From the NCBI RefSeq assembly GCF_025685605.1, contig NZ_JAGTUT010000001.1, positions 2,418,001 to 2,482,000 of the forward strand: DNA of 64,000 bases. Direction: 5' to 3'. The first letter of the stretch is position 1; the number at the start of each line of letters is the position of its first letter. Below are positions 1 through 64,000 of this stretch, piece after piece. The notes below the pieces were generated by a model that saw only the letters and a list, made by a program, of their open reading frames with translations, was not told the DNA's origin and searched no databases. The stretch comes from Granulicella arctica (lineage in GTDB: Bacteria > Acidobacteriota > Terriglobia > Terriglobales > Acidobacteriaceae). Made by a program: the position numbers and the translations under genes.

Positions 1-1
1 T

Positions 2-172
2 CGAGAGGACATGAAGCAGCGACAAACCGTGCTGGCTCGCTTTCTGCAGGCCCAGTCACTCCTTGGCCTTGGGGCGACGAGCGAAGGGCTTCAAATGCTT
101 GGCGAGGTGCTGGAGCTCGATGGGAACTATGCTGCTGCCGTTGACCTTGCAACGATGTTGAACGGCCGATGA
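2..172 (+). CDS. C-terminal end of a TPR-like protein (partial)
   Basis: An open frame enters from the left edge and stops at TGA 170-172. The 56 visible residues are helical and Ala/Leu/Gly-rich, with spacing like a tetratricopeptide repeat (LGLGATSEG, then EVLELDGNYAAAVDLATML). The stop lies 4 bases before the ATG of the sugar porter, so the two are probably co-transcribed and translationally coupled. Too little is visible to name the protein. TPR proteins beside sugar porters are plausible in acidobacterial carbohydrate loci, but that is inference. Confidence 0.5.
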   Translation, partial: REDMKQRQTVLARFLQAQSLLGLGATSEGLQMLGEVLELDGNYAAAVDLATMLNGR

Positions 173-176
173 CCTG

Positions 177-1616
177 ATGCAGACACCGATACTCTTCGAC
201 GAAGGTGGGATACAGACAGAGGCAGAGCGTACAGGGTATGTGTGGGGCATCGCGTTTATCGCGGCGCTCGGCGGGTTGCTCTTCGGATATGACTGGGTGG
301 TGATTGGAGGTGCGCGGCAATTCTACGAAGTGTACTTTCACCTGACCTCCGTCGCTATTGTGGGCTGGGCTAACAGTTGCGCGCTGGTTGGTTGTCTTAT
401 TGGGTCGCTTACGGCGGGATACTTTGCAGAGCGATTTGGACGACGCCGCGTGCTGCTTGTTGCGGCGATTCTTTTTGCCGTGTCGTCGGCACTGACGGGC
501 TGGGCTTACAGCTTCAACAGTTTTATTCTTTGGCGGATCGTGGGTGGAGTCGCGATCGGGTTCAGCTCGAATGTGTCGCCGCTTTATATCGCTGAGATTA
601 GCCCGGCGGCGATTCGCGGGCGGCTGGTAAGTCTTAACCAGTTTGCGATCGTTGTCGGGATCCTGGCGGCGCAGATTGTGAATTGGCGGGTTGCTCGTCC
701 TGTGGTTGCGGACTTAGGTGGAGAGGCCCTGTTGCAGAGCTGGAACGTGCAACTAGGCTGGCGTTGGATGTTTACCGCTGTGGTGGTGCCGGCCCTGATC
801 TTTGTGGTCGCTTCGCTGTTTATTCCTGAAAGCCCGCGCTGGCTGCTGAGCCGTGGACGTCAACGTGAAGCGGGCGCGATACTAACGCGGATCGGCGGTC
901 AGGGATATGCGGATGTCGAATTGACGAATATCGAGCGGGCTGTACGGGCAGAGGTGGCGACTGAGCCTGCAAGCTGGCGCGAGTTATGGCGACCGGGAGT
1001 GCGGCGGATCGTGCTGGTCGGCATAGCGCTGGCGGTGCTTCAGCAATGGACGGGGATCAACACGCTCTTCAACTACGCTGCTGAAGTGTATCGACAGGCT
1101 GGCTACGGGGCTAACGATGTGTTTCTCAACATCGTGATTACAGGAGCTATCAACCTGGTGTTTACCGTGGGAGCGATGCTGCTGGTGGATCGGGTTGGAA
1201 GACGTCCGTTAATGATCTTTGGCTGCATCGGCATCGGGGTCTCGCATCTGCTGTGTGCCTGGGCTTACCATGCCAAACTGCGAGGGGCCCCGGTGTTGAT
1301 CCTGACGCTGAGTGCGATTGCCTGCTATGCACTTACGCTTGCACCTATCGTGTGGGTGCTGATTGCGGAGATCTTTCCAAATCGTGTGCGGTCTCAGGGA
1401 GTTGCGGCTGCGGTGAGCGCGTTGTGGATTGCTTCCTTCCTGCTGACGTATACGTTCCCGATCCTGAACGCCTGGCTGGGGACTGCCGGGATATTTACCG
1501 GGTACGGCGTTGTCTGCCTGCTGGGCTGCCTGCTGGTGCTTGTGTGGGTGCCTGAGACGAAGGGTAAAACGCTGGAGCAGATTGAATTGAGTAGTGCGAA
1601 TGCGGCTTCGCTGTAG
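177..1616 (+). CDS. Sugar porter family MFS transporter
   Basis: A 479-residue, 12-helix major facilitator of the sugar porter family, predicted to import a monosaccharide with protons across the inner membrane. Family signatures appear in order: GGLLFGYDWVVIGGA in helix 1, RFGRR after helix 2, the PESPRWLL loop after helix 6, QQWTGINTLFNYA in helix 7, DRVGRRPL in the second half and PETKGKTLE at the C-terminus. Length is normal for XylE/GalP-like carriers. The start follows the preceding stop by 4 bases with no clear ribosome binding site, suggesting coupling. The adjacent alpha-galactosidase makes galactose or a similar hexose the likely substrate, by inference. Confidence 0.93.
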   Translation: MQTPILFDEGGIQTEAERTGYVWGIAFIAALGGLLFGYDWVVIGGARQFYEVYFHLTSVAIVGWANSCALVGCLIGSLTAGYFAERFGRRRVLLVAAILFAVSSALTGWAYSFNSFILWRIVGGVAIGFSSNVSPLYIAEISPAAIRGRLVSLNQFAIVVGILAAQIVNWRVARPVVADLGGEALLQSWNVQLGWRWMFTAVVVPALIFVVASLFIPESPRWLLSRGRQREAGAILTRIGGQGYADVELTNIERAVRAEVATEPASWRELWRPGVRRIVLVGIALAVLQQWTGINTLFNYAAEVYRQAGYGANDVFLNIVITGAINLVFTVGAMLLVDRVGRRPLMIFGCIGIGVSHLLCAWAYHAKLRGAPVLILTLSAIACYALTLAPIVWVLIAEIFPNRVRSQGVAAAVSALWIASFLLTYTFPILNAWLGTAGIFTGYGVVCLLGCLLVLVWVPETKGKTLEQIELSSANAASL

Positions 1617-1676
1617 AAAGCAGATTCTGAACGTCGAGCTTACTTTGCGAAAAGAGCAATACCGTCCTAGTCCGGT

Positions 1677-1705
1677 TTGACAAACGTGTTCGTACACGGT
1701 TGAAT
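1677..1705 (+). promoter_or_regulatory. Sigma70-type promoter of the GH27 gene
   Basis: A perfect -35 box TTGACA at 1677-1682 is followed, after 17 bases, by TTGAAT at 1700-1705 (4 of 6 to the consensus -10). It lies about 70 bases upstream of the GH27 start and overlaps the palindrome listed next, as expected for a repressed promoter. Read by eye only. Confidence 0.6.
1681..1702 (+). promoter_or_regulatory. Candidate LacI-family operator
   Basis: A 22-base imperfect palindrome with a central CG, 9 of 11 symmetric pairs matching; the core reads CGTGTTCGTACACG. It sits between the -35 and -10 boxes of the promoter before the GH27 gene. Size, symmetry and central CpG are typical of LacI/GalR operators, and a LacI-family gene lies at 4411. 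Binding by that regulator is inference. Confidence 0.6.
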
Positions 1706-1775
1706 ACTCTGCGCCGCGCGAATCGCCTCAAGATGGCGGTGATCCATGTGAACTTCGATCCTTCAGGAGCCTGTT

Positions 1776-4280
1776 ATGCCGATTGCGAATTGCCGCTTTA
1801 ACCTGCGACTTAACCTTGTTCGCTGCTGTGTGTTGTCCGCTGCTGTGTTGGCGATACTTCCTAAGGCTGCCCAAGGACAGGTAAATGGGGTAGGGCAGAA
1901 GCCGTATTTGGGGTGGAGTACGTTCAGCCAGCAAACGGTGGATGGAAGCTTTCTGACGCAGGCAAATGTGCAGGCGCAGTCGGATGCACTGAAGAGTTCC
2001 GGATTGCAGGAGCATGGCTTCACGTACATCAACGTCGACTCGGGATGGCAAGGGACGTTCGATGGAAATGGCAGGCCCACACCGAATGCCAGCCAGTGGG
2101 ATATGAAGGCGTTGGTCGATCACATCCATGCGAATGGTCAGAAGGCCGGGATTTATTGGATCCCCGGAATTGAGCAGCCGGCTGTCGACGGCAACTATCC
2201 GGTGCTGGGGACAGCGCTCCATACACAGGACATCGTCGTGACCCCGCTGGCGCGCGGCAATGCGTTTGGTGGCACGCCTCCGAATCCGTATCACGACAAG
2301 CTGGACTTTACGAAGCCGGGAGCGCAGGAGTATATAAATTCGGTGGTTGCGCTGTTCGCATCGTGGGGCATCGACTTCATCAAGCTGGATGCGGTGACGC
2401 CCGGGTCTTACTCGAATGATCTTTCGATCGATAACCGAGCGGATGTGGCGGCGTATTCAAAGGCGATCACGTTGACCGGCCGACCGATGTGGTTCACGAT
2501 CTCATGGCAGTTGGATAAGGACTACCTGAGCACGTGGCAGCAGTTTGCGAATGCTCGGCGGATCGATGACGACGTTGAATGCGAGGGGAGATGCAGCACG
2601 CTGACAAATTGGGCGCGTATCGCGTTACGCGAGTACGACAGTGTGGGCTGGGAGCATGATGCGGGCGCGCAGGTTGGTTGGAACGATCTGGATACGCTCG
2701 ATGTTGGAGACGGCGACCGTGATGGATTGAGCGATGTAGAGAAGCAGACAGCGACGACGATCTGGGCGATGGCAAACTCTCCAATTTATCTTGGGGGTGA
2801 CCTGACGAAGCTCGACAGTTTTGCTAAAGCGGCGTTCACCAACGACGAGTTGATTGCTGTGGATCAGAGCGGTCATCCGGGTGTGCAGGTAACTGGCGGA
2901 GCGCAACCGGTGTGGATTGCCGATGCCGGAAGAGGGAGCTACTACGTTGCGCTATACAACTTGAACGGGATGCCCGGTGCGGTGACTGTTCGGTGGAGCG
3001 ATCTTGGATTTGGTGGCGCGGCGAGAGTACGTGACGTTTGGAATCGCATTGATCTTGGCGCGTCCACAGCAAGCTTCACGACGACGCTGCTGGGACATGG
3101 CTCACGGCTCTTGAAGGTGACACCGTTTGATAAAGCTGTTGTTGCTGCCGGTCAGAGCTATGAGGCTGAAGCTGCGATGCTGACCGGCAATGCGACCATA
3201 TCGACGTGTGCAGCTTGCTCGGGTGGCTCTAAGGTCAGCTATCTTGGGGCATCGCCTTCGACGAATGATGTTGTATTCAACAATGTATTTGCTGAATCAG
3301 CGGGAACGTACCGAATGGAGGTTGATGCCGCTGCGCAGGGTCCGCGAGCGTTGGTGTATGCCGTGAACGGCAGCTCGCCGGCGACGTTGAATCTTAGTGG
3401 TGGGAGCTTTAATCTTCCTCAGGTGACAAGCGTTCCAGTGGTTCTTCGTAAAGGTTTGAACACGATTACGTTTGGCAATCCGGGAACTTATGGTGCCGAT
3501 CTGGATCGTATCGTGATCGGTGGAGATGGCAAGGAGCTTGCACCGCAATTTACGACGTACGAGGCTGAGGCTGCACAGTTGACGGGAACGGCGAGTGTAG
3601 GAGGTTGTTCGTTCTGCTCGGGCGGCGCTTACGTGGGCAACTTTGGAGCAGGAACGCAGAATAGTGTCGTGTTTCCGCATGTACATGTCGCACAGGCAGG
3701 AACCTACCAACTTGAGGTGGACTATACGACGAGCGGTCCTCGATCTTTGTATGTCGGGTTGAACGGCGGACCTCTGACGGAACTTGATTTAGATGGAAGC
3801 ACGTTTGATTCGCCTGTGCCGGTTGTCCTACCGGTTGTTCTTGCGGCCGGGGACAATACGGTGACGATCACCAATCCAAATCCTCAGGGATATGCACCGG
3901 GACTGGATAGCATCACTGTTGGGCCGGTTGTAAATGCGTCCGATCTTCATGGTGTTGTGACGCACCAGGCCAAGCTGGGCGGCCTCAGTTTGTGGCAGTT
4001 GACGCTGACGAATGATGGTGTCGGTCCTGCTTCGAAGGCAGAGGTGAACACCTTTACCGTTGTGCCCACGGGAGGCGATGCTCAATGCAAAGCATCCGTG
4101 CTGATGCTTACACCGTCTGTGCTGGGTTTGATTGCACCGGGAGGAAAGCGCAGCCTGGAGATACCGATTCTCTTCTCGTCGGGGTGCCGCGCGGATACAA
4201 GCTTCGCTGTGCACGCGGTGTTCTCGGCTAACAATGGTGCGGATGTGGGCATGGTGGCAAGCAGTGGCGAAAAGCGCTAG
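1776..4280 (+). CDS. Secreted GH27 alpha-galactosidase with two CBM35/CBM6-like modules
   Basis: An 834-residue secreted glycoside hydrolase. A signal peptide covers about residues 1-35. The GH27 catalytic barrel begins at the YLGWSTF motif. It contains the nucleophile loop DFIKLDAV (Asp205) and the acid/base region RRIDDD around residues 261-266, as in clan GH-D alpha-galactosidases. Two homologous beta-sandwich modules start near residues 462 and 594, each opening with YEAEAA and carrying a Cys-x2-Cys, as in CBM35/CBM6. A C-terminal domain of about 115 residues from near 718 is unassigned. AGGAG lies 6 bases before the ATG. Likely role: removal of terminal alpha-galactose from plant oligo- or polysaccharides. 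The exact substrate is not determinable from sequence. Confidence 0.9.
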   Translation: MPIANCRFNLRLNLVRCCVLSAAVLAILPKAAQGQVNGVGQKPYLGWSTFSQQTVDGSFLTQANVQAQSDALKSSGLQEHGFTYINVDSGWQGTFDGNGRPTPNASQWDMKALVDHIHANGQKAGIYWIPGIEQPAVDGNYPVLGTALHTQDIVVTPLARGNAFGGTPPNPYHDKLDFTKPGAQEYINSVVALFASWGIDFIKLDAVTPGSYSNDLSIDNRADVAAYSKAITLTGRPMWFTISWQLDKDYLSTWQQFANARRIDDDVECEGRCSTLTNWARIALREYDSVGWEHDAGAQVGWNDLDTLDVGDGDRDGLSDVEKQTATTIWAMANSPIYLGGDLTKLDSFAKAAFTNDELIAVDQSGHPGVQVTGGAQPVWIADAGRGSYYVALYNLNGMPGAVTVRWSDLGFGGAARVRDVWNRIDLGASTASFTTTLLGHGSRLLKVTPFDKAVVAAGQSYEAEAAMLTGNATISTCAACSGGSKVSYLGASPSTNDVVFNNVFAESAGTYRMEVDAAAQGPRALVYAVNGSSPATLNLSGGSFNLPQVTSVPVVLRKGLNTITFGNPGTYGADLDRIVIGGDGKELAPQFTTYEAEAAQLTGTASVGGCSFCSGGAYVGNFGAGTQNSVVFPHVHVAQAGTYQLEVDYTTSGPRSLYVGLNGGPLTELDLDGSTFDSPVPVVLPVVLAAGDNTVTITNPNPQGYAPGLDSITVGPVVNASDLHGVVTHQAKLGGLSLWQLTLTNDGVGPASKAEVNTFTVVPTGGDAQCKASVLMLTPSVLGLIAPGGKRSLEIPILFSSGCRADTSFAVHAVFSANNGADVGMVASSGEKR

Positions 4281-4410
4281 GGAGAGCTTCCGAGCTGGTA
4301 CTTGCCGCAGGGATCGCGCGGCGTCGCAGATACAGGGGCGGGACGACCCGCCTTGCTCTGGCGGCCTCGGAGATCAAGGATGAGACAATCGTGGGCGAAC
4401 GTGCACACGA

Positions 4411-5499
4411 ATGAGACAAACCCATCCTATGAAAAATGACGCAGCCAATGCCGGGATCAAGGATATTGCGAACGCCCTGAACGTGTCGATCGGTACGGTT
4501 GATCGGGCACTTCACGGACGCCCGGGTGTGAGCGAGAAGACTAAGGTCAAAGTTCTGGCTATGGCTGACAAGCTTGGCTATAAGCCGAATCTTGCCGCAC
4601 AGGCTTTGAAACTCAACCGTCGGCTTTCAATCGGTGTTGTGCTGCCGAAGTACATCGCACATTTTTTCGACCCAATGCGGGCGGGTATACGCGCGGCTTC
4701 TGCGGCAGCTGTCGGGATGCAGGTCGGGCTGGAGTTCTATGAATACGCACGGCTTGGCTCTGGTGACATCGCGGCGATGGAGAGCGCACTTGGCCAGCAT
4801 CATGATGGAGTGATCTTTGTGCCCGGCGATCCTCGTCAATTCCATTCACTCATTCAGAAGTTTGCGCGCAGTGGTACGGCAACACTCTGTGTTGGCAGCG
4901 ATGCACCGAACACGGATCGAAGCGGGACTGTGGCCGCCCACGCTTATGTCAGTGGAGCGATCGCTGCTGAGTTGCTGGCTCTGACCCTGCGAGACAAGGC
5001 TAATGTCGCCATTTTTACGGGCGAACGACATACGTTCGACCATGCGGAGAAGCTTCGGGGATTCGCGGCCACGCTGGCGCTGCAAGCTCCTCACCTCACC
5101 TTGCTACCTGCACTGGAGAACCATGAGAAGCCGGAAGAGGCTTACCGACAGGCGCTGGCATTGATGAAGCAAGCGGACCGTCCGGCGGGACTTTATCTCA
5201 GCACGGCGAACAGTATGCCCGTAATCAGGGCGTTGGATGAGGTCGGCTTGTTAGGAACCGTTCAGGTCATAACTACAGACCTCTTCCGTGAGCTTGTGCC
5301 GCTGCTGGAGTATGGCAAGGTGCTCGCTACACTTCATCAGCGTCCGTATACACAAGGCAAGATGGCGTTCGAGAGTATGCTCGGACTGCTCACGCACCCC
5401 GGCAAAAAGCATCCAGCGGTGTGGCTCGCGCCGCATGTCATCCTGCGTAGTAATCTTCCTCTCTTTTCACACTTGATCACGGACACTGACGAGGAATAG
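4411..5499 (+). CDS. LacI-family transcriptional regulator
   Basis: A 362-residue LacI/GalR regulator. The N-terminal helix-turn-helix (IKDIANALNVSIGTVDRAL) and hinge helix (YKPNLAAQAL) are followed by a periplasmic-binding-protein-like effector domain from about residue 70. The start is uncertain: ATG 4411 gives the listed protein, while ATG 4429 (MKNDAA) would also preserve the DNA-binding domain, and neither has a strong ribosome binding site. It lies between the GH27 gene and the convergent GH97 gene (8 bases apart tail to tail), so a sugar-responsive local repressor is the natural reading. Candidate operators are at 1681-1702 and around 11251-11409. Confidence 0.9.
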   Translation: MRQTHPMKNDAANAGIKDIANALNVSIGTVDRALHGRPGVSEKTKVKVLAMADKLGYKPNLAAQALKLNRRLSIGVVLPKYIAHFFDPMRAGIRAASAAAVGMQVGLEFYEYARLGSGDIAAMESALGQHHDGVIFVPGDPRQFHSLIQKFARSGTATLCVGSDAPNTDRSGTVAAHAYVSGAIAAELLALTLRDKANVAIFTGERHTFDHAEKLRGFAATLALQAPHLTLLPALENHEKPEEAYRQALALMKQADRPAGLYLSTANSMPVIRALDEVGLLGTVQVITTDLFRELVPLLEYGKVLATLHQRPYTQGKMAFESMLGLLTHPGKKHPAVWLAPHVILRSNLPLFSHLITDTDEE

Positions 5500-5506
5500 C
5501 CGACGG

Positions 5507-7534
5507 TTAGTGTTGGTCGACCGGCACAATCCTGATGGCACATCCGCCGCCTGCCGCTAGTTTGAGAGTCAGGGTCTGGCCGCGGCGTACAGTCTGTTTG
5601 CGGATGGCGATTTGGGTGGGTTGGGTATCTGCGTTAGGGCCGTCCGCATAAATCTCCGCCGTATATTGACCGGGAGCGAGAAAGTCGAGTGGCACGGTCA
5701 GGGTGCGCGGCGACCAGTTTGTCATGCTGCCGATGTACCAGGAATCACCATGCTGTCGCGCGATCGTTGCGAACTCTCCGGGTATGCCGTTGATCACGTG
5801 CACGCTATCCCAGGTGACGGGGACGTCTCTTATGAACTGGAAACCAGGCTGACCAGCATAGGCCTGCGGGCTGTCGGAGACCATCTGAAACGGAGTTTGA
5901 TAAATCACGTAGAGAGCGAGTTGCTGGGCACGTGTTCCCATAGCCATAGGTTCGCTGTCCCGCGCGCTGAAGCCATCTTCGGTAGCGTTGCGGAAGGCAC
6001 CCGCAGTGTAGTCCATTGGACCTGCTAACAGGCGAGTGAAAGGGAAGACGGCACGATCGGTCGGGCTATCGCGCCGTCCGACTTTATTGTTCTCAAGCCC
6101 GAGCACACCTTCGTAGCTCATCACATTCGGATAGGTACGTTCCAGACCCCAGGGTGTGCGAGTGCCGTGAAAGTCGACCATCAGGTGGTGCGCTGCGGCC
6201 TCGCGAGCCGTGTCGTAATAGAACTGCACTCCTTGTTGATCGTCGCGGTTGATGAAGTCGATCTTGATTCCGGCGACACCCCAATTTTCGAAGAGCGGAA
6301 ATGCTTCCTGCATCTGCTTCATGACGGATTCGGAGTAGCACCAGATCCATACTTTTACGTTCTTTGTAGCAGCGTAGCGAGTCAGTTCAGGAACATCGAT
6401 CTTGCCGTTCATCCGTGTGATGTCCCGGCCTACAGCCCATCCGGCATCCAGCATGAAGTAAGGAAAGCCCGATTGCGCGGAAAAGTCGATGTAGCGCTTC
6501 ATGTTCTCGGTGGTGAAGGCGGGCTTGCCCTGCGCGTCAACATCGTTGACCCACCAGTTCCACGAGGCTTTACCAGCCTTGATCCAAGAGGTGTCCGTGA
6601 CGCGACTGGCAGGACTTAGATCGTAGACCAAGGTCGATTCGACGAGTCGGCCTGGGTCATCAGCGATAGCGAGGACGCGCCACGCAGAATGGTAGGGGAG
6701 GGTACTCGTGACAGCGAGGTCCGGTCGATCGAATCGGGGTGAGAGCTTCGCCTGAAAGTAGTGGCCAGCCCAGTTACCGGAGGGATTGGTTACGTAGAGC
6801 GAGGTGTTGCCCTCGATGTCAGCCTCCATGAGCGAAACCCAAGCGGTGCCGGGCTCATGCATGAGGAGCGGCAGGCCGATGAGGAAGCTGCTCGACACAC
6901 CACCCTGATTACTCAGGGCTGAGGTTGGAAGCTTGACGTACTCACTCTCATAGCTGCTGCGGTAGTTCGGCAGAGCAAGAAGCCAGTCTGTGGCATCCGT
7001 ACTCAGGCGGAACTCGGTGCCCTCACCACGTAGCTCAACAGACGAGGAGCCGCCCGCTTGTGGGACGTGATAGCGAAAGGCAATTCCGTTGTTGTAGACG
7101 CGCGCTTCGATGTCGAGTTTACGTGCGTGCGTACCGGTTTCGCCAGTATGCAGCATCACGCTGTTGTACGCGTCATGGACCTTGCTCACTTTTTGGTTCT
7201 GTAGGGTGTAATCATCAATTCCGCTAGATGGCTCCGAACCGGTGATGGCAACGTCTCGACCAAGGGCGGATCCTTCTCCCAGGTTCAATTCCAGGTCGGA
7301 ATCATCGATCACCGGCTTGTTATGGAAGGTGATGGAGTAGGACAACCTGCCTGCGCCGGGCGAGGAGCTTTTGTCGGGACGAGTTGTGAAGCGCAGGATG
7401 AGTTGACCATTGGGCGAAGCCAGGGCGACTGGTGTTGATGGCGTGACAGTTGTTTGTGCAGAGCAGGGAAAGTTGGCCAGGAGGAGCACGAACGCGGGTA
7501 AACCAAAAGACGTGAATATGGCTGATGCTTTCAT
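5507..7534 (-). CDS. GH97 glycoside hydrolase, probably retaining alpha-galactosidase type
   Basis: A 675-residue secreted or periplasmic GH97 enzyme. The start at 7534 was chosen because it opens a signal peptide (MKASAIFTSF to FPCSAQ) and GAGG lies just upstream; an upstream in-frame start would add 25 non-signal residues. An N-terminal beta-sandwich precedes a barrel with WNWWVNDVD and YFMLDAGW. The motif GIKIDF places an Asp (residue 426) where the retaining alpha-galactosidase branch of GH97 has its nucleophile; the inverting alpha-glucosidase branch (SusB) lacks it. The gene follows the receptor by 89 bases on the same strand and is probably in one operon with it. Alpha-galactosidase activity agrees with the GH27 neighbour but is inferred. 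Confidence 0.85.
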   Translation of the reverse strand: MKASAIFTSFGLPAFVLLLANFPCSAQTTVTPSTPVALASPNGQLILRFTTRPDKSSSPGAGRLSYSITFHNKPVIDDSDLELNLGEGSALGRDVAITGSEPSSGIDDYTLQNQKVSKVHDAYNSVMLHTGETGTHARKLDIEARVYNNGIAFRYHVPQAGGSSSVELRGEGTEFRLSTDATDWLLALPNYRSSYESEYVKLPTSALSNQGGVSSSFLIGLPLLMHEPGTAWVSLMEADIEGNTSLYVTNPSGNWAGHYFQAKLSPRFDRPDLAVTSTLPYHSAWRVLAIADDPGRLVESTLVYDLSPASRVTDTSWIKAGKASWNWWVNDVDAQGKPAFTTENMKRYIDFSAQSGFPYFMLDAGWAVGRDITRMNGKIDVPELTRYAATKNVKVWIWCYSESVMKQMQEAFPLFENWGVAGIKIDFINRDDQQGVQFYYDTAREAAAHHLMVDFHGTRTPWGLERTYPNVMSYEGVLGLENNKVGRRDSPTDRAVFPFTRLLAGPMDYTAGAFRNATEDGFSARDSEPMAMGTRAQQLALYVIYQTPFQMVSDSPQAYAGQPGFQFIRDVPVTWDSVHVINGIPGEFATIARQHGDSWYIGSMTNWSPRTLTVPLDFLAPGQYTAEIYADGPNADTQPTQIAIRKQTVRRGQTLTLKLAAGGGCAIRIVPVDQH

Positions 7535-7623
7535 AGCGGAGTAACTCCTCGTCGCGACCAGGTGCAGAAAAGAGACCGCGTGCCATAGGCCCTTGAGGCT
7601 TCGGCACACGGTACCGGAGAAAG

Positions 7624-10600
7624 TTAGAAAGCGTACCGCAACGCGAGTTGAAAGAAGCGGGAGTCTGGCGTGTTGTTTTGAAAAAACTTTGGTCCAGTGA
7701 TTTGTCCGGCATTAGAGTCAAGCGAGGTATCGGAAGGATTGCCAAGCGTGGGATGATTGAAGACGTTGAAGACATCAGCACGGAACTGAAGGTACTGTTC
7801 GCGAAAGGTCGTAAAGTTCTTGAACAGTGATGCATTGACGCTGTAGTAGCCGGGACCGTAGAGGACGTTCTGGCGACCGCCAAGGAAACGGATAGCCGTG
7901 GCTTCATCGGTGATAGGACCAGCGATCTGTCCTGCTGTTGGCGCGGTGCCAACAGGCGCGATCAGGTTGCCCGGTAACGGATTGCGAAATGAGCAAGGAT
8001 TGTAATAGTGCAGGCGCGTCCTGGTCTGTGTTGGGCACTGATCAGGGGTAAGGCCCGAGGTCGGATCGGGAGTTCCGCCGGGAGCATATGGATCGCCAAC
8101 GAGAATCGCTCGAGCACTACCGCCGGCCGCCGTATTGTTGTTATTGCCGACGGTAAACGGGCTTCCACTCTGTGCAACCCAGGTTGCACTTCCGGACCAC
8201 CCACCTGCGATCTCATCGAGAACGCCGTGGTGCGTCAGATGAGCCCGACCGACTCCAAAGGGTAGCTCGTAGTTGCCGTTGAAGGTGAAGCGGTTGCGAA
8301 CATCGTAGACGGAGTTGGTGTACTCATCGATGAATGGAATGATCGCCATGTTGCGGTCCCCGATTGCGGTAGATAGGCCGCCTGCCGAGCTTGTGTCATC
8401 CAGAGCGTGCGCCCAGGTGTAGGTCGACAAGAACGTAAGTCCGTGTGACGCACGCTTCTCCAGCTTGGCTTGCAGCGAGTTGTAGGTACTTACTCCGGCG
8501 AAGAGGATCGTACCAATTCCGCCCAGGTCGGGAAAGGGCTGAAAGGCTTGTGTCTGAGTTCCTGGAGCGTAAAGTCCGCGTACCGTGTTTGGATCGTAGT
8601 AGGTGGAGAGGTGGCGCGACACGTTGCCGACATAGCTGATCGTCGCCGCCATGCTGGGCGTGACCTGCCGTTGGAAGGAAAGGTTGTAGTTCATGGTGTA
8701 GGGCGTCTTCGGAGTACGCTCGACAGCGTGGAAGCCGGGGTTGGAAACAGCGTTCAGGAAGCCAGCGGCAAACTGTGCGCCCTCTCCACTTTCGAGGGTG
8801 ATGCCATTTGAAGGGCAATTACCGAGGGAGCAACTAACTGGATTAACGTTGAGTTGTCCACGGAATGGGAAGTTATCTCCGAGATTCGTTCCGCCCTGGC
8901 TTTCGAGGCCTCCGTAGAAGATGCCGTATCCGGCGCGAACTGCTGTTTGCGGATCGAGTTGATAGGCGATTCCGATGCGTGGAGCGAAGTTGGTTAGCTG
9001 CGCGCTGACGAGGCGCTCGTTATCGATGTACGAGACGCCGATCCCATCCTTCGCGAGGATCGATGGCAGCCTGGTTCCGAGTGACACCGTGTTTTGAATC
9101 TGCTTCGGAAGAATGAGGGTTCCAGTTCCGGTACCGAAGCCTAGTGAGCCCGGGATGAAGTTCTCCTGCATGTGCGAATTTTCTTTGTAGGGTTCGTAGT
9201 AGTCGTAGCGAAGACCCAGGTTTACAGTCAGGTGCGAGGTGAGTTTCCAGTCATCCTGCACATAAGCGGCGTCGTACCAGAGGGCATTGTTGATGTTTGG
9301 CGCAGAGGATAACGCGGAGGTATTCATCTGGTCGGCCAGGAAGTCGGCTACACCCGATCCTGTCTTATTGGACAATGCAGGGTCGCTCGTATAAAGACCG
9401 GTGAAGTAGTAGTTGCCGAGGGAGGATGGAGCGTACCGATTGAAGAAACGAATGGACTGCATGGAGGCACCAACGCGCAAATTGTGTTTACCGATCGTCT
9501 TCGAAGCGTTGTCGAGAATCTGGTAAACATTTTGCGATTCGTTGGATGTCCCGACGGAACCCCACTGGCTGATACCGTAGACGATACCGAGCGGGAGACC
9601 GCCCTCATTGGGCGAGAACGGAACACCACCTAAGCCAAGGGTTGGAGAGAGATTGACATTTGCGTTTGGCTGTAGAAAGCTGAACTTCCCTGCGTTGAAT
9701 CCGAAGCGAAATTCATTTGTAAATGATGGCGTAAAGAAATGAGTTTCGCTGAAGACAAAATCTTGTGCAAAGCTGAGATCGCGTTCTCCGCCATAGCCGG
9801 TGCCGTCCAGGATCGGTCCAAGCGGCAGGCCGTTCAACGTGACAACACGGCTATAGCTATACCGGGCATAGGCCTGGTCGCGGGCGGTGGCGTTCCAGTC
9901 GATGCGCTGATCCCACTGCACGGTATTGTTATGAGTCGGCGTGTTGACTACGTAGTTGTTCGTTGTCTTGCCTCCGTTTGCGTTCGGGAGCGGATAAAGG
10001 TTGAGGATGTTCTGGGCGACTGCGTTTATCTGATTGGCGCAATAGACATTGTTACGACCGTTGCACTGTAACGTGTTGCTCGCACCGCCGCCGGAGTTTG
10101 GTTGGTAGAGCTGGACTGACTGTCCGTTGAGCGTGGAGTTCAGCAGCTCTGTAAAATCTCCTTTGCGCATCAGCGCCGTTGGAACGCTGTAGGTTCCGGG
10201 ATTGCTGCGAGCGATGCGGTTGGCTTCGATATCGCCGAAGTAGAAGAGCCTGTTCTTGAGGATCGGCAGGCCTAGAGTCGCTCCGAACTGATTCTCGTGG
10301 TACACCGGAATCGATTGCGCTTCCCAGTCCTTCGCGTCGAAGGCGGTGTTGCGCAGATACTCCCAGAGGCTTCCGTGGATCTGGTTAGTACCGCTCTTGA
10401 TGCTCGCGTTGACGACAGCGCCGGCAGAGTGTCCGAACTCTGAACTGAAGCTACTTGTCTGGACCGCGAATTCCGCCAGTGCATCGGGCGGCGGTCTCAC
10501 GACGTAGGTCTGGCCGTTGAGGAAATCGACCAGGTTAGTGTTGTTGTCGACTCCGTCGAGAATGAAGTTGTTTTGCGTGGCCCGCTGTCCATTGGCAACG

Positions 10601-11163
10601 AAGTCACCTGAACCAGCACCGCGGGTGTTGCCTCCTGGAGGGGCGATTCCAGCCGTCAGTTGTGCGATGTAGACGAAGTTTCGTCCATTCAACGGAGTGT
10701 TATCGATCGACTGCGCAGAGATCACCTGCTGCACGGAGCCATCCTGCGTCTGCAACAGAGGAGCCTGGGTGCCTACATCGATGGTCTGTGCAACGGAGCC
10801 TGGCTGCAGGGTGAGGTTCACGCCAAGCCTTGTTTGAATGTCGACCCGAAGACCGGTTTGGGTCAGGGGCGCGAAGTTCGGCGCTGTAGCCGTTACAGAG
10901 TAGTTTCCGATCTTGAGAGGTGCAAAGACGAAGACGCCGCTGGAATTACTCTTTACGTTGAGACTTAGCCCGGTGTCCGTGTTGACGACCGTGACATCTG
11001 CGTTCGGGATGACGGCTCCGGTTGGGTCCTTCACAAAGCCGGTGATCGCACCCTGGTCAGCTTGGGCTATCGCTTCGGCCGGGAAAAGGAGTGGCGCGAT
11101 TATGGTCAGAGTCGCGCAAGTAAGCCCTAATTTCAGCACTGTCGTATGCAGTGTGCTTTTCAT
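7624..11163 (-). CDS. Oar-type TonB-dependent outer-membrane receptor
   Basis: A 1179-residue outer-membrane receptor. The start at 11163 (MKSTLHTT) is preferred because it precedes a clear signal peptide ending near AEAIAQA and has GAGG upstream; a longer start at 11271 would place 36 odd residues before it. Directly after the signal is a carboxypeptidase-like regulatory domain (GAITGFVKDPTGAVIPNADV), then the plug (around TPLNGRNFVYI) and a long beta-barrel ending in an aromatic residue (LALRYAF). This is the architecture of acidobacterial Oar-like receptors, roughly twice the length of classical siderophore receptors. It probably takes up galactoside oligosaccharides for the co-transcribed GH97 enzyme; substrate is inferred from neighbours. 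Confidence 0.9.
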   Translation of the reverse strand: MKSTLHTTVLKLGLTCATLTIIAPLLFPAEAIAQADQGAITGFVKDPTGAVIPNADVTVVNTDTGLSLNVKSNSSGVFVFAPLKIGNYSVTATAPNFAPLTQTGLRVDIQTRLGVNLTLQPGSVAQTIDVGTQAPLLQTQDGSVQQVISAQSIDNTPLNGRNFVYIAQLTAGIAPPGGNTRGAGSGDFVANGQRATQNNFILDGVDNNTNLVDFLNGQTYVVRPPPDALAEFAVQTSSFSSEFGHSAGAVVNASIKSGTNQIHGSLWEYLRNTAFDAKDWEAQSIPVYHENQFGATLGLPILKNRLFYFGDIEANRIARSNPGTYSVPTALMRKGDFTELLNSTLNGQSVQLYQPNSGGGASNTLQCNGRNNVYCANQINAVAQNILNLYPLPNANGGKTTNNYVVNTPTHNNTVQWDQRIDWNATARDQAYARYSYSRVVTLNGLPLGPILDGTGYGGERDLSFAQDFVFSETHFFTPSFTNEFRFGFNAGKFSFLQPNANVNLSPTLGLGGVPFSPNEGGLPLGIVYGISQWGSVGTSNESQNVYQILDNASKTIGKHNLRVGASMQSIRFFNRYAPSSLGNYYFTGLYTSDPALSNKTGSGVADFLADQMNTSALSSAPNINNALWYDAAYVQDDWKLTSHLTVNLGLRYDYYEPYKENSHMQENFIPGSLGFGTGTGTLILPKQIQNTVSLGTRLPSILAKDGIGVSYIDNERLVSAQLTNFAPRIGIAYQLDPQTAVRAGYGIFYGGLESQGGTNLGDNFPFRGQLNVNPVSCSLGNCPSNGITLESGEGAQFAAGFLNAVSNPGFHAVERTPKTPYTMNYNLSFQRQVTPSMAATISYVGNVSRHLSTYYDPNTVRGLYAPGTQTQAFQPFPDLGGIGTILFAGVSTYNSLQAKLEKRASHGLTFLSTYTWAHALDDTSSAGGLSTAIGDRNMAIIPFIDEYTNSVYDVRNRFTFNGNYELPFGVGRAHLTHHGVLDEIAGGWSGSATWVAQSGSPFTVGNNNNTAAGGSARAILVGDPYAPGGTPDPTSGLTPDQCPTQTRTRLHYYNPCSFRNPLPGNLIAPVGTAPTAGQIAGPITDEATAIRFLGGRQNVLYGPGYYSVNASLFKNFTTFREQYLQFRADVFNVFNHPTLGNPSDTSLDSNAGQITGPKFFQNNTPDSRFFQLALRYAF

Positions 11164-11250
11164 ATAGCTACCTCTTTCATCGGTTCGTCGATCTGCCTGA
11201 TCACTGCTTGCCATGCAATCATGAGGGAGAACGTTGGCGCTGCAAAATAT

Positions 11251-11266
11251 TGTGTACGTTACCGGT
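11251..11266 (+). promoter_or_regulatory. Operator-like direct repeat, copy 1
   Basis: TGTGTACGTTACCGGT. Fourteen of its 16 bases recur at 11394-11409. It contains GTGTACG, a half-site also present in the complement of the palindrome at 1681-1702. It falls at the predicted transcription start of the receptor promoter, where a repressor would block initiation. Confidence 0.4.
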
Positions 11267-11272
11267 GACAAC

Positions 11273-11300
11273 CGTATAGAGCTTACGATAAGGATGTCAA
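11273..11300 (-). promoter_or_regulatory. Candidate promoter of the receptor-GH97 operon
   Basis: On the minus strand, TTGACA (11300-11295) is separated by 16 bases from TATACG (11278-11273, 4 of 6). Transcription would start near 11266, about 100 bases upstream of the receptor start, directly at the repeated element 11251-11266. Confidence 0.5.
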
Positions 11301-11393
11301 GACCTTTTGTTTTCGACAGGATGTTCTCTGCAGTGGGAGTTTTGTTGCCAGAATTTCAGGTGTGAAGCTGGAGTAATGCTTTGTTCCTGAGAG

Positions 11394-11409
11394 TGTGTAC
11401 CTTACCGAT
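11394..11409 (+). promoter_or_regulatory. Operator-like direct repeat, copy 2
   Basis: TGTGTACCTTACCGAT, matching copy 1 (11251-11266) at 14 of 16 positions. It lies in the 374-base divergent gap between the receptor gene and the mutarotase-like gene, about 130 bases upstream of the latter. A regulator shared by both genes is the suggested reading. Confidence 0.35.
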
Positions 11410-11537
11410 CTGAGAAGGAAGGTGAGGTCCCTGCACTCTCCACGATCCACTCCAAAATCATCTATAGGTGAGAGGTCGATTGATCCGTCGGACCGGAACC
11501 GAGCGCGAGCTGTATTGGCTTTTGGAAGGGTGCAACT

Positions 11538-12500
11538 GTGCAGAGTCTATTCGTACTGCGGAACACAGAGATTTCCGTCGATGTTATCCCCGTTGAAGGG
11601 GGGCGTATCGCTTCACTGCTAAGCATGAGATCCGATCAGGAGTTCTTCACGCAGCCACATCCTGAGCGCTTGGCATCGCAACCAGGCCGGCATATGCCCT
11701 TTGAAGCTGGGCCGTGTGCCGGCGCTGAAGAATGCTTGCCGAGCGTAGGCGCTTGCCAAACCTCTGATGGACGAACTGTTCCCGACCACGGTGATTTCTG
11801 GCGATTGCCATGGACGGTAGATGACTATGAGACAAGGTCAATACGAATGCATGCCCTTGGTTTCAGTCGGCCATTTCGTTTCGAACGGCACCTGACACTT
11901 GAAGGCAAAACTTTGACACTAAGGTATCGCATCACCAACTTCGGTGATCGGACGGAAACCTTTCTTTATGCCTGGCACCCTCTTTTTGCGTTTGATGAGG
12001 GAGATCGAATCGTGCTTTCGCCAGAGGTCGACGTGCTGCAACTCGATTACTCCCATAGTGAGCTACTCGGTAAAAGAGGCGATGTTATTGCCTGGCCTAT
12101 TCACCAATCGAGACGAGGAGAATGTATAGATCTGAGTCTCTTACGATCCTCCACGGCAGGAACCGCAGACATGTTGTACACCAACCGTTTACGCAGAGGC
12201 GTGTGTGGTTTGTATAGGAGCTTGAGCCGCCAAGGATTGATCGTTCGCTTTAATGCTGATTGTCTTCCATATCTAGGATTGTGGATCTGTCACGGAGGCT
12301 GGCCGCCAAGTGGGCAGAATCTCCAGGTTGCAGTAGCACTTGAGCCAACGGTTGCTCCCTATAACACTCTCAAGGAGGCAGAAGACGTAGCGCGAGCACC
12401 TCAAATTTCGCCCGGCGAATCGTTCGATTGGACTATCAGCATCGAAGTGACTCATCCCGGCCTAAGTCTGGCTGAAGTCTCAGCTCAAATGCTAACTTAG
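11538..12500 (+). CDS. Galactose mutarotase-like (aldose 1-epimerase family) protein
   Basis: A 320-residue protein of the galactose mutarotase-like superfamily, with no signal peptide, so probably cytoplasmic. Supporting stretches are PDHGDFWRLPW, FLYAWHPLFAFDEGDRIVL (the His-Pro region in the sugar-binding cleft) and the C-terminal LEPTVAPYNTL. The start is GTG 11538, preceded 7 bases upstream by GGAAGGG. It lies divergent from the receptor/GH97 operon in the galactoside locus, which suits interconversion of sugar anomers after hydrolysis. Sequence motifs differ from classical GalM, so a related sugar-binding or isomerase function is possible. Confidence 0.75.
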   Translation: MQSLFVLRNTEISVDVIPVEGGRIASLLSMRSDQEFFTQPHPERLASQPGRHMPFEAGPCAGAEECLPSVGACQTSDGRTVPDHGDFWRLPWTVDDYETRSIRMHALGFSRPFRFERHLTLEGKTLTLRYRITNFGDRTETFLYAWHPLFAFDEGDRIVLSPEVDVLQLDYSHSELLGKRGDVIAWPIHQSRRGECIDLSLLRSSTAGTADMLYTNRLRRGVCGLYRSLSRQGLIVRFNADCLPYLGLWICHGGWPPSGQNLQVAVALEPTVAPYNTLKEAEDVARAPQISPGESFDWTISIEVTHPGLSLAEVSAQMLT

Positions 12501-13061
12501 CTAAGATTGGGTTTGGCAACTTGTCGCGACACCGCTCTGGGTGGCTCTTTGCAGGGATGGAAGCGGTTCTCTGGGGCACTTCATGCTTTGTGCTCTCCTC
12601 CGTCATTACGACGAAAAACGCTGGTAATGAGATGATCCGCCGCCTGATCTCCACATTGACGAGATGCATTCGGTCGGCGTTAGGCTTGGCAGGGCTACTT
12701 TTCACTCGCAGCCCTGAGTGCAGTCGGCAGGGACGTTCCATGAGACCAACAATTATGCTTCAACTGAGAGGTCACCGAGAGATTGCGTCGGGTTCCAGCA
12801 CCGGTTCCTGAATGATCGATCTAGTGTGGCTTGTGGGCCATCCAGTCCATCGTCCAGCCTGCTTCCATTTTCGATCGAGACCGGATGGCGCGAGGTGCTC
12901 CGAGCGAAGCGCAGGTCCGCTGGACGGGGTCCTTGCCGCGTCAAGAGGGCCGTGTCAGGGCACCGGTGCAGAGAAACGGGTCCTCCCCCCTTATGGTGTA
13001 GCTTTCATCCGATTAGACCCAGCACAGCGATCCAGGCTGATTACTATGTTCCGAACGAAGT
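12501..13061. other. Intergenic region without recognisable gene
   Basis: About 560 bases follow the mutarotase-like gene. Short open frames exist on both strands (for example 12718-13323 plus) but none shows a family motif or good start signals. It borders the decayed recombinase and is probably non-coding or too degraded to identify. Confidence 0.5.
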
Positions 13062-13836
13062 CTATAGATTTTGTCGATGCCACTCGAGCGAAATGCTCGC
13101 CGTAGCGGCGGCAAAGGTGAGCCCTGCCTCATGCTGTCCACTTAGAATCGCTTCAATATGTCGAGGTGAAAGTGCCACGAATCGGAATACATTCTGCGCA
13201 TGGGACCTTTCGACGCCGTACTCTGTGGCTAATTGGTTGAGTCGAAAACTTCACCAGCCGCGATCCGGTCCGCCTACTCCCCTCGCCATCGCGACAGCGC
13301 GAATGAGCGATGATACGGGTTAAGCTTCAGCGTGACTTCCCTTAAGGACAAGCCGCACTTTACGTCCCCGCCGCCAAATCTCAAACGGACAGTCAAGGTG
13401 ATCGGCTCCTCTGAAAGGTGCCCAGTCGGCGTATCCAAGAGTTCCTTCTCAAAGCTCGAGCGTTCGATTTCGATGCTCAACTTTCCGTTCTGGATCGTGA
13501 TTCGGCGCAATAAGGAGCGGACCAACATGCGAGACGCCGATGTTGCGGCCTCTGTGAGCCGTAGTGCTTTGCCTTCGGCGGAGATGAGGAGACGCTGGGT
13601 GTTACGAATGTGGAACGCGCTGAAGTGCTCTGAGAGTTGGAGAGGGTTCATCAGAACGCCCGAACGGTCTCTGCAACCGCTTGCTCCAACCCAACCGCAG
13701 GAAGGCGCACCGATTTGGCGCTTGAAGCAATGTCCGCGGCCGAGAAATAGTAGGGGTAGCGCCGGGTTCCTTTTGTGGCATGCGTCGGGCTCAGCCGGCG
13801 ACCATCGGGAAGAAACAGGAGTCCTCTCAGGGAGCG
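13062..13836 (-). pseudogene. Large serine recombinase, C-terminal fragment, frameshifted
   Basis: Read on the minus strand, three frames together make the C-terminal half of a large serine recombinase. The first block, from about 13830, has the recombinase-domain stretch LRGLLFLPDGRRLSPTHATK. The second, from about 13651, has the strand-rich tail with TLTVRLRFGGGDVK. The third ends at TAG 13064-13062 with the typical helical terminus LATEYGVERSHAQNVFRFV and ALSPRHIEAILSGQ. Frame changes fall near 13651 and 13235, and an in-frame stop sits at about 13276. The N-terminal catalytic domain is missing. It is a remnant of a mobile element or integrase and cannot be functional as read. Confidence 0.75.
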
Positions 13837-13920
13837 TTGAGAGTCTGAGCGCGGGTGTCCCTTCCGATTCGGCTCATGGCTTTTCATCATGGCTCTGGTC
13901 GCATCCCAGATTCCCTGATC

Positions 13921-14273
13921 AACGGTGGGACCGATCTCGCGACGACTTTCGATGGCGCCACACGCAACTCCGCCTACGTAAGCGAAGAGGCTTATGCCGA
14001 TCCGCTCACGGAGGACATCTTCTTCGGCACCAGCGCAACCGGCAGCGTGTGGGGATCAGGTGGTGGGGACAGTGTCATCTTTACCAAGCCCATCTATCAG
14101 TTTCTCGTCAGCACTGGGAACAAGAGCTTTCGGACCGTCCCCGATGTAGCTCTGCACATGGGTGGCTGCCCGGTGGTTCGGTCTCGCCCTGCAATCCTGC
14201 AGACAGTTTCGACTATGAGGTCTACCAGAACCTCTACTACGGGGTGATCGGCACCAGCGCGTCCGCCCCAGAC
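13921..14273 (+). pseudogene. S53 (sedolisin/kumamolisin) peptidase fragment, frameshifted
   Basis: One frame encodes NGGTDLATTF, then SVWGSGGGDSVIFTKP and FRTVPDVALHMGGCP. After about 14172 the reading continues in the next frame with GGSVSPCNPADSFDYEVYQ and YYGVIGTSASAPD. The GTSASAP stretch is the S53 catalytic Ser motif. A single missing base at about 14172 accounts for the frame change. The pro-domain, the earlier catalytic residues and the calcium-binding C-terminus are absent: after SAPD the sequence becomes unrelated. This is a scar of a secreted acid peptidase gene, truncated at both ends and abutting the recombinase remnant. Confidence 0.7.
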
Positions 14274-14391
14274 CCCGACCAACCCCTAGAACCGAGACAG
14301 ACCACTACACACAAAAGGCAAGCAGAGTTTGCTGGCCTTTCGTGTGTGGTTCGCGGACCTGACAACGGTGTCCTGCTGGTCTTGGGGGCAG

Positions 14392-15516
14392 CTATTTGTC
14401 GGCCTTTTCGAGGGCCATGACGGCGTAACCGGTAGCGGCGTCGCTCATGAAGCGACCAACGTCAGTCGAGAGGTCGCGCTGCTTATTGACAGAGTAGGCA
14501 AGCCATTGACCGCTGGCGTGGTCCTGATTCTGCCTGAGCCAGGTGACGGCGCGCCGGACCTGAGGACGTTTATGAGCGAGGCCTGCCTGCTCGAGTGCGT
14601 AGATGACAAGGCCTGTAGCGTAGCCATCGCTGCTGGTCGCAAGCGGGGTACTGTCGCGGCGCTTCCACGGGGCGAGTGCGGTCAGACTCCAACCGCCGTC
14701 GGGTGCCTGGCAGGCAAAGATCTTTTCCGTGAGTTGCTCCCTTTGAAGCTTGTTAAGCAAGCCAGGGTAACGGGCGGAGGCCCAGAGGAGACCGATCTGG
14801 TTGATGAGCGGCTGCTTGTCGTAGTTTGCTGTGAGATAGGTTCGCAATAACATGAGATTTTTAGCGATGCTCGGATCGCTGCTGTACTGGTCGGGGGCGA
14901 GGCCCACGCCTACGGCGGCGAGGGTGGCACCCCAGTACTGTGACTCATTCGACTCCCAGGGACCGTTGTGGAAGTTGAGCCAGATCCATGCGCCCTTGCT
15001 CTCACCGGAGGTGAGTTGGAGTGCCCACGCATCGTTGAAGGCCTTCTTGGTCACGTCCTGCAACTTGCTTTGGCGGGCGTCATAGCTGGCGAGGATGACG
15101 GCATTGAGGACAGCCTCGGTCGCCCGTGACTCGGTAGACTTTGTCGGGCCGTTGGGATTGTCCTTGTAGAAGGGCTCGACCTCATCCCAGAGGTCCACAC
15201 GCTTGGTGATGTAGCCAAGCATGGTGCGCTCGGTTTCGGTTGGTTGCGCCTCGCCCAAGGCGTGTCGCAGTGCAGGGCGTGAGAGTGCGTAGGGCACCGC
15301 GGTGTGGCAGGAGACGCAAGCTGTGCCGTGATCGCGCTGAGCTTTAGGCCAGGTCATCCACCAGCCCTGGCGGCCATCCATGTATTTTGCGGCTGCCTGC
15401 CTGTCCCAGTCGGCTGGCATAGAGGCGCTGGCCGTGATGAACGGATTGCCGAGTTGCGCGAGGACACTTGTGGTGCTGAGCAGGGCGAGGCAAAAGGTCA
15501 AACGCTTGATTATCAT
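14392..15516 (-). CDS. Secreted mono-heme c protein with squalene-cyclase-like repeat domain
   Basis: A 374-residue exported protein. After a signal peptide (about residues 1-20, ending SVLA) comes a single c-type heme motif, Cys67-x2-Cys70-His71 (CVSCH). The remainder is helical with repeats of the squalene-hopene cyclase/prenyltransferase alpha-alpha toroid type, e.g. CQAPDGGWSLTALAPW and VTWLRQNQDHASGQW. It is divergent from the amine dehydrogenase operon across 496 bases. A c-heme protein beside a periplasmic quinohemoprotein suggests an electron-transfer partner or a scaffold, but no function is established from sequence. No DxDD motif of true cyclases was noticed. Confidence 0.7.
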   Translation of the reverse strand: MIIKRLTFCLALLSTTSVLAQLGNPFITASASMPADWDRQAAAKYMDGRQGWWMTWPKAQRDHGTACVSCHTAVPYALSRPALRHALGEAQPTETERTMLGYITKRVDLWDEVEPFYKDNPNGPTKSTESRATEAVLNAVILASYDARQSKLQDVTKKAFNDAWALQLTSGESKGAWIWLNFHNGPWESNESQYWGATLAAVGVGLAPDQYSSDPSIAKNLMLLRTYLTANYDKQPLINQIGLLWASARYPGLLNKLQREQLTEKIFACQAPDGGWSLTALAPWKRRDSTPLATSSDGYATGLVIYALEQAGLAHKRPQVRRAVTWLRQNQDHASGQWLAYSVNKQRDLSTDVGRFMSDAATGYAVMALEKADK

Positions 15517-16012
15517 GAGTCCTCCATGACGCGCAGATTGTTGTGCGGAGGCCGGCAGAGAAAGCCGGTTAGTGCGACAGTACAGGATTTGCAGCCAGAG
15601 TCTACAGAAAACGTAGGAATCAAAGCATTTCCTCTTGCGTTGTGATGGAAGCGGAAGAGTCGATGTTCAGCATCCGCGAAATTTCCGATTGCAATCTGTC
15701 CTATGAAGTGATAACTACTAATCAACACAAGACAACAATTTGCTGCACGACTTTCTTTGGAGCAACTTCCACCCTCTTTTCTCTTGAGAGGCATGAATTT
15801 GTGCACTCTCTGCAAGACGCCTTTGTTTGACTTAGCTCGATCGTGTCGCCCCAATATGCAGTTTGTGGTTCTTACTACTCTCACTTCAAAGAATTACCGC
15901 ACGTGCAGTGAGCAGTTAGTGCTGCATAGACGGAGCCTATCTCCTACACCTCCTCCGTTCTGTACGACGGGCGTCCTTACGCTGCTTCTCCTGAATTGAA
16001 AGGGCAGAGTTC
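15517..16012. other. Divergent control region of the qhp locus
   Basis: A 496-base gap between the heme/toroid gene (minus) and qhpA (plus). No gene, convincing promoter or palindrome was recognised by eye. Since both flanking genes start here, the promoters of the qhp operon must lie in it. Confidence 0.5.
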
Positions 16013-17764
16013 ATGTCTTGTTTTTCCTGTAGGCGATGCTGGATTGGGACGAAGTTTTTTACTCTGCTACTGGTTGGAGCCGGGCTAACTGCCGGCGCTA
16101 TTGCGCAACGTGCGCGTGGAACGGCGATTACCGGCGGCAAGGAAGTACATGACGTTTTGATCCCGGTGACTGATCCCTTAGTGATGCAGAAGTGTGGCAC
16201 CTGTCACTCTGCGGATGCGCTGGGAAACCTGACGCGGATCTCATCCGTGCGCACCACTCCCGAAGGTTGGGAGGAAGCGATTAAGCGTATGGTGCGGCTG
16301 AACGGGTTGCAGGTGACGCCCGAAGAGGCACGCAAGATCGTGCGATACCTCAGCGATTCCCATGGGCTGGCGCCGGAGGAAGCGGCGGCGGTTGAATATT
16401 TTCCGGAGCATAGGCTGGTCGATGAGAAGTTCCCGGACGACGATACGCAGCATGCCTGCGCCTCGTGCCATGCACTTGCGAAACCTCTGAGCTGGCGGCG
16501 AACCCCCGAGGACTGGGATCTGTTGAAGAACATGCACATGGCTTTCTTTCCATCCATCGAAGGATCGTTCCGGCGAGGTGGATTCGGGGCTCGTGCCGAG
16601 CCTGTTGCACCCGGAACCGAGGCACCCAAGCAACCGGTCGATATCGCGCTGGCGTACATCAAGAAGAGCACGCCGCTGACGACGCCGGAGTGGTCGAATT
16701 GGGTGGCGATGGAGGAGACGCCGAAGCTTGCAGGTGCGTGGTTGGTCTCCGGCAGTTTGCCGGGCAAGGGCAAGTTTTATGGCGAGATGAAGATCGAGGC
16801 CAAGTCGGATGATGGCGGCTATACAACGCACACCAAGGTGAACTTCACAAACGGTTCTACGTGGACAGGTGAGGGCAGTTCACTGGTGTACACGGGTTAT
16901 GCGTGGCGCGGCCGTTCGAAGGGTGATGCAACCGTAGCAGGCATTGATGATCCGAACGGTGTACGTGAGGTGATGATGCTGTCGAAGGACCAGTCGGAGC
17001 TGACTGGCCGCTGGTTCTGGGGAACATACCAGGAGTTCGGGTTGGATGTGACGATGCGGCGCGAGACCGCGGCACCCACGGTGCTGGGCACGGATATCGG
17101 CGCGCTGAAGACGGGATCGACCGACAACACGGTACGAGTCTTCGGAACGCATCTGCCAGCGGGCTTGACCGCTGCGGATGTAACCCTGGGATCGGGCGTG
17201 ACCGTGACGAAGGTAGTGAGCAGCACGCCCGAGATGGTGACGGTGCTGGCCAGTGTGGATGCGAAGGCAGTGCCTGGTAGGCGCGTCGTCTCAGTCGCAA
17301 ACGACACACTCCCGAACGCCTATGCGGTGTACGACCACATGGACTTTTTGAAGGTAAGTCCAACGACCGGCATTGCGCACCTTGGCAGCGACCCGCACGC
17401 GAAGGGGTATATGCAGTTCGAGGCGACAGCCTTCAGCAATGGGCCGGACGGCAAGCCAAATACGCCAGACGATATTGACCTGGGCTTTGTTCCGGCCTCT
17501 TGGAAGATGGAGGAGTTTGTTGCTTCGTATGGCGACGACGACATTCAGTTTGTTGGAGCGCTGGATGCGAAGACGGGCTTCTTTACGCCGGCGAGCGATG
17601 GGCCAAACCCCAAGCGAAAATCCATGCGCAATAACTATGGCGACGTGTGGACTGTTGCAACGTTTATGCCACCGGGTGCGACCGTACCGCTGGTGGGCAG
17701 AAGCTACTTCATCATCGCTGTACCGCAGTACATGCAGTGGGATCAACCGGAGGTAGGCCAGTGA
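16013..17764 (+). CDS. qhpA: Quinohemoprotein amine dehydrogenase, alpha (diheme) subunit
   Basis: A 583-residue periplasmic subunit carrying the two c-type hemes of quinohemoprotein amine dehydrogenase, which oxidises primary amines to aldehydes and ammonia and passes electrons outward. A signal peptide covers about residues 1-32. Heme sites are Cys61-x2-Cys64-His65 (CGTCH) and Cys149-x2-Cys152-His153 (CASCH). The C-terminal part is beta-rich, as in the known alpha subunits. AGGGCAGAG precedes the ATG. Its stop overlaps the GTG start of qhpD (GTGA). Assignment rests on these hemes plus the unmistakable gamma subunit and maturation genes downstream. Confidence 0.93.
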   Translation: MSCFSCRRCWIGTKFFTLLLVGAGLTAGAIAQRARGTAITGGKEVHDVLIPVTDPLVMQKCGTCHSADALGNLTRISSVRTTPEGWEEAIKRMVRLNGLQVTPEEARKIVRYLSDSHGLAPEEAAAVEYFPEHRLVDEKFPDDDTQHACASCHALAKPLSWRRTPEDWDLLKNMHMAFFPSIEGSFRRGGFGARAEPVAPGTEAPKQPVDIALAYIKKSTPLTTPEWSNWVAMEETPKLAGAWLVSGSLPGKGKFYGEMKIEAKSDDGGYTTHTKVNFTNGSTWTGEGSSLVYTGYAWRGRSKGDATVAGIDDPNGVREVMMLSKDQSELTGRWFWGTYQEFGLDVTMRRETAAPTVLGTDIGALKTGSTDNTVRVFGTHLPAGLTAADVTLGSGVTVTKVVSSTPEMVTVLASVDAKAVPGRRVVSVANDTLPNAYAVYDHMDFLKVSPTTGIAHLGSDPHAKGYMQFEATAFSNGPDGKPNTPDDIDLGFVPASWKMEEFVASYGDDDIQFVGALDAKTGFFTPASDGPNPKRKSMRNNYGDVWTVATFMPPGATVPLVGRSYFIIAVPQYMQWDQPEVGQ

Positions 17765-19188
17765 CGTTATCACTATCAGAAGTACATACCTTCCGTGGAG
17801 TTGACTTTGATTTTGCGTACCTCGTGCCGAGCGGCGGCATCGTGGCGCTCGACGAGATTTCAATGGCTGTATTGAAACGGCTCGAACAGGTTTCCCTGAC
17901 GCGAGAAGAGCTGATTGAGGAGCTTGTAGTGGGCGGGTACTCGGGTGTGCAGGCGTCAGAATGCATCGAAGAACTCCAGGCTGTGCGGGCGATCCAGAAC
18001 GGCGCGGTGGTGTATGAGAAGTCGCAGGCTTTGCCAGAAGATTTTCCATTGCAGAGCATCGTCCTGAACGTGACCAATCAATGCAATCTCTCATGCTCCT
18101 ACTGCTACGAGTTTGGGGAAGACAAGATTGCGACGCCTGATGGCAAGAAGAAGTTCATGGACATCGAGACGGCGCAAGCCTCAGTCGACTACCTCTTCGA
18201 GGAGTCCAAGGGGCGTGAGTCCGTTCATATCACCTTCTTCGGTGGTGAGACGCTGATGAACTTTCCTCTTATGAAGCAGGTGGTTGACTATGCGCGTCAA
18301 CAGGCAGCTCTGCGCGGCAGTAAGGTCGAGTTCAGCCTGACAACCAACGCGACGCTGCTGTCGACCTCGATCATCGAGTTTCTTGCAGAGCACGGCGTCG
18401 GCGTTACCGTGAGCATGGACGGAACGAAGGAGATGCAGGATAAATTCCGCATCTTCTCAAACGGTAAGGGCAGTTACGACATCATCAAGCCAAAGGTGCA
18501 GGAGCTGATCGCGAAACACACCAGCCGGCCGGTAGGCGCACGGGTCACGATGACCTCGGGCGCGATGGACGTACGGAAGATCTATCAGCATTTGAAGCAC
18601 GAGCTGGGATTTCACGAGGTAGCGTTTGCACCAGTGACCACTTCGCCTGATCGGTTGTACTCGATCGGCGAGGTCGGCATGGACACCGTGCTGGAACAAT
18701 TCAGTGAGCTGGCGGATGAGTATCTGGAGCATGCGCTGCGGGGCGAACACCATGGCTTCTCGAACGTGAGCGACACGTTGGCGGAGTTGCATCAAGGTGT
18801 GAACAAGGCGCTGCCGTGCGGTGCAGGCCTGGGGATGGTTGGCGTTGGTCCTTCGGGCGATATTGCGCCATGCCATCGCTTTGTGGATTCGGATGAGCAC
18901 ACGCTGGGTCACATCTCGACCGGTATCGACAAAGAGAAGCGGGCGGACTTTCTTGGTCGCGGCAACATCGATACAAAGTACGACTGTCATAGCTGCTGGG
19001 CTCGTCCGCTTTGCGCGGGTGGGTGCCACCACGAGGCATTCGTGCGGTATGGAGATACTGGCCATGCGAATCTGCACTACTGCGACTGGATTCGGACATG
19101 GACGAACAAATGTCTTGAGATCTATGGCGCTATTGCTGAAAAGAATCCATCGTTTCTCCAACACTTCGCGGAAAGGAAGGCTGCATGA
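17761..19188 (+). CDS. qhpD: Radical SAM/SPASM thioether-forming enzyme of QHNDH maturation
   Basis: A 475-residue radical SAM protein that forms the Cys-to-Asp/Glu thioether cross-links in the gamma subunit. The start GTG 17761 overlaps the qhpA stop; an upstream ATG in this frame lies inside qhpA and is rejected. The [4Fe-4S] site is Cys108-x3-Cys112-x2-Cys115 (CNLSCSYC). The C-terminal SPASM region has further cysteine clusters, including CHSCWARPLCAGGCHHEAF. The ATG of qhpC overlaps its stop (ATGA). Order and coupling with alpha and gamma match the known qhp clusters of Paracoccus and Pseudomonas. Confidence 0.94.
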   Translation: MTLSLSEVHTFRGVDFDFAYLVPSGGIVALDEISMAVLKRLEQVSLTREELIEELVVGGYSGVQASECIEELQAVRAIQNGAVVYEKSQALPEDFPLQSIVLNVTNQCNLSCSYCYEFGEDKIATPDGKKKFMDIETAQASVDYLFEESKGRESVHITFFGGETLMNFPLMKQVVDYARQQAALRGSKVEFSLTTNATLLSTSIIEFLAEHGVGVTVSMDGTKEMQDKFRIFSNGKGSYDIIKPKVQELIAKHTSRPVGARVTMTSGAMDVRKIYQHLKHELGFHEVAFAPVTTSPDRLYSIGEVGMDTVLEQFSELADEYLEHALRGEHHGFSNVSDTLAELHQGVNKALPCGAGLGMVGVGPSGDIAPCHRFVDSDEHTLGHISTGIDKEKRADFLGRGNIDTKYDCHSCWARPLCAGGCHHEAFVRYGDTGHANLHYCDWIRTWTNKCLEIYGAIAEKNPSFLQHFAERKAA

Positions 19189-19517
19189 AGCATTTACGCG
19201 CCATCAACAAGAAAGCTATCCGGATCGAGACCAGCATGCTGGCGGAGACGGAAGATATCGTCGGGCTACAGGCTCCTCAGCCAAAACCCCATGTGCCGAT
19301 GGGCTGTTCCATTATTTTCTCTCCGGGGTGGGAGGTTGATTCGGCCGGTGGTACGGCAGGTCTCTGCCAGCCGGTGGAGCGCGATATCTATGACTGCTAT
19401 GTGACGTGCTTCTGGCCGGCGCAGGTGCCGGACCACATGAACAACTATCCGGACTGGACGAGCAAATGTGCGTTGGCGACGAAGGACTGGCGCAACGTCG
19501 ATATCGTCTTCCCATAG
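19185..19517 (+). CDS. qhpC: QHNDH gamma subunit, CTQ-bearing cross-linked peptide
   Basis: A 110-residue precursor of the small catalytic subunit. Every residue needed for its modifications is present at the spacing known from Paracoccus/Pseudomonas QHNDH: Cys41-Glu50 (9 apart), Cys61-Asp67 (6) and Cys75-Asp83 (8) for the thioether bridges, and Cys71-Trp77 (6) for cysteine tryptophylquinone. Asp67 also corresponds to the catalytic base. The N-terminal stretch (KHLRAINKKAIRIE and onward) is the leader recognised by QhpD and removed by QhpE; it is not a Sec signal. Start ATG overlaps the qhpD stop. Cleavage site and export route are inferred from the characterised system. Confidence 0.95.
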   Translation: MKHLRAINKKAIRIETSMLAETEDIVGLQAPQPKPHVPMGCSIIFSPGWEVDSAGGTAGLCQPVERDIYDCYVTCFWPAQVPDHMNNYPDWTSKCALATKDWRNVDIVFP

Positions 19518-19551
19518 CCTGAGCGGCCTTCCCAGTTTCGAGAGGAGCACC

Positions 19552-20667
19552 ATGAAAGCGGTCGCAACATTGTTGTCGGTCTGTGCCCTTACTACGGCCG
19601 TCTTTGCCGCCGGCGCGAAGCCCGTCACGAAGCCAGTGGGTGAGCAATTGATGTATCTGGCGACTTGGCCACACACAATCAAGGTGATCGATGTGGGCAA
19701 AGATAAAGTGGTCGACAAGATCGAGTTGCCGTCCGACATCGCGCGCGTGCTCGTGATGTCTCCGGATAAAACGAAGATCTATGCGTCCACGCTGCGGGAC
19801 AACTCGATCGTTACGGTTGATCTGAAGACTCGCAAGGTCGTTGATTCCTTCACGTTGAACACACCGTCTGAGGGCAATCGGTTGAGTGGCTTTGCGATTG
19901 ATCCAACAGGCAAGTTTATCTACTCGATCATGACGACGGTTTCGAAGAAGATCGACCACTATGAGATCAGCGAACCCAAGTTCATCGCGATTGATATCGA
20001 GCAGAAGAAGATTGTACGGAGCGGCGACTTTCCCAAGGATGAGGTGCCGGGTGCGCGCTCGCTGCTGAGGGTATCGCCTGATGGCAAATCGCTGTATGTC
20101 TTCCGTCAGGAGATCCTTGTGATCAACACGGCGGACTTCAAACTCGAAAAGAAGATCGAACTATCGAACCCTGTGGCGCCGCCAGGAATGGATAGTCTTT
20201 CGCTCAACGTACTCGATGATCCGAACGAGCCTCCTGGCAAACTGATGAGCATCTTTAATGCCTCCGATCCGTATGTGCATCGCAAGATCTTCGGTATCGC
20301 CGAGATTGATCTTTCGAAGCAGACCTTCGAGTTGACGCCGATTGGTCCGGCAGCGACCAGCATACAACCGTTGATGCTGACGCCCGACCGCAAGCTTGGC
20401 TACACGGTTGCGGTGAATGGAGACCATGGAGACCGGGTAACAGAGTTCTGGGTCTTCGATATGGCGACCAAAAAACTGATCAACAAGAAGGAGTTTCTAG
20501 GGCGGACTCGGTTGAACTTCGGAATCACGGCGGACGGCAAAAAGCTGCTGATCTATAACGCCGGTTATGAGATCGAAGTGTATGACGCCAAGACACTGGC
20601 ACTCGATAAGACGATCAATCTTGAAGGCGATACGACTTCGAATCTAATCGTGGCCCCGCTGAACTAG
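19552..20667 (+). CDS. qhpB: QHNDH beta subunit, seven-bladed propeller
   Basis: A 371-residue periplasmic beta-propeller that forms the third structural subunit of the amine dehydrogenase. Start ATG 19552 has AGAGGAG upstream and opens a signal peptide (MKAVATLLSVCALTTAVFAA); the frame extends further upstream but only into qhpC. Repeating blade motifs such as YLATWPHTIKVIDVGKDKV, MSPDKTKIYAST and RVSPDGKSLYVF are YVTN-like. It follows qhpC by 34 bases. The gene order A-D-C-B matches the known operons. Confidence 0.9.
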   Translation: MKAVATLLSVCALTTAVFAAGAKPVTKPVGEQLMYLATWPHTIKVIDVGKDKVVDKIELPSDIARVLVMSPDKTKIYASTLRDNSIVTVDLKTRKVVDSFTLNTPSEGNRLSGFAIDPTGKFIYSIMTTVSKKIDHYEISEPKFIAIDIEQKKIVRSGDFPKDEVPGARSLLRVSPDGKSLYVFRQEILVINTADFKLEKKIELSNPVAPPGMDSLSLNVLDDPNEPPGKLMSIFNASDPYVHRKIFGIAEIDLSKQTFELTPIGPAATSIQPLMLTPDRKLGYTVAVNGDHGDRVTEFWVFDMATKKLINKKEFLGRTRLNFGITADGKKLLIYNAGYEIEVYDAKTLALDKTINLEGDTTSNLIVAPLN

Positions 20668-20733
20668 AAGACGCAGCACCCTGGGGCGCGCTGAGAGTTT
20701 GGCGCGTCCCGCAATCTCCATCCCGGAAGACGC

Positions 20734-22509
20734 ATGAAGCAGGACAGAGCCCGCAGCCCAATACCGTTCCGTCAGTACCGCCGGGCATTTACGTTTGTAG
20801 CTCCGTACTGGCGGGGACTGCTGGCGGTGCTGACGCTGGGCCTTTTCTCGACGCTGGTCGGCCTGGCGCAGCCGTACATCTCACGACTGCTGATCGACGA
20901 TGCGCTGGTGCGGCACAATCTGCATGAACTGTGGAAGATCGCGCTTGCGATGATCGTGATTACGATCGTCGGCCTGGGTGTGAATGCGTGCTCAACCTAT
21001 TGCTACACGCGATTGTCTGCTGAGAGCCTGTTCCAGATGCGGCTGGCCGTCTTCCAGCACCTGCAGAAGCTATCACCGCGCTACTTCGCTCGCACCAAGC
21101 TGGGCGATATCGTCTCCAGGATCAACAACGATATCGGCGAGGTGCAGCGGGTGTGCTCCGACACGCTGCTTTCCATCTTCTCGAACGTACTTTTCCTGGT
21201 GGGCAGTGTCGCCATCATGATCTGGTTGAATCCGCGGCTCACGCTGGCGAGTATCATTCTGCTGCCGGTAAGCATCTTGACGCTACGCTACTATCAACGT
21301 CGATTGATGTTCCAGACCGCGGAGCTACGGCAGCGGAGCGCAAACTTAGGGAGCTTTCTGATTGAGAGCATTATGGGGCTCCGGCTGATTGTGACGTCGA
21401 CAGCGGAGCAGAGGGAAACGGAGCGCTTCAGCTGGCACAATACGCAGTTCGTACGGTCGCTGATGTCGATGCAGATGACGTCGTTTCTGGCGAGTGCGCT
21501 ACCGGGAACCGTGCTCACACTCTCGACAGCGACGGTGTTCCTCTATGGTGGGCGGCTGGTGATCGAAAATCGGCTTACGCTAGGAGCGTTCGTAGCCTTT
21601 ATGGCCTACCACGTGAAGCTGCTTTCGCCGGTGCAGAACCTGTTGGGGATTTACACAAGCCTGCTGACCGGTGGAGTATCGCTGGCGCGGGTCTTCGAGG
21701 TGCTGGATGCGCCGGTGGAGGTGGCAGAACCGAAGGGTGCCGCGCCGCTTTCGCCGTTTGCCGATGAGATTCGGTTCGACCATGTCGCCTTCCAGTTCTC
21801 CCCCGATGTGCCGGTACTGCAGGACATCTCGCTGACGCTTCGCAAGGGAACGTTCTATGCGCTGGCAGGGCCGAGTGGTGCGGGCAAGTCGACGATTGGC
21901 GACCTGCTGGTGCGCTTTTTCGACGTGCAGCATGGAGCAATTACGATCGACGGGCGTGACATTCGTAGCGTGACATTGCACGACCTTCGATCGATGGTGG
22001 CGGTGGTGGAGCAGACCCCGTACCTGTTTCACGCGACGATTCGGGAGAACCTTGCCTATGGGCGGCCGGGTGCGACGCTTGACGAAATTGAGCAGGCCGC
22101 GATGCAGGCAGGCATCCACCGTTTTATATGCACCCTCCCGGAGCGGTATGAGACGTTGATCGGCGAGCGCGGGGCTACGCTATCGGTGGGCGAGCGGCAG
22201 AGGATGGCACTGGCGCGGGCGCTGCTGCGAGACCCGGCGGTGCTGGTCCTCGATGAGCCGACTTCGGCGCTCGACCCAGGGTCGGAGTCGATCGTGACGG
22301 ATGAACTGGCGTCTAATCTGCGCGGGCGCACGACGCTGGTGATCACGCATCGCCTCTCGCTGATCGAGGCTGCGGACCACGTGTTTGTGTTGGAAGACGG
22401 ACGTATTGTGGAAGAGGGACGGCCGGCTGATTTGATGGAGCGGCGTGGACACCTGGCGCAGCAGTTTCGAGCGAGTGGGGCAGAGCGAGCCGGGATGGCG
22501 GTGCGGTGA
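20734..22509 (+). CDS. qhpF: ABC half-transporter for QHNDH gamma-subunit export
   Basis: A 591-residue ABC exporter half-molecule, working as a homodimer in the inner membrane. Residues about 20-320 form six membrane helices. The ATPase domain has Walker A GPSGAGKST (near 379), signature LSVGERQ (near 482), Walker B VLVLDEPTSALD (near 502) and the switch His in VITHRLSL. In characterised systems QhpF moves the cross-linked gamma subunit to the periplasm. GGAAG precedes the ATG, and the stop overlaps the GTG start of qhpE. By itself the protein looks like a generic lipid/drug exporter; context gives the role. Confidence 0.88.
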   Translation: MKQDRARSPIPFRQYRRAFTFVAPYWRGLLAVLTLGLFSTLVGLAQPYISRLLIDDALVRHNLHELWKIALAMIVITIVGLGVNACSTYCYTRLSAESLFQMRLAVFQHLQKLSPRYFARTKLGDIVSRINNDIGEVQRVCSDTLLSIFSNVLFLVGSVAIMIWLNPRLTLASIILLPVSILTLRYYQRRLMFQTAELRQRSANLGSFLIESIMGLRLIVTSTAEQRETERFSWHNTQFVRSLMSMQMTSFLASALPGTVLTLSTATVFLYGGRLVIENRLTLGAFVAFMAYHVKLLSPVQNLLGIYTSLLTGGVSLARVFEVLDAPVEVAEPKGAAPLSPFADEIRFDHVAFQFSPDVPVLQDISLTLRKGTFYALAGPSGAGKSTIGDLLVRFFDVQHGAITIDGRDIRSVTLHDLRSMVAVVEQTPYLFHATIRENLAYGRPGATLDEIEQAAMQAGIHRFICTLPERYETLIGERGATLSVGERQRMALARALLRDPAVLVLDEPTSALDPGSESIVTDELASNLRGRTTLVITHRLSLIEAADHVFVLEDGRIVEEGRPADLMERRGHLAQQFRASGAERAGMAVR

Positions 22510-23204
22510 CGAGGCCCGTCCGTGTGGCTATGCTCGACAGCGGCGTGTACGCAGCGAATCCGCATATTCAGCGTCCTGTTCAGGGTGGGGTTACGATCCT
22601 GCCGGAGGGCGAACAGGCTGGCTTTGAGGACAGGCTGGGACACGGGACTGCCGTGTGTGCGGTGCTCCAGGAGCTGGCGCCGGCAGCCGACCTGTTTGCG
22701 GTGAAGATCTTCGATGCGCGGCTGGCAACGAGTCTGCCGGTTGTGCTGCGCGCAATCGACTGGTGTGTCCATCACGAGATGGACATCATTAACCTGAGCC
22801 TGGGGACCACGAACGATGCGCATCGGGCTCTGTTCATGGCGGCGATCGAGCGGGTGTGTGCACGGGGTTCCGTGGTGGTGTCGGCTTTTTCGATGAACGG
22901 CGCACTGATGCTGCCGGGGTCGCTGCAGCGGGTGGTGGGCGTTGTGGAGGATGCCGCGTGTGCGCGGGATTCGTACAGCGTGGTGGCGGATGCTGAGGGG
23001 AGCGTTCACTTTGCTGCGTGTCCGTTCCCACTCGACATTGCCGGGGTGCCGCGCGAGCGGAACTTGCGAGGTGTCAGCTTTGCGGTGGCGCACGTGTCCG
23101 CGCAGATCGCGCGGATGTGGCCTGAGGTACAGTCGCCGGTGGACTGGGTGGATCAGCTTCGCGCTAGGCGGGAAGCGGGAGCAGGTCGCGATCCATCAGC
23201 CTGA
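22506..23204 (+). CDS. qhpE: Subtilisin-like leader protease of QHNDH maturation
   Basis: A 232-residue S8-family serine protease without signal peptide, expected in the cytoplasm. The triad is visible as Asp11 (AMLDSG), His46 (GHGTAV) and Ser191 (GVSFAVAHVSA, a variant of the usual GTSMA). It is shorter than secreted subtilisins, having no pro-domain, as in the known QhpE that removes the QhpC leader after cross-linking. GTG 22506 overlaps the qhpF stop. Its last 41 bases overlap the end of qhpG on the opposite strand. Confidence 0.9.
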   Translation: MTRPVRVAMLDSGVYAANPHIQRPVQGGVTILPEGEQAGFEDRLGHGTAVCAVLQELAPAADLFAVKIFDARLATSLPVVLRAIDWCVHHEMDIINLSLGTTNDAHRALFMAAIERVCARGSVVVSAFSMNGALMLPGSLQRVVGVVEDAACARDSYSVVADAEGSVHFAACPFPLDIAGVPRERNLRGVSFAVAHVSAQIARMWPEVQSPVDWVDQLRARREAGAGRDPSA

Positions 23205-24219
23205 AACGGGGTGGGGGCAGGCTGGCTAGTTCCGTCTGCAACTGCTGGATGCCCAGCTCGAGGAGACGTGTTTCGGAGTGCCAGAACTCGCCGGTGCCCC
23301 CGGTGGCGTAGAAGGGCAGGCAGGTCTGCAGGTGGCGAAGGAAGCCCTGTTTGAGACGGGTGGTGTAGTGCTCTGCGAGTTGATCGGGGTTGAAGCCCTG
23401 GTGGGCTGCGCGAATGCAGGCTGCGGCGAGGAAGGCCTCGCGTACGGCGTTGCCCGCGCCCTCGCCGCAGAGTGGATCGAAGCCCATCGCGGCGGTGCCG
23501 CAGGCGATGGTGCCGGGTGAGGCCAGGCTCCGGGCAAGACGTGGGGCAACGGGAATGGGCGGCGAGACCGAGAGGGCTCGGACGATCAGTGGAGCGATGA
23601 GGCGGCTGGTTCCGAGGAGCTGCTCGACGGTGTCGCCGACTGCGATGAGTGCGGCCCTGCCCTGACCGAGTGGCAGCAGGAAGAGCCAGCCGCCGTCGAC
23701 GGACTCGACCCAGCAGGCCTCGGGGATGACGCTGCTGCTCAGCTCGACCTGGGCGATCCGGCCGATGCGAGTGCCGAAGCTCTGCTCGGGTAGTGGCGCC
23801 GACGAGGTGCGGGAGGAGCGAAGGTGCCAGTGAGAATGCGCGGTGCCAGCGGGTGATCGAGGGTCGGGGACACGGTTCCAGAGGCAGTCGAGCAGCTCTG
23901 CCTCGGGAGCTACGATGCCTTGATGGGGCAGGTCGATGGGAACGGCGGCGCTGCCCCAAAGGACGATTCGGCGGGTGATGCGGGGGAGGCCGTCGAAGAG
24001 GTTGGGGGCAGATGAGTCGAGCGGAGGGAACAGCTCCTGGAGGAGATGCCGGGTCTGCTGGCCGAGGAGAATGGCGGGGAGACGGGGGCCGGGGCGGGGT
24101 TGGCGAGTGAAGGGGACGCTGGCATCGCTGAGGAGCCGGGCGACGCAGGCTGAGGCGATCCCGTCGCCCTCGACGGTAACGCTGGGGTCCGGGATTTGAA
24201 GTGCTTTGCTAGCTTCCAC
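23164..24219 (-). CDS. qhpG: FAD-dependent monooxygenase of CTQ biogenesis
   Basis: A 351-residue flavoprotein resembling tryptophan-halogenase/PHBH-type monooxygenases. The N-terminal dinucleotide site is degenerate (GDGIASACVARLL). The C-terminal FAD motif appears as GTAAMGFDPLCGEGAGNA. In the characterised system QhpG dihydroxylates the gamma-subunit Trp before quinone formation. Here it is transcribed opposite to the rest and overlaps qhpE tail to tail by 41 bases, so it needs its own promoter near 24240. The role is assigned mainly from context plus the flavin motifs. Confidence 0.82.
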   Translation of the reverse strand: MEASKALQIPDPSVTVEGDGIASACVARLLSDASVPFTRQPRPGPRLPAILLGQQTRHLLQELFPPLDSSAPNLFDGLPRITRRIVLWGSAAVPIDLPHQGIVAPEAELLDCLWNRVPDPRSPAGTAHSHWHLRSSRTSSAPLPEQSFGTRIGRIAQVELSSSVIPEACWVESVDGGWLFLLPLGQGRAALIAVGDTVEQLLGTSRLIAPLIVRALSVSPPIPVAPRLARSLASPGTIACGTAAMGFDPLCGEGAGNAVREAFLAAACIRAAHQGFNPDQLAEHYTTRLKQGFLRHLQTCLPFYATGGTGEFWHSETRLLELGIQQLQTELASLPPPRFRLMDRDLLPLPA

Positions 24220-24315
24220 GTGTCTGGTTGTGCCTTGTTGGTGGGCTCAGGTTGCCTGCTGGGCGGACTTGTCTTCCTCCAGACCTGGACTCAATTATTT
24301 TTTCCCAATAAGTCC

Positions 24316-24349
24316 AAAGTGTTCAAACGAAGGGACTTAGGTCCAAAGT
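24316..24349 (+). repeat. Dispersed 34-base intergenic element, copy A
   Basis: It opens AAAGTGTTCAAACGA, passes CTTAGG and ends CAAAGT. It matches a 34-base block at 52842-52875 at 26 of 34 positions without gaps. Further AGTCCAAA and CTTCAAAC units surround it (24308-24393). It lies between the qhpG start and the end of the second receptor gene. Function unknown. Confidence 0.5.
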
Positions 24350-24494
24350 AGTCCAAAAGTCGCTGAAAATGGTCTAACGCCTTCAAACTAAAGCGGTTAT
24401 CCAGCCCTGTGCAGGGCGGCCAAAATGAGCCCTGTTGATTTTCCAGTTAACCTTTGTCGGTGAGTGTAGCAGGCACCATGCTGGGGCCGAAGTA

Positions 24495-24523
24495 ATGCGG
24501 AGCGAGAGGTTCTCGCTCCGCAT
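24495..24523 (-). terminator. Hairpin downstream of the second receptor gene
   Basis: A perfect 13-base-pair stem (ATGCGGAGCGAGA and its complement) with a GGT loop, 21 bases past the receptor stop. The following T-run is weak (TTACTT on the minus strand), so intrinsic termination is likely but not certain. Confidence 0.65.
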
Positions 24524-24544
24524 GGGTGAAGGTTGGGTTTGGGG

Positions 24545-27500
24545 TTAGAAGGAGACGCGGCCGGTGAGCAGGAGGGCTCGTGGACCGGCGTTTGCCTGCT
24601 GGCCGGCGGCCTGACCTTGGACGGTGGTGCTGATGCCGTAGCTGCTCGGCACGTTGATGTCGAGGGCGGTGGTCTCGTAGTTGTGATGGTTGAAGAGGTT
24701 CTGGACCTGGACACCCATATCGACCCGGATGCGCTCGGTGAAGGTGATGCCTTTGAGGAGTGAGGTGGAGAAGCTGTCGGTCCCAGGGCCGACGACGCTG
24801 CCGACGGCTGCATTACCCTGGCGACCGATGTTGTTGGCTGGGGAGGTGAAAGCGGCGGGGTTGAGGGTGTGACGTGCTCCGCCGCCGGAGAGGTAAGGCG
24901 AGACCCCAGCGACGACATCCGGCCGGGTGGCAGCAGCATAGCCGAGGGCTATGAGGCCGGTGCCGGTTGGATCGGAGCCGGAGTTGATGGGCGTCATGAA
25001 CGGACCGGTCTGGTGGAGGTAGAAGCCGGAGAACTGCCAGTTGCCGATGACCTTATCGATGGCGGAGTTGAGGTTGCCGAGGTAGGCGCGGTTGTGGCCG
25101 AAGGGCAGGTCGTAGACGCCTGAGCCGAGGAAGCGCTGGCGGTGCGTGAACTCGACGTTGCCGTAGTCGACCAGCGGGTGGTAGTAGTCACTTGGCAGTG
25201 CACCGCTTTCGCCAACTTCTGCGGTGGGAGCCAGGCCGCCCTCGTCGGAGAGATTGCGGGCGAAGGTGTAGCTGCCCTGGAACTGGAGGCCGTGTGTCAT
25301 ACGGTGGGTGGCTTCGACGCTTAGGGCGTTGTAGTTGCTGACGGCGAGGTTCTCGTTGGCCTGAATCTCACCAAGGGCGGGGTAGGGAAAGGAGGATTGC
25401 GCGGGGGCGGTCTGGCCGGCGGGCAGAGTGCCGTAGGGGACCTGATTGATGTTGGCCTGCTCGACGAGGTCCTGACCGTGGCTGCCGGAGTAGCTGACGC
25501 GGAGGCCGGTCTGATAGCCGAGATCCTGCTCGACGGTCAGGTTCCATTGCTGGACGGTGGGGTCTTTGTAGTGGGGAGCGACGCCGTAGTCGAAGTCCAA
25601 TGCGCCGGCTGCTCCAGGAGCAGTAGCAAAGGGCGTGGGGAACTTGAGTTGTGGTACACCGGCGGAGGCGTACGTGTTGCTATAGATATTTACAGTGGAG
25701 GCACTGACGGCCCAGCCACCGACGACGCTGCCGCCGAGGGCGGTGGCGATGAAGCGGCCAAGGCCGCCGCGGATGACGGTTTTGTCATTGCCGAGTGGCC
25801 GCCATGCGAAGCCGAAGCGGGGTGCGAAGTCATTCTTCGAGACGGAGACCAGGCCATCGCTGATACCAGCCTGGGCGGCGGTGAGGAGCGGCAGAGGAGC
25901 GATCTGCTTGATGAAGGCTGGAAGGACGTTGTTGGCGAGGGCGTAGGTTCCGGGAACAACGACAGCGCCGTGGACGGTGGTGCCGTTGATGTTGCTGTAG
26001 TAGTCCGGCAGGAAGTTGGCACTATTCTGGAACTTATCCGTGAGGACCGGATGGTACTCGTAGCGGAGGCCGAAGTTGAGGGTGAGATTGTTGGTGAGCT
26101 TCCAGTCGTCCTGCAGGTAGACAGCGTATGCGTTGCCGCGACCGTTGAGGTCGGGGGCGAGAACATCCGACAGGGTGGTGCTGTCGGGGATGCCTTGGAG
26201 GAAGCTGGCGAAGGGCTTGGCGATGACCTTGCCGGGAGCGCTGGAGCCGGTAAAGCTGTATTGGCCAAGCCGTGAACTGCCGAAGACGTTGCTGGCATGG
26301 GCGTAGAGACGGCGGAAGTCGCCACCGCCCTTGAGCGTGTGGCGGCCCCTGGTCCAAGTGAGGTTATCGATGAACTGATAGGTATTGCTGCTGCTGACGG
26401 CGGAGCTGCCGGTGACCGTCGTGAAGCCGGTGATGGCGATGCGTGGGAGGGCAGCGATGGAGGGATCGAGCAGGTCGGTAATGCCCTGAATACCTAGAGT
26501 GGAGATGACGGAGGAGTTGGAGTTGAAGCTGCTGGACTGGATGAACTTGCTGAGCCCGGCGCGGAACTCATTGAAGAGTGTGGGCGTGATGCCGTAGTTA
26601 TAGGAGCCGGTGAGATTGATGTTCTTGGAGGGAATGCTCTGGATGCCGGTGAGCAGGCCAAGGGCCGTGGCGGTGGAGCGCTGCTTGAAGCCGTAGCGCA
26701 CGAAGGCCGATTGCTTGGGGGTGAAGATGTGGTCGATGCGACCGTCGCCCTGGTCTGAGCCGATGGAGGTGTTGAAGTTCTGAATGTAGTTGTTGGTAAT
26801 AGCTCCTGCCGCCCCAGCGTTGGGCAGCGGATAGTAGCGAGCGAGCATGGCAGCGGAGGTGGCGTTGATCTGGCCGGTTGGAATGATGTTGTTGGCGAAT
26901 GCGACGCCGGCGGGGTTGAAGATCTTCGTGGGATAGACGGAGAGATCGCCGCCACGCATGGCCGCGGTGGGTACGCTGTTCGTAACGGTGGAGGTCTGTG
27001 GAAGGCGCAGGCCCTCGTAGCTGAGGAAGTAGAAGGTCTTATCGCGTCCGTTATAGAGGAAGGGCGCAATGACGGGTCCACTGTAGAACAGGCCGAAGTT
27101 ATTGAGAACGAGGTTCGGCTTCTTGGCACCGAAGGGCAGGTTGGAGTTGAAGCCCTTGGTTGCGTAGTTATCGAAGAGGCCGCCGTGGCCGCGGTTGGTG
27201 CCGCCCTTGGAGACGGTGGTGATGTCGGCGATGCCGCCGAACTCGGCTGCGTTGGCGTTCTGGCTGACGCGAATCTCTTCGATGGTGTTGAAGGAGGGGA
27301 AGAGCTCTGAGTTGGCGCCGCTGGTGCGGACGTTCATGGTGCTGATGCCGTCGACGGTGATGGAGAGGAGGCTGGGCTTCTGACCGGCAACGGAGATCTG
27401 ACCGCTCTCATCGGACTGGACGCCGGCCTGTGTCTGCAGGGTGGCGTAGGGGCTGGTGGAGCCGCTGGCGCGGGAGCTGATGGCGATGGGCAGGTTATTC

Positions 27501-27973
27501 AACTCGATGCCGGAGCGGGTCTCGGTAAGGTTGGATGTATCAGTGTTGATGACGGCTGCTGCGGTCTGGACCTCGATGGTCTGGTTCTCGGCACCGAGTG
27601 CCATGGTGGCATCGACGCGCTGGGTCTCTCGAGACTGGAGGACGAGGCCGGGAAACTGAGTCTGGCGGAAGCCCTTGAAGGTCACTTCGATGCGATAGGT
27701 TCCGGGGCCTACGTTCTGGAAGGTGTATTGGCCTTCGTTGTTGGAGACCTCTTCGTGGACGGTTGCGGTCTCCGTGTTGATGAGCTTGATGGTGGCGCCA
27801 ATAATGATGGCTCCCTGCGGATCTTTAACGGTACCGACGAAGACGCCGTAGGTGGACTGGGCAAGCAGAGAGGACGTCAGCAGGAGTAGACAGAGGCACA
27901 GGGTGGAGGAGAGCAGCGTGCGAAGAGACTGGCGGAGGCGGGGTGATATCGAATCATGAAAACGTTGCGTCAT
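24545..27973 (-). CDS. Oar-type TonB-dependent outer-membrane receptor
   Basis: A 1142-residue outer-membrane receptor. The start ATG 27973 has GAGAGG five bases upstream. A signal peptide ends near SSLLAQ, followed by a carboxypeptidase-like regulatory domain (VFVGTVKDPQGAIIIGATIK and blade-like repeats), the plug (GIELNNLPIA to about residue 260) and a long barrel ending in Phe (LLTGRVSF). Same architecture as the receptor at 7624-11163 but clearly diverged. It is monocistronic, ending in a hairpin at 24495-24523. No adjacent hydrolase indicates its substrate; proximity to the amine dehydrogenase locus may be coincidental. Confidence 0.9.
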   Translation of the reverse strand: MTQRFHDSISPRLRQSLRTLLSSTLCLCLLLLTSSLLAQSTYGVFVGTVKDPQGAIIIGATIKLINTETATVHEEVSNNEGQYTFQNVGPGTYRIEVTFKGFRQTQFPGLVLQSRETQRVDATMALGAENQTIEVQTAAAVINTDTSNLTETRSGIELNNLPIAISSRASGSTSPYATLQTQAGVQSDESGQISVAGQKPSLLSITVDGISTMNVRTSGANSELFPSFNTIEEIRVSQNANAAEFGGIADITTVSKGGTNRGHGGLFDNYATKGFNSNLPFGAKKPNLVLNNFGLFYSGPVIAPFLYNGRDKTFYFLSYEGLRLPQTSTVTNSVPTAAMRGGDLSVYPTKIFNPAGVAFANNIIPTGQINATSAAMLARYYPLPNAGAAGAITNNYIQNFNTSIGSDQGDGRIDHIFTPKQSAFVRYGFKQRSTATALGLLTGIQSIPSKNINLTGSYNYGITPTLFNEFRAGLSKFIQSSSFNSNSSVISTLGIQGITDLLDPSIAALPRIAITGFTTVTGSSAVSSSNTYQFIDNLTWTRGRHTLKGGGDFRRLYAHASNVFGSSRLGQYSFTGSSAPGKVIAKPFASFLQGIPDSTTLSDVLAPDLNGRGNAYAVYLQDDWKLTNNLTLNFGLRYEYHPVLTDKFQNSANFLPDYYSNINGTTVHGAVVVPGTYALANNVLPAFIKQIAPLPLLTAAQAGISDGLVSVSKNDFAPRFGFAWRPLGNDKTVIRGGLGRFIATALGGSVVGGWAVSASTVNIYSNTYASAGVPQLKFPTPFATAPGAAGALDFDYGVAPHYKDPTVQQWNLTVEQDLGYQTGLRVSYSGSHGQDLVEQANINQVPYGTLPAGQTAPAQSSFPYPALGEIQANENLAVSNYNALSVEATHRMTHGLQFQGSYTFARNLSDEGGLAPTAEVGESGALPSDYYHPLVDYGNVEFTHRQRFLGSGVYDLPFGHNRAYLGNLNSAIDKVIGNWQFSGFYLHQTGPFMTPINSGSDPTGTGLIALGYAAATRPDVVAGVSPYLSGGGARHTLNPAAFTSPANNIGRQGNAAVGSVVGPGTDSFSTSLLKGITFTERIRVDMGVQVQNLFNHHNYETTALDINVPSSYGISTTVQGQAAGQQANAGPRALLLTGRVSF

Positions 27974-28442
27974 CAAAACCTCTCTCGATCAATTGGTGCA
28001 ATTGGATAGAAACGAAGCTGCCGATATCGAGTGCGCGTCTGCTGCGGAACGAAGTGCTGGATGAAGCAATACTGTTGGGAACAGTGGGGCCGTTGCAGCG
28101 CTGGGGCGTTGCATGAGCGCGCTGAAAAGTGCTGTTCAGAGCGACACGTCTGCTGCGAGGTTTCACTGAATGAGTGCGTTACTCAGTGGTCTCTGTGCTG
28201 TTAAATTTCGTGGTGATGGTGAAACAATAGCGCGGATGTTTCAGTGAGTCAAACGAAATACGCGATAGATGGATTTCATTTTGACTTCAACATCGTGGGT
28301 AGATGCGGGATGGCTGGGGTGCAATCGTGTGTTCGATGGCCGACGAGGACGAAGCGACGTTGCAGACCACGGACATCGGACAAGATCGTGCTAAGCGAGG
28401 GCCTACCTCTTGCCTCAGATCGTCAAGCACTACTCTCTATAG
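27974..28442. other. Divergent intergenic region, no gene seen
   Basis: About 470 bases between the second receptor gene (minus) and the CHY zinc-finger gene (plus). No convincing open frame, terminator or operator was found. It must hold the receptor promoter. Confidence 0.5.
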
Positions 28443-28775
28443 ATGTCAGAACTCAGACCTCGAGTGAGCGGAGTAGGGCTGGACTTATGGACCCGTTGCG
28501 CTCACTACAATAAGCCGATCGACATCATTGCAATTAAGATGAAGTGTTGCTCTACCTACTACGCATGCAAGGACTGCCACGATGCGCTTGCTGATCATGC
28601 AATCGAGGTCTGGCCGCGTGACGAGTGGGGTTGTGCAGCGGTGCTTTGTGGAGCATGCGGGATTGAATTGACGGTCAGGCAGTACCTTGACTGCGGTAAC
28701 CAGTGCCCGAGATGCGAAGCTCAGTTCAATCCTGGTTGCCGCAATCACCACAATTTCTACTTTGCGACGATCTGA
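28443..28775 (+). CDS. CHY-type zinc finger protein
   Basis: A 110-residue protein covering almost exactly one CHY zinc-finger domain. Ordered ligands are TRCAHY, CCSTYYACKDCH, VLCGACG, CPRCEAQFNPGC and the closing HHNFYF, giving the three-zinc arrangement of the family. Bacterial single-domain versions are cytoplasmic and of unknown function; in eukaryotes the domain occurs in ubiquitin ligases. No clear ribosome binding site precedes the ATG, and the stop lies 192 bases before the end of the convergent SMP-30-like gene. Confidence 0.88.
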   Translation: MSELRPRVSGVGLDLWTRCAHYNKPIDIIAIKMKCCSTYYACKDCHDALADHAIEVWPRDEWGCAAVLCGACGIELTVRQYLDCGNQCPRCEAQFNPGCRNHHNFYFATI

Positions 28776-28967
28776 AGGCCTATGGGCGTAGCGACCACAC
28801 CACTTATAGTGGTTATCGTTCAGGCGAGCCTTAGGAACTTCATTGCGGCTGAGTTCATGCAGCAGCGAAGGCCGGATCTCGCCTGTCTGGATCTCAGCGA
28901 TGCCGCCAATGAGGGTACGTTTCCGGATCCCCAGATCGGAGCCGTTTGCTGACAGTTGGAACTATCT

Positions 28968-29864
28968 CTACCATTTTGGCATCGAGATTGATACGGCTCT
29001 GCCGGCTCCGCGCTCCGCGATCCAGATTGTGTCGCCTGCAGGTTCAACTGCCGTCGGCGACTTGAGTCCTTCCTTGAGGACCATGACGCTGGCCTTGTCG
29101 CCCGTAATCGTGAGTGCGGTGACTCTGCCGCTGCCACCCTCTGCCATAATGATCTTGCCGTTTGCGGCTCGCATACCGTCTGGCGACTTTACGGGCTGGT
29201 CCATCCAGATGTCGACAGGCTGACCTGGTTTCCCCGCAGCATCTACGGGAATGCGGTAGAGCTTGTTGAAGACTACGTTGTTCACGTAGAGCACACCATC
29301 GAGGAACGTGATGCCGTCAATTCCATTCAGCACTCGATGCTCTATAAAAAGTTCCGCGTTGGAACCTCCGGCCGGTAGCCTGAAGATTTTGCCATTGGCA
29401 GTGTCTGTTATGTAAAGCGCCTTGTCCGGGCCGAGGGCGAAATCATTGCACGTACTATTTTCATCGGGCAGGTTCCAGCGAAGCTTCTGAACCCCTGTGG
29501 AGAGATCAAATCCGCGCAAGGCGGTATGACGCTTCACGGGTGTTGAGCCTGGTATTGGAGTCAGCTGACAAGCCCATAGCGTGTTGGTCGTCGCATCCGC
29601 AAGCATACCGAAAAAGAAGGTCCCGGCACCTTCAGCGCTTGCATCCACAAACTTGTCGGCAGTAGTCGCCCCCGCGGCTACTTTATAGATAAATGGCGTG
29701 CTGGCGCTTCCTACAATTAGGACGCCACCTGGTGCAATGGTCAGACTTTCCGGCTGCGATTTCGCATCGGCAATAAGAATATCCGAAGCGGAAGCGGCGG
29801 TTGCGAGACTCCCCAGCACTATGACGCAGGCGGCAAGCCGAAGTGCACTCAGGTTACACATCAT
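28968..29864 (-). CDS. Secreted SMP-30/gluconolactonase-like beta-propeller
   Basis: A 298-residue exported six-bladed propeller. AAGGAG precedes the ATG and a signal peptide ends near ATAASAS. Blade motifs such as ESLTIAPGGVLIVGS, NDFALGPDKALYITDTANGKIFRL and IDGITFLDGVLYVNN are of the SMP-30/gluconolactonase/LRE type. Metal-binding Asp/Asn positions of the lactonases seem partly retained (ENSTCNDFALG) but the enzyme activity cannot be decided. It is a single gene with no functional partner beside it. Confidence 0.75.
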   Translation of the reverse strand: MMCNLSALRLAACVIVLGSLATAASASDILIADAKSQPESLTIAPGGVLIVGSASTPFIYKVAAGATTADKFVDASAEGAGTFFFGMLADATTNTLWACQLTPIPGSTPVKRHTALRGFDLSTGVQKLRWNLPDENSTCNDFALGPDKALYITDTANGKIFRLPAGGSNAELFIEHRVLNGIDGITFLDGVLYVNNVVFNKLYRIPVDAAGKPGQPVDIWMDQPVKSPDGMRAANGKIIMAEGGSGRVTALTITGDKASVMVLKEGLKSPTAVEPAGDTIWIAERGAGRAVSISMPKW

Positions 29865-30225
29865 TGAATCTCCTTGCGTTTAGTTTCCACCCATCATACT
29901 GAATAAAGTTCAGCTGAACCGATTGCTTTGAAGAAATCAATGAGCCGCTGACGACAGGGTTTTGGCCCGCCCGGCTGGTGCCGGAGGACTCTTGAGGAAT
30001 GGTACGGAGTCGCCTGAAGAAACACATTTTGAGCAGCTATCCCACCATCTTTGTGGGCGGTATAACGCAGCTCGGCAGCTATGCCTCGACACTGTAGCTT
30101 TGACATCGAACAATGGTAGCTAGAGAACTCATCTGCTCATATTGATTTGCTTCGCCTGCTGCGTCGGCCTCGGTTTATCTCCTAAAATGTCCGAGTGAGT
30201 TTGGAGCTGTCTTGCAGAAGGCCGC
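29865..30225. other. Intergenic region without confident gene
   Basis: About 360 bases. A short minus-strand frame at 29894-30106 (70 codons) has no recognisable family or ribosome binding site and is not called. No hairpin was seen. Confidence 0.45.
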
Positions 30226-30975
30226 TCACCAGCTTCCACGTTCGCCATGCATCTGGATCACCTTCGCCAGGCGTTCGGCACCGTTGACCCAGTTAGCGAT
30301 CAACGCTTTTTCGGCGGCGTCAGCGTCAGCCTTGTGGATTGCAGTGATGATCGCTTCGTGCTCGCTTACGCTGACGTGCAACTCACTCAGTATGTTGCTT
30401 GCATAGAGTCGCCAGTAGCGTTCTGTTTGAGGCTTGATGCCGTTGTGCATGAGCATCAGTCTTGGCCCGGCGCTTGCTTCAACGATCGTTCGATGAAACT
30501 CCGTATCCAGATCGAAGATGTTCTTTCCGCCAAGATCTCTGGTCTTCGCGATCCGGTGCAACGTAGTGTTGATCGCGCGGATCTTCGCTACTACGGCCGC
30601 GCGCCTTTCTTTTGGGAGTGCGACTGTCTGCCGGCCCGCGAGACCTTCCAGATGGCCGACAATGGAATACAGTTCGGCCGAGTCCTCCTGGGTTAGAGGC
30701 GCCACGATCATGCGCGACTTTGAACGGCTTTTATGCTCGATGACATAGCCTTCACGTTGCAGCCACTGCAGAGCGCCCCGTACCGGCGTTCGACTCATCC
30801 CAAGTTTATCGGTCAGGTCCGCTTCTACGATCCATGCTCCCGGCGACAACCGGCCATGTACGATCAGGTCTCTCACCTGGGTGAAGGCGGAGCTTAGGGT
30901 GGTTCCGTGTTCCGTCGTCGCACGCTTCCGCCCATGAGGCTTTGCGACTTTTTTCGCAGATTTTTTGGTGGTCAT
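30226..30975 (-). CDS. GntR-family regulator with FCD domain
   Basis: A 249-residue transcriptional regulator. A Lys-rich N-terminal tail (TTKKSAKKVAKPHGRKR) precedes the winged helix (GAWIVEADLTDKLGMSRTPV, ALQWLQREGYV). The FCD effector domain has the metal or ligand His residues in FDLDTEFHRTIVEAS, SEHEAIITAI and nearby. It is divergent from the hydroxyproline operon with 121 bases between starts, the classic arrangement for a local repressor responding to a pathway intermediate. A candidate operator is at 31045-31056. Confidence 0.9.
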   Translation of the reverse strand: MTTKKSAKKVAKPHGRKRATTEHGTTLSSAFTQVRDLIVHGRLSPGAWIVEADLTDKLGMSRTPVRGALQWLQREGYVIEHKSRSKSRMIVAPLTQEDSAELYSIVGHLEGLAGRQTVALPKERRAAVVAKIRAINTTLHRIAKTRDLGGKNIFDLDTEFHRTIVEASAGPRLMLMHNGIKPQTERYWRLYASNILSELHVSVSEHEAIITAIHKADADAAEKALIANWVNGAERLAKVIQMHGERGSW

Positions 30976-31037
30976 CCTTATCGCCCGTATCTACTTCCAG
31001 AGCCTGCTGCGCGCAAGGCGACAGGATCTGAAGTATA

Positions 31038-31066
31038 TTGCGCTATTGTATTCAATCTTGTAAACT
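31038..31066 (+). promoter_or_regulatory. Hydroxyproline operon promoter with embedded GntR-type operator
   Basis: TTGCGC at 31038-31043 and TAAACT at 31061-31066 are 17 bases apart. In the spacer, 31045-31056 reads ATTGTATTCAAT, a 12-base near-palindrome (10 of 12 symmetric) similar to FCD-type GntR sites. The operon start is 30 bases downstream. Confidence 0.5.
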
Positions 31067-31096
31067 TCACGTTCAACGACGACTCCAAGGAATCAG

Positions 31097-32044
31097 ATGA
31101 ATCTGAGCAGGGTACACGTAGTTGATTCGCATACGTGCGGAGAGCCGACGCGGGTAGTCACCTCTGGCGGCCCCGACCTGGGCAAGGGAACACTGGCAGA
31201 GCGGCTCGTACGCTTCAACCTCGAGCATGATTCTTTTCGCCATAGCATCATCAATGAGCCTCGAGGCTCGGATGTTCTTGTCGGCGCACTTCTTCTTGAG
31301 CCTTGCGATCCAATGTGCGTTACGGGCGTTATCTTTTTTAATAACGTCGGCAGCCTTAACATGTGCGGCCACGGCACCATCGGTGTCATCGCCACTCTTG
31401 CCTACCTCGGACGCATCTGTCCGGGACTCCATCGTGTTGAGACACCGGCGGGTATTGTGCAGGCGCACCTGCATGCCGACCATAGCGTAACTATCGACAA
31501 CGTGCCAAGCTATCGCTATCAGGCGAACGTCACCGTTGATGTGCCTGGGCATGGCAGCATCACTGGAGACATTGCGTGGGGGGGCAACTGGTTCTTCCTT
31601 GTTGGGGACCATCCATTCAGTCTGCTCCCAGCGGAGATTCCTCAGCTCACCACATTTACCTCTGCGATCCGTGAGGCACTGACACTTGCAAGCCTCACCG
31701 GAGCGGACAGCGGCGAGATCGACCACATCGAACTCTTCACCGCTTCCGACAGGCCTGGCATCGACAGCCGCAACTTTGTTCTGTGTCCCGGGGGAGCCTA
31801 TGATCGGTCGCCGTGCGGTACGGGCACCAGTGCGAAGCTTGCCTGCCTTTATGCTGATGGCAAGCTGCTTCCTGGCGAGGTCTGGCGTCAGGAGAGCATC
31901 ATCGGCAGTGTCTTCGTAGGCAGCATCACTGTGCGCGAAGGGCTGATCATTCCGAGCATCACTGGACAGGCTTTCGTCAATGCCGAGGCTGATCTGATCT
32001 TCGATCCAGCGGATCCGTTCTGCTATGGGATTCCGGCTTTGTGA
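31097..32044 (+). CDS. 4-hydroxyproline 2-epimerase (proline racemase family)
   Basis: A 315-residue cytoplasmic enzyme converting trans-4-hydroxy-L-proline to cis-4-hydroxy-D-proline. The two catalytic cysteines of the epimerase branch are present: Cys90 in MCGHGTIG and Cys240 in [12 protein letters not shown]. Trans-3-hydroxyproline dehydratases have Thr at the second site, so this is an epimerase. AAGGA precedes the ATG. The stop overlaps the GTG of the next gene (GTGA), starting a tightly coupled operon. Confidence 0.93.
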
Positions 32045-33165
32045 GAACTTCTTTCGATACCATCGTCGTCGGCAGTGGGATCGTCGGTGCGGCATGCGCT
32101 GCGGCTTTCGCGCGCGATGGTCTCTCGGTGGCGCTGGTCGATCGCGCTCCCAGTGGCCTTGGAGCTACCTCTGCTGGCATGGGCCACATTGTTCTAATGG
32201 ATGACTCTACGCCGCAGTTTCTACTCACCCAACTCTCCCAAGCGCTCTGGCGGACTCTTGCATCTCGTTTGCCCTCGTCGGCCGAGTATCAGACCTCCGG
32301 AACTCTCTGGGTCGCGGCAGATGATGAGGAGATGCGTGAGGTGGTCCGCAAGCAGGCACTTTATCGAAGCTATGGTGTTTCGACAGACGTGCTCGATGCT
32401 TCGCAGCTTCGGACGCTCGAACCGCATCTTCGACCGGACCTAACCGGGGCGCTCCTCGTACCGTCCGATGCCGTTGTGTATGCTCCACTTGTCGCTCGCC
32501 TACTTGCTGAAGATGCCGTGGCGCATGGCGCCCTCGTCGTGTCGGGCGATGTTGTGCGGATTGGTGAGGGCTCGGTCGACCTGCGCGGTGGTCAGCGACT
32601 CCGCTCCACCCGGATTGTCAATGCAGCAGGCGAGCGTTCCGCGGAGCTTACACCTGGAATCCCGGTGCGGCGGCGCAAGGGCCATCTTGCCATCACCGAT
32701 CGCTACCCCAACTTTGTCAGCCACCAGATCGTTGAGCTTGGCTACCTGAAGAGCGCGCATTCAATCGGGGAAGATTCGGTAGCCTTCAACGTTCAGCCGC
32801 GAATGACCGGGCAGGTCCTTATCGGTTCCTCTCGTCAGTACGACGCCACCAGCCCTGAGATTGAACACTCGATGCTGGCTCGCATGCTTACCCGCGCCGT
32901 TGCTTACATGCCAGATCTCGCAGATGTTTCGATACTCCGCACATGGACCGGCTTCCGTGCAGCTACCCCGGACAAGCTTCCGCTGATCGGCCCATGGCCT
33001 GAGGACGATACCGTCTTCCTTGCCACGGGGCACGAGGGCCTTGGCATCACCACATCGCTAGCTACTGCCTCTCTGCTCTCGGATTGCTTCGCAGGCAGGG
33101 CGACGGCTATTCCGCTGGAACCGTATCTGCCCGCACGGGTCCTCTCGGAGGTGTCCCATGCCTGA
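32041..33165 (+). CDS. D-hydroxyproline dehydrogenase, DAO-like FAD subunit
   Basis: A 374-residue FAD-dependent amino acid dehydrogenase of the glycine oxidase/DadA type. The FAD fold opens the protein ([21 protein letters not shown]) and the C-terminal FAD region is [17 protein letters not shown]. It would oxidise cis-4-hydroxy-D-proline to pyrroline-4-hydroxy-2-carboxylate as the catalytic subunit of a multi-subunit enzyme, together with the two following genes. GTG 32041 overlaps the epimerase stop, and the next start overlaps its end by 8 bases. Confidence 0.88.
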
Positions 33166-33403
33166 GACGATCAGACTCATCCTGAATCAACGGTATGTTC
33201 AGGTTCCCGAGGGAGCTACTGTTGCGGTTGCCATCCTGCTTGCGGGATCGACGTTCCGCCGATCGATCCATGGAGAGCCGCGCGGCGCTCTCTGTGGCAT
33301 GGGAACATGCTTTGAGTGTCGTGCCATGGTGAATGGGCGCGCCCAGCAACGAACCTGCCAACTGCTCTGCCAACCTGGAATGATTGTGGCCACGGATGAG
33401 TAG
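33158..33403 (+). CDS. D-hydroxyproline dehydrogenase, small [2Fe-2S] subunit
   Basis: An 81-residue ferredoxin-like protein. Cysteines GALCGMGTCFECRAMV and RTCQLLC give the plant-type [2Fe-2S] pattern seen in HcnA and the N-terminus of sarcosine oxidase alpha. It overlaps the previous gene by 8 bases and the following one by 8, so production is coupled. It relays electrons between the two flavin subunits, by analogy with the heteromeric hydroxyproline and opine dehydrogenases. Confidence 0.88.
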   Translation: MPETIRLILNQRYVQVPEGATVAVAILLAGSTFRRSIHGEPRGALCGMGTCFECRAMVNGRAQQRTCQLLCQPGMIVATDE

Positions 33404-34694
33404 TCTTCGGCAGATACGCTGCGACGTCCTCGTTATTGGCGCAGGTCCGGCTGGGATAGCCGCGGCGGTTCGGGCTGCTGAAGCGGGAGCGAACGTGCTG
33501 CTCGTCGATGACAATGCGCAACCCGGCGGGCAGATCTGGCGTGCGTCTTTGCAAGGACTTGTGTATCCGGGTGGATCTGATGCGGAGGCTGTTGGATGGC
33601 TTAGACGCCTCTCCGCTTGCGGAGCTACGCGCCTGCTTGCAACCCGCATCGTTGCGTGTCTCGCGCACGACGTTGTTCTCGCGGAAACGCTCAGCGATGC
33701 GGTTAGCATCACCTTCACAAGCGTGATTCTCGCTACCGGTGCACGCGAGCTTCTGCTGCCTTTTCCCGGCTGGACGCTGCCGAACGTCATGGCCGCCGGA
33801 GGCTTGCAGGCGCTCGTCAAATCCGGTCTGCCGGTCTGCGGAAAGCGTATTGTCGTCCTGGGAACCGGCCCTCTTCTGCTGGCCGTAGCGGCTTTCCTGC
33901 AGGCAAATGCCGCGGAGGTGGTCGGGGTCTTCGAGCAAAGCCCGTGGACTCGCATCCTCCGCTTTACAGCGTCGTTGTTCGCTCGTCCCGCCGTGCTCGC
34001 ATCGGCTGCGGCTTATGCTTTTGCACTTGGTGGGCCACGTTATCACTGCGGCTGGTGGCCTGTTGGTGCGCAGGGCACGGAGCAACTCGAGTCCATCACA
34101 GTGACGAATGGGAAACGCACCCGCAACATCCCTTGCGATTTTGTTGCAGCGGGGTTTCACCTGGTCCCGAATACTGAGCTTGCCTCTTCCTTCAAGTGCC
34201 GTATTGAAAGTGGCCACGCGGTTGTCGACGAAGAACAACGGACCAGCATTGCTAACGTCTTCTCAGTCGGAGAATCGACCGGGATCGGCGGTCTCGACCT
34301 CGCCTTGATCGAAGGTCAAATCGCAGGGATCGCCTCTGTTGGGCGACCGAAAGAGCCCTCGCTTTCGAGCCGGAAGAGATCTCTTTCCATCACGGCAGAC
34401 GCCATGAACGAGGCCTTCGCTCTTCGGCCCGAACTCAAGCACCTCGCCGCACCCGATACGATCATCTGCCGCTGCGAAGATGTTCCCTGGTCCGCTCTTG
34501 AGACACAGGCTTCGCTTCGTTCAGCTAAGCTCTACACACGTTGCGGCATGGGCCCATGCCAGGGGCGCGTGTGTGGACCGATCCTGACTTTTCTCCTTGG
34601 ATGGACTGCAGAACCTTCGCGTCCGCCCATCTACCCTGTCCGGCTCGCGACTCTGATCGCCGAGCCCCAAGCCCAGTACAAGGAGAACTCATGA
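33396..34694 (+). CDS. D-hydroxyproline dehydrogenase, NAD(P)/FAD-binding alpha subunit
   Basis: A 432-residue pyridine nucleotide-disulphide oxidoreductase-like protein. The FAD site is VLVIGAGPAGIAAAVRAAEAG, and the second nucleotide site is RIVVLGTGPLLLAVAAFLQ. The C-terminal BFD-like [2Fe-2S] domain has CRCEDVPW and TRCGMGPCQGRVC. This matches HcnB/opine oxidase A. The start ATG 33396 overlaps the preceding gene (GATGAGTAG); a TTG 12 bases upstream is less likely. The next gene starts within 4 bases of its end. Confidence 0.87.
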   Translation: MSSLRQIRCDVLVIGAGPAGIAAAVRAAEAGANVLLVDDNAQPGGQIWRASLQGLVYPGGSDAEAVGWLRRLSACGATRLLATRIVACLAHDVVLAETLSDAVSITFTSVILATGARELLLPFPGWTLPNVMAAGGLQALVKSGLPVCGKRIVVLGTGPLLLAVAAFLQANAAEVVGVFEQSPWTRILRFTASLFARPAVLASAAAYAFALGGPRYHCGWWPVGAQGTEQLESITVTNGKRTRNIPCDFVAAGFHLVPNTELASSFKCRIESGHAVVDEEQRTSIANVFSVGESTGIGGLDLALIEGQIAGIASVGRPKEPSLSSRKRSLSITADAMNEAFALRPELKHLAAPDTIICRCEDVPWSALETQASLRSAKLYTRCGMGPCQGRVCGPILTFLLGWTAEPSRPPIYPVRLATLIAEPQAQYKENS

Positions 34695-35593
34695 TCTGGA
34701 AAGGCGTCATGCCGGCAATGACCACGGCATTCAACAGCGACCTGAGCCTCAACCACGAGGCGATCGCCAAGCGTGCCAATTGGATGATCGCATCTGGATG
34801 CTCCGGCCTCATTCTCCTGGGCTCGCTTGGGGAAGCAGCCTGCCTTACTCCTGAGGAAAAGCGCACGATCATCGAACTTGTCCGCGACGCTGTTGGACCC
34901 GATGTTCCTGTCGTGGGGGCTATCTCCGGCCTGTCTACTGCAGAGACGGTTAGCTTGGCCATGATGGCGGAAAAAGCGGGTTGTGACGGCCTGATGGTTC
35001 TCCCACCATATGTCTACCGGGGCGACTGGCGCGAGATGAAGGCGCACATGGCAGCCATCTTTAACGCAACTCCCCTTCCCTGCATGCTCTACAACAACCC
35101 GATCGCCTACGGCACCGACTTCACTCCCGAGCAGGTCGTTGAACTTGCCGCTGAACACCCCAACCTTATGGCTGTCAAAGAGTCCAGTACCGATATACGC
35201 CGCGTCACCTCAATCCGCGCGCTGCTCGGCGACCGCCTCGCTCTGTTCGTTGGTGTAGACGACGCCATCATCGAGGGCATCGCCGCTGGAGCTACTGGAT
35301 GGGTCGCCGGACTTGTCAACGCGTTTCCGGAGGAGTCTGTACGTCTCTTCAATCTCGCTATGGATGGCAATTTCAACGAGGCGTTCGCGCTTTATCACTG
35401 GTTTCTCCCACTCCTTCGCCTCGATACCGTGCCGAAGTTCATTCAACTCATCAAGCTCACTGAGGAGCGTATCGGTGTGGGTACGGGCTATGTCCGCCCA
35501 CCTCGTCTTGAGCTGACCGGCACTGAGCGCGCCGAGGTCCTCGCGCTGATCGATAAAGCCGTGGCCAATCGCCCCGTACCCGCCCTCACCTGA
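34691..35593 (+). CDS. Pyrroline-4-hydroxy-2-carboxylate deaminase (DHDPS family)
   Basis: A 300-residue class I aldolase-fold enzyme. The Schiff-base lysine is Lys163 (LMAVKESS) and the conserved tyrosine is Tyr134 (CMLYNNP). In hydroxyproline operons this branch converts pyrroline-4-hydroxy-2-carboxylate to 2-oxoglutarate semialdehyde and ammonia. ATG 34691 has AGGAG 6 bases upstream and overlaps the previous stop; longer frames are rejected because they run inside the oxidoreductase gene. By sequence alone it could be another DHDPS-family lyase; the operon decides. No semialdehyde dehydrogenase follows. Confidence 0.88.
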   Translation: MIWKGVMPAMTTAFNSDLSLNHEAIAKRANWMIASGCSGLILLGSLGEAACLTPEEKRTIIELVRDAVGPDVPVVGAISGLSTAETVSLAMMAEKAGCDGLMVLPPYVYRGDWREMKAHMAAIFNATPLPCMLYNNPIAYGTDFTPEQVVELAAEHPNLMAVKESSTDIRRVTSIRALLGDRLALFVGVDDAIIEGIAAGATGWVAGLVNAFPEESVRLFNLAMDGNFNEAFALYHWFLPLLRLDTVPKFIQLIKLTEERIGVGTGYVRPPRLELTGTERAEVLALIDKAVANRPVPALT

Positions 35594-35599
35594 CCAAGA

Positions 35600-35624
35600 C
35601 GGGAGCGGCTATACGCCGCTCCCG
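35600..35624. terminator. Hairpin between convergent hydroxyproline and permease genes
   Basis: A perfect 10-base-pair stem CGGGAGCGGC/GCCGCTCCCG with loop TATAC, seven bases past the deaminase stop and 31 bases from the permease stop. There is no adjacent T-run, so it may act with Rho or as a bidirectional transcript end. Confidence 0.6.
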
Positions 35625-35654
35625 CCACCGCGGCATTTTCGGTGCGACTTCTAC

Positions 35655-37136
35655 TTAGCTGCTATCGCTCGTATGCCGCCTTCGGATCAGAAAGTACACG
35701 GGGGCTCCGGAGGCCACGATCGCCAAGCCAGGCCAGGTTGTGGCTGGACGGAAGACAAACAAGCAGACCAAGATCGCTGAGGCTCCAACTACGTAAATGA
35801 TGGGAGTCACCGGATAGCCAAACGTCCGGTAGGGTCTCTCGGCTTCTGGCTTCTTCCATCGCAATACCACTACCGCCGCAATCGTGAGGATGTAGAAGAT
35901 CAGTGCGGCTGAAATCACGTAGTCCAGCAGATCGCTATAAAGATTTCCGTATCCTGCTTTAGCCGAGTAGGTCGTCAACAACACCAGAAGCCCCGCCCAG
36001 ACTGCTTGCATTCCCAACGAAGCTCCCGGAACATTGGCTCGATTCAACTTAGCTGCTGCGGGCAGAAACAAGCCATCGCGAGCCATCGCGTAGTAGGCTC
36101 GTGCGCCGGCGAGGATCAGGCTGTTGATGCATCCGAACGTCGAGATCATAATCGCCAGCGCCATCAGCCGCCCACCAACGGATGGGAAGATCTTTTCCAG
36201 CATCGCCGTCGCCACACGGTCGTGCGCTGCACCCTGTATCTCGGCGAAGGAGAGCGTCGAAAGGTAAGCTATGTTGGCTGCCAGATATAGCGCGATCACC
36301 AAGACACTTCCCAAGATCAAGGCTCTGGGTAAGACCTTTCGCGGATCCCTTACCTCCTCTGCTGCGAAGGTCACGTTGTGCCATGAGTCTGCCGAAAACA
36401 GGGATCCCGATTGTGCAACGCAGAGGGCCACGAGCAGTCCTATTGCGCCTGCCACCTCTGGCACATTGCTACCACTCCGATGCGCGAACAGGTGCGCGAA
36501 GTTCTGATGCACCGCCGCTGCGCTCCGTCCTATCGTGAACCCGGCTATGATCAAGGCGGCCAGGGCTGCGATCTTCGCAACGGTAAATAAGTTCTGCACC
36601 CACTTCCCGTACTTCAACCCAAGGGCATTGGTCCCGGTCAGCATCAAAATGACTCCTAATGCGACCATCTGTGCGGTTGAAAGAGAAATCGCATAATGTG
36701 CCGAAAGCCCGATCGGGTGAACGAGGTAGTGCGCCTCGGAGATCCACGGAAACAGCACACCTGAAAATCTTGCGAAGGCCACCGCTACCGCTGCAATGCT
36801 TCCTGTCTGGATGACGGTAAAGAACGTCCAGCCATATAAAAACCCCCAGAGCGGCGAGTACGCTTCGCTAAGGTAGAGATACATGCCACCGGCACCTGGC
36901 ATCATTGAGGAAAGCTCGCCAAAGGAGATAGCCGCACTCACCGTCAGCACACCTGCGAAGACCCATGCTAGAAGCAGCCAGCCGGGGCTTCCCAACACCC
37001 GCGCCATGTTCGCCGGAACGATGAAGATTCCTGATCCGATCATCACCCCAACCACGATCATTGACGCATCGAAGAAGCCAAGCTGCCGCTTCAGGAGTCT
37101 TGGAGCTGCTGCAGGAACGATCGGTCGCGTCGTCAT
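35655..37136 (-). CDS. APC-family amino acid permease
   Basis: A 493-residue, 12-helix amino acid/polyamine/organocation transporter. The helix 1 motif MIVVGVMIGSGIFIVP is the substrate-binding unwound segment, and GAGGMYLYLSEAYSPLWGF follows in helix 3. It lies convergent to the hydroxyproline operon, 62 bases away. Hydroxyproline or proline uptake is therefore a fair inference. The sequence ATTGTATT at 37192-37199, upstream of its start, repeats the core of the operon's candidate GntR operator. Substrate is not provable from sequence. Confidence 0.88.
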   Translation of the reverse strand: MTTRPIVPAAAPRLLKRQLGFFDASMIVVGVMIGSGIFIVPANMARVLGSPGWLLLAWVFAGVLTVSAAISFGELSSMMPGAGGMYLYLSEAYSPLWGFLYGWTFFTVIQTGSIAAVAVAFARFSGVLFPWISEAHYLVHPIGLSAHYAISLSTAQMVALGVILMLTGTNALGLKYGKWVQNLFTVAKIAALAALIIAGFTIGRSAAAVHQNFAHLFAHRSGSNVPEVAGAIGLLVALCVAQSGSLFSADSWHNVTFAAEEVRDPRKVLPRALILGSVLVIALYLAANIAYLSTLSFAEIQGAAHDRVATAMLEKIFPSVGGRLMALAIMISTFGCINSLILAGARAYYAMARDGLFLPAAAKLNRANVPGASLGMQAVWAGLLVLLTTYSAKAGYGNLYSDLLDYVISAALIFYILTIAAVVVLRWKKPEAERPYRTFGYPVTPIIYVVGASAILVCLFVFRPATTWPGLAIVASGAPVYFLIRRRHTSDSS

Positions 37137-37226
37137 AGGTCCCTATCTTGTCAAGAATCTTCTGACAACAGCATGTCGCAATGAAGCCCTAATTGTATTT
37201 ATGCCTGACCGTGCCTTCAGGTGCAG

Positions 37227-38003
37227 CTAGATCCATCCGCCGTCAATGACGTAGCTTTGATTCGTGATTGCGGAGCTATCGTCTGACGCGAGGAAGAGTA
37301 TGAGCCGGGCGACCTCTTCGGGGAGCAGGAGACGCTTGAGAGCCTGACGGCCAAGCACCTCAGCCTTGTATGCGTCCGTCAGCCATAGCCTTCGTTGTCT
37401 GTCTGTCAGGATCGCTCCAGGCATGACGCTGTTGACGCGGATGTTGTCGGGTCCGAGTTCATGCGCAAGCGTCCGCGTCATGCCTACGATGGCTGCTTTG
37501 GAGGTCACGTAGACAGGGAGATGTGTCGACGGAATGACCCATCCGATGGAACTCATGTTGATGATTGAACCACGCCCTTGTGCGCGCATGGAGGGAATGA
37601 CTCCCTGACACATGAAGAACTGATGTTTGAGGTTGACTGCGATGGACTGGTCCCACGATTCGGAGGTGACCTCTTCGATCGTGTGGCGGGTGTCGTTGCC
37701 TGCGTTGTTTACGAGAACATCGATACGGCCATGAGTCTGGAGGATGGTTGCGAGTGTGCTTTGCAAGGCGGCGATGTTCGTGAGATCGCACTGGTGGAAG
37801 GAGGGCTTTGGATAACCAGCTTCGACAATTTGCTCAGCCAGGGCGGTGCCGGCCTCTTCCTGAAGATCGAGGTAGACCACGCGAGCATGCTGCATGGCGA
37901 ACGCTTGTACAAGAGATTCGCCGATGCCACTTGCACCACCGGTGATGACAACTACGCGCTCTTTTAAGCTGGGGTATGTCGCAAAAGCTGAAGCTTGATC
38001 CAT
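37227..38003 (-). CDS. Short-chain dehydrogenase/reductase
   Basis: A 258-residue classical SDR. The NAD(P) site is TGGASGIGES (residues 21-30), the structural motif VNNAG is at 98-102, and the catalytic set is Ser152, Tyr165 and Lys169 (YVTSK). An acidic residue after the second strand (VVYLDLQEE) favours NAD. Start ATG 38003 has GAGGT six bases upstream; a start 30 bases earlier lacks one. Family members near sugar and hydroxyproline genes include sugar 1-dehydrogenases, but the substrate is not determinable. Confidence 0.88.
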   Translation of the reverse strand: MDQASAFATYPSLKERVVVITGGASGIGESLVQAFAMQHARVVYLDLQEEAGTALAEQIVEAGYPKPSFHQCDLTNIAALQSTLATILQTHGRIDVLVNNAGNDTRHTIEEVTSESWDQSIAVNLKHQFFMCQGVIPSMRAQGRGSIINMSSIGWVIPSTHLPVYVTSKAAIVGMTRTLAHELGPDNIRVNSVMPGAILTDRQRRLWLTDAYKAEVLGRQALKRLLLPEEVARLILFLASDDSSAITNQSYVIDGGWI

Positions 38004-38070
38004 GTTGCACCTCGACAACCTAGTGTTGGACATCGATCATAACTTGCCAATGCAGTGGGTGCCCTGTTCC

Positions 38071-38505
38071 CTACAGCAGCCTTGGTAGCTCCTGTGCTTC
38101 CATCCAGCCTCGGAGTATCACTACGGCCGCTACCTGATCGATGATCTGCTTACGATCTCGCTTGTCATGTCCAGCCTCGTCGAGGATTTCATGCGCCACG
38201 ACTGAACTCAGGCGTTCGTCCCAGAGATGGACTGGAAGCTGGGAGCGTTCCCGTAGCTCCTCTGCAAATTGCTGTACCTTGTGTGCCCATGGGCTGAGGT
38301 CCCCGGACATATGCAGGGGGTTGCCGACGACAAGCTCGACGACTTCATGCTTGCGTATGAGGCGCATGATGCTTCGCAGATCCTCACCGCGGCTTTTGCG
38401 CCATAGGGTCAGCAGAGGTTGTGCGGTATAGCCGAGCGGGTCTGACAGCGCGATGCCCACGCGGACCTTGCCCACATCCAGTGCCATCACGCGGCCAGTT
38501 GCCAT
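38071..38505 (-). CDS. ruvX: RuvX/YqgF Holliday junction resolvase-like nuclease
   Basis: A 144-residue RNase H-fold protein of the RuvX/YqgF family, implicated in Holliday junction resolution and 16S rRNA 5' end maturation. Acidic active-site residues occur in MALDVGKVRVGIALSD, HLWDERLSS and near IIDQVAAVVIL. Length and motif order are normal. It follows the beta-helix protein by four bases, so the two are co-transcribed. Confidence 0.92.
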   Translation of the reverse strand: MATGRVMALDVGKVRVGIALSDPLGYTAQPLLTLWRKSRGEDLRSIMRLIRKHEVVELVVGNPLHMSGDLSPWAHKVQQFAEELRERSQLPVHLWDERLSSVVAHEILDEAGHDKRDRKQIIDQVAAVVILRGWMEAQELPRLL

Positions 38506-38509
38506 CTGC

Positions 38510-39658
38510 CTAGTCTACTAGCCGCTTATTGGAACTCCCTGACAAGGGAAGGACGATGACTGACCCGGCGACTTCGGAGAGCCAGGCTTGACCTTGCGCT
38601 ACCCTTTCGTTGCTGAGACCGCGAACCCAATCCACATGCTTTGCGTTCTGTTCGCCAGCTTCTCTCTGGAGAGGGCAGGGGAGCGTGGCAGACTTGAATT
38701 CAAGCTGGGTCTCATCGAATGTGCTGAGAAGATCATTAAGGCGGGTCGTGCGTTCGCGGATGCACTCGTCGATAGTGACGATGGATTCCTGCAGGACAAC
38801 GCGAGCCCCCGAGCTTTCTTCGTCGGCAGATGTTTGTGCGAGCCTTACATCCCGGTACCAGCTTCTGAGGGCAAAGAGTTCGCGAAGGTAATCGATGTTC
38901 TTTGCTACCTTTTCTGACGGAGCCGATCGACGATGGGGCGAGAAAGGCTTGTCCATCTCTACGCCAATCGAGCCGTAGAGGTGACCTGCCGGGACCGATT
39001 TGCGGACAACCTGACCGGCGATTGTGACTGATCCGAAACCAACTTTTTGCGGGCCTACAAGGCCGCTTAGACCGCCTAGAAAGATGCGATCTTCGCGGAG
39101 GAATGCGCCGTGGGTGACGTCTCCCATGAGCGAGGGCGTTGCCTTGTCTCCAGATTCACCAAAGGGGGTGAAGTTGAAGTGGATGAAGCCACTCCCGATC
39201 TCGGAATGATCTTTACGGGAACGGCCGCCGGACATGAGCGCGTCACAGAAGTTGACCAGGGAGCCGACGGTTACGAAGGCCATGAGGATCGTCTGCTTCA
39301 GGCCAACGGCGTGTGCTGTTGAGGCTTCTTCCTCGAGGAGCGTTCCGGCGCGTACGTGGGCGTTCGCACCAAGCTTTGCGCCTTCGAGGAGCACTGCATC
39401 CTTGATGTAGCCACTTGCGATCTCTGACCCATTCGCGAAGACGGCGTTATCGAGGGTCGCAGGTCCATCTGTGCCGATCTGTGCACCGCCTCCGACAAAG
39501 GTGCGCGGGCCGGAGAGACGAGTGCCCGGGTGCAGAACGGCACCTGGTGCGATTCGCTCCAGGAGGATGTCCGGCGCGACATAGACCTGCCGTGCATCCG
39601 GGAGCACGACTCCGCGTGACGCGAGTGCTGCTAAATTGTCCTGAAGGGTGCGATCCAT
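38510..39658 (-). CDS. Left-handed beta-helix protein related to GlmU C-terminal domain
   Basis: A 382-residue protein dominated by hexapeptide-type repeats (for example DNAVFANGSEIASGYIKDAV, LEGAKLGANAHVRAGTLLE), the fold of the acetyltransferase half of GlmU. The C-terminal 120 residues are helical. There is no N-terminal nucleotidyltransferase domain (no GxGTRM motif), so it is not a complete GlmU. An acyl- or nucleotide-sugar-related role is possible but unproven. The gene heads a two-gene operon with ruvX. Confidence 0.72.
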   Translation of the reverse strand: MDRTLQDNLAALASRGVVLPDARQVYVAPDILLERIAPGAVLHPGTRLSGPRTFVGGGAQIGTDGPATLDNAVFANGSEIASGYIKDAVLLEGAKLGANAHVRAGTLLEEEASTAHAVGLKQTILMAFVTVGSLVNFCDALMSGGRSRKDHSEIGSGFIHFNFTPFGESGDKATPSLMGDVTHGAFLREDRIFLGGLSGLVGPQKVGFGSVTIAGQVVRKSVPAGHLYGSIGVEMDKPFSPHRRSAPSEKVAKNIDYLRELFALRSWYRDVRLAQTSADEESSGARVVLQESIVTIDECIRERTTRLNDLLSTFDETQLEFKSATLPCPLQREAGEQNAKHVDWVRGLSNERVAQGQAWLSEVAGSVIVLPLSGSSNKRLVD

Positions 39659-39849
39659 GAATGTGCCTAGTTTCTCGTAATGCGGGCAACCGTGATTGCT
39701 GCTGCCTTAGGATAAGTCATGGCAGGAACGGATTGCCCGGCTCGAATTCTTTGTGTATTGTCAGACCAGTGCAGGAATGTGCCAGACACATCGAATGCCA
39801 AGGCGTCGCTAGGGATACGAGGCGCTGCTACTTGAATCTTGGAGAACAC

Positions 39850-40200
39850 ATGCACAAGCTTGTACCGGTGACCTTCCTGACGGCAGTTGTGGCCACCCTG
39901 ATGACTGCCGCGCTTTGCACACCTTTGAAATCTCAGGCACAGCCTGCAGCGCCTGCTCCAACCGCTCATGCCGGTGAAGCGATATTTACGCAGCGGTGTT
40001 TCCAGTGCCACTCCGTTGTCGAGGATCAGGTTCGTTTTGGACCAAGCCTGTATCACGTGATGAAAGCTCCCCATCCGAGGAAGACGGCGGCAGAGATCCG
40101 CGTCATTCTAAAAGAGGGCAAAGGCAAGATGCCTTCGTTCAAGGACATCTTGACCCCCGAAGATACGGATAACATACTGGCCTACCTGCATAGCCTCTAG
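39850..40200 (+). CDS. Small secreted c-type cytochrome
   Basis: A 116-residue class I cytochrome c. Start ATG 39850 follows GGAG and opens a signal peptide (MHKLVPVTFL to about residue 31); the frame is open further upstream without signals. The heme site is CFQCH and the distal Met is probably in KGKMPSFKDIL. It is transcribed divergently from the beta-helix gene and converges on the Gfo/Idh/MocA gene, eight bases apart. Confidence 0.88.
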   Translation: MHKLVPVTFLTAVVATLMTAALCTPLKSQAQPAAPAPTAHAGEAIFTQRCFQCHSVVEDQVRFGPSLYHVMKAPHPRKTAAEIRVILKEGKGKMPSFKDILTPEDTDNILAYLHSL

Positions 40201-40207
40201 CTATGAG

Positions 40208-41527
40208 CTAGAGGTGCGGTGCCCAGCCCTTCTCATACTCGCGTCCCCACATCTCCATCGCCTTGGGATCGTTTTGGATCTTGCCGTCTTTCTGGTCGAG
40301 ATGCAGTTCGCGGCTTACCTCCCAGGCGACGTTCGATAGCTGGAGCATGGTGACAGCGACATTCCCCACGGCGACTGGAGCATTCAATTTTTCACCCTTC
40401 TGGATGCCGGCGATGAAGTTTGTGAAATGCAGGTCGGTCATCGAGTCTCGTCCGGTCAGGTCGGCCGATGAGGTCGCTTTTCCTGTCTTGAACTCGCTCG
40501 TCTTGTTCCCCTTCAGGTCGTAGACTTCATAGCCATCGCGATCGATCAGAACTGAACCTGTCGTTCCCATGATGACGGAACCGCGGTCGCGACCGTAGTA
40601 CTTCATTCCCTGGCAGCTCTTGCCCTCCCAAGTGATTACTTTGTCGCCGTAGTCGAAGCTGGTGACCAAGGTGTCGTAGAACTGCCAGTCGTCTTTGAAC
40701 TGGTAGCGCCCGCCGGACGACGTGATCTTCTGGGGATAGTCGACACCGAGTGCCCAGCGGCAGACATCGACCTCGTGTGTACCGTTGTTCAGCGTTTCAC
40801 CCGTGCCGTAGATGCGGAACCAGTGCCAGTTGTAGGGCTGCACGTTGTCCTTGTACGCTCTTCGCGGAGCAGGCCCTTGCCAGAGGTCCCAGTCGAGTTG
40901 TGGAGGCACTGGAGCCTCTTTGCCAACACCAATCGACTTTCTGACGTTGCTATACCAGGCTTTGGCGAAGTATGCGTTGCCGATGAGTCCGCCGTGAATC
41001 TTATCGACAATTTCGATAGAATGCGGCGACGAGCGTTGCTGCGTGCCCATCTGGACCAGCTTTCCATATTTCTTCTGAGCCTGGACCAACAAGGCACCTT
41101 CTGCCGGATTGTGGCTGCATGGCTTTTCGACGTAGACATGTTTTCCAGCCTGCAGACCGGCGATTGCCATAGGCGTATGCCAATGGTCGGGAGCGGCGAT
41201 CGTGACAGCGTCCACATCTTTCAACTGAAGGATCTCGCGGAAGTCTTTGCCGGTTGCTGGCGCATAGCCCATCTCTCGTTGGGTGCTGTCTGCAAACTTT
41301 TTCAGGATGTTGCTGTCCACATCGCAGACATGGGCAATTCGCACCGTATCTTTGTTAGCTTTCAGCGATGACAAATGAGCGTAGGCGCGCCCATTCAGAC
41401 CAATGACGGCGAAATTGAGGCGCCCATTCGATCCCATGATCTGTGCGTAGCTCTTGGCTGTGGATGCTACCGCTAGTCCGGCGGTGCCAACTGCGAGTGT
41501 ATCGAGAAACCTGCGCCTGGTAATCAT
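40208..41527 (-). CDS. Tat-exported Gfo/Idh/MocA-family oxidoreductase
   Basis: A 439-residue NAD(P)-dependent oxidoreductase. Start ATG 41527 opens a twin-arginine signal (TRRRFLDTLAVGTAGLAV) with GGAG upstream. The Rossmann fold (FAVIGLNGRAYAHL, VCDVDSN) and EKP motif (KHVYVEKPCSHNP) are typical, and the C-terminal sheet domain contains GTHEVDVCRWALGV. Secreted members with tightly bound NAD(P) act on sugars or glycosides. The substrate is unknown and it stands alone. Confidence 0.85.
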   Translation of the reverse strand: MITRRRFLDTLAVGTAGLAVASTAKSYAQIMGSNGRLNFAVIGLNGRAYAHLSSLKANKDTVRIAHVCDVDSNILKKFADSTQREMGYAPATGKDFREILQLKDVDAVTIAAPDHWHTPMAIAGLQAGKHVYVEKPCSHNPAEGALLVQAQKKYGKLVQMGTQQRSSPHSIEIVDKIHGGLIGNAYFAKAWYSNVRKSIGVGKEAPVPPQLDWDLWQGPAPRRAYKDNVQPYNWHWFRIYGTGETLNNGTHEVDVCRWALGVDYPQKITSSGGRYQFKDDWQFYDTLVTSFDYGDKVITWEGKSCQGMKYYGRDRGSVIMGTTGSVLIDRDGYEVYDLKGNKTSEFKTGKATSSADLTGRDSMTDLHFTNFIAGIQKGEKLNAPVAVGNVAVTMLQLSNVAWEVSRELHLDQKDGKIQNDPKAMEMWGREYEKGWAPHL

Positions 41528-41629
41528 CCTGCTCCCCATCGAAACTGGTGTTCCGCGCAGCATGTGACACGCAGACAGCGCAATGGTACCCGATCGAGCG
41601 GACAACACGGAAGTCTGAGTCATCTGGCC

Positions 41630-41669
41630 AAAAAGATAAGGACCTCTGCACAGAGAGATCCTTATCTTT
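41630..41669 (-). terminator. Rho-independent terminator of the acidic-protein gene
   Basis: An 11-base-pair stem (AAAGATAAGGA at 41632-41642 with its complement at 41659-41669) plus an inner CTCT/AGAG pairing. On the minus strand it runs into TTTTT. It lies 47 bases past the acidic-protein stop and separates it from the Gfo/Idh/MocA gene. Confidence 0.8.
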
Positions 41670-41716
41670 ACTTGGATGAAAAAATCGGTCGCTACAGTGC
41701 GAAACGTTCGATAAAC

Positions 41717-42076
41717 CTATCGAGTCTTGACGCGGAGAGGCTTCGGATCGTCGTCAGTTTCTTCATCTTCCTCGTCTTCGTCCTCGTCGTCGTCATCCAA
41801 CTCGTCGTCATCGTCTTCGAGGTCGTCGTCATCCTCATCATCGTCGTCCTCATCGTCATCGTCTTCGAGGTCGTCGTCATCTGGATCAATAACCTTGTCA
41901 GCCTTGTCTTCGTCTTCGTCCTCGCTGTCCTCATCATCGTCGAGTGGCGTTTTGGCTGCAGAGAGAATGTCGTTGTTGTATGCAGTAAAAGCGAAGGTCG
42001 GATCGAAGGCAGCAGTCGGTGCCGCGCCCATGGTGACGATGTTCAAAGATTCCGTGTATGTTTCGGTCGTTGCCAT
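41717..42076 (-). CDS. Extremely acidic small protein of unknown function
   Basis: A 119-residue protein in two parts. Residues 1-45 are ordinary and Thr/Ala-rich (SLNIVTMGAAPTAAFDPTFA) with no signal peptide. Residues 46-119 are a low-complexity tail in which 54 of 74 are Asp or Glu, ending in a basic RVKTR. The ribosome binding site AGGAG lies 7 bases before the ATG and a strong terminator follows, so it is a genuine transcription unit. The codons in the tail are largely GAT/GAC/GAG in quasi-repeats. I do not recognise the family. Possible roles are cation binding, nucleic-acid mimicry or a chaperone-like tail, all inference. Confidence 0.72.
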   Translation of the reverse strand: MATTETYTESLNIVTMGAAPTAAFDPTFAFTAYNNDILSAAKTPLDDDEDSEDEDEDKADKVIDPDDDDLEDDDDEDDDDEDDDDLEDDDDELDDDDEDEDEEDEETDDDPKPLRVKTR

Positions 42077-42170
42077 GATTGTTCTCCTGGGTCGGTGTGC
42101 TTGCTGGCTTTTGGATGCACGTGTTTGGAAGAGGATAGCAAGATGTCGGTGGAAATCAATTAATCCTCGT

Positions 42171-43628
42171 TCACAAAGCCTCGTTTTCAGCGAATGGTTG
42201 CAACTGGGCCAGGGTCGGCTTTGGGGTGATTAAGCTTACGATCACCAGGCAGAGAAGCGATGCGAGCAGCGCCGGAAAGATGGCATCCCGTTCGGCCAGC
42301 ACCGAGGGAAGATGATTGTGGATGAAGGCTGCATCCCAGAAGATGGTCACGACCGTGCCAGCCGCGATCGAGGCGACTGCCGCCTGGGCAGTCGCCCGCT
42401 TCCAGAAGAAGGCAGCGAGGATGACCGGTGTCAGCGCGGCCGCGTAGATGGTATACGCATAGAGCGATTTCTTCAGCACAGATTGAATGTGTTGCGATTG
42501 ATAGAGCGCCCAGAGCCCCAGCAGAACCACCATAAGGCGGCTAACGATCAGAATCTTCTTGTTGGAGGCTTCGGGCACCATGTAGCGCAGATAAATGTCG
42601 TTTACCAGATTTGTCGCTGGAGAGAAGAGCCAGTTGTTTGCAGTGGAGATGATCTTCGCGAATATTGCTCCCATCAGGAGTGCTCCGAGCAACTGCAGGG
42701 GCAACGCGCCTGAGAAGCCATGCAGACCAAGATAGGCCAGGATTTCGCGAGGCCGCTCATGCACCTCGCCTGTCGGAAACAGGCTGGACCCAACGACCGC
42801 AAGAGCGACGATGACCGTTTCGAGGATGACTGTGCCAATGATCCACCAGAAGACGGCGCGCGTTGCATCTTTTTCGGATCGTGCCGAAAAGAACTTCTGA
42901 TACATCGACTGATTGCCCAGCAGGAGCAGGCAGGTGGGAAGAAAAAGCTCAAAGCCCTGGATAAGAGAAAGATCCCCGAGAACTTGAAAGTGCGATGCCG
43001 GCAGGCTGGCATGGACGGCCGCCCATCCACCGGCACGATGGATCAGCACAGGCAGAGCGGCACATATGGTAAAGGTGGCAAGCAGCCCAATGGCCACGTC
43101 CATGTAGGCAACCGACGCCATGCCTGCAATCGCAGTGAAGACGATCACGAAGGCAGCAAGGATGAATTGACCAAGGACTGGAGTGATTACCGTCGGAAAG
43201 ATGAGGTGCAGAATGTCTCCGCCGCCTACAAACTGATAGCTGGTCACTGCAGTGTAGGTAAAGAGGATGGCGATGACGCCGAGAACGCGCGCCGTCTGGT
43301 TATACCGCGCCTCGAGGAGGTCTGGAATCGTGAACTGGGCAAACTTCCGTGCTCGCGGAGCGATGAAATAGATCAGCAACAGCCCAGCCCAGCCTCCACC
43401 TCCCTGCCAGAGCGCGGCGAAACCGTGCCGATATGCATTCTCAGCGCCGCCCAGCAGCGATCCCGATCCAATCCAGCTTGAAAGCAGGGTAAAGACTAGA
43501 ACGAACGCCGGCAGAGATCGCCCTGCGACGAGATAATCAGCCTTGGTCTTGACGCTCCTAAGGCGAGTCAGCGATACGGTCAAGAGGGTGACGACGATAG
43601 CGGCAAGTACGGCGGCGTAAAGGTTCAT
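42171..43628 (-). CDS. Sodium:solute symporter (SSS family)
   Basis: A 485-residue membrane protein with about 13 helices. SSS hallmarks include KADYLVAGRSLPAFVLVFTLLSSWIGSGSLLGGA in helices 2-3 (here in parts) and GALLMGAIFAKIISTANNWL around the sodium-binding helix. ATG 43628 is taken as the start because it opens helix 1 (MNLYAAVLAAIVV); GTG 43679 would add 17 residues, and neither has a good ribosome binding site. Substrate unknown. The gene is 94 bases upstream of the acidic protein on the same strand. Confidence 0.87.
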   Translation of the reverse strand: MNLYAAVLAAIVVTLLTVSLTRLRSVKTKADYLVAGRSLPAFVLVFTLLSSWIGSGSLLGGAENAYRHGFAALWQGGGGWAGLLLIYFIAPRARKFAQFTIPDLLEARYNQTARVLGVIAILFTYTAVTSYQFVGGGDILHLIFPTVITPVLGQFILAAFVIVFTAIAGMASVAYMDVAIGLLATFTICAALPVLIHRAGGWAAVHASLPASHFQVLGDLSLIQGFELFLPTCLLLLGNQSMYQKFFSARSEKDATRAVFWWIIGTVILETVIVALAVVGSSLFPTGEVHERPREILAYLGLHGFSGALPLQLLGALLMGAIFAKIISTANNWLFSPATNLVNDIYLRYMVPEASNKKILIVSRLMVVLLGLWALYQSQHIQSVLKKSLYAYTIYAAALTPVILAAFFWKRATAQAAVASIAAGTVVTIFWDAAFIHNHLPSVLAERDAIFPALLASLLCLVIVSLITPKPTLAQLQPFAENEAL

Positions 43629-43684
43629 GTTGTGAGGGGATTGTAGAACAGCCGTCGCCCCGAACCTCAACACTGTCACATGAT

Positions 43685-44740
43685 CTATAAACTGCCAGGA
43701 GAGGTTGGCGCGCTCACGCTGTACGCCGGTGTCACTCGTGCCATCTCTGTAGCCAGTCCTGCGACGAGTTGAGCAGGCGAGGTCGCCAGGTGTCGCTCTG
43801 CTGCATAAGCTTCTATTTCACTGTTCATTTCGGCTCCCAGAAGGAGCATGAGCCCGGTTATATAGAACCAGGTTAGAAGAATGATGACCGCACCAAGCGA
43901 GCCATAGGTAACGGAATAGTTGTTGAAGAAGTGCAGATAAACCCGCAGAGCGAAGGAGGAAAGCAGCCAGCAGATGATGCCGAAGAGGGCACCAGGGGTG
44001 AACCACCGCCACTGCTTGTTACGGACATCCGGACCCCAGTAGTAGATCACTGCGAACAGGAGTGCCAGCAGTATCGTAGCGATGGTCCAGCCGACGATGC
44101 GTGCAAAGATCACGATCGGCATGGCGAGCCGGGCTTGGACGATGTGATTATGAGCGAGCACCGCCAGGAAGTCGCCGCCCAGTAACGAGGCGAGGATGAG
44201 CGTCACAATGAACGAGAGCAGGATGGTGATGAGAATGGCTGAACCGCGCACCTTCCAGTAGGGTCGAGTCTCCTTGACCTTGTAGACGACGTTCAGAGAG
44301 TCCTGAATCGCGGTGAACCCTACGGAGGCAGCCCAGACAGCGGCTGCAAGTCCAAAGGTCAGCTTCCCGCTGGTGGAAGACGCTGTTGTCTGATTAAAGG
44401 TGTCCAACACGATGTTGTACGCCGACGGCGGGATGATGAGCGCGAAATAATGGAGAAGATGGACATAGATCGTCGTGGCAGACTTTGCGGCAAGTCCAAG
44501 AATGGAACTCGCACTTACCAGCGTGGGGAAAAGGGCGAAGAGGAAGTAATAGCCCAGTTCAGCGGCGCGCCCGAGCAGGTTGTCGTCCAAAAATGAGTTC
44601 ATGGTTCGCTTCGCCAGGACGCTTAGCGGCATGCCCTTCAGATCCCATAGGGAGTAGAGCGGCTTGAGCGAGACGTAACCCCAAATCTTCTGCTGGCGGT
44701 GATGGGCGGCGTAGTCCAAATCATCGTTTGAGGTGCCCAT
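43685..44740 (-). CDS. YihY/BrkB-family inner-membrane protein
   Basis: A 351-residue protein with six membrane helices and the YihY signature: LGYYFLFALFPTL in helix 1 and YGSLGAVIILLTWFYITGLMLLLGAE near the end. The start ATG 44740 has AAGGAA seven bases upstream; a frame reaching 45061 would overlap the divergent MBL gene and is rejected. Function of the family is unsettled, despite the old RNase BN label. It ends 57 bases before the SSS symporter start. Confidence 0.88.
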   Translation of the reverse strand: MGTSNDDLDYAAHHRQQKIWGYVSLKPLYSLWDLKGMPLSVLAKRTMNSFLDDNLLGRAAELGYYFLFALFPTLVSASSILGLAAKSATTIYVHLLHYFALIIPPSAYNIVLDTFNQTTASSTSGKLTFGLAAAVWAASVGFTAIQDSLNVVYKVKETRPYWKVRGSAILITILLSFIVTLILASLLGGDFLAVLAHNHIVQARLAMPIVIFARIVGWTIATILLALLFAVIYYWGPDVRNKQWRWFTPGALFGIICWLLSSFALRVYLHFFNNYSVTYGSLGAVIILLTWFYITGLMLLLGAEMNSEIEAYAAERHLATSPAQLVAGLATEMARVTPAYSVSAPTSPGSL

Positions 44741-44851
44741 AAGGAATTCCTTTGGGTAAATAGATGCGTTTCTCGTCAAATTTGGTGGCTGCACCTGGGT
44801 TGGTTTGAAGCGGAGTGATCCCGGCAGGCATCCAATCTTTTGGTGATATGA

Positions 44852-45820
44852 ATGCGCAACGCAGCATCTGCAGCTTCGGCGGCTACACGACGCAGCCTCT
44901 GGAAGCACCGTCCCTTCGCCATGCGGAAGATCGAACAACTGGTAAAGCTGGTTCACGAGAGCCACGCGGTGCCGTTGTCTGGGGAGTCGCGACCAGTCGA
45001 CCTGGTGCAGCCGGGCGAGCTGGGCGTAACCTTCATCGGGCACTCCTCTTTCCTTCTCCAAATCGGTGGCAGGAATGTGCTAATCGACCCAGTGTTTTCG
45101 ACCCGACTGGTAGTGCTTCGACGCCAGCGGAGACCGGGCGTCCTGGTTGCAGCGCTCCCACCGATCGATCTGATTTTGCTAACCCACGCGCACATGGATC
45201 ACCTTGATAAATCTTCGCTCCGAGCAGTGGTGCGGGCGACGCGCCGGCTTCGCGGGAACGGACAGGATAGTGCACCGGAGGTGATCGTTCCTCGTGGCGT
45301 AGAAGATCTGGTTGCGTCCCTCGGATTTTCGAAGGTTCAAGGCATGAGTTGGTGGGACCAGATCAGCGTGCAGGGAATCGAGGTTACGATGACTCCCTGC
45401 AAACACTGGGGAGCCCGGATGTTCCGCGACACGCACCGAGGTTACGGCGGCTATTATGTCGCTCGCGGTGGGCACAGTGTCTATCACTCGGGCGATACGG
45501 CATATTTCCCTGGGTTTGCAGAGGTCGGGAGCCGACTGAAGCCGGAGGTGGCGCTATTGCCTATCGGCGCTTACTTCCCGGACACGTATCGCTCCGTTCA
45601 TACCAGTCCGGAGGAGGCGGTGCGTGGATTCGTCGAGTGTGGCGCTCAGACGATGGTCCCGATGCATTTTGGAACATTTCGCCTTGGACGTGAGCCGATG
45701 GAGGAACCCGTCCAGCGTCTGCTGGCTGAGGTCGACCGTTTGGGAATTCGCAGCAAACTCAAGGTGCTGGCTGAGGGCGAGACCCTTCGGCGCGCACGTC
45801 CAGCGGTTATTCAGCGCTAG
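44852..45820 (+). CDS. MBL-fold metal-dependent hydrolase (UlaG/NAPE-PLD-like)
   Basis: A 322-residue metallo-beta-lactamase-fold protein. The metal motif is THAHMDHLD, followed by CKHWGARM, SGDTAYFPGF and the final MPMHFGTF-like histidine (VPMHFGTF). This arrangement is that of NAPE-phospholipase D-like and UlaG-like hydrolases. No signal peptide is evident, though the N-terminus (about 25 residues before MRKIEQL) is Arg/Ala-rich and could be shorter. Divergent from yihY by 111 bases. Substrate unknown. Confidence 0.85.
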   Translation: MRNAASAASAATRRSLWKHRPFAMRKIEQLVKLVHESHAVPLSGESRPVDLVQPGELGVTFIGHSSFLLQIGGRNVLIDPVFSTRLVVLRRQRRPGVLVAALPPIDLILLTHAHMDHLDKSSLRAVVRATRRLRGNGQDSAPEVIVPRGVEDLVASLGFSKVQGMSWWDQISVQGIEVTMTPCKHWGARMFRDTHRGYGGYYVARGGHSVYHSGDTAYFPGFAEVGSRLKPEVALLPIGAYFPDTYRSVHTSPEEAVRGFVECGAQTMVPMHFGTFRLGREPMEEPVQRLLAEVDRLGIRSKLKVLAEGETLRRARPAVIQR

Positions 45821-45865
45821 CTGCAGCAATGCGACGTAAGCACATTGGTAAGCATCTACTCAATT

Positions 45866-46744
45866 ATGGCTACTACGAACACAGCGACAACTAATGCGAA
45901 GGCAAGCGGGACATTCGCTCTCGGTGGAGATTTGCACGTTAACCGCCTCGGATATGGTGCAATGCGCATCACCGGCGAAGGCATCTGGGGTGAACCCAAG
46001 GATGCCAACAAGGCGAAGGAAGTTCTGAAGCGGGTTGTCGAGCTAGGTATCAATCTGATCGACACTTCGGATGCGTATGGCCCCGCGGTGAGCGAGCGCC
46101 TGATTGGTGAGGCCCTGTCGCCGTATGCAGATGGGGTGGTGATCGCGACGAAGGGTGGCCTGACGCGTCAGGGTCCGAACAAGTGGTTGCCGGTTGGCCG
46201 TCCAGAGTATCTTCGGCAGCAGGTGGAACTGAGCCTGCGATACCTGAAGCTTGAGCGGATCGACCTATGGCAGCTTCATCGGATTGATCCGAAGGTGCCG
46301 GTTGAGGAGTCGCTTGGCGAGATCGCGAAGCTGCAGCAGGAGGGCAAGATTCGTCACGTTGGTCTGTCCGAGGTAAAACCGCACGAGATCGATCAGGCTC
46401 GTAAGGTGGTCGAGATCGTCAGCGTGCAGAATAAGTACAACATCGGCGACCGTGACCATGACGACGTGGTTGATTACTGCACGAAGAACAACATCGGATT
46501 CATCCCCTGGTACCCGGTGGCTGCTGGTGAGCTGGCCAAGCCGGGCGGAAAGCTCGATGCCGCTGCAAAGAAGCATGGCGCAACCGTGAGCCAGCTATCC
46601 CTTGCGTGGTTGCTCAATCGTTCCCCGGTGATTCTGCCGATTCCCGGAACGACCTCGACGGCTCACCTTGAAGAGAACGTCGCTGCGGCAAGCGTCAAGC
46701 TGACTGACGCTGAATGGGCGGAGATCGAAGCTTCGGCTAAGTAA
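45866..46744 (+). CDS. Aldo/keto reductase
   Basis: A 292-residue NADPH-dependent reductase. The catalytic tetrad is Asp66, Tyr71, Lys96 and His138 ([22 protein letters not shown]). The coenzyme region is [20 protein letters not shown] 45866 is chosen; an upstream TTG adds seven residues. Closest in style to the YajO/AKR12-13 group acting on small aldehydes. It ends just before a bidirectional terminator. Confidence 0.9.
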
Positions 46745-46759
46745 TTCGTCTGTTGGACC

Positions 46760-46786
46760 AGAGGCCGCGCCATATGCGCGGCCTCT
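46760..46786. terminator. Bidirectional terminator between aldo/keto reductase and VWFA genes
   Basis: A perfect 11-base-pair stem AGAGGCCGCGC/GCGCGGCCTCT with loop CATAT, followed by ATTTG on the plus strand. Its right arm touches the stop codon of the convergent VWFA-related gene. Confidence 0.75.
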
Positions 46787-47797
46787 ATTTGTCTGTCATC
46801 CAGTAATTGGAACGGGCCTGTACGATCAGGCCTGGCTGGTTCTTCACATCCACTCGGAGGGCGTGCAGACCGGGTCGGTCGCTGGTTGGGCGGAAGCTTA
46901 GGGTGTAGCGGTTCGTAACGTGATTTGTAAGCGTGCCTAGGCCTGCTTCGAAGCTCGCCTTGTCTCGAAATTCGAACGTCTCGCCACCAGACAGCGCGGC
47001 GACCTCCGTAGCTACGTTTCGCTGCAATGCATCGTAAGCCATGCTGAGCGGTGCGCCGAGATCGAAGTATGCCACGCAGCCTACACAAGCGCCGACGGTG
47101 ATTGGTTTGTTTCCGGGCTTGTGCTCCTTCAGCAGAAACTCACGCTTCAGCCTTTGCTTCCCCGGTGAAAAGGTCAGGCTATAGATCGCCGTGTTCGTCT
47201 CGCCGATCTCGCGGATAAGGTCTTCCCGCTTCGTCTTGCTGCCGACGTCCTGAGGCTCGCTGATGAGCAGGATCACCCTTCGCATCGTTGGCGGTTGCCG
47301 CTTGAGAAGACTGAGCGCGTAAGCGACACCGTCGAAGATGGCTGCGCCGTCCGCTTCGGGATCGACCTGGGGATCGGTCAGCTCCGGCGGGAACGCGTCG
47401 AGATCTGCGGAGAACGGCGCAATCAGGTGCGGTTCGCTGTCGAAGTCCACTACGGCAATTCGAGCAGGATTGCTGTCAGCCAATGCTCGCAGCATGGTGT
47501 CGAGATGTCGATACGCTGCAAACTCTTCCCTGGCTAAACCGCCGGTCTGCATGAGCACTACCAGCGCCATCGGCTGAGCCTGGGTATCTTCCAGAGTGAT
47601 TCGCTGAGGCACGCCATCATCCGTGACCGAAAATCGTCAGCAGTAAGTGAGTACGCGAGATCGCCACTTGCACCGTGAACGAGTGTCGGAACCAGAATAA
47701 GTGTGGAGTTCGACCGCAGCGTCGTAGTTGGGGTCTGCTGGCCGCACGCGACACTGGCAAACAGCAAGGACACCAGGCAGGTAGCCAATCGCACCAT
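46785..47797 (-). pseudogene. VWFA-related secreted protein gene, split by one frameshift
   Basis: Two consecutive minus-strand frames form one acidobacterial VWFA-related protein. The N-terminal part starts at 47797 with AGGAGG upstream, a signal peptide (MVRLATCLVSLLFASVACGQ) and LILVPTLVHGASGD. The C-terminal part reads VPQRITLEDTQAQPMALVVL and a VWA-like domain with LISEPQDVGSK, ending at 46785. Adding one base to the run AAAA at 47630-47633 restores the continuous family-like sequence TADDFSVTDDGVPQ, about 337 residues. It is either a recent frameshift mutation or a sequencing error in a short homopolymer; an intact gene is quite possible in the living strain. Confidence 0.8.
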
Positions 47798-47828
47798 AGA
47801 CCGAAACCTCCTGTGTCAAAGCCTATCG

Positions 47829-48215
47829 CTAGATTCGTCCGGCTGCTCGAAGTACAGCAATCTCGGTGTCCGTAAAGACTCGCGATCGGATCAAGAATCG
47901 CAGTCCGCGCGATCCTTCGACTGAAAACATGCCGCCACGTCCTGGCACCACATCAAGGGTTAACTGCGTGTGCTTCCAGTATTCGAACTGGCTTCGCGTC
48001 ATGTAGAACGGCACGTCGGCAATCGTTCCAAGCAGCACGTCCACATCGCCGATCATCAGGTCGCCTGCCGGGTAGCACATGGGTGAACTGCCATCGCAGC
48101 ATCCACCAGACTGGTGAAAGATCAATGGTCCATGTTCGCCTTTCAGGCTGGCAATCAACTCACGTGCGGAGTCGGTCACCAGCACCTGCTCGGGCGTCGT
48201 TTCGCTTACAGTCAT
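47829..48215 (-). CDS. DUF779 family protein
   Basis: A 128-residue protein of the DUF779 family, with the conserved cysteine stretch FHQSGGCCDGSSPMCYPAG and WKHTQLTLDVVPGRGGMFS. Members nearly always accompany aldehyde dehydrogenases of the ExaC/AldB type. Here its ATG directly abuts the dehydrogenase stop (TAGATG). The cysteines suggest metal or redox binding, but the biochemical role is not established. Confidence 0.9.
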   Translation of the reverse strand: MTVSETTPEQVLVTDSARELIASLKGEHGPLIFHQSGGCCDGSSPMCYPAGDLMIGDVDVLLGTIADVPFYMTRSQFEYWKHTQLTLDVVPGRGGMFSVEGSRGLRFLIRSRVFTDTEIAVLRAAGRI

Positions 48216-49745
48216 CTAGAAGAATCCGAGAGCATCAGGGCTGTAGCTGACGAGTTGGTTCTTCGTCTGCTGGTAGTGGTCGAGCATCATCTTATGATTC
48301 TCGCGCCCGATCCCGGAAGCCTTGTAGCCGCCGAACGCGGCGCCCGCGGGGTAGAGGTGATAGCAGTTCGTCCAAACGCGGCCTGCCTGGATACCGCGAC
48401 CGAACTTGTACGCCCGATGGATGTCACGCGTCCAGATGCCGGAGCCGAGCCCGTAGAGCGTGTCGTTCGCGATCTCCATCGCCTCGGCGTCGTCCTCAAA
48501 GGTCGTGACGGAGAGGACGGGTCCGAAGATCTCCTCCTGGAAGATGCGCATCTTGTTGTGGCCTTCAAAGACAGTTGGCTCAACATAGTAACCATCCGCG
48601 AGATCGCCTTCGTGCTTCGCGCGATGGCCGCCGGTCAGCAGCGTTGCGCCCTCTTGCTTGCCGATGTCGATATAAGAAAGAATCTTTTCCAACTGCTCAC
48701 TCGATGCCTGCGCACCGATCATGGTCGTCGGATCAAGTGGGTTGCCGCGCTTGATCTTGTTGACCCGTGCGATCGCCCTGTCGAGGAACTGGTCGTAGAT
48801 CGAGGCCTGAATCAGTGCTCGTGAGGGAGCCGTACAAACCTCGCCCTGGTTGAAAGCGAAGAGAGCAAAACCTTCCAAAGCCTTGTCGAAGAGGGCGTCG
48901 TCCGCGTTCATGATGTCGGCGAAGAAGATGTTTGGCGACTTGCCGCCAAGCTCGAGCGTGACTGGGATGATGTTCTGCGAAGCGTACTGCATGATCAGGC
49001 GACCGGTCGTCGTTTCACCGGTGAATGCGATCTTGTTGATCCGCGGATTGGACGCCAGCGGCTTGCCCGCTTCAAGGCCAAAGCCGTTGACGATGTTCAA
49101 GACACCCGGAGGCAGCAGGTCGCCGATCAATTCCATCAATACAAGGATCGAAACTGGCGTCTGCTCCGCAGGCTTCAGGACAACACAGTTGCCGGCGGCG
49201 AGTGCGGGAGCAAGCTTCCAGGCAGCCATCAGGATCGGAAAGTTCCAGGGAATGATCTGGCCGATGACGCCGAGCGGCTCGTGATAGTGGTACGCGACGG
49301 TGTCATTGTCTATCTGCGAGATGCTGCCTTCCTGTGCGCGAACGGCGGCGGCAAAGTAGCGGAAGTGGTCGGCAGCGAGCGGAATATCGGCGGCCATTGT
49401 CTCGCGGATCGGCTTGCCGTTATCCCAGGTTTCAACTGTCGCGAGGAGCTCAAGATTCTGCTCGATGCGCGTCGCGATCTGCTCCAGAATCTTGGCGCGC
49501 GCTGCAACCGACGTTTTGCCCCAGGCGGCTTTTGCAGCGTGGGCGGCGTCGAGGGCGCGCTCGATATCCGCAGAGGTCGAACGAGGAACTTCGCAGAAAG
49601 GCTTGCCGGTTACGGGCGAGATGTTCTCGAAGTAATTACCTGATTCGGGCTTCTCCCACTTGCCGTTGATGTAGTTGCCGTAGCGCGTCTTGAACTCGAC
49701 CGGAAAGCCGTATTTGCCGGGATGGATCTGTGGAATCGTAGCCAT
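48216..49745 (-). CDS. NAD-dependent aldehyde dehydrogenase (ExaC/AldB type)
   Basis: A 509-residue tetrameric-type aldehyde dehydrogenase. The general base is in LELGGKSPN, the nucleophile Cys in [12 protein letters not shown], and the coenzyme region in [29 protein letters not shown] lies nine bases upstream of ATG 49745. Co-transcribed with DUF779. Family members oxidise acetaldehyde and related short aldehydes. It could also clear aldehydes made by the amine dehydrogenase elsewhere in the window, but it is not the hydroxyproline semialdehyde enzyme type as far as can be judged. Confidence 0.92.
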
Positions 49746-50021
49746 GCGCGTTGCTCCTTACACAGAGATAGGACGGACCGAAAGGCAATCCGTCAGCGCT
49801 CGAAAGTGTAATCCTGCGCGACCAGCTTTGTCGCCTTTTCTGTCCGCACACCCTGGCATCGGAGACTGTTCTCCACTTTGTAACGAAGTAGCTCCACTGT
49901 GCACGATTCTTTAACAAGGCATCTCCAAATGCCTGTGATATGTTCCATTTCGACCGAAGCAGACCGGGCCAGAAGATCTGAATCTTCGGCAATCAGGAAC
50001 GAATAAAAGGAGCAATTGAAC

Positions 50022-50945
50022 ATGGCAAATTTATCCGAGAACAAGGTTACTGGAGCGGGTATTACCGCACAGGAGCACGCACACGCACAGGCAGTCGAGG
50101 AGTATTGGACAGAGGAACGGCGCGCCAACGCAACGCCGGTTCCAATGCCGAAAGAACCCGGCTCCGCACACAAGGCTCACGAAGTCCCTCAGCATGGCGA
50201 AGCAGGCCATACCGAACCGGGACATCCTGACGGGGAGAAGCACGCGCACACCGCGCAACCGCACATCGTCCCTGGTGGAAACCCTGTCGTCAACCCGCTG
50301 CTCCATCCCTACCGGACGTGCGGCAAGGTCTTCTTCACGCAAGGCGGCAGCAACTTCGCTGGCTCTGCTGCGATGATCTCGCCAAACATCCTGCTGACGG
50401 CTGGTCATTGTGTCTACAACGGTGGCTGGTCCACCAACTTCATCTTCTATCCTTCGTACGGCAAACGGGCTGCTAACGATCCGGCTTACAAGTTCACCTA
50501 CAACTATCTGGCGTCCTGGACGGCGTGGTCGCAGCATGGCAATCGCGCTTACGACTATGGAATGGTCTGGATGCCGAGCACGCCGGGCAACCTGATCAGC
50601 TGGCTTGGGCTTTACTGGAACGCCCCGACTGCGAACCGAACCTGGCGCGCCGTCGGTTATCCTGCGACTCCCAATCCGCCGTTCAATGGGAACACAATGG
50701 ACGAGGCTGTCGGTCACTTTGCGTCTTCGGGCGTTGCTGGAACGCAGGGTCTGACGAACGACAACATGGAGCATGGTTCGAGCGGTGGTCCGTGGATTAC
50801 GGACTTCAACGGTGCTGCGGTCTATGCAAACGGTCTCCAAAGCACGCATGTGCATGATGGAGACTTCACGGAGTACGGTCCGACGTTTACGGCAGAGACG
50901 AAGGGTCTCTTCGACTGGATTAACAATCCAGCTAACCGTAAGTAG
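50022..50945 (+). CDS. Trypsin/V8-like serine protease with His-rich N-terminus
   Basis: A 307-residue chymotrypsin-fold protease. The triad is His129 (LLTAGHCVY), Asp178 (NRAYDYGMVWM) and Ser254 (HGSSGGPWI). ATG 50022 follows AAAGGAG nine bases upstream. No Sec or Tat signal is visible. Instead the first 90 residues are polar and rich in His, Glu and Pro (AQEHAHAQAVEEYWTEERR, HGEAGHTEPGHPDGEKHAH), like a propeptide or metal-binding segment. Family members are normally secreted, so an unusual export route or a non-classical location should be considered. A terminator-like hairpin follows. Confidence 0.85.
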   Translation: MANLSENKVTGAGITAQEHAHAQAVEEYWTEERRANATPVPMPKEPGSAHKAHEVPQHGEAGHTEPGHPDGEKHAHTAQPHIVPGGNPVVNPLLHPYRTCGKVFFTQGGSNFAGSAAMISPNILLTAGHCVYNGGWSTNFIFYPSYGKRAANDPAYKFTYNYLASWTAWSQHGNRAYDYGMVWMPSTPGNLISWLGLYWNAPTANRTWRAVGYPATPNPPFNGNTMDEAVGHFASSGVAGTQGLTNDNMEHGSSGGPWITDFNGAAVYANGLQSTHVHDGDFTEYGPTFTAETKGLFDWINNPANRK

Positions 50946-50947
50946 CT

Positions 50948-51271
50948 TCAGCAGTTGATCGTAGGATCGAGCGCAGCCTCTACTTCGGCTGCGCTCTTTC
51001 CTGTGATCCGAAGCGACTTCGACCGGCTGGTGGCGCCGGTCAGGAGGGCGACGCGGGACCTGGGCAAGCCGAGCAGTTCGGCCACAAAAACGATGAGTGC
51101 GTCGTTGGCGCGGCCATCGACAGGCGGCGTGGTCAGGGCGATCTTCAGGGCTTCGTCGTGGATGCCGGTGACTGCGTTTCTGCGTGCTCCGGGATGTGCG
51201 CGGACGCTTAGGATGCAGCCGTCTGGTGTGTCGCGGACAAAGGCTGGAACGTCGCGGGCGAAGCTGCTCAT
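50948..51271 (-). CDS. yggU: DUF167/YggU family protein
   Basis: A 107-residue conserved protein. Core motifs are LSVRAHPGARRNAVTG, KIALTTPPVDGRANDALI and SRVALLTGATSRSKSLRI. Function is unknown; it is commonly linked to yggS and cell-division genes. Its ATG overlaps the yggS stop by four bases. The protease gene converges on it with two bases between stops. Confidence 0.92.
   Translation of the reverse strand: MSSFARDVPAFVRDTPDGCILSVRAHPGARRNAVTGIHDEALKIALTTPPVDGRANDALIVFVAELLGLPRSRVALLTGATSRSKSLRITGKSAAEVEAALDPTINC
50969..50996 (+). terminator. Terminator-like hairpin after the serine protease gene
   Basis: A 10-base-pair stem GAGCGCAGCC/GGCTGCGCTC with an 8-base loop followed by TTTC, 24 bases past the protease stop. 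It lies inside the last codons of yggU on the opposite strand, so the same DNA encodes protein and hairpin. Confidence 0.6.
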
Positions 51272-51963
51272 TCTATGGGGCGCGGGCGCTTACCGAAGAT
51301 GGCGGTGCCGACGCGGACGCAGGTGCTGCCCTCTTCGATGGCTACGGCGAAGTCGTTCGACATGCCCATGGAAAGCTGGGTGAGCGTCGGGCAGAGCTGC
51401 TGCTGTTCGTCGCGCAGCCGGCGAAGTTGCTGGAAATAGGGTCGTGCTGTTTCGGCCTCTTCCGACCACGGTGGAACGGTCATGAGGCCGCTTGGGATCA
51501 ATGAATCGAGTGGCTGAAGGGCGGCGATCAGGGCGGTCAGATCATCAGGCGCTACGCCGTGCTTGGACTCTTCGTGGCTCAGCTTGACCTCGATGAGGAT
51601 GGGCAGCTTCTTGTTCAGAGCCTGTGCGGCGGTGTTGAGGCGCTGGGCGATTTTGAGCGAGTCGACGGTGTCGACGGCGTAGAAGAGTTCGGCGGCGCGT
51701 GTGGTCTTGTTCGATTGCAACGGACCGATGAGGTGCATCTCAAAGTCGCTAAGAGTGCCGAGTGATGCGGCTTTCTCCTGAAACTCCTGGACTCGGTTTT
51801 CGCCGAAGAGGCGCTGACCGGCGGCGTAGGCTTCGAGCAGGGCTTCGACGGGATGCACTTTGCTGACGGCCATCAGGGCGACTTCCCTCTCAGGGCGATT
51901 GGCGTGGCGGCAGGCTTCGGCGATCTGTTCGCGAATCAGGGTAAGGTTTGCTTCGATAGACAT
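51268..51963 (-). CDS. yggS: YggS/PROSC family pyridoxal phosphate homeostasis protein
   Basis: A 231-residue alanine racemase-fold protein. The PLP lysine is in LMAVSKVHP, with family motifs GENRVQEFQEKA, HLIGPLQSNK and SMGMSNDFAVAIEEGSTCVRVG-type phosphate-binding residues. It controls intracellular PLP pools and has no racemase activity in characterised members. Translationally coupled to yggU. Confidence 0.95.
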   Translation of the reverse strand: MSIEANLTLIREQIAEACRHANRPEREVALMAVSKVHPVEALLEAYAAGQRLFGENRVQEFQEKAASLGTLSDFEMHLIGPLQSNKTTRAAELFYAVDTVDSLKIAQRLNTAAQALNKKLPILIEVKLSHEESKHGVAPDDLTALIAALQPLDSLIPSGLMTVPPWSEEAETARPYFQQLRRLRDEQQQLCPTLTQLSMGMSNDFAVAIEEGSTCVRVGTAIFGKRPRPIE

Positions 51964-52142
51964 CTAGTGGCATCTTATCGTTAGAAGGTATTCTGGAACC
52001 CTGATGCAAAGCCTGCGTTGTTGTCCGACCAAATCCGCACGATGTCGACGTTGAGCTGACCGGCCCAAGGCTTGCAGACGCTCCGGCGAACGAGAAGTCC
52101 AAACGCATGACCAACAAATTCTGACAAAAGGAACCGACAGCT

Positions 52143-52775
52143 ATGTCTTTACAGATTGGCGATATCGCGCCTGACTTTACGGTGCAGACTACTGAAGGCG
52201 AGATTCACTTCTACGACTACATCGACGGCCACTGGGCTGTTCTTTTCTCGCACCCTAAGAACTTTACCCCGGTTTGCACGACGGAGCTTGGCTACACGGC
52301 GTTTCTGAAGCCGCAGTTTGATGCTCGTGGCGTGAAGGTGCTTGGCCTGAGCGTCGACAAGCTTGAGAGCCACGGCGACTGGGCAAAGGACATTGAGGAG
52401 ACGCAGGGAACGGCGCTCAACTTCCCGCTGATCGCGGATACGGACCGCAAGATCGCGCTGCTCTACGACATGATCCATCCGAACGCCTCGGACTCGATGA
52501 CGGTGCGAACGGTTTTTGTCATCGGACCAGATAAGAGGGTGAAGCTGTCGATGAACTATCCAGCGGCGACCGGGCGGAACTTCGACGAGGTGATCCGCGT
52601 GATCGACTCGTTGCAGCTTTCCGCCAAGCACCAAGTGGCGACTCCGGTGAACTGGAAGGTCGGCGAGGACGTGATCATCAGCGGCGCTGTTTCGGACGAG
52701 GCGGCCAAGGAGAAGTATCCTGCGGGCTTCAAGACGATCAAGCCTTATCTGCGGACCGTTGCTCAGCCTAAGTAA
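52143..52775 (+). CDS. 1-Cys peroxiredoxin (Prx6 family)
   Basis: A 210-residue thiol peroxidase that reduces hydrogen peroxide and organic hydroperoxides. The peroxidatic Cys45 is in FTPVCTTELG with upstream Pro/Thr of the active site. The long C-terminal arm (KYPAGFKTIKPYLR) is typical of the Prx6 subfamily. AAAGGAA precedes the ATG. It is a single gene ending in the strong terminator at 52906-52937. Confidence 0.95.
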   Translation: MSLQIGDIAPDFTVQTTEGEIHFYDYIDGHWAVLFSHPKNFTPVCTTELGYTAFLKPQFDARGVKVLGLSVDKLESHGDWAKDIEETQGTALNFPLIADTDRKIALLYDMIHPNASDSMTVRTVFVIGPDKRVKLSMNYPAATGRNFDEVIRVIDSLQLSAKHQVATPVNWKVGEDVIISGAVSDEAAKEKYPAGFKTIKPYLRTVAQPK

Positions 52776-52841
52776 ACCTTTTCGTTTGGCCTTGGACTTT
52801 AAGTGTCTTGTTTACAGCAGCTTAGGTCTCGGTGTACAGCT

Positions 52842-52875
52842 AAAGTATTCAAACGACTGAGCTTACGAGCAAAGT
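52842..52875 (+). repeat. Dispersed 34-base intergenic element, copy B
   Basis: It opens AAAGTATTCAAACGA, passes CTTACG and ends CAAAGT. It matches copy A (24316-24349) at 26 of 34 positions over equal length. Nearby CTTAGGTC at 52821 echoes the same unit. It lies between the peroxiredoxin stop and its terminator. Function unknown. Confidence 0.5.
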
Positions 52876-52905
52876 GCTCATTCTAAAGGACATTGCTACT
52901 GCAAG

Positions 52906-52937
52906 AAGAGAGCCCCGGCCGTGGCCGGGGCTCTCTT
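52906..52937. terminator. Strong hairpin terminator after the peroxiredoxin gene
   Basis: A 15-base perfect inverted repeat (AAGAGAGCCCCGGCC and its complement) separated by GT, followed by ATCCCTCTTTCC. It is 130 bases past the stop. Confidence 0.75.
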
Positions 52938-53196
52938 ATCCCTCTTTCCAGTATACGAGATTGGGTGGAACTAACAGGCCAACTTTGTATGCTTATTTTT
53001 ACCGGTTATGTTGCTGATAACAGTGGAGTTGTGGTTTCACGGTGCTAAGGTCGGATTGACAACACTTTTGGAAGAACGGATCTGCTGAAAGTGTGTGGCT
53101 CCCCCTTCGGGGAATGGAAAGAACAGCATGACAAAGGGACGGGGCCGCATAGATCGTCGAGGGTTGGCAAAGTAGTCGGCACGATAGAGTAGGTGC

Positions 53197-54699
53197 ATGA
53201 CGTTTGGTTCGCTTGCCCCTGCTCTTCTGTTCCTTGCCTTGACTGCTTCGGCCCAGGAACATCCTGCCCCGAAGCCTGATGCTGCTAAACCTGCAGCCGA
53301 GAAGGAAAAGCTGCCGCCGCTTCCTGCGGATGCGCATGTTGAACAGACCATGCAGATGAACGGCAAGACGCTTCGCTATATGGCGACGGTCGGGACGATT
53401 ACGCTGCACGACGATCAGGGTAAGGCGACGGGTGATGTCGTTTATACGGCGTATACGGTTGAGCCGGAAAAAGGTGCTCCAGCGCGGCCGGTTACGTTTG
53501 CGTTCAATGGCGGGCCGGGCGCTTCGTCGGTGTATCTGAATCTTGGTGCGATTGGGCCGAAGCATATCCGGTTTGCGAATGAGGGTGATAGCCCTTCCGA
53601 TCCGGCCGCCTTGACGGACAATCCGGGAACGTGGCTGGACTTTACGGACCTTGTGTTCATCGATCCGATCGGCACGGGCTTCAGCAGGACTCTGGTAGAT
53701 GAGGCGGAGACAAAGAAGCTGTTCTATGCGCCGACGCCGGATATTCAGTACCTCTCGCTGGTGGTTTACGACTGGCTGATCAAGAATGATCGGCTGCTCT
53801 CGAAGAAGTATCTTGTGGGCGAGAGCTATGGCGGCTATCGCGGGCCGCGGATGACGCATTACCTGCAGTCCGAGCTTGGTGTGGCGATGAACGGCGTGGT
53901 GTTAGTGAGTCCGTATCTGAACCCGGGGCTGGATGATTATGGCGACTTATCGCCGATTCCGTGGATGGTGACGCTGCCGCCGATAGTGGCGTCGAACCTG
54001 GAGCGGCAGCATAAGCTGACGCCCGAGGCGATGGCGGACGTGATCGCTTATACACGCGGTGAGTATGCGACGACGCTGCTGAAAGGCCGGTCGGATCCGA
54101 CGGCGACGGACCGGATGATTGCGCATGTCGCGGAGCTGACGGGGCTCGATCCGACGTATGTTCGCTATGCTGGCGGCCGTTTGGATGTGGGTTCTTATCT
54201 GCGTGAGGTGCATCGGCGGGAGGGCAAGATCGGCTCAGTGTACGACTCGAATGTGACCGGCTACGATCCGTTCCCATATGCTCCGGACCAGCAGACGAAT
54301 GACCCGATTCTCGAGAGCATTATCGCTCCGACGACGACGGCGATGGTGGACTTTACGACGCGGGTGGTGGGCTGGAAGACGACGAACCGGTACTACGCGC
54401 TGAGCGGGACGGTGAACCAGATGTGGGATCGGCAGACGGATCTTCGCAAGGGTGCGGTGGCGGATCTTCGCGAGGCTGTGGCGGCTGATCCCAAGATGCA
54501 AGTGCTGATTGTGCATGGCTGGAACGATCTTTCGTGCCCGTTTATGGGTTCGATTCTGAGCGTGGACCAGATGCCGGTGATGGGCGACGCGGGGCGTGTT
54601 TCAGTGCATGAGTACAACGGCGGGCACATGTTCTATACGCGGCCGGACAGCCAGTCGCTGCTGCGTAAGGATGTGCAGGAGATGTACGCGAAGCACTAA
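53197..54699 (+). CDS. Secreted S10-family serine carboxypeptidase-like protein
   Basis: A 500-residue alpha/beta hydrolase of peptidase family S10. After a signal peptide (about residues 1-19) the oxyanion motif FNGGPGASS appears, then the triad Ser210 (GESYGGY), Asp444 (HGWNDLSCP) and His477 (NGGHMFY). It would remove C-terminal residues from peptides in the periplasm or outside. Bacterial S10 members of this length are common in Acidobacteria. No obvious operon partner. Confidence 0.92.
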   Translation: MTFGSLAPALLFLALTASAQEHPAPKPDAAKPAAEKEKLPPLPADAHVEQTMQMNGKTLRYMATVGTITLHDDQGKATGDVVYTAYTVEPEKGAPARPVTFAFNGGPGASSVYLNLGAIGPKHIRFANEGDSPSDPAALTDNPGTWLDFTDLVFIDPIGTGFSRTLVDEAETKKLFYAPTPDIQYLSLVVYDWLIKNDRLLSKKYLVGESYGGYRGPRMTHYLQSELGVAMNGVVLVSPYLNPGLDDYGDLSPIPWMVTLPPIVASNLERQHKLTPEAMADVIAYTRGEYATTLLKGRSDPTATDRMIAHVAELTGLDPTYVRYAGGRLDVGSYLREVHRREGKIGSVYDSNVTGYDPFPYAPDQQTNDPILESIIAPTTTAMVDFTTRVVGWKTTNRYYALSGTVNQMWDRQTDLRKGAVADLREAVAADPKMQVLIVHGWNDLSCPFMGSILSVDQMPVMGDAGRVSVHEYNGGHMFYTRPDSQSLLRKDVQEMYAKH

Positions 54700-54842
54700 G
54701 CGGGCGGATGCGAAATGAGTCTGCGGGCTGAAGGCCTCGGTGCCGAGAAGCTGACCTGCAGTCGTCCAAGGAACCACGCGACAAGCGATACCGTATAAGA
54801 CTCGGTGCGCTGAAGCGATCCTGGAGGTTAGAAGGTGTGTCT

Positions 54843-56369
54843 ATGAGCAGAGCTGTGAGCCGTCGTGACGTGACGCGGTGGATGCTTTCAGCATCGATTG
54901 GTGGCCTTGCGGCTGCGAAGCTGAGGGCCGATGTGACGGTTTTTCCTGGTGCGGCCAGCAAAGTAGATTTTGAGCCGGTACGTCGTCGCATTCTGCAGAC
55001 GGTTGCGGGAGGCGACGCGACCGGAGTGGCTGTTGCAGTGGTGCAGGACGGGCGCATCGTTTGGGAGGAGGGTTTTGGCTGGGCCGATCAGAAGGCGGGC
55101 GTGAAGGCTACACAGCATACCCCGTTTACTCTGGCGTCCATCACAAAGCCGTTTACCGCGACCACGCTCATGACCCTGGTTGCTGAAGGTCGACTCTCTC
55201 TGGACGAGCCTGCCAATCGCTACCTTAGAGGATGCAAGCTCGTGGGCACCTCCCGTACTGAGCAAGCGGTGAAGGTCCGGCAACTGGGTGCACACGTCAG
55301 CGGTCTGCCGGGTATGTATGAATCCTACGAGGTGAATGAGGCGGGACTGGTTTTAAGCCCGGAGGCCCTTCTGCGAGCGTATGGAAGGCTGGCGTACCCT
55401 CCAGCGGCCGGCTATGAATACAGCAACATCGGGTTTGCTGCGCTGCATGCGGTCGCCTCAGGCCTCACAGAGACTGAGTTTGGGTTGCTGATGCATCGAC
55501 GAGTGCTTGCGCCTCTTGGGCTGAACGATAGCTTTTTTGGCAGTGATACCGTTCGAGTGCAAAGTGGGGCAATGCGTTACGACTCGCATGGCCGCCTCAT
55601 CCCGTACTACACCACCTCTACGCCTGCTTCAGGCGAACTGTACGCGAGCGCTCACGACCTTGCTCTTTTTGCGCTCCTCAACATGCACCGTGGAGCTAAG
55701 GGCCAGTCGGCAGTGCTTAGCGCGCAGAGTATTGAGGAGCTGCAAAAGCCTGTCTTTACTGGCCCTTCCGGGGTTGCGACTACCTTTGGATGGTTCAGGA
55801 GCGAGACCGCGTCCGGGGTTCCCTTCTTCTTCAAGACCGGTGGGGACCCGGGAGTGGCCAACAGAATGTGCTTTGTGCCATCGAAGGGCCTGGCCTGCGT
55901 CGTCGTCACCAATCGATCGAATACTGCGGAGCTGGCCTATAGCGTGTGCGATGAAGTGCTCGCGAAGTACCTGCCGGACTGGCGTCGTCCAGAGGAAGAC
56001 TGCGGCTTGCCAGCCAAATCGTTCGTCGCGACCCCGGAGTGGAAAGGACGATGGCGGGGGCTGCTTGAGGGTGGCGGCGCGAAGATGCCGATTGAGCTCG
56101 ACATCGAGTCCGATGACGCCGCGAGCCTGGCGATTGGGGGAGATCGAGCGGAAGCGATAACCAGGTTGCGGTCAGAGGGTGAGGCGTTTACAGGCCTTTC
56201 CACTGGGAAGATCGATGCACCTGATGCCGTAAGAACGGGGGCCAGGACGCTTCAGATCAAACTGGTTCTGCGCGAAGATCGGGTCGCCGGCAGAGTGCTT
56301 GCCGTCGCCGGTGACCCGAATGTGAAGAATGTGAGCCTGCCGTTTGTGATCACATTGTCGCGACGTTGA
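54843..56369 (+). CDS. Class C beta-lactamase-fold serine hydrolase, exported
   Basis: A 508-residue protein with an AmpC/DD-peptidase-like domain: Ser99-x-x-Lys102 (LASITKPF), Tyr193-Ser-Asn (YEYSNIG) and KTGGDPG as the third motif. The N-terminus SRRDVTRWMLSASIGG looks like a twin-arginine signal. About 120 C-terminal residues from TPEWKGRWRG form a separate beta domain. ATG 54843 or GTG 54837 may start it (GGAGG lies 9-15 bases upstream). Likely an esterase or D-aminopeptidase rather than a resistance enzyme; substrate unknown. Confidence 0.88.
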   Translation: MSRAVSRRDVTRWMLSASIGGLAAAKLRADVTVFPGAASKVDFEPVRRRILQTVAGGDATGVAVAVVQDGRIVWEEGFGWADQKAGVKATQHTPFTLASITKPFTATTLMTLVAEGRLSLDEPANRYLRGCKLVGTSRTEQAVKVRQLGAHVSGLPGMYESYEVNEAGLVLSPEALLRAYGRLAYPPAAGYEYSNIGFAALHAVASGLTETEFGLLMHRRVLAPLGLNDSFFGSDTVRVQSGAMRYDSHGRLIPYYTTSTPASGELYASAHDLALFALLNMHRGAKGQSAVLSAQSIEELQKPVFTGPSGVATTFGWFRSETASGVPFFFKTGGDPGVANRMCFVPSKGLACVVVTNRSNTAELAYSVCDEVLAKYLPDWRRPEEDCGLPAKSFVATPEWKGRWRGLLEGGGAKMPIELDIESDDAASLAIGGDRAEAITRLRSEGEAFTGLSTGKIDAPDAVRTGARTLQIKLVLREDRVAGRVLAVAGDPNVKNVSLPFVITLSRR

Positions 56370-56395
56370 ACTGAGTCTTGGCGTCATCTGCGTGT

Positions 56396-57472
56396 TTATT
56401 GGGCGGGTTTCTGCAGGGGCTCTCCTATGGGGACGGGTTTGCCGAATTGGGGGCGGCCCAGTTTGTTCCAGGTGAACTGCTGGATGCGAGGTGAGCGGAG
56501 GTTGCCGCAGCCTTCGCCGGCTTTGGGATTGGCGTGGTAGATGATCCAGTCCTGCTTGCCGTCGGGGGATTTGAAGAAGCCGTTGTGGCCGGGACCGAAG
56601 GCTCCGGCGGTGGGATCGGTGCTGAGGAAGGGATGGTCGATTTTGTTCCAGGTGCTCGCTTCGAGGGGGTTGGCGGAGGTGCTGGCTTCGAGGACGCCGA
56701 GGGTGTAGAAGTCGGTCCAGCAGCCGGAGGCGGAGAAGACGATGAACATCTTGTTGCCGTGGGCGAGGAACTCGGGGCCTTCGTTGACGTTGACGTGGCG
56801 GTTGGGGAGGTCGCCGTGCTGCTCCCAGGGGAAGGTGGGTTTGGAGATGAGGGTGCGGGGCGAGTCGATGGTCCAGGGATTGCTCATGTGGGCGATGTAG
56901 AGGTCCTGCTCGCCGTCGGTGGCACCCTTCCAGCCGGCCCAGACGAGATAGTGCTGGCCGTGGAGTTCGAAAGTGGTGGCGTCGATGGCCCAGTTATCAC
57001 TGGGATCGCTGATTTTGCCTTTCATGATCCAGGTGCCCTCGATGGGATCGTCACTGTCATTTTCGACGACGTAGATGCGGTGGTCAGCGTTTTGGCCGGC
57101 ATCGGCGGCGAAATAGATGTACCACTTGTTGTCCCAGCGATGGAGCTCGGGAGCCCAGAGGTCCTTGGACCAGGGATGGTTTGGCTCGGGGGTCCAGACG
57201 GCCTTCTTCTGGGCGTGGCGGAGGTCGGTGATGTCGGCTGTCTTGCGCAGGGTGAGATTGCTGCCGGTGGAGTTCAGGTAGTAGTAGAAGCCCTTCCACC
57301 CGACGACCCAGGGGTCAGGGCCATCGTCGAGCAGCGGGTCGGTGAAGGTGTTTGCCTGCGCAGGAGAGGCGGCTTGCGGGGGTGCTGCCTGGGCGAAGCT
57401 GGTTGGTATTGCGCACAGCAGCGCACCGAGTAGAAGGCCTGTCATCCGTTGCAGAATCATCGTGGGTCTCAT
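56396..57472 (-). CDS. Secreted GH43 glycoside hydrolase
   Basis: A 358-residue five-bladed propeller enzyme with a signal peptide (about residues 1-28). The three catalytic acids of GH43 are visible: Asp53 (GPDPWV, base), Asp164 (NWAIDATTF, pKa modulator) and Glu231 (VNEGPEF, acid). It probably acts on arabinose- or xylose-containing plant polysaccharides; the subfamily is not clear. Converges on the beta-lactamase-fold gene with 26 bases between stops. Confidence 0.9.
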   Translation of the reverse strand: MRPTMILQRMTGLLLGALLCAIPTSFAQAAPPQAASPAQANTFTDPLLDDGPDPWVVGWKGFYYYLNSTGSNLTLRKTADITDLRHAQKKAVWTPEPNHPWSKDLWAPELHRWDNKWYIYFAADAGQNADHRIYVVENDSDDPIEGTWIMKGKISDPSDNWAIDATTFELHGQHYLVWAGWKGATDGEQDLYIAHMSNPWTIDSPRTLISKPTFPWEQHGDLPNRHVNVNEGPEFLAHGNKMFIVFSASGCWTDFYTLGVLEASTSANPLEASTWNKIDHPFLSTDPTAGAFGPGHNGFFKSPDGKQDWIIYHANPKAGEGCGNLRSPRIQQFTWNKLGRPQFGKPVPIGEPLQKPAQ

Positions 57473-57697
57473 CGGGCCATTCTAGGGAATTTGCGGCGCG
57501 CGTGTGAAATCGCTTACAAAACTTTTCGTCGCTTTCAACCGGTGGCAAGGGCGGTCTCCTGAAGCCGCAAAGGAATGACATGGCGATGACGGGGGCGTGA
57601 CAACGCTCTCGGCGTTCCGGGGCAGGATCGAAGGCATGATGGATTTAGTGTTCCTGAGTGATTGCGGTAGTGTGCAGGTCGAACGAAGCGACACTGC

Positions 57698-58630
57698 ATG
57701 AGCCCTGTCGCCACGCTTCGCAAGACGTTACGCCGTGTGCTGCTGGGTTCGGCTGGGCGGCCACAGATCCTTGACCTGCCGCTCCACTCGCCGCAAGCGC
57801 AGGTGGCGGTGTGGCTGCATGGGCTGGGCGAGCCGCTGGAGGTGACGGGCTGCCATGCGGTGGCATGCGTCGCGCCATTCCTGCTATGTATCGGGCTTGG
57901 CTCGGCTGGGCGGCGGGTGCCGGTTCGGAGCCAGCGGCTGCTGCTGCGGCTGAGTGAGCGGGCCGGGGATGAGCGGCTGCTGGGAGAGATTCGGCTGAGG
58001 TGGGTGCGGACGATTGCGACTTCGGGGGTTGAGTTGTGCCTGTTTCGGGCCGTGGCGTGTACCAACTTTCGGCTACCGATGCTGCGGCGTTGGACCCGCA
58101 TGTTTTATTCGGCGCATGATCGGTGGAAAAGCCGTAAGACGGTGGCGGTGAAGGTTTCGTCGCTCGATGTGCGGTGTAATGAGGTGGTGTTTATCTGTCC
58201 TCGGCCGACGGCGCTGGTCAGTCTGGACCGTGAGGGGATCGGGAATCTCTTCCCAATGAACCTGATGGGGGATGTGGGCGAGGGCTACTTCGTGTTCGCG
58301 CTGAACGCTGCGCGGCAGGCGCCGATGGTCGCTGAGTTTGCGCAGGTGGCGATCGTGACGGTTCCGTTCGAGCGGGCGGAGGAGGTGCGGCAGTTAGGCA
58401 AGAATCATCACCGGGCGTCGATCGAGTGGGACGAGCTTCCGTTTGAGATGCGTCCTTCGCCGGTGCTGAAGGTGCCGATCCCGTGCTTTGCATTGATGGT
58501 TCGTGAACTTGCAGTTGAAGGCGTCCATACGCTGGGCAGCCATAGCTTCTTTGTGGGGCGGATTCTGCACGAGCAGGTGTATCGCGCCGGTCCCGAGTTC
58601 TACCGCGTGCATGGTGTGAATCTCAATTAG
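57698..58630 (+). CDS. Flavin reductase-like domain protein
   Basis: A 310-residue protein with the FMN-binding split-barrel region at about residues 165-260 (CPRPTALVSLDREGIGNLFPMN). The N-terminal 140 residues are unusual for the family, Arg/Leu-rich and partly hydrophobic (GCHAVACVAPFLLCIGLG). It lacks a clear ribosome binding site, so the true start may differ. The end overlaps the convergent hypothetical gene by four bases. Possibly NAD(P)H:flavin oxidoreductase; partner unknown. Confidence 0.75.
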   Translation: MSPVATLRKTLRRVLLGSAGRPQILDLPLHSPQAQVAVWLHGLGEPLEVTGCHAVACVAPFLLCIGLGSAGRRVPVRSQRLLLRLSERAGDERLLGEIRLRWVRTIATSGVELCLFRAVACTNFRLPMLRRWTRMFYSAHDRWKSRKTVAVKVSSLDVRCNEVVFICPRPTALVSLDREGIGNLFPMNLMGDVGEGYFVFALNAARQAPMVAEFAQVAIVTVPFERAEEVRQLGKNHHRASIEWDELPFEMRPSPVLKVPIPCFALMVRELAVEGVHTLGSHSFFVGRILHEQVYRAGPEFYRVHGVNLN

Positions 58631-59127
58631 CTGCGGGTCGGGTCAGTGTCGATCCACTGGAAAAACTCTGGAAGACCAGGACGGAGATGCTGGGCGATGA
58701 TGCCGTTCGTGTTGCTCCAGAGGCGGTAGTAGGGCCTTGCGTGGTCGAGGTGGGTGGGAGCGGCGACGGGCTCCTGTTGGGTGGCGAGGGTGATCTCGTC
58801 AGGGCTGAGTGGACGGACGCCCTGGGTGCCGATCGTCTGAGGGTTATCGCCGAGCCGTCGGAAGGTGAGGTAGTTGCCGACGAGGTTGAAGGTGGCCCAT
58901 GGAGCGGTGATTCGCTCACCATCGATGAGAAGGGCCGGGTGTCGACCGGCGGCATAGGCGTAGTAGATCAGCGCGCCGTTGGGTGGCCACGCGGTGGGGA
59001 GACCTGGTGTGAGGCGCACGTCCCAGAAGACGTGATGGGTGACGTCGAGGGTCTCGGTGGAGGCGGAGAGGTGCTGCTTTGTGGCGGGCCACTCGGTGTC
59101 GAGGATGCGTTGGATGGCAGGGTTCAT
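58627..59127 (-). CDS. Conserved-looking hypothetical protein
   Basis: A 166-residue soluble protein without signal peptide or membrane helix. It contains aromatic, well-ordered stretches such as ALIYYAYAAGRHPALLIDGE and ARPYYRLWSNTNGIIAQHL. I do not recognise the family. It is divergent from the GNAT gene with 49 bases between starts and converges on the flavin reductase gene. Composition and codon use resemble those of its neighbours, so it is probably real. Confidence 0.6.
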   Translation of the reverse strand: MNPAIQRILDTEWPATKQHLSASTETLDVTHHVFWDVRLTPGLPTAWPPNGALIYYAYAAGRHPALLIDGERITAPWATFNLVGNYLTFRRLGDNPQTIGTQGVRPLSPDEITLATQQEPVAAPTHLDHARPYYRLWSNTNGIIAQHLRPGLPEFFQWIDTDPTRS

Positions 59128-59176
59128 TGGCTTAGGTAGAGTAGCCCGTTACTCGGACGACCTTATACTTTTCGGT

Positions 59177-59782
59177 ATGCCTAGCGATCTGTTGCAGCCG
59201 GTGACTTTGAAGGGGGAGTACGTGGAACTGGTGCCGCTTTCGATGGAGCATCGCGAAGGGTTGATGCGGGCGGTCGAGGATGGTGAGGTATGGCAGCTCT
59301 GGTATACGAGCGTTCCTTCGCCTGCGGGAATGGAGGCGGAGATCGAGCGGCGGCTGGGACTGTGGAGAGCGGGATCGATGCTGCCGTTTGCGGTGATCGA
59401 GCCGGGGACGGGCGACGTGGTGGGAATGACTACGTATATGAATGTCGATGTGGGGAATCGCCGGGTAGAGATCGGGTCGACGTGGTATGCGGCGCGGGTG
59501 CGGCGGACGGCATTGAATACGGAGGCGAAGCTGCTGCTGTTAGGGCATGCGTTCGACGGGTTGAGCTGCATTGCCGTGGAGTTTCGAACACACTTCATGA
59601 ATTACGCCAGTCGGCGGGCAATTGAGCGGCTGGGGGCGAAGCTGGACGGGATCCTGCGTTCGCATGCGGTGATGGCGGATGGGACTTTGCGGGATACCTG
59701 CGTTTATAGCGTGATTGCGCCAGAGTGGCAGACGGTGCGGGCGCATCTGCGGTGGGAGCTTACGCGGGTGCGTGAGAGCTAG
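59177..59782 (+). CDS. GNAT N-acetyltransferase (RimJ/RimL-like)
   Basis: A 201-residue acetyltransferase. Typical stretches are LVPLSMEHREGLMRAVEDGE, FAVIEPGTGDVVGMTTYMNVD, VEIGSTWYAARVRRTALNTEAK-like pyrophosphate-binding region, and the C-terminal NYASRRAIERLGAKLDG. The start ATG 59177 is used; an earlier frame extension overlaps the divergent gene. Similar proteins are predicted amino-acid or ribosomal-protein acetyltransferases; substrate unknown. Confidence 0.9.
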   Translation: MPSDLLQPVTLKGEYVELVPLSMEHREGLMRAVEDGEVWQLWYTSVPSPAGMEAEIERRLGLWRAGSMLPFAVIEPGTGDVVGMTTYMNVDVGNRRVEIGSTWYAARVRRTALNTEAKLLLLGHAFDGLSCIAVEFRTHFMNYASRRAIERLGAKLDGILRSHAVMADGTLRDTCVYSVIAPEWQTVRAHLRWELTRVRES

Positions 59783-59831
59783 GGACGTCGGCCTATCTTA
59801 TCGTTGCGTGCGGCTACGGTAAGCGGGGTAA

Positions 59832-60053
59832 CTACGGGAACGGCGAGGCCGATGTAGCTCTGCGGAGTACCGTTGCGCCATCGCCGTAGCCGGTGGTCCC
59901 GGCCGCAAAGAGTTGGACGGTGGCTCCCGTGACAGGATGGCCTGCGCCCTGGAGTGCGATGGTGGTGGCGGCCAGCCCGCTGGTGGAAATTGTGGCTACG
60001 GCTAATGAGACCCAGACAGAGAGAAATACGGCAGAAAGTGTTCCGTGAAACAT
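59832..60053 (-). pseudogene. N-terminal remnant of a secreted Ig/TIG-like acidobacterial protein
   Basis: A 73-codon frame starts with a good signal peptide (SAVFLSVWVSLAVATISTSG) and continues ALQGAGHPVTGATVQLFAAG-TTGYGDGAT, which resembles the first repeat of large secreted acidobacterial proteins with Ig-like domains. The reading then turns into unrelated residues and stops. It is probably a truncated gene, though a short secreted protein cannot be excluded. Confidence 0.45.
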
Positions 60054-60149
60054 CCATTGGTGATTTCTGGGCGGACACGGATCATGAGATCGCTATGATC
60101 ACATGCCCGCAAGAGTGTACGTCCGAGTTGTGGACTTGCACCAGAAAAA

Positions 60150-60737
60150 TCACGCCACGGGTACGATTGTGGCGATCTGAAGAATGTGAGGGATGGGGAC
60201 GTCGATGGTGAGCTCGGCTGGGGTGTCGCGGGACTTTTTATACGCGTAGTCGGCGACGGGGATGAAGGAGTCGCGGCCGCGCGGCCGTGGGTTATGGAGG
60301 AAGTCTCCAGAGCTGAGCTTGCAGAGGGTCGCGTGCGGGGCGTGCGAGGCAAGGAGGGCGGCGGTGTCGACCTCGAGGAGGACGCTCTTGTAGTCTGCGT
60401 AGCCCTCGGCGAGGCGAAGAGCCTTCTCCTGCGAGAGGAAGAAGAAGATTTTGGAGTTGAGGAGGGCGAGCCAGTCAGGGATGGTGATCCTGACGAGGCA
60501 GGACTTCATCCTGGCTTCGGGTGCGGTGTGCTGGTCGCGAAGGCTGAGGTTATGGAGGTCCTGAATGCAGCGGCGGCGGGTGGTGAGGGTGGCTTCGCGC
60601 TCCTCGGGGGTGAAGTCGTGGAGGTCGGCGAGTGCGGCTGGGCTCTGGAGGCCGTGACGCTCAATGCCGGGGATATTCTGGGCGAAGGTGAGGTGGTAGA
60701 GCGCGGGAAATTGCTGGGTGAAGGTTGCGACGTCCAT
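60150..60737 (-). CDS. DUF7002-like protein of unknown function
   Basis: A 195-residue cytoplasmic protein. ATG 60737 (MDVATFTQQFP) is preferred; a start 90 bases earlier adds unlikely residues. Features are PALYHLTFAQNIPGIERHGL, KIFFFLSQEKALRLAEGYA, VLLEVDTAALLASHAPH, and GRDSFIPVADYAY. The His-containing start and the FFFLS stretch recall ADP-ribosyltransferase-fold families such as DarT, but this is only suggestive. It lies 108 bases downstream of trxB on the same strand. Confidence 0.6.
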   Translation of the reverse strand: MDVATFTQQFPALYHLTFAQNIPGIERHGLQSPAALADLHDFTPEEREATLTTRRRCIQDLHNLSLRDQHTAPEARMKSCLVRITIPDWLALLNSKIFFFLSQEKALRLAEGYADYKSVLLEVDTAALLASHAPHATLCKLSSGDFLHNPRPRGRDSFIPVADYAYKKSRDTPAELTIDVPIPHILQIATIVPVA

Positions 60738-60845
60738 TGTTTGATTATGAGTGGAGCGGGAAGCGATGCCGGCAGGATGTTGAAGGTGATCCCACCCTTC
60801 GCGATGGTGCTGCGAAGGATGGGGCACCTGAGCATTGTGTCTGGC

Positions 60846-61799
60846 TTAGCGGCCGTGCTCTTCGAGGTACTTTTCTACTTCGAGTGCGGCCATGCAGCCT
60901 GAGCCGGCGGCGGTGATGGCCTGGCGGTAGCGGCGGTCCTGGATGTCTCCGCAGGCGTAGACGCCCGGGATGATCTTGCCATCGAGGGTGCAGTGGACGT
61001 CCTGCTGGGTAAGGATGTAGCCGTCCTCGTCGAGATCGACCAGGCCCTTGAAGGCGTGGGCGTTGGGGATGTGGCCGATGCCAAGGAACATGAAGCTGAC
61101 GGGGAGGACGTACTCTTCACCGGAGGCGCGGTTCTTGAGGCGGAGACCCTTGACGTCCTTCTCCTCGACGCCCAGGACTTCTTCAACGGTGGTGTTGGAG
61201 ACGAACTTGATGTTGGGGTGGGCCATGGCTCGCTCGAGCATGATGGGCGAGGAGCGGAAGCGCTCGGTGCGATTGATGATGGTGACCTTGCTGGCGAAGC
61301 GGGTGAGGAAGAGTGCCTCTTCCATGGCGCTGTCGCCGCCTCCGATGACGGCGATTTCTTTGCCAGAGGCGAAGAAGCCGTCGCAGGTGGCGCAGGAGCT
61401 GACGCCGTAGCCGATGAGGGCCTGCTCCGAGGGGAGGTTGAGCCAGCGGGCACTCGCACCGCTTGCAATGATGAGGGTGCGGGTGTGGATGATCTCTTTG
61501 CCGGTGTTGAGCTCGAAGGGGTGCTTGGTGAGGTCGATCGAGGAGAGATGGGCCATGCGCAGCTCGGCGCCGAAACGAGTGGCCTGCTTCTTCATGTTCT
61601 CGATGAGTTCCGGGCCTTGAATGCCCTCGGGCCAACCTGGGAAATTTTCGACCAGGGTGGTGATGGAGAGCTGGCCACCGGGTTCATGGCCTTCGAGGAC
61701 GAGAGGCTTGAGGTTCGAGCGTCCGGCGTAGATGGCAGCAGTGAGTCCGGAGCAGCCGGAGCCGAGGATAACGGTGTCGCGTGTTGTGATTTCGGGCAT
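60846..61799 (-). CDS. trxB: Thioredoxin reductase
   Basis: A 317-residue NADPH-dependent flavoenzyme that reduces thioredoxin. The FAD site is VILGSGCSGLTAAIYAGR, the redox disulphide Cys136-Ala-Thr-Cys139 (SSCATCDGFF), and the NADPH site IAVIGGGDSAMEEALFLT. The C-terminal FAD motif is ACGDIQDRRYRQA. ATG 61799 has GGAG six bases upstream; a frame to 61991 is rejected. Length is normal for the bacterial low-molecular-weight type. Confidence 0.95.
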   Translation of the reverse strand: MPEITTRDTVILGSGCSGLTAAIYAGRSNLKPLVLEGHEPGGQLSITTLVENFPGWPEGIQGPELIENMKKQATRFGAELRMAHLSSIDLTKHPFELNTGKEIIHTRTLIIASGASARWLNLPSEQALIGYGVSSCATCDGFFASGKEIAVIGGGDSAMEEALFLTRFASKVTIINRTERFRSSPIMLERAMAHPNIKFVSNTTVEEVLGVEEKDVKGLRLKNRASGEEYVLPVSFMFLGIGHIPNAHAFKGLVDLDEDGYILTQQDVHCTLDGKIIPGVYACGDIQDRRYRQAITAAGSGCMAALEVEKYLEEHGR

Positions 61800-62024
61800 A
61801 TAGGCTCCATTAGTGTAAATGCGCCGTGGAGGGAAAGGATTCATTCGGGTGGAGGCGGTCTGACTGGATGGAGTGGCTGGAGAAGAGGCAGACGCAGGTT
61901 CCCTTTGGGAATGACAGAAGTAAGGCAAGTGCAAAGACTCAGGTTTCGCGGGTTGAGCTTTGTACATTCCCACGTCCAAGAATCGGGACATGTGGCATCC
62001 GGACTCTTCAGGATTAGTGAAAGA

Positions 62025-62234
62025 ATGATGGTTATGGCTGATTTGACTTTGGTTTATGGAATGCGACTTTTACCGGCGGATGAGATCACCGGTGTGGGCG
62101 AGGCTCCTGTGGCGCTGAAGAATGGCAATGAGGCGCATGTGACGATGCATGTGCTCGAGGGCTCGCGGGAGCAGATCGAGAAGCAGCTTCGGCTGAGCAT
62201 TGACGCGTTCTTTGATTTCTACCCCGAGATATAG
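62025..62234 (+). CDS. Small hypothetical protein
   Basis: A 69-residue protein, or 66 from ATG 62034. It is charged, with a helical C-terminal half (MHVLEGSREQIEKQLRLSID, FFDFYPEI), and shows no signal or membrane segment. GAAAG lies a few bases before the ATG pair. It is divergent from trxB. I do not recognise it; its regular composition suggests a real small gene. Confidence 0.5.
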   Translation: MMVMADLTLVYGMRLLPADEITGVGEAPVALKNGNEAHVTMHVLEGSREQIEKQLRLSIDAFFDFYPEI

Positions 62235-62346
62235 GCTGCTCTACCTTTGATCTGCTCTGCTTCAATGAGGGCTGTATTGAAATGAGACAGGTACGCCTGC
62301 GGCTGCTCTTTCCGACGAAAAGGAAGGAGTAGGCGGAGGTTTGTGC

Positions 62347-63183
62347 ATGGCTTTGTTTCTGAAAAATCTCTTCCTTGGCGTGCTGTCGGTGGGGCTGGCG
62401 GCGTATGGCATGAGCGCAGGAGCGCAGGTGGAGCGGACGAACTTCCGTCTGCCCGTGGTGCCGGTGCAGATGGTTGCGGAGATCGGTCCGCAGGCGAGCA
62501 TTGAGGACGAGCTGCATGTGATGTCGTCGCAGGCGGGCGTGATCTTCGCGGGGGAGGTACTGAAGATCACCGAGCACAGTCAACAGGGGTCAGTGGGCTC
62601 AGGTTGGGTGGATGTGGAGTTCCGGGTTGAGGAGGCGATCCGCGGGTGTGTAGGACAGAGAACGTATGAGCTCAGGGAGTGGGCTGGGCTTTGGGCAGGT
62701 GGAATCCAGCGATACAGGGTTGGTGAGCGGCTGCTGATGCTGCTTCATGTGCCGAGTGCTTCGGGGATGAGCTCGCCGGTGGGCGGGCAGGATGGGGCGA
62801 TCCCGCTGGTTGGCAACGGAGTCGCGCCGACGGCGGAGGATTCATTTGCCGACGTTGGCGAACAGGCGGTGGACCTGCGTTGGATCCAGGCGCGGCTGCT
62901 GCGGACGGCCTCGCGGGTGGGTAATGGAGCGCATGGCCGGCCGGTGGTGCCGGTGGAACCGATCCTTGTGGGCAGGTCGCAGAACCAGTTTGTGACGCGG
63001 AAGGATACGGCTGCTGGAGGGCGGCGGCTGCAGCCGGGAATCCCGGGGAATGGCGGCTTTGTGCAGGCTCCGGTAACCTTTGCAGGCGTAGCAGGTGGAG
63101 AGGGTTCGCAGGGATCGACGTTGCGCGTGGTGATCGCGATGCTTGGTGCGTGGGAGACCGAGCAGGCGAATGCTGCGCGTTGA
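62347..63183 (+). CDS. Secreted hypothetical protein
   Basis: A 278-residue exported protein. GGAGG lies seven bases before ATG 62347; a signal peptide of about 26 residues follows (LFLGVLSVGLAAYGMSAGAQ). The mature part contains QAGVIFAGEVLKITEH and AIRGCVGQRTYELREWAGLW, a beta-rich domain like small NTF2/OB-type secreted proteins, then a Gly-rich region. Family unknown. Its end overlaps the next gene by 14 bases, so the two are coupled and probably function together. Confidence 0.65.
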   Translation: MALFLKNLFLGVLSVGLAAYGMSAGAQVERTNFRLPVVPVQMVAEIGPQASIEDELHVMSSQAGVIFAGEVLKITEHSQQGSVGSGWVDVEFRVEEAIRGCVGQRTYELREWAGLWAGGIQRYRVGERLLMLLHVPSASGMSSPVGGQDGAIPLVGNGVAPTAEDSFADVGEQAVDLRWIQARLLRTASRVGNGAHGRPVVPVEPILVGRSQNQFVTRKDTAAGGRRLQPGIPGNGGFVQAPVTFAGVAGGEGSQGSTLRVVIAMLGAWETEQANAAR

Positions 63184-64000
63184 GGAATTGAGGAGCTTCC
63201 TGTTCGCGGCTGTCCTGAGTGTTTTGGCGGTAGGCTCTGCGGAGGGTGCGAATCCGCGATGGACGACAGGGCCGCCGTACTTCAACAATTCAGGACAGAT
63301 TGTGATCTGGTATACGGATCAGCCGCTGTATTTCACTGATCCGGGAGACCTGAGCGCTTCGGTGAACCATGCGGCAGCAGATGCGATGGTAGCGGCGGCG
63401 GCTGGTGTGTGGAATGTGCCGAGCGCGCGGATCGTGCTGCAGCAGGGTGGGATCCTCGATGAACAGGTAAGTGGTTCGAACGTCTACATGGGGAGCAATG
63501 GGCTGGTGTTTCCGGCGGACGTTCAGAGCGCGAACTATGCTGCGAAACAGATTGCGGTGGTGTACGACCGGGATGGGTCGGTGACGGACCTGCTGCTGGG
63601 AAGTGGAGCGAGCGATCCGAGTGGATGCCGACAGAATGCGGTGACGGAAAGCGTGGACTCGATCGTTCCTGCGGGCTTTATCCAACACGCGGTGATTGTT
63701 CTGAATGGGCGATGCACCGGACCGGCTCCACAGCAGCAACTCCAGATGCAGTACCAGTTGGAGCGTGTGTTTGGGCGGGTGCTGGGGCTTGGGTGGTCGC
63801 AGTTGAACGACAACGTCTTTATGGGATCGCCGACGCCTACGGCGGCTCAGGCCTTGCATTGGCCGATCATGCATCCGATCGACATCATCTGCGGCCTGTA
63901 CACGTACCAGTGCCTGCCACAGCCGTTTACACTGCGCGATGACGATGTGGCGTCAATCACGGAAGGGTATCCAGTGTTGAGCAATCCTGGACCGGGTAAG
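63170..64000 (+). CDS. Secreted protein with degenerate matrixin-like domain (partial)
   Basis: The frame opens at ATG 63170, 14 bases inside the previous gene, and runs off the window after 277 codons. A signal peptide (SFLFAAVLSVLAVGSAEG) is followed by a region organised like a matrixin metalloprotease: AAAGVWNVPSARIVLQQGG, then residues 199-210 RVFGRVLGLGWS. That stretch aligns with the zinc motif HExGHxLGLxHS, yet all three histidines and the glutamate are replaced (Arg199, Val200, Arg203, Trp209). It should be catalytically dead. The C-terminus, probably repeat- or Ig-rich, is outside the window. Confidence 0.65.
   Translation, partial: MLRVEELRSFLFAAVLSVLAVGSAEGANPRWTTGPPYFNNSGQIVIWYTDQPLYFTDPGDLSASVNHAAADAMVAAAAGVWNVPSARIVLQQGGILDEQVSGSNVYMGSNGLVFPADVQSANYAAKQIAVVYDRDGSVTDLLLGSGASDPSGCRQNAVTESVDSIVPAGFIQHAVIVLNGRCTGPAPQQQLQMQYQLERVFGRVLGLGWSQLNDNVFMGSPTPTAAQALHWPIMHPIDIICGLYTYQCLPQPFTLRDDDVASITEGYPVLSNPGPGK

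Follow-up and report, generated by a model that had tools for sequence, protein, structure and literature searches.

The window, by which we mean the whole stretch of 64,000 nucleotides of Granulicella arctica DNA that was analysed, contains on its minus strand a gene for a polyacidic protein of 119 amino acids (41717..42076, from the ORF listing and its translation). Its conserved upstream neighbour is an SSS-type sodium:solute symporter (42171..43679, minus; Pfam SSF, E = 6.6e-33, and synteny). Beyond this lies a BrkB/YihY-type membrane protein (43685..45061, minus, Pfam PF03631; these are the bounds of the listed ORF, and its start is uncertain), and in genome G005 the acidic gene is likewise next to one of BrkB type. 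On the other side, past the terminator, is a Gfo/Idh/MocA oxidoreductase (40208..41623, minus; Pfam). This occupies the place of a convergent 2-hydroxyacid dehydrogenase in the relatives, for which there was no match in the window genome or in G050 at 1e-30.

The preliminary description had reported that 54 of the last 74 residues of the protein are Asp or Glu, and this is what we find for the minus-strand ORF at 41717-42076. Delimited by script, the acidic tail comprises 69 residues (41741..41947, minus), with 54 acidic residues divided into 39 Asp and 15 Glu, and the net charge of the protein is -51. The tail is followed by a basic C-terminal cap, PLRVKTR (41720..41740, minus), and the C-terminal sequence PKPLRVKTR is common to the window protein and its nearest relative (G050). 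The N-terminal 45 residues (41942..42076, minus) are a diverged form of the N-terminus of a family described below, as judged from alignments A1, A2 and A4 and from profile matches. A serine-rich ORF runs across the acidic tail on the opposite strand (41727-42233, plus); it mirrors the GAN codons, and was not taken as a gene.

The window ORF is a genuine gene, equipped with control signals of its own. Thirty first-order Markov resamples of the window (1.92 Mb) produced no ORF with a stretch of at least 20 acidic residues in 30, and the real window has only one, that at 41717..42076. On the basis of these resamples and of the codon-position rates in relatives we reject an origin by chance or in low-complexity non-coding DNA. 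The clean ribosome binding site noted earlier is confirmed as AGGAG (42084..42088, minus), 8-12 nt before the ATG. The leader has the form TATCCT-N13-GCATCCAA, in which a -10-like box TATCCT (42132..42137, minus) lies exactly 13 nt before GCATCC, and the element GCATCCAA (42111..42118, minus) is common to relatives. The 5′ leader of the window gene has no notably stable fold (z = -0.75).

Downstream of the gene, folding of the RNA at 41610-41716 (minus) revealed an intrinsic terminator (41630..41669, minus), a 16-bp hairpin leading into a U-run with z = -2.87 relative to 200 shuffles. The strong terminator that had been ascribed to the gene is thus upheld for the window. A simple consensus scanner applied to 41550-42300 returned no terminators and no promoters; by our own reading it probably missed the terminator since some of the U-run is taken up by the A/T-flanked stem. 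In the relatives a crude script covering 120 nt found no terminator in 12 of the 31 members that lie at the symporter, and mostly poor ones elsewhere, and a strong terminator of its own is observed for the window gene only. No Rfam family was found at gathering level in the gene, and a match to sR52 inside the ORF was rejected (22.7 bits, against 50 for gathering).

Neither Pfam, NCBIfam nor PHROGs gave a convincing family, and no relative was found among PDB sequences, using the whole protein or a profile of N-termini. The early statement that the protein belongs to no recognisable family therefore stands against these collections, even for the first 45 residues alone; the homology search with that segment, proposed at the same time, matched no characterised family. 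The best NCBIfam match of the N-terminus was LpxG (E = 0.012; 15 bits, the cut-off being 350), which we take as noise. Matches of the whole protein to CobT, PPP4R2, Nop14, a sigma factor and the like had E values of 0.1-10, far below cut-offs; CobT, PPP4R2, the sigma factor and others with acidic linkers resemble it in the acidic low-complexity stretch only. A short paralog gave one weak match in PHROGs (phrog_38176, E = 0.098), also rejected. Literature searches found no description of this family, only general precedents. AlphaFold2 modelling with 22 family members (pLDDT 62.9, pTM 0.12) yielded no helix of four or more residues and no strand of three or more, with at most a three-residue helix. 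The protein is thus predicted to be disordered, and its N-terminus has no predicted folded domain.

The preliminary description also called the protein an orphan with no partner, in the sense of conserved neighbours, and on both counts our results differ. Members are present in 50 of the 62 genomes of the genus, mostly in a similar chromosomal spot, when identified by position, composition or profile. Profiles alone recover 30 of the 62 (A2, E up to 0.1) or 29 (A4, E up to 0.01), and the rest of the 50 are assigned by position, composition and leader. The symporter was matched in 61 of the 62 genomes. The DNA downstream of it was examined at 57 loci in 56 genomes, 20 of them re-fetched with more DNA; several loci have little downstream DNA (e.g., 568 bases in G009), and misses there are not firm. 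An acidic gene lies downstream on the same strand at 31 of the 57 loci (30 genomes), so that the symporter is a conserved upstream neighbour. These 31 members have N-termini of 36-50 residues and tails of 49-77 residues. AGGAG precedes the start in 30 and GGAG in the remaining one (G029b), a uniformity that is partly circular because the starts were chosen partly by their Shine-Dalgarno sequences.

The gap between the symporter and the acidic ORF exceeds 1.2 kb at 13 of the 31 loci. Eight such loci were listed, all with a similar ORF of about 420 residues in between; seven have a convergent ORF after the acidic gene that resembles a D-2-hydroxyacid dehydrogenase, an assignment tested with Pfam in another locus. 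The one intervening gene that was tested encodes a GGDEF protein (L094:5843-7105, plus, in G054; Pfam E = 1.5e-45); it is absent between the symporter and the acidic gene in the window. Fourteen genomes have no acidic gene at the symporter and have one adjoining the dehydrogenase instead (G005, G049, G025, G055, G027, G038, G059, G040, G033, G011, G009, G034, G004 and G008). Members at neither locus occur in G020, where the tail is short (19 of 30 residues acidic), and in G019, G030, G006, G026 and G035. Four sequences counted as members (L210, L213, L215 and L219) have a quite different N-terminus. No member was found in 12 of the 62 genomes; since seven of these are at least 96% complete, the gene is either dispensable or unrecognised there.

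Compared with 100 genomes, the first 45 residues of the window protein gave, besides the window itself, weak matches only. The best of these was to G050 (40% identity, E = 0.067), where synteny agrees: the ortholog lies just downstream of the same symporter, and its C-terminus is DPKPLRVKTR. The C-terminal pattern DDPKPLRVK (up to two mismatches) was rejected as a marker of the family. It is exact in the window and G050, and five further genomes have it at two mismatches; none of the five has a family-like acidic ORF in a scan at 15 in 30, the 15-of-30 ORF in L021 being unrelated.

Outside the genus, three genomes of one other genus (G144, G190 and G162) have an acidic gene adjoining and downstream of an SSS symporter, identified by Pfam in G162 and by eye in the other two. 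An order-level search with A2 found the family in 26 of 249 genomes (2 of 62 genera). A family-level search with A4 gave 11 of 250 genomes (4 of 79 genera), falling to nine genomes in two genera when G292 and G354 are dropped, weak matches (E = 0.006) at which no acidic ORF was seen. At the level of the phylum there were 12 of 396 genomes, every one from the genus of the window (1 of 210 genera). Scoring was confined to the best 26 candidates per genome in the family-level search and to the best 16 in the phylum-level search. With so few candidates scored, and with diverged members missed by profiles, this range is a lower bound. Two scans of genome contigs confirmed no relatives; their tblastn step may filter acidic sequence. 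These proteins constitute an undescribed, fast-changing, lineage-restricted family of small and apparently unfolded proteins.

The best-kept part of the family is the motif GPDATATFDNSxSNPTEHASSE, followed by the acidic tail and often by a basic C-terminus. The window protein is a diverged member, with GAAPTAAF and NDILSAA at the corresponding positions of the proposed pattern G-x-D-x-x-A-x-F ... S-E-x-L-x-A-A; its gene also has the long acidic tail and the GCATCC leader by which we would recognise the family. With A2 its score is 60.6 bits (E = 1.1e-15), and with A4 it is 40.4 bits (E = 2.5e-9); these values are partly circular, as the protein is a row of both alignments. At least two Lys or Arg residues are found among the last eight in 21 of the 31 symporter-locus members; caps differ between subfamilies, and the basic cap is absent in some members.

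The motif is clearest, as GPDATATFDNSxSNPTEHASSEATNAAT, in a set of short paralogs (82-92 residues in those aligned) that are less acidic than the symporter-locus members. At all eight loci examined (L150-L153, L157, L164-L166) the short paralog adjoins a DUF2278-type gene (MPITNYSVLAGKPTAGKVVTG...), assigned by Pfam in one locus (E = 1.3e-56), and the pair may form a two-gene unit. Within the 3 kb examined, an RmuC-like ORF is nearby at five of the eight (Pfam RmuC, E = 1.5e-57 in one).

The leader is shared within the family. GCATC[CT] occurs within 170 nt upstream of the start in 27 of the 31 symporter-locus members and in 7 of 8 paralogs examined, and 23 of the 31 have a box T[ACT][AT]C[CT]T at a distance of exactly 13 nt before it; the L150-L153 paralogs lack a box at 13 nt, and their GCATCC is 71-73 nt away from the start. 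The pattern CACTNACYTT-N12-GCATCC has 19 exact matches in the 62 genomes (in 18 of them), all before a family member; it was drawn from family members and is matched by neither the window nor G050. Allowing one mismatch gives 52 places, against 27 for a reversed control. The strict combination of box and element occurs three times in the genome of the window, and the other two occurrences are not followed by a similar acidic ORF. As a general element GCATCCAA was rejected: there are two sites in the window, and 518 of 1120 permuted 8-mers are equally frequent.

In ten genomes of a related clade, the sequence that begins about 75 nt upstream of the start and extends over the first 45 nt of the gene has an identity of 0.82-0.93 per 20-nt block, compared with 0.13-0.64 further upstream. 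Of the codon pairs that agree in amino acid, 45 of 482 in columns 2-17 and 101 of 473 in columns 18-47 have different third positions; in the symporter the figure is 3600 of 8777 (41%, compared with 9% for columns 2-17). The promoter-leader region and the first ~16 codons are therefore constrained at the nucleotide level in this clade. The GCATCC element may be either part of a promoter with an operator or a signal in the mRNA leader. The leader (42077-42140 in the window, and the upstream regions of the relatives) and the first ~16 codons may also hide an RNA or translation signal.

Selection on the tail was measured in nine related genomes of this clade, which has a different cap and to which the window genome does not belong. 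All pairs were compared; they share one tree and are not independent, and gaps make the alignment of the tail uncertain. Subject to this, 1910 comparisons of GAN codons in the tail gave 35 changes at the first position and 30 at the second, with 500 synonymous and 576 Asp/Glu changes at the third. In the symporter, 749 comparisons of GAN codons gave 25 first-position, 2 second-position, 174 synonymous and no Asp/Glu changes. Four-fold sites in the symporter changed in 3820 of 7980 comparisons (1433 transitions and 2387 transversions). Third positions thus differ in 56% of tail GAN pairs, compared with 48% of four-fold pairs, and synonymous change is mildly above the share of transitions at neutral sites. 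Third positions in the tail change at about the neutral rate; acidity is kept, and the choice of Asp or Glu hardly at all, as fits bulk electrostatics. For the last ten columns, which read VDELQVGRRR in this clade, dN/dS is 0.043, comparable with 0.037 for the symporter, and the cap is under purifying selection there. The N-terminus has dN/dS = 0.60, with a low dS of 0.38.

The neighbourhood of the gene is ordinary. What is unusual is a polyacidic tail with little else, evolving under charge selection. Our best explanation, to which we assign a probability of roughly 0.4, is that the gene product is a free-standing, intrinsically disordered polyanion whose ends dock onto a partner and whose tail competes with nucleic acid. 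The leader, Shine-Dalgarno sequence and terminator of the window gene suggest that it would be expressed as an independent unit. The N-terminal motif, the cap or both would attach it to the partner, and the docked tail could then mimic nucleic acid or compete electrostatically for basic surfaces. We counted in favour of this the existence of the family, the selection for charge in the tail, the predicted disorder, the gene's own control signals and the precedents. Against it, the symporter locus has no conserved neighbour related to nucleic acids, since a transporter, a GGDEF protein and a 2-hydroxyacid dehydrogenase are what is found there. The N-terminus, for which no folded domain is predicted, the lack of a basic cap in some members and the 12 genomes without a recognised member also count against it, and bulk acidity would suit a cation or pH buffer just as well.

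Long Asp/Glu tracts are familiar mainly as appendages of other proteins. In the delta subunit of RNA polymerase a folded N-terminal domain binds the polymerase. The C-terminal region of delta (RpoE) from Firmicutes is described as unstructured and negatively charged (PMC7749167). The window protein likewise has an acidic C-terminal region that is predicted to be disordered; it differs in its N-terminus, of about 45 residues and also predicted to be disordered, and in that the family often has a basic C-terminal cap. No match to the delta N-terminal domain was found in Pfam, NCBIfam or PDB sequences, and by sequence the window protein is not of the delta family. The acidic C-terminal tip of Hfq is described as a disordered peptide that mimics nucleic acid (PMC5606850). 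That tip acts in cis to the Sm core, whereas the acidic chain described here makes up the greater part of a protein of its own. Unlike the tails of delta and Hfq, a small separate protein would act in trans. Prothymosin alpha, although eukaryotic, is comparable as a small, nearly wholly disordered polyanion with basic residues near its C-terminus; in the window protein the disorder is predicted.

With less assurance, we suggest that the family as a whole comprises lineage-specific stand-alone polyanions that act in trans as general nucleic-acid mimics. Mainly charge would be kept in the tail, with the control region, the start region and the C-terminal cap conserved, and the genes would possibly be governed via the 5′ element TNACYT-N13-GCATCC.

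Selection for acidity alone fits all of the roles suggested in the preliminary description, a nucleic-acid mimic, a cation binder and a buffer. The main alternative, which we regard as somewhat less likely, is that the protein is a cytoplasmic buffer or sponge for metals in stress or storage, with Ca2+, Mg2+, Fe or Al bound by its Asp-rich tail. Asp exceeds Glu in 27 of the 31 tails, as it does in the window protein (39 against 15), the retention of acidity without residue identity would suit loose binding of cations, and the conserved upstream neighbour is a transporter of some kind. A sponge would, however, have no need of the shared N-terminal motif or of a basic cap that is strongly conserved in the clade measured, and there is no metal-handling gene among the neighbours named by Pfam.

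It is improbable that the protein is instead a docked regulator or subunit of one specific protein, such as the DUF2278 protein or the symporter, with the tail as spacer or solubiliser. The association of the short paralogs with DUF2278-type genes (8 of 8 loci examined) and the N-terminal motif common to that locus and the symporter locus are what such a subunit would lead one to expect. Yet the two loci do not have the same neighbours, the acidic gene at the symporter locus is often separated from the symporter by a GGDEF gene, and many members have a promoter-like leader of their own.

A shared N-terminal motif followed by a variable tail is also the organisation of a precursor of a modified peptide, with a conserved leader and an acidic core that is modified. 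We consider this very unlikely, as the core varies chiefly by Asp/Glu exchange and in length, and no maturation enzyme is adjacent: the neighbours named by Pfam are SSF, BrkB, Gfo/Idh/MocA, GGDEF, 2-hydroxyacid dehydrogenase, DUF2278 and RmuC, and among the others, read by eye only, none was noticed. Scarcely credible is an artefactual ORF across a GAN microsatellite, or alternatively an RNA gene with the leader as its sole conserved part, despite imperfect arrays reported by a tandem-repeat finder (68-73% matches, and one 19-nt array at 92%) and the nucleotide-level conservation of the leader and first ~16 codons, because codon positions 1 and 2 of the tail are nearly frozen with position 3 free, the cap has the low dN/dS given above, frame and length are kept in 31 loci, and no Rfam family is found at gathering level.

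In this case the majority of genomes in a bacterial genus retain a stand-alone gene for an Asp/Glu tract, and dozens of natural variants exchange Asp and Glu almost freely. This is a natural experiment that bears on which properties (charge, length and ends) a disordered polyanion has to retain in order to be useful, and it provides an undescribed gene family for the study of nucleic-acid mimicry or metal buffering.

The RNA polymerase alpha subunit encoded in the same genome (G000:C1:2692282-2692316; L002:379-1572; Pfam RpoA domains) itself ends in an acidic run, FDDDDDDDEDEDDDFELPAGNEPENF. As a lead only, this may bear on a role for free acidic tails that is linked to the polymerase.
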